From the NCBI GenBank assembly GCA_003132825.1, contig PKYX01000349.1, positions 1,376 to 13,107 on the forward strand: 11,732 nt of DNA, written 5' to 3'. The notes below the pieces were generated by a model. That model worked only from the letters and a program-made list of their open reading frames with translations, was not told where the DNA came from and ran no database searches. Shown one piece after another: positions 1-11,732 of this stretch. Position numbers and translations under genes: made by a program. Source of the stretch: Acidobacteriaceae bacterium. GTDB lineage: Bacteria > Acidobacteriota > Terriglobia > Terriglobales > Acidobacteriaceae. How positions within the stretch are numbered: the first letter of the stretch is position 1; each line of letters opens with the position of its first letter.

Positions 1-3000
1 GTCTGCACTCGCCAGATCGACGCTCGCGTTCGTGATGGTCAGTGGTGTGGCGGTATTGGCGTAGAAAAAGATCGGTTGGGCCGCGGTCGTGAAGTTGGCC
101 GTTTCTGTCTGGGTTGATAAGATCTGGGTTCCGGTATAGAGCAGCCCAAAGTTCGGGTCGGGGAAGTCATACCAGTTCAGTTGCCGCACCGCGAAGGTCT
201 GTTCATAGGAGATCAGGGCCGTCTGCCAGCCGCTAATACTGTAGTAGTCGCCGCCATAGGCAAAGATCACGCCCTGGTAGTGACCGTGGCAGGCGCCGTC
301 CGAAAGAGTGGGGGCGGCGGCCGTAACGTCGACCACGTCGTAGGGTGTGCCGACGTAGTTGAGAATCTGCTGGATCGCCGGGAAGTCGGCATAGCCCGCT
401 CCCGCATTGGCTGCGGCGTTGTTCACCACCAATATCTTCATGTCGATAGTGGGCGACGGGCAGGAGATCGCCGCGGTCGTGGACGCGGTGATCCATCCCG
501 TGTCGGAGTCCACGTAGGGCGCGATGGTCCCGTAGCTGGCCGTAATCGCATGCGCGCCATTGTCGGTTGCAAGTACAGTCGCCAGGCCTGCGCTGTTGAC
601 GTTGACTTCCTGAGGACTAAATGCCGCCCAAGTTGCAAGGCTGGTAAGGTTCTGGGTGCTGCCATTGCTGTAGGTCCCCAGCGCAGAGAATTGCTGCGTC
701 GCATTGAGGCCCAAAGTCGCGCCAACCGACGTCGTGCTGGTACCGCAAGAGGCCGACGGATAGGCTCCCAGGCACACCGCCACCGACTCCAAAACTGGAG
801 CCTGCACCGTTAACAGAGTGGATCCGGCCGCACCGTAAGTCGCGGTCACCGTGGTTGCGCCCTGTCCTGTGACCGTGGCCAGACCCGCAGTGTTGACGCC
901 GGCTACGCCGGCAGGCGAAGCTTGCCAGGTTGCCGAAGAGGTCACGGTGGCGGTGGTGCCATCGGTATAGGTGGCCAGGGCGGTGAATTGCACTTGGTTG
1001 TTCGTCGATCCGAAGGGCAGCGCGGAATTCGCCAGTCCGAGAGGGAATGTCGGGCTGGCAGGTGTAACCGCAACCGACTGCACGCCGGCCACTGTCAGCA
1101 CGAACGGCGCAGAGACGGGTGCGCCGGTAACTGTGGCGGTGATGTTCGTCGTCCCTCCAGCGGCGCTGAGGACACCCGTCGCCAGTCCGGCGGTGCTGCT
1201 GATGGTGGCCACGCCGGTATTGCTTGAGGCAAAGGTCGCGGTCACCGCGCCCGAGGTACCGTCGCTATAGGCTGCGGTGGCCGAGAACTGGTCGGTTCCG
1301 AAGGGATAGATCGACGGAGCGGGCGCCGAAACGGTTACCGAAGTGATGGTCTTCGACGTGACCGCAACCGCGGCGGCGGGGCTGGTCACCGTCGTGCCGC
1401 TCGTTTCCGTCACGGCCGCTGTGATCGTGGCGCTGCCGCCGCCGACGCCGGTTACGAGTCCGGTGGTGCTGACCGACGCGACTTTATTGTTCGACGTGCT
1501 CCAGACCGCTGCCGAGGTTACGTTCCCGGTGGTTCCGCCTGAGTAAGTGCCGGTCGCGGTAAGTTGCTCGGTCAAGCCGACCGCCAGGGTTGGAGTGGGA
1601 ACGGTGACCGCGACGGAGCGGAGATTGCTCACTTGCGCGCCCCCGGTCATGGCAACCACAAGCTGGCTGTTCGAAGCGCCGTAAGTGGTGGTGAGCGTCC
1701 CGGTCGTCGTGCCTACCACCGTGGGCGTGAAAACCACAGTGACGCTGCAGGAAGCAGCCGCTGCGAGCGAAGTCGTACACGTATTCGCGGTTATGGCGTA
1801 AGCCGCGGGGCTAGCTACGATGCTGCCGATCGCGACTGCCGAGGTCGTGCTGTTGGTTAGGGTGACGGAATGCGACTGGCTGGGGGTACCCACGTTGCGC
1901 GTGGTGCTGAAAGTAATCGAGGTCGGCGCGACCGTGAGCGGGCTGACCGCGGTTCCCGTCACGCTAACCGACTGCGGGCTTCCGGTGCCGGTGGTGTAAG
2001 CAACCGCGATGGTCCCGGTCTGCGCGCCAGTCGCGGTGAGTGTCGGGGCGAAGGTGGCGCTGAGGGTACAGGAGGCAGCAGCCGCCAAAGAAGTCGTGCA
2101 CCCAGTCGCGGCAAATTCCGTGTTCGTGCTGGTGATGGTGAGCGGCATTGCTGCGGCGGTGTTGTTCTTGACGGTAAAAGTCTTGGCGGCGCTGGTTGTG
2201 CCTTGCGTCACGTTACCAAACGCGCGGGAAGCAGGGGTGACAGTGATCGGAGAAACTCCGGTTCCTGACAAGGTGAGCGTCAGGGGACTGCCGGTTCCCG
2301 CAAAAGCTACTGTGATGTTCCCGGTTTGGGCAGCGGCAGCAGTGGGGGCAAAGGTAGCGGTGATGGTGCAGCTCGAAGAGGCCGGTACGGAGGCCCCGCA
2401 AGTACCCCCTGCTACGGCAAAGGGGGCGGCGGTTGAGATCGTCAGAGCTACTGCCGCAGTTTCAGTATTTCTTACCGTAAACGTGGATGCCGCGCTGGTC
2501 GTGCCTTCGCCGACCGAACCAAAGTTGTGGGTTGTCGGAGTAGCGGTGATCGGCGCAACTCCGGTCCCAGTGACCGCTGCCGATACCGGACTACCCACGC
2601 CGCTATAGGTGGCCGTTATGCTACCCGTCTGCGCACCGGTCGCTGCGGGACTGAACGTGACCCCGACGGTGCAGGACGCGGCCCCAGCCAACGAGCCCGT
2701 GCAAGTGGTGGTTGCCGGATTAAACAGCGCATTGCTGCTCGCGACACTCAGTCCTGAGATCGCGATCGTTCCGGCGTTCTTCACGGTGAAGGTGGTCGCC
2801 GCGCTGGTGGTCCCGACCGCCACCGAACCGAACCCATGGGTCGCCGGGGTCAGTGTGATCGGGGCGGTTCCGGTGCCCGTCAAGCTGGCGGTTTGCGTGC
2901 CCGCGCTATCGACAACCGTCAGGACCCCGGTCCGGGCGCCCGTAGCGCTCGGAGTGAAAGTGACGGTAATGGCGCAACTCGCGGCGGCCGCTACCGAGGC

Positions 3001-3264
3001 GCAAGTGCTGTTCGCAGTAAAGTCTCCGCTGGCCGATATGCTGGTCAGGGTAAGCGCAGCGGTGCCAGTATTCTTAAGGGTAAACGTGCCTTTAGTCGTG
3101 CTCAGGCTGCCCACTGCGGCTGAACCCAAGGCGCGAGACGCGGGCGTAAGCGTCGCGGTTTGGGCTTGCGCCGTCGGGGTGATGGCGGCGAAGAAAACCA
3201 AGAGCGCAAAGAAAGCGACGAGAATGGGAGTGCATGTTTGGGAAACTGGCAGGCGGCGCGTCAT
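1..3264 (-). CDS. Secreted multi-domain Ig-like repeat protein (ASH/HYDIN-type repeats, BIG2-like domains, Agd3-like C-terminal module), 3' end outside the window
   Basis: I read every codon from the ATG at 3264-3262 to base 1 and found no stop: 1088 codons, C-terminus missing. The start has GAGG at 3270-3273, 5 nt upstream. Residues 1-35 form a signal peptide: MTRR, a hydrophobic core (LVAFFALLVFFAA) and a likely cut after AQA. Residues about 36-545 hold five repeats of roughly 100 residues with the ASH/HYDIN ('choice-of-anchor D') pattern FGSVxxGTTS..FTVKN..C..SC.ITVTF.P..TG...G and a closing GTG. Residues about 549-930 hold four BIG2-like domains (LTATGTYSGGTT; A(T/V)W; GLAT). From about residue 940 the sequence changes: IDMKILVVN, then GWQTALISYEQTFAVRQ and WYDFPDPNFG. 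From memory this resembles the Agd3/CBM87 family. A secreted or surface protein acting on or binding glycans is inferred; no catalytic residues are visible in the part present. The domain order from residue 36 to 930 is very clear, the last module less so. Confidence 0.88.
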   Translation of the reverse strand, partial: MTRRLPVSQTCTPILVAFFALLVFFAAITPTAQAQTATLTPASRALGSAAVGSLSTTKGTFTLKNTGTAALTLTSISASGDFTANSTCASVAAAASCAITVTFTPSATGARTGVLTVVDSAGTQTASLTGTGTAPITLTPATHGFGSVAVGTTSAATTFTVKNAGTIAISGLSVASSNALFNPATTTCTGSLAGAASCTVGVTFSPAATGAQTGSITATYSGVGSPVSAAVTGTGVAPITATPTTHNFGSVGEGTTSAASTFTVRNTETAAVALTISTAAPFAVAGGTCGASVPASSSCTITATFAPTAAAAQTGNITVAFAGTGSPLTLTLSGTGVSPITVTPASRAFGNVTQGTTSAAKTFTVKNNTAAAMPLTITSTNTEFAATGCTTSLAAAASCTLSATFAPTLTATGAQTGTIAVAYTTGTGSPQSVSVTGTAVSPLTVAPTSITFSTTRNVGTPSQSHSVTLTNSTTSAVAIGSIVASPAAYAITANTCTTSLAAAASCSVTVVFTPTVVGTTTGTLTTTYGASNSQLVVAMTGGAQVSNLRSVAVTVPTPTLAVGLTEQLTATGTYSGGTTGNVTSAAVWSTSNNKVASVSTTGLVTGVGGGSATITAAVTETSGTTVTSPAAAVAVTSKTITSVTVSAPAPSIYPFGTDQFSATAAYSDGTSGAVTATFASSNTGVATISSTAGLATGVLSAAGGTTNITATVTGAPVSAPFVLTVAGVQSVAVTPASPTFPLGLANSALPFGSTNNQVQFTALATYTDGTTATVTSSATWQASPAGVAGVNTAGLATVTGQGATTVTATYGAAGSTLLTVQAPVLESVAVCLGAYPSASCGTSTTSVGATLGLNATQQFSALGTYSNGSTQNLTSLATWAAFSPQEVNVNSAGLATVLATDNGAHAITASYGTIAPYVDSDTGWITASTTAAISCPSPTIDMKILVVNNAAANAGAGYADFPAIQQILNYVGTPYDVVDVTAAAPTLSDGACHGHYQGVIFAYGGDYYSISGWQTALISYEQTFAVRQLNWYDFPDPNFGLLYTGTQILSTQTETANFTTAAQPIFFYANTATPLTITNASVDLASAD
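475..1620 (-). repeat. Four BIG2-like Ig domains in tandem
   Basis: Residues about 549-930 contain four units of 85-105 residues. Each opens with a variant of (S/T)VxV, followed by LTATGTYSGGTTGNVTS or its counterparts (FSATAAYSDGTSGAVTA, FTALATYTDGTTATVTS, FSALGTYSNGSTQNLTS), then a strand with VWSTSN, ATFASSN or ATWQASP, then GLxT. This is the classic BIG2 layout. Such domains usually act as stalks or spacers that place a terminal module away from the cell. Confidence 0.8.
1630..3159 (-). repeat. Five ASH/HYDIN-like protein repeats, each with a cysteine pair
   Basis: Five homologous units of about 100 codons lie in tandem at residues about 36-132, 133-238, 239-338, 339-440 and 443-545. Each has a Cys pair at the same place, C88/C97, C188/C198, C289/C299, C389/C399 and C496/C506, in the pattern C-x(8-9)-C with the second Cys always preceded by Ser. 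The even spacing suggests one short disulfide per domain after export. Copies 4 and 5 share the stretch TTSLAAAASC exactly. Confidence 0.8.
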
Positions 3265-3292
3265 AGAAACCTCGTGAGCTAACAAATGTGTG

Positions 3293-3305
3293 TCCCCTTC
3301 GGGGA
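3293..3305 (-). promoter_or_regulatory. Small hairpin in the 5' leader of the Ig-repeat gene
   Basis: TCCCC and GGGGA pair around a 3-nt TTC spacer. It sits about 20 nt upstream of the GAGG ribosome site of the minus-strand gene, so in its mRNA it would fold just before the translation start. It is short; a regulatory role is only possible. Confidence 0.3.
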
Positions 3306-3557
3306 TCGTGAATTTCCAAATGAGAATTCGGTAGTCTCGAGAACCGCCGATCAACCTGCCATTCGAATCTCCGCCCAGGATCACGGGCCTCTTCGATGTG
3401 CAGGGGGTATCGCCTGGGCCTAAAATGGCAAAAGCGAGACCGCAAGACCGCGACAGTTCTTCTGGGGGAGGGACTGTGCTGCGACCGACGTGCCACCGTT
3501 CAAGAAACACGGGCCCGGACTCGGTGTAGCGCCACTACCTACAGAGACTCTCTACTG

Positions 3558-3573
3558 GTTGCCTTCGGGCAAC
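3558..3573 (+). other. UUCG-tetraloop hairpin in the intergenic region
   Basis: GTTGCC and GGCAAC form a perfect 6-bp stem closed by TTCG. On the plus strand this is the very stable C(UUCG)G tetraloop, a form common in structured RNAs. There is no T-run after it, so it is not a standard terminator. It points to a plus-strand structured transcript, but by itself proves nothing. Confidence 0.4.
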
Positions 3574-3908
3574 TCGACCACGTGAGAATTCCGGGAAAGC
3601 GGCACTGCTAGGCCAACCGCCGAGCACGGGAAACCTAGGTGAACTGTAGGTGTTTCGCTATTTCGTCACAAGAAGTAGATGGTCGTGGTCGGGCAGGGTA
3701 CTTGTTGGCCACGTCGAACCGCCTCATGGGTTGACTGCATTTCGCGAGGCTTGCCAGAGAGGTTCAGCACGGGTCTTTCCTCCGGGGTAAGGAGTTGGTT
3801 AACTAGATGGTATCGGACTACAAGTTGGCTCACGGTAGAGTCCTTTGAAGCCCGCCAACAGCGCCCAGGACGATGTTTTATGTATGACTAATAAGTATAT
3901 GGTTACTA

Positions 3909-3924
3909 TACCGACGATTCGGTA
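3909..3924. repeat. Inverted repeat, operator- or hairpin-like
   Basis: TACCGA and TCGGTA are perfect inverted copies around CGAT. The repeat lies at the edge of the AT-rich island and only 5 bp before the larger inverted repeat at 3930-3950. It may be a protein-binding site in the divergent promoter region. The regulator is unknown. Confidence 0.4.
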
Positions 3925-3929
3925 AGAAT

Positions 3930-3950
3930 CCCCGGATCGCGCATCCGGGG
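3930..3950 (+). terminator. Strong 8-bp hairpin with a weak T-run, possible intrinsic terminator
   Basis: CCCCGGAT and ATCCGGGG form a perfect 8-bp stem with a CGCGC loop. On the plus strand it is followed by CGGATTTTCG, so the T-run is short and offset by four bases. If it terminates anything it would be a plus-strand transcript starting inside the intergenic region, since no called gene precedes it on that strand. It could equally be a leader structure of the plus-strand gene at 4060. Confidence 0.35.
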
Positions 3951-4040
3951 CGGATTTTCGCAAGGCTCGTCGTTTCTGTTTGCCCCCCATAAACTGCACA
4001 CCGTCCCCGGTTCGCCTGGCATCTGTTGTCCTCCGCCGAG

Positions 4041-4057
4041 CTGGCTGCAGTAGCCAG
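4041..4057 (+). promoter_or_regulatory. Hairpin directly before the DCC-LMF start codon
   Basis: CTGGCT and AGCCAG pair around GCAGT, ending 2 nt before the ATG at 4060. It occupies the place where a ribosome site for that ATG should be, and I see no Shine-Dalgarno there. Either it limits initiation at 4060 or translation begins at one of the ATGs at 4069, 4081 or 4087. Confidence 0.35.
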
Positions 4058-4059
4058 AC

Positions 4060-5895
4060 ATGGATGATATGCATGATGATATGGATATGGAGGAGCAGGT
4101 TCCCGACCGCCCGTTACTTGTTTTCGACGGAGACTGCTCCTTCTGTAATGCTCTGGTCGACTATGGCAAGCGGATCACGGGCGAGCGGGTGCGATACGCG
4201 CCCTACCAGGAAGTTGGCCCCCAGTTCCCCCGCATTTCTCCCCAAGACTTCGCCTCCGCGGTAAAGCTGATCCTGCCCGGTGGCGAGGTGCGGAGCGGAG
4301 CGCACGCTGTATTCAGCGCCTTGGAGAGAACCCCCGGAAGGGGCTGGATGCTCGAGCTGTACACTCGCATCCCGGCGGTCGCGCCGATCTCGGAGACAGC
4401 TTACCGCGCGGTCGCCCGCCATCGGTCGCTCGCCTATCGGGTGACGAAGCTTTTGTGGGGGATCCCTCTCGAACCGGCGGCTGCTCGGTTATCAACCTGG
4501 CTTTTTCTCCGGCTGCTGGGTGCAATCTACCTTATCGCCTTCGCGTCCTTTGGAGTGCAGGCGCCGGGCCTGATCGGCTCTCGTGGGATTTTGCCGGTGG
4601 CCGAGTTTCTCCCCGCCGTGCGGCAGTATCTGGGAGCGTCGGCCTATTGGAGCGTTCCCACTTCCTTGTGGTTCAGCTCGAGCGACGGCTTCATCCGGGC
4701 CAACTGGATTGCCGGGGTCTGCCTTTCGGTCGTTCTGATGCTAGGTTTGAACTGGCGCTCGGTGCGAGTTGCACTCTTCGTTCTCTACCTCTCTCTTGCG
4801 GCCGCCAGCCAGGTGTTTTTGAGCTTCCAGTGGGATGCGCTGCTGCTCGAAATCGGTTTTCTTGCCATCTTTCTCGGGTCTTCACGGATCGTGGTCTGGC
4901 TGTTTCGCTGGTTGCTGTTCCGTCTGATGTTTCTCTCGGGGGCGGTGAAGCTGCTGAGCGGCGACATTTCCTGGCGGAGCTTCACGGCCCTGCCGGTGCA
5001 TTACGAAACCCAACCGTTGCCCACTCCTTTAGCGTGGTACGTCTACCAATGGCCGGCATGGTTTCATCACCTCTCGGTAGGAGTCGTGTTCGCGACGGAA
5101 CTACTGGTTCCATTTCTAATCTTCGCGCCGCGCCGTATCCGCTGCTTGGCTGCGCTCGCGATTAGCGCGTTTCAGCTGCTGATTTTTCTGACCGGGAACT
5201 ATGCATTCTTCAACCTCCTGACCATTGCGCTGTGCCTGTTCCTTCTCGACGATGCATTGCTTCGTAGCATCGTTCCCCGGAGGACGGTCGCGAAAATATT
5301 GGAGGCTCGGGGGCCCAACGGGTGGCGGCCGCTGCGCAACACCGTCTGCCGAGCCCTGGCCGCTCTGGTGGTCTTTGTGACTGCCTTTCAACTGAGCGCG
5401 ATGTTTCTGCACTTTCGATGGGCGCCGGCAGAAACTGTGATTGCCGCGGTTGCGCCGTTTGAAATCATCAACACCTACGGGCTTTTCGCCGTGATGACCA
5501 CGTCGCGTCCGGAAATCGTGATCGAAGGTTCCTCGGACGGCGTGACCTGGCTGGCTTACGAGTTCAAGTACAAGCCGGGAGAGCTGACACGACGGCCTGC
5601 TTGGGTGGAACCCTATCAGCCTCGGCTCGACTGGCAAATGTGGTTTGCGGCACTTGGCGACTACCAGAGCGATCCCTGGACGGTGCAGTTGATGGCCAAG
5701 CTGCTCGAGGGCTCTCCCGATGTTCTCGGCCTGTTCGGAAAGAACCCGTTTCCTGGCTCTCCGCCTCATTTTGTCCGAGCCTTGCTCTATGAGTATCGCT
5801 TCACGACGCCTGCGGAACGACGAGCCACCGGAGACTGGTGGCGCCGGGAATTGAAGCGAACCTATCTGCCTTCCCTGGCGTTGCACGATCGCTAA
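4060..5895 (+). CDS. DCC thiol-disulfide oxidoreductase domain fused to lipase maturation factor (LMF) membrane domain
   Basis: The product has 611 residues. Residues about 19-130 match the DCC family (DUF393): LLVFDGDCSFCN with Cys26 and Cys29 as a CxxC pair at the end of the first strand, as in thioredoxin-like folds. From about residue 145 the protein becomes a multi-pass membrane protein of the lipase maturation factor family. Diagnostic stretches are QWDALLLEIGFLAIFLG (257-273), LMFLSGAVKLLSGD (289-302), HYETQPLPTPLAW (314-326), NTYGLFAVMTTSRPEIVIEG (471-490) and a C-terminal part with FKYKPGEL, RLDWQMWFAALG, LLEGSPDVLGLF and YEYRFTT. In vertebrates LMF1 helps dimeric lipases fold in the ER; the bacterial role is not established. 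An in-frame TAG at 4051 rules out an earlier start, but no Shine-Dalgarno supports 4060, so the ATGs at 4069, 4081 or 4087 are alternatives. The gene converges on the hybrid kinase gene with 49 bp between stops and no clear terminator. A redox-linked folding function is inference. Confidence 0.9.
   Translation: MDDMHDDMDMEEQVPDRPLLVFDGDCSFCNALVDYGKRITGERVRYAPYQEVGPQFPRISPQDFASAVKLILPGGEVRSGAHAVFSALERTPGRGWMLELYTRIPAVAPISETAYRAVARHRSLAYRVTKLLWGIPLEPAAARLSTWLFLRLLGAIYLIAFASFGVQAPGLIGSRGILPVAEFLPAVRQYLGASAYWSVPTSLWFSSSDGFIRANWIAGVCLSVVLMLGLNWRSVRVALFVLYLSLAAASQVFLSFQWDALLLEIGFLAIFLGSSRIVVWLFRWLLFRLMFLSGAVKLLSGDISWRSFTALPVHYETQPLPTPLAWYVYQWPAWFHHLSVGVVFATELLVPFLIFAPRRIRCLAALAISAFQLLIFLTGNYAFFNLLTIALCLFLLDDALLRSIVPRRTVAKILEARGPNGWRPLRNTVCRALAALVVFVTAFQLSAMFLHFRWAPAETVIAAVAPFEIINTYGLFAVMTTSRPEIVIEGSSDGVTWLAYEFKYKPGELTRRPAWVEPYQPRLDWQMWFAALGDYQSDPWTVQLMAKLLEGSPDVLGLFGKNPFPGSPPHFVRALLYEYRFTTPAERRATGDWWRRELKRTYLPSLALHDR
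4063..4086 (+). repeat. Two tandem 12-bp units in the start of the DCC-LMF gene
   Basis: GATGATATGCAT is followed directly by GATGATATGGAT (11 of 12 identical). It encodes DDMH-DDMD and gives a Met/Asp/His-rich N-terminus with four closely spaced ATG codons in frame. It may be a small duplication at the start of the gene. Confidence 0.6.
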
Positions 5896-5944
5896 CAGGG
5901 CAAGGTCTGGTTGGAAGCTAAATGTTCCCGCCGACCACGAAATC

Positions 5945-8056
5945 CTAAGATGCACCCGCGGCTTTTGCTTTGGCTGAAGGTCGCAGGGCTTCCTGCACCT
6001 TGATGAGCAGAGCGCGCAGAGTAAACGGCTTTTCCAGAAGCAGAATCTGCGGATCGAGAACGCCGTATTGGGCGATCAGGTCGCTGGCGTAGCCCGACAG
6101 GTAGAGCACCTTGATGGTGGGGCGCAATTCGGTCAGCCGATCAGCAAGGTCGCGCCCGTTCATGCCGGGCATGATGACGTCGGTCAAAAGAAGCTGAATG
6201 GGGCCGGAATGTTTCTCGGCGGTCGCGATCGCGGCGTTGCCGTCTGCAGCCTCGAGCACGCAATAGCCCTGATTCTCCAGACAATTCCGCGCCAGGGTGC
6301 GCAGCGCCTCTTCGTCCTCGACCAGTAATATGGTCTCGGAACCGCGGGGAAGAATCTCGGCGGTTCGGACCGCGGGGGTGGACTGCACCGTGCCCTCGGC
6401 TTGCGGCAGGTAGATCTTGAAGGTCGTACCCTGCCCCGGCTCGCTATAAGCGCTGATGTAGCCGCCGTTCTGCTTCACGATTCCGTACACCGTCGACAGC
6501 CCGAGCCCGGTTCCTTTCCCGGGTTCTTTGGTGGTGAAAAATGGTTCAAAGATGCGCGCCAGGGTTTCTTTGTCCATCCCGCAACCGGTGTCGCTGAAGC
6601 TCAAAATGACATAGCGGCCGGGCTTGAAATGGAGATGCTGCAGGGAGTAGGTTTCATCGAGATCGGCGTTCTCCGTCCGGATCGTCACCTTGCCACCCTG
6701 GAGCATGGCGTCGCGCGCGTTGACCGCCAGATTCATCAGGATCTGCTCCATCTGGCTCGCATCCGCTTTTACGCGCGCCAGGCCGACATCGCGCGTGATG
6801 AAGATCTCGATGTTTTCTCCGATCAGCCTCCGGAGCATTTTTTCCATTTCCACAATCAGGGAATTCAAGTCCAGGATGACCGGCTGAATCACCTGCTTGC
6901 GGCTGAAGGCCAGGAGCTGGCGGGTTAAGCCAGCCGCACGATAGGCGGCCTTGGCAATTTCTTCGGCATAGCGGACCAATGGGTCGTCCGCGGGCAGCCG
7001 CATCTGCAGAAGGCCACTGTAACCGGTGATCACGCTCAGGGCGTTATTGAAATCGTGCGCCACGCCCCCCGCCAGAAGACCGACGGCTTCCATTTTTTGC
7101 GATTGCGTGAGCTGTTCCTCGAGCAGCTTGCGCTGGGTGATGTCCTCATTCATCCCTTCGTAACGCACCACAGCGCCATCCTCAAAAACGGAGCGGGCGC
7201 TGGCCGAGATCCATATCTTGCGGCCATCCTTGCGGTACACCTGGCACTCGAAGTTCCGGACGATTCCCTGTTGTTCGAGCGCGCGGCTGAATTCTTCCCG
7301 GCGCTTGGGATCGACATACACTTGCCCGCGGATGTCGTTGACGCAGGCCAACAGATCCTGGGGAGACTCGTAGCCGAGCATCGTCGCCATGGTCGGGTTC
7401 ACGGTCAGGAAACGTCCCTGGGGCGTGCTCTGGAAGATGCCGATGACCGCGTCTTCCACCATGCTGCGATATTTTCGTTCCGTCTCCTGGAGCGCTTTTT
7501 CCGCCTGCTTCTGTTCCGTGATGTCGCGTGCGACCACAAGCACCGCGTTTTGCCCGGCAAAGGTGAGGCGGTCGGAGGCGATTTCAACGTCAATGAACCG
7601 GCCGTCTTTCAGACGATGCTTCCAAGTTCCGGCATCCCGCAGTCCGCTACGAGCCTTGGCGGCATCTTCAAGCAGCCGCGGCACATCCTCTTGCGGACGG
7701 ATTTCGGTGATTCGCATGGTCAGAAATTCTTGGCGGGAATAGCCGTAGTGCTCAACGGCTGCGGAATTGACTTCCAGAAAACGCGTGCTCTCCGCGTCGA
7801 ACACCCACATGGGTTGCGGGTTGTTCATGAACAGGAGTCGAAAGCCGTCCTCGTTTTGCGCGAGCCTTTCCTCAACGGCGTGGGCGTTTGGCGGCTCACG
7901 GGCAAGAATGGGCGGTTTGGGGGGGCCATTTTTCCGGGCCATTAATAACTGCATGGCAGGGCAAGAGTCGTGCGCCTGCCATAGTTCCAGCGTGCGGAGA
8001 ACCGCCGGCTTCGAGGGCGGATGGCCACAGCATGGCTTCTCTATTGTGGATAGCAC
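5945..8056 (-). CDS. PAS-PAS hybrid sensor histidine kinase with C-terminal receiver domain
   Basis: The frame gives 703 residues. The order is PAS 1 (about 66-185, ending in ARDITEQKQAE), PAS 2 (about 194-310, ending in NEDITQRK), HisKA dimerisation domain with H334 in GGVAHDFNNALS, HATPase with N-box N442/N446, DTGCGM at 489-494 and GKGTGLGLS at 513-521, then a receiver with E580/D581/E582, phospho-acceptor D626 in LLLTDVIMP, S654 as the switch residue and K676-P677. All catalytic residues are present. No membrane helix or signal peptide is visible, so it should sense a cytoplasmic signal through its PAS domains. The HDFNN form is typical of NtrB-like kinases. The longest start is GTG at 8056, whose best purine stretch (GGGAGG) overlaps the codon; ATG at 7954 or 7942 would start just before the conserved part and are at least as likely. 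The upstream neighbour, on the opposite strand, is the receiver-TonB gene. No stand-alone regulator gene follows. Confidence 0.93.
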   Translation of the reverse strand: MLSTIEKPCCGHPPSKPAVLRTLELWQAHDSCPAMQLLMARKNGPPKPPILAREPPNAHAVEERLAQNEDGFRLLFMNNPQPMWVFDAESTRFLEVNSAAVEHYGYSRQEFLTMRITEIRPQEDVPRLLEDAAKARSGLRDAGTWKHRLKDGRFIDVEIASDRLTFAGQNAVLVVARDITEQKQAEKALQETERKYRSMVEDAVIGIFQSTPQGRFLTVNPTMATMLGYESPQDLLACVNDIRGQVYVDPKRREEFSRALEQQGIVRNFECQVYRKDGRKIWISASARSVFEDGAVVRYEGMNEDITQRKLLEEQLTQSQKMEAVGLLAGGVAHDFNNALSVITGYSGLLQMRLPADDPLVRYAEEIAKAAYRAAGLTRQLLAFSRKQVIQPVILDLNSLIVEMEKMLRRLIGENIEIFITRDVGLARVKADASQMEQILMNLAVNARDAMLQGGKVTIRTENADLDETYSLQHLHFKPGRYVILSFSDTGCGMDKETLARIFEPFFTTKEPGKGTGLGLSTVYGIVKQNGGYISAYSEPGQGTTFKIYLPQAEGTVQSTPAVRTAEILPRGSETILLVEDEEALRTLARNCLENQGYCVLEAADGNAAIATAEKHSGPIQLLLTDVIMPGMNGRDLADRLTELRPTIKVLYLSGYASDLIAQYGVLDPQILLLEKPFTLRALLIKVQEALRPSAKAKAAGAS

Positions 8057-8076
8057 CTCCCGCGAACCCGACCAAG

Positions 8077-8090
8077 AGTACAGACGTACT
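8077..8090. repeat. Inverted repeat between kinase and receiver-TonB genes
   Basis: AGTAC and GTACT flank AGAC. It is 21 bp upstream of the GTG at 8056 in the divergent promoter region. It may be an operator half-site pair; by length alone it could be chance. Confidence 0.3.
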
Positions 8091-8117
8091 GTTGACCGAG
8101 CCCGGAAGCGGCGGCTG

Positions 8118-8132
8118 GGCGGGAATCCCGCC
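8118..8132. repeat. 15-bp palindrome in the divergent promoter region
   Basis: GGCGGGA and TCCCGCC are perfect inverted copies around a single A. The one-base centre (three bases if only six pairs form) makes it look more like a binding site for a dimeric regulator than an RNA hairpin. It is near the middle of the 212 bp shared by the two divergent genes and could control both. The regulator is unknown. Confidence 0.4.
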
Positions 8133-8268
8133 AGGGCACTTTGGTAACCCGCGCAGGACCGGTGTACGACTGGACAGGTAATTCGGCGGGTGTTACCTGG
8201 CCCTGCGGGAATGGCGCGCGGTCAATTCGTAACTTGCCGCTCGGCCCTCGAGAACCTAGGCTGGTCTC

Positions 8269-9630
8269 ATGTCGCCAAGGTCTCTGCTGTTCTCCTCCGA
8301 TCAGGAGACATCGCGCATACTCAACCAAGCTCTTCGTGAGCTCGAGCTCCAGGTCGAATCCTGCCAGGAAATATTTGCCGCGCTGAAAAGCCTGACCAGC
8401 CGGGCCTTTGACCTGGTCGTGGTCGATTGGGATGAGGGTCTCGAGGCTAGCTTCTTGCTCAAGACCGCGCGGGAACTGAAGTCCAACCGGAGCGCCTTTG
8501 CCATCGTCATTGGCCGGGCGGAAGCGAGCGCCGCACTCGAGCAGGCGGGCGCCGATCTGGTCCTCAGCAAACCCGTCCACCCCGACCGGGTCAGACACGC
8601 TCTGCTGACCAGCAACGAATTCATGTCTCACATCAAGCCTCGGCTGACTCTCGAGCGCCCGACTGCGATTCCCGGTATGGGAACGGGAGCGTGGTCCACC
8701 CCAATTCCAGAACGGGAACCGGCGGCGCTCGCCCCGGTTTCTCCGCTCGAGAGCCTCACTCGGGATCCGGCACCGCCGAGATTCGCGAGCCTGGACGCAG
8801 GTTTCGCTCGTCCGTCTCTGGCGCAGAGGTTTTTTCAGCGCAGCGTGCCCCCTCGGCCCCCTGCCCGACATCGGAGCCGAGACCGTAGTACGGCGTTCTT
8901 GCGGGTTGCGGCGATTGGTGTGGCTTTCTTTGCGGTGGGCTATGTGTTCAGCCAACCCCTGACCAAGGCGGGGCGCTCGGCGGAACAGATTTCCCGCACC
9001 ACCTGGGAAAAGACGCAGGGCTGGTTCGAAGAGCCGAGGGTCGAAGCCCATACCAGTACTTCAGAACTGGCCGAGACGGATGAGCCCGACCCGCCCCAGC
9101 GGCCGGGGAAGTCGTCCGCGAGAATCCGCGTCATGCCGGTCCGTACTACTGCGGTCGCGCATGCCCAGCTTGCGAGCGAACCCGCGGCTTCTGTGCCCGA
9201 GGCAGCGCCGCCCGACCAAGGTCAGATGACCGCGGCCGTGAGTAGCGTCCACATTCCGGAAAGTATAGCCAGCCCCTTCCCGGGAGTCGCCACGGTGCGA
9301 AATGTGGCCGCGAGCATCGCTCCGGTTCTCCTCAATGCCCTGGAACCGATCACGGTGCCTGAGCAGCTGTCGGAGAAACTACTGCTCGAGAAAGTTGAGC
9401 CCAATTATCCAGAAAAGGCAGTACGCGCCGGCCTGCAGGGGCCGGTTGTGCTGCAGGCCTGGATCGGAAGAGACGGCAGGATCCGCGACTTGAAGCTGAT
9501 TCGGGGCTCGTTGCTCCTCGGCCAGGCCGCCTGCGAAGCCGTGAAGCAATGGCGGTACAAGCCGTACCTGCTGAACGGGCAGGCGGTCGAAGCCGAAACC
9601 TACGTGACCGTGGACTTCACACTCCCGTAA
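8269..9630 (+). CDS. Receiver-like domain fused through one membrane helix to a TonB C-terminal domain
   Basis: The product has 453 residues. Residues 4-112 have a receiver pattern: RSLLFSSDQET with D11 as the metal-binding acid, FDLVVVDWDEG with D53 at the phospho-acceptor place, then AIVIGRAEA and DLVLSKPV with K101-P102. Two positions are degenerate: Ser10 stands where the first acid normally is, and Gly82 where the Thr/Ser switch normally is. A Pro-rich linker (about 120-207) leads to a single hydrophobic helix at about 209-228 (FLRVAAIGVAFFAVGYVFSQ) preceded by basic residues, which puts the receiver in the cytoplasm. A second Pro/Ala-rich stretch is followed by a TonB C-terminal domain at about 371-453 with VEPNYPEKAVRAGLQG, GRDGRIRDLKLIRG, AVKQWRYKP and the ending VTVDFTLP. 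The TonB end should lie in the periplasm and contact outer-membrane receptors; TonB normally works with ExbB/ExbD, which are not in this window. ATG at 8269 has a weak ribosome site. The domain calls are sure; that the receiver regulates energy transduction is inference. Confidence 0.9.
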   Translation: MSPRSLLFSSDQETSRILNQALRELELQVESCQEIFAALKSLTSRAFDLVVVDWDEGLEASFLLKTARELKSNRSAFAIVIGRAEASAALEQAGADLVLSKPVHPDRVRHALLTSNEFMSHIKPRLTLERPTAIPGMGTGAWSTPIPEREPAALAPVSPLESLTRDPAPPRFASLDAGFARPSLAQRFFQRSVPPRPPARHRSRDRSTAFLRVAAIGVAFFAVGYVFSQPLTKAGRSAEQISRTTWEKTQGWFEEPRVEAHTSTSELAETDEPDPPQRPGKSSARIRVMPVRTTAVAHAQLASEPAASVPEAAPPDQGQMTAAVSSVHIPESIASPFPGVATVRNVAASIAPVLLNALEPITVPEQLSEKLLLEKVEPNYPEKAVRAGLQGPVVLQAWIGRDGRIRDLKLIRGSLLLGQAACEAVKQWRYKPYLLNGQAVEAETYVTVDFTLP

Positions 9631-9670
9631 AACCTCCGTCCGCGCACCTTTCGCGTCAACGACTTCACAA

Positions 9671-9690
9671 TTTTTTACAGCTTTTTACTG
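9671..9690. repeat. Tandem 10-bp direct repeat upstream of the sensor kinase gene
   Basis: TTTTTTACAG is followed at once by CTTTTTACTG (8 of 10 identical). The 10-bp period equals about one helical turn, which fits a site for a regulator bound as a tandem dimer just upstream of the candidate promoter. OmpR-family regulators, such as the one encoded at 11468, often bind such direct repeats. The T-rich stretch might instead be the tail of a terminator for the gene ending at 9630, but no good stem precedes it. Confidence 0.35.
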
Positions 9691-9694
9691 GCAT

Positions 9695-9723
9695 TTGACA
9701 CCTGCCCTGTGACACTGAAGTAT
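9695..9723 (+). promoter_or_regulatory. Candidate sigma-70 promoter of the kinase-regulator operon
   Basis: A perfect TTGACA (9695-9700) is followed after 17 bp by AAGTAT (9718-9723), a partial -10 match. Transcription would start near 9730, giving a leader of about 44 nt to the ATG at 9774. TGACAC also occurs twice here (9696-9701 and 9710-9715), so the region may carry a regulator site overlapping the promoter. Confidence 0.4.
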
Positions 9724-9738
9724 GTTTCGAGTTGGCAA

Positions 9739-9762
9739 GGCCCGGGGCAGCTTTCTCGGGCC
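9739..9762 (+). promoter_or_regulatory. Hairpin in the leader of the sensor kinase gene
   Basis: GGCCCG (9739-9744) and CGGGCC (9757-9762) form a perfect 6-bp GC stem with a 12-nt loop. It ends 11 nt before the ATG at 9774, between the candidate transcription start and the ribosome site, and could slow initiation. Confidence 0.35.
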
Positions 9763-9773
9763 GCGAGTGGCGC

Positions 9774-11471
9774 ATGGCGAAGCAACGTCGGGACGATCGA
9801 ACTCGTCTGATCCTCGGTCTTGAATTGGCCGTGGTATTGCCGGCCGCGGCGCTGGTGATCCTGAGCGCCCTTCATTTGATGTCCGTCCAGCGCGATCGAG
9901 GGGTCGAGGCGGCGATTCAGCGCGATTTCACCCAGGTGCTGCAGGTCTCCGAGAAGCAGTTCAATCAACGCGCCTACGACTTGATGGATGCGGTTCGCGC
10001 CGACTTCCCCGCTCCCGGCCAGGCGTGCGCGATCAACCTGGATCGTGTTCTGGCGGCGCATTCCTATGTCGCTCATGTTTTTGTCTATGACCCCGACGCC
10101 GGCCTGATCGTTCGGTCCCAGCCGTCCAGTCTCAAAGATGCCGGGTTTCGCGATGAAGCCGCAGACTTCTCCCACATGATGGATAACTGGATGAAGATGC
10201 AATATAAGGAGACGGCTGACGAAATCTCCGGCATGCAGGTGCAGAAGAGAGGCGCACCGTATTATTTCTTTCACAACTCAGCGCCCCGCGGCGAGAAACA
10301 CCTCTATGAGTCGGTAGCCTTGTTTCTGATCAAAGGCGATTCCGGCGACGCCAAGGGCATTGGCGGCATTGCCTTCGACGCAGACTACCTGCGCCAGCAG
10401 TTTTTCCCCGAGATGCTGGACACGGTGATGAGCCGCAATCTGACCGAGGGCCACACCGAAAAGAACCCCGCCGTCATGATGGTGCGCGTTAGGAGCGAGT
10501 ACACCCCCCTGGCCGCGGCGTCGGGCTGGGATGGCGGTGCGCCGGAGATGGAAAGGAATCTCGAAGGCGCCTTTCCCGGGCTTACGCTGGCGATTAAGTT
10601 GCGCGGAACCACCCTCGCCGCTTTGGGCCAGCGCTTCGTGCGCATCAATTTCTTGGTGCTGGGCGGGCTCACCCTGCTGCTGGCTGGAGGAATCGTGCTG
10701 ACCCATCGCAATGTTGCCCGGGAAATGGCTCTGGCCCGGCTGAAATCCGACTTTGTCTCCAATGTTTCGCATGAATTGCGCACTCCGCTTTCTTTGATCC
10801 GGCTCTATGCCGAGACCCTCGAGCTCGGGCGCCTCAACAGTCCAGAAAAGTATCAGGAGTACTACCACATCATTCGCAAGGAGAGCGAACGGCTGAGCGC
10901 GTTGATCAACAACATCCTCGATTTTTCGCGGATCGAAGCCGGCGGGAAGGAATACGACTTTCGCGAAACCGACATGCGGGAGCTGGTGCACGCCACGCTC
11001 GATTCCTACCGCTACCAGATCGAGCAGAACGGTTTCGTCTTTGAGGAAAAAATCAGCGAGAATGTTCCGCCATTGTGCGTGGATCGGGAGGCCGTGTCGC
11101 GTTCTTTATTGAACCTGGTGAACAACGCCCTGAAATATTCCCAGCAGCGGAAGTACATCGCGGTCAACCTGTATCGCACCAACGGATCGGTGAAGCTGGA
11201 AGTGATCGACCATGGCATCGGCGTTCCTTCCCAGGAGCAGGAAAAGATTTTCGAGAAGTTTTACCGGGTCGGCGATCCCCTGGTCCACAACACCAAGGGC
11301 AGCGGATTGGGGCTTTCTTTGGTGCGCCACATCGTGCACGCCCACGGCGGAGAAGTATCGGTGAACAGCACTCCCGGCGAGGGCAGCAAATTCACCATCT
11401 CGCTGCCGGTCAGCACGGGTCCGGGCGATGGCAAGACCGCCTCCCGAGGAGATCAGGAGCTCGCCGGATGA
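9774..11471 (+). CDS. Membrane-bound sensor histidine kinase (HisKA + HATPase) with large extracytoplasmic domain
   Basis: From ATG at 9774 the product has 565 residues. The frame extends to a TTG at 9732, but that lies almost on the candidate transcription start, so I prefer 9774. Membrane helices are at about 12-35 and 291-310. Between them a sensor region of about 255 residues includes VAHVFVYDPDAGLIVRSQP, which recalls Cache-type sensors but is not a sure match. The kinase core follows directly, with no clear HAMP domain: H333 in SNVSHELRTPLS, N-box LLNLVNNALKYS (N447/N451), DHGIGVP (479-485), IFEKFYRV and KGSGLGLSLV (508-517). All catalytic motifs are intact. The stop overlaps the next start (ATGA at 11468-11471), so the kinase and regulator are almost surely co-translated and form a cognate pair. 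The signal is unknown. Confidence 0.93.
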   Translation: MAKQRRDDRTRLILGLELAVVLPAAALVILSALHLMSVQRDRGVEAAIQRDFTQVLQVSEKQFNQRAYDLMDAVRADFPAPGQACAINLDRVLAAHSYVAHVFVYDPDAGLIVRSQPSSLKDAGFRDEAADFSHMMDNWMKMQYKETADEISGMQVQKRGAPYYFFHNSAPRGEKHLYESVALFLIKGDSGDAKGIGGIAFDADYLRQQFFPEMLDTVMSRNLTEGHTEKNPAVMMVRVRSEYTPLAAASGWDGGAPEMERNLEGAFPGLTLAIKLRGTTLAALGQRFVRINFLVLGGLTLLLAGGIVLTHRNVAREMALARLKSDFVSNVSHELRTPLSLIRLYAETLELGRLNSPEKYQEYYHIIRKESERLSALINNILDFSRIEAGGKEYDFRETDMRELVHATLDSYRYQIEQNGFVFEEKISENVPPLCVDREAVSRSLLNLVNNALKYSQQRKYIAVNLYRTNGSVKLEVIDHGIGVPSQEQEKIFEKFYRVGDPLVHNTKGSGLGLSLVRHIVHAHGGEVSVNSTPGEGSKFTISLPVSTGPGDGKTASRGDQELAG

Positions 11472-11732
11472 CCAAAATCCTGATTGTCGAAGACGAGCCC
11501 AACATGGTCGCCGGCCTGCGCGACAACTTTGAGTTTGAGGGATACGAAGTCCTGAGCGCCGCGGACGGTATCGCGGGCCTGGAATGCGCCCTCCGGGAAT
11601 CGCCGGACATCGTCCTGCTCGACGTCATGATGCCCCGGATGAGCGGACTCGAGGTATGTAAGCAGCTGAAAGCCCAACGGCCTTCGATTCCGATCATCAT
11701 GCTCACCGCCCGCGGCCAAGAAGTCGACAAAG
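11468..11732 (+). CDS. Response regulator, receiver domain, probably OmpR/PhoB family (3' end outside the window)
   Basis: The first 88 codons are present, starting at an ATG that shares ATGA with the stop of the kinase gene and has AGGAG at 11455-11459, 8 nt upstream. The receiver has MTKILIVEDEPN (E8, D9, E10), the phospho-acceptor D52 in IVLLDVMMPRMSG, and T80 in IIMLTARG; the conserved Lys lies beyond the edge. The sequence style and the coupling to a HisKA kinase suggest an OmpR/PhoB winged-helix output domain, but that part is not in the window. Confidence 0.9.
   Translation, partial: MTKILIVEDEPNMVAGLRDNFEFEGYEVLSAADGIAGLECALRESPDIVLLDVMMPRMSGLEVCKQLKAQRPSIPIIMLTARGQEVDK

Follow-up and report, generated by a model that had tools for sequence, protein, structure and literature searches.

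A pseudo-receiver domain joined through a membrane helix to a TonB C-terminal domain in an acidobacterial protein family

A single open reading frame of a soil acidobacterium (Acidobacteriaceae) encodes a protein in which a receiver-fold domain, one membrane helix and a TonB C-terminal domain (TonB_C) follow one another, and the fusion was confirmed as real and conserved. Judged by its residues, the N-terminal domain is a pseudo-receiver, and the membrane helix lacks the residue pair through which TonB proteins contact their motor. We propose that the protein could serve as an adaptor spanning the cell envelope.

Architecture and conservation of the fusion protein

The window (the whole stretch of DNA that was analyzed, 11,732 nt) lies on contig PKYX01000349.1 of a genome that is 76% complete. 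The features relevant to the fusion are as follows.

8269..9630, + strand: pseudo-receiver, membrane helix and TonB_C protein, 453 aa (open frame, Pfam, structural model, homologs)
8269..8649, + strand: receiver-fold domain with an extra helix, residues 1-127, including S9/S10, D53, G82, V98 and K101 (Pfam, model, alignments)
8650..8883, + strand: cytoplasmic disordered linker, residues 128-205, with the basic stretch PPARHRSRDRS directly before the membrane helix
8884..8952, + strand: single membrane helix, residues 206-228, without Ser-x3-His; helix confidence is low in the model
8953..9363, + strand: periplasmic linker, residues 229-365, disordered for the most part
9364..9630, + strand: TonB C-terminal domain, residues 366-453, and stop codon (Pfam, model, Foldseek)
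9774..11471, + strand: histidine kinase, HisKA and HATPase_c (ATG at 9774 chosen by eye; first possible start at 9732)
11468..11732, + strand: response regulator, cut by the contig end, its ATG overlapping the kinase stop codon
5945..8056, - strand: hybrid kinase, PAS-PAS-HisKA-HATPase-REC, divergent from the fusion gene

The initial annotation of this DNA had read a receiver-like fold, a single membrane helix and a complete TonB C-terminal domain in one frame, and both Pfam and the structural model agreed. The TonB_C match (72 bits, residues 377-452) keeps its conserved residues, and the domain matched that of TonB2 (2k9k). Structure prediction of the N-terminal region, which the annotation had suggested, gave a five-fold beta-alpha receiver fold over residues 1-127, seen in the secondary structure of the model and in its structure matches; the VIA-align structure rows span model residues 1-135 only and are uninformative on the TonB_C half. 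From the predicted topology, the pseudo-receiver is likely cytoplasmic and TonB_C periplasmic. A promoter and terminator consensus scan of 8050-9900 found nothing above shuffled sequences.

Of 7998 candidates scored in a protein search, 719 qualified as relatives at E<=1e-3. The domain order was found again in homologs, a search for which had also been suggested, and 118 of the 120 listed relatives aligned in a single piece with 96% or more of the query, against 69% and 53% for the remaining two, so the fusion does not arise from a frameshift. A frameshift joining two genes, which the annotation had named among the outcomes that would overturn its reading, and likewise a chimera were ruled out by the one open frame together with the full-length homologs; a third-position G+C of 0.66-0.88 in all nine full 150-base blocks of the gene was also counted against both. 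A separate search with residues 1-125 gave 336 matches, 120 of them listed. Pfam labels show a receiver in some homologs only, since the domain scores lie near or below the Pfam cut-off, and these labels were not taken as a count.

The N-terminal domain

Residues were counted in 164 homologs, including ten from the search with residues 1-125 that carry no TonB_C label (P0122, P0123, P0124, P0133, P0135, P0140, P0148, P0151, P0155, P0159). By eye, these ten stop within linkers or enter seemingly out-of-frame sequence, and they were taken for broken or contig-end copies; the residue picture was the same in the 154 homologs that keep TonB_C.

In an alignment with the ordinary regulators of the neighboring genes, Ser9 and Ser10 take the place of the receiver's acid pair, with D11 coming directly after them. 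Position 9 is Ser in 158 homologs (Cys in 3, gap in 3) and position 10 is Ser in 161 (gap in 3), with an acid at neither position in any homolog, while position 11 is Asp in 154. Most CheY rows of the structural alignment pair model residue 1 with CheY residue 4 (or 2 with 5, or 3 with 6), and with an ungapped strand 1 this amounts to that register too; a few rows have another starting point, such as 3rvl (1 on 2) and 1e6l and 2id9 (1 on 3). A rival register, obtained by profile alignment to CheY, places D11 on the second acid and needs a gap within helix 1; we consider it less likely. In the preferred register D11, which the annotation had listed as kept, lies just after the acid positions.

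D53 is Asp in 164/164 homologs, and the residue four positions further on (D+4) is Gly in just as many. At the Thr/Ser position at the end of strand 4, where the annotation had noted Gly82, Ala occurs in 114 homologs, Gly in 37 (151/164 for the two together), Thr in 7, Val in 5 and Ser in 1. Position 101, the Lys before a conserved Pro that the annotation had listed as kept, is Lys in 90 homologs, Arg in 73 and Gln in 1. At the aromatic position three residues before it (K-3), Val is found in 161/164. The receiver switch is described as coupling the Thr and the K-3 aromatic (PMC12632262), and both are lost in most homologs. Conservation is highest in the b3a3 loop, the KP pair, the SSD loop and helix 3 and lowest in helix 4, so the conserved surface is not centered on the usual a4-b5-a5 output face.

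Bourret and colleagues define a pseudo-receiver as a computationally found receiver lacking at least one of five residues (PMC12632262). By the residues counted above, the domain is a pseudo-receiver under this definition, which makes phosphotransfer to D53, and canonical phosphorylation of the domain in general, unlikely. The invariance of D53 nevertheless points the other way. The first Foldseek match to the receiver model was the receiver of FrzS, which is reported to be unphosphorylated and not to bind Mg2+, its second acid being replaced by Ser and its Thr by Gly (PMC1974792). The two domains are alike in the Ser at the second acid and the Gly or Ala in the Thr place; FrzS, however, has lost the phosphorylatable Asp that the fusion family keeps as D53, and the text consulted on FrzS mentions neither the membrane helix nor the TonB_C that the fusion protein has. 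A 2025 review describes the switching of bacterial pseudo-receivers as a mystery (PMC12632262).

The membrane helix and the TonB C-terminal domain

The membrane helices of TonB and TolA are described as carrying an SHLS motif whose Ser and His contact ExbB and TolQ (PMC12215075). A Ser-x3-His with its His within residues 206-228 was found in 0/164 homologs of the fusion protein; elsewhere the pattern occurred 15 times, in 13/164 homologs, with the His at 232 or 204. The helix is conserved at L211 (144 of the 164), G224 (150), Y225 (155) and S228 (148), and at no position of 211-228 is Asp, Glu, Lys, Arg or His the commonest residue. The fusion protein resembles TonB and TolA in its membrane helix, long periplasmic linker and TonB_C fold, whereas it lacks the Ser-x3-His that they carry and has a long cytoplasmic part that includes a folded domain. 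The annotation had called it a TonB energy transducer. Its TonB_C is complete, but a helix without Ser-x3-His leaves 'energy transducer' unsupported, and going by the amino acid sequence the protein is not evidently one. Automatic names such as 'protein TonB' (among the jgi names) can hide proteins without energy-coupling residues.

The genome has 29 TonB_C matches, four of them in frames shorter than 120 residues. Ser-x3-His was present in 5 of the 25 testable entries (C409, C232, C552, C62 and C278), a set in which one frame with two TonB_C domains is counted twice and the window's protein is included. One ExbB-type and four ExbD-type matches were found in the genome, none of them on the window's contig.

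A published precedent for a signaling domain joined to TonB_C is GltG of Myxococcus xanthus, a predicted transmembrane protein with FHA and TonB_C for which two-hybrid binding to the motor protein AglR is reported (PMC3169522). Both proteins run from a signaling domain through a membrane helix to TonB_C; GltG has an FHA domain where the fusion protein has a pseudo-receiver, and no Pfam match to FHA was found in the latter at E up to 1. GltG is part of the AglRQS gliding machine, whereas the window's contig contains no gene of the ExbB or ExbD type. Neighboring genes of relatives were surveyed by eye, and motor partners of the fusion protein could be encoded elsewhere. The open-licence papers searched included none on GltJ and its zinc finger and GYF domains.

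By analogy with GltG, for which AglRQS is the presumed motor, a motor of the ExbBD/TolQR type might drive the fusion protein through a helix contact other than Ser-x3-His, with the pseudo-receiver setting when or where the motor engages. The conserved helix residues and the ExbB- and ExbD-type genes of the genome are consistent with this explanation. Against it stand the lack of such matches on the window's contig and a helix in which no charged residue or His predominates anywhere in 211-228, and we consider it unlikely.

Distribution and related fusions

Within the window's family, a profile of the receiver domain matched 158/398 genomes at E<=1e-10. In a sample of 396 genomes from across the phylum it matched only 6 at 1e-12, each of them a member of that family and one of them the window's genome; since these counts take in PilZ-bearing relatives, they measure the domain and not the fusion. 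Distant subfamilies with the same domain order are present in other acidobacteria, two such fusions standing in tandem in L072 and L074; in the L039 tandem pair, the first member has no TonB_C match.

Seven matches to the receiver profile were found in the window's genome at E<=1e-12: the window's protein, a second pseudo-receiver-TonB_C protein that belongs to a distant subfamily (G000:C31), C476, and four proteins in which PilZ follows (G000:C82, L201; C14, L202; C285:6979-7335, L204; C419, L205). The receiver part of these four scored 14.8 to 30.2 bits against a Pfam cut-off of 30.2. The domain thus represents a lineage-specific pseudo-receiver family joined to PilZ or TonB_C outputs. The same genome encodes a GAF-TonB_C protein (G000:C285:142-369, - strand, L126; GAF_2 50 bits, TonB_C 67 bits), a search with which found 400 proteins, both labels being carried by 116 of the 120 listed. 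The window's protein is therefore not the only TonB_C protein to carry a cytoplasmic signaling domain; there are several. No description of a receiver-TonB or GAF-TonB fusion was found in the open-licence papers searched.

A further TonB_C protein (G000:C452:4549-4749, - strand, L132) has by eye an N-terminal PilZ-like DxSxxG motif and no Pfam PilZ match.

Neighboring genes

The annotation had pointed to two neighboring kinases as possible phosphodonors. The downstream kinase, probably a membrane protein given a hydrophobic N-terminus seen by eye, does recur beside the fusion gene; the upstream hybrid kinase does not, as it gave only weak matches, to the other kinase and regulator, at relatives' loci and no close counterpart was seen there. 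The kinase follows the fusion in eleven relatives (L182, L184, L185, L187, L188, L189, L190, L191, L194, L195 and L196; L190, L191 and L196 are contigs of L013, L009 and L010). At these loci the kinases are 63-73% identical to that of the window, the fusions just 39-47%. Fusion and kinase genes are separated by 116-970 bases in 11 loci. A regulator comes after the kinase in ten of the eleven, L184 ending at that point; in L196 it consists of REC and Trans_reg_C. No kinase was found downstream of the fusion in L181, L183, L186 and L192, or in L193 and L197, where the downstream sequence available was less than 1 kb. Searched for in its own right, the kinase was matched in 56/396 genomes at E<=1e-30. 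Among the best 30 kinase loci, the window's and 13 others carry a fusion gene no more than 1.5 kb upstream. The other 16 have none in the upstream sequence available, up to 1.5 kb, although L229 among them lies at a contig edge and is uninformative, so the kinase pair also occurs without a fusion beside it.

In ten loci, the co-encoded regulators keep the acid pair, Asp, Thr and Lys; a normal two-component system thus adjoins the pseudo-receiver. By eye, helix 1 of the ten aligned fusion domains is little like helix 1 of the co-aligned regulators, which means that the fusion domain is not an evident mimic of the kinase's normal partner. A comparable arrangement is CmrRST of Clostridioides difficile, in which a kinase, a regulator and a pseudo-receiver regulator are encoded together and contact of CmrT with CmrS/CmrR has been proposed, with expression-level control listed as an alternative (PMC12632262). 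Both systems combine a two-component pair with a pseudo-receiver protein; CmrT is an OmpR-family regulator (PMC12548384), whereas the output here is a transmembrane TonB_C protein.

If expression-level control applied here, the fusion protein might be a constitutive scaffold in which the pseudo-receiver does no more than localize or oligomerize the protein, TonB_C anchors it to the outer membrane, and the kinase and regulator set expression with no contact between them and the protein. The gaps between fusion and kinase would leave space for promoters, but the pocket and helix 3 are strongly conserved, which speaks against such a role, and we regard it as quite improbable. Very improbable, in our judgment, is that a phosphorylatable receiver gates an ExbB/ExbD-energized TonB, whereby a two-component signal would control TonB-dependent transport without transcription: the conserved D53 and Lys/Arg101, the complete TonB_C and the position of the fusion upstream of the kinase at 14 of the best 30 kinase loci favor it, but the metal-binding acids are absent at both positions, the Thr/Ser is missing in 156/164 homologs, the aromatic at K-3 is missing, helix 1 by eye has little in common with that of the regulators and the membrane helix has no Ser-x3-His.

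By eye, the genes upstream of the fusion at 14 loci share no theme. Directly upstream of it in L190, L191 and L196 are genes resembling hypF, a hydrogenase maturation protease or hydrogenase subunits (also by eye).

A proposed trans-envelope adaptor

The explanation that we prefer, and to which we give an even chance, is that the fusion protein acts as an adaptor across the envelope, its pseudo-receiver docking to a partner that probably belongs to the two-component system next to it. The pseudo-receiver would work by binding a partner and not by phosphorylation, touching the neighboring kinase or regulator much as proposed for CmrT. A flexible linker, the membrane helix and then a long, likewise flexible linker would tie it to the periplasmic TonB_C. 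This domain may touch a partner in the outer membrane or the periplasm, so that occupancy on either side of the envelope would alter signaling or placement on the opposite side. The computed basis of this proposal is the fold, the domain order, the likely topology, the loss of most catalytic residues, the absence of Ser-x3-His and the recurrent adjacency of the kinase and regulator. The FrzS-like fold, the Ser-Ser acid pair, the loss of both Thr and aromatic, a conserved surface away from the usual output face, the kinase adjacency, the CmrRST-like pairing with a normal regulator and the helix without Ser-x3-His argue for an adaptor. Several observations argue against it: an invariant D53, a nearly invariant Lys/Arg101 and a pocket that ranks among the best-conserved parts are more than a pure docking module needs; the fusion is absent from 16 of the 30 kinase loci and the kinase from six fusion loci; the 116-970-base gaps weaken the case for a common transcript; and the conserved TonB_C residues would also fit a true transducer.

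More broadly, and tentatively, an acidobacterial lineage may have turned TonB_C into the trans-envelope half of a signaling protein by wiring a pseudo-receiver or GAF domain to a periplasmic binder of outer-membrane partners. Direct contact would then let a two-component system sense or set the state of outer-membrane transporters, with neither the Ton motor nor a phosphorylated module involved; we think this unlikely. To our knowledge, trans-envelope signaling through TonB-type domains is known mainly from energized systems. The fusion family offers a testable case in which a pseudo-receiver is linked both to a normal kinase/regulator pair and to a TonB_C in the periplasm.

Other genes in the window

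At 4060-5895 (+ strand), a DCC1-like thiol-disulfide oxidoreductase domain is fused to LMF1 and LMF1_C (lipase maturation factor). The gene at 1-3510 (- strand), which runs off the window, encodes a long product that carries HYDIN/ASH-type and Big_2 Ig-like repeats.
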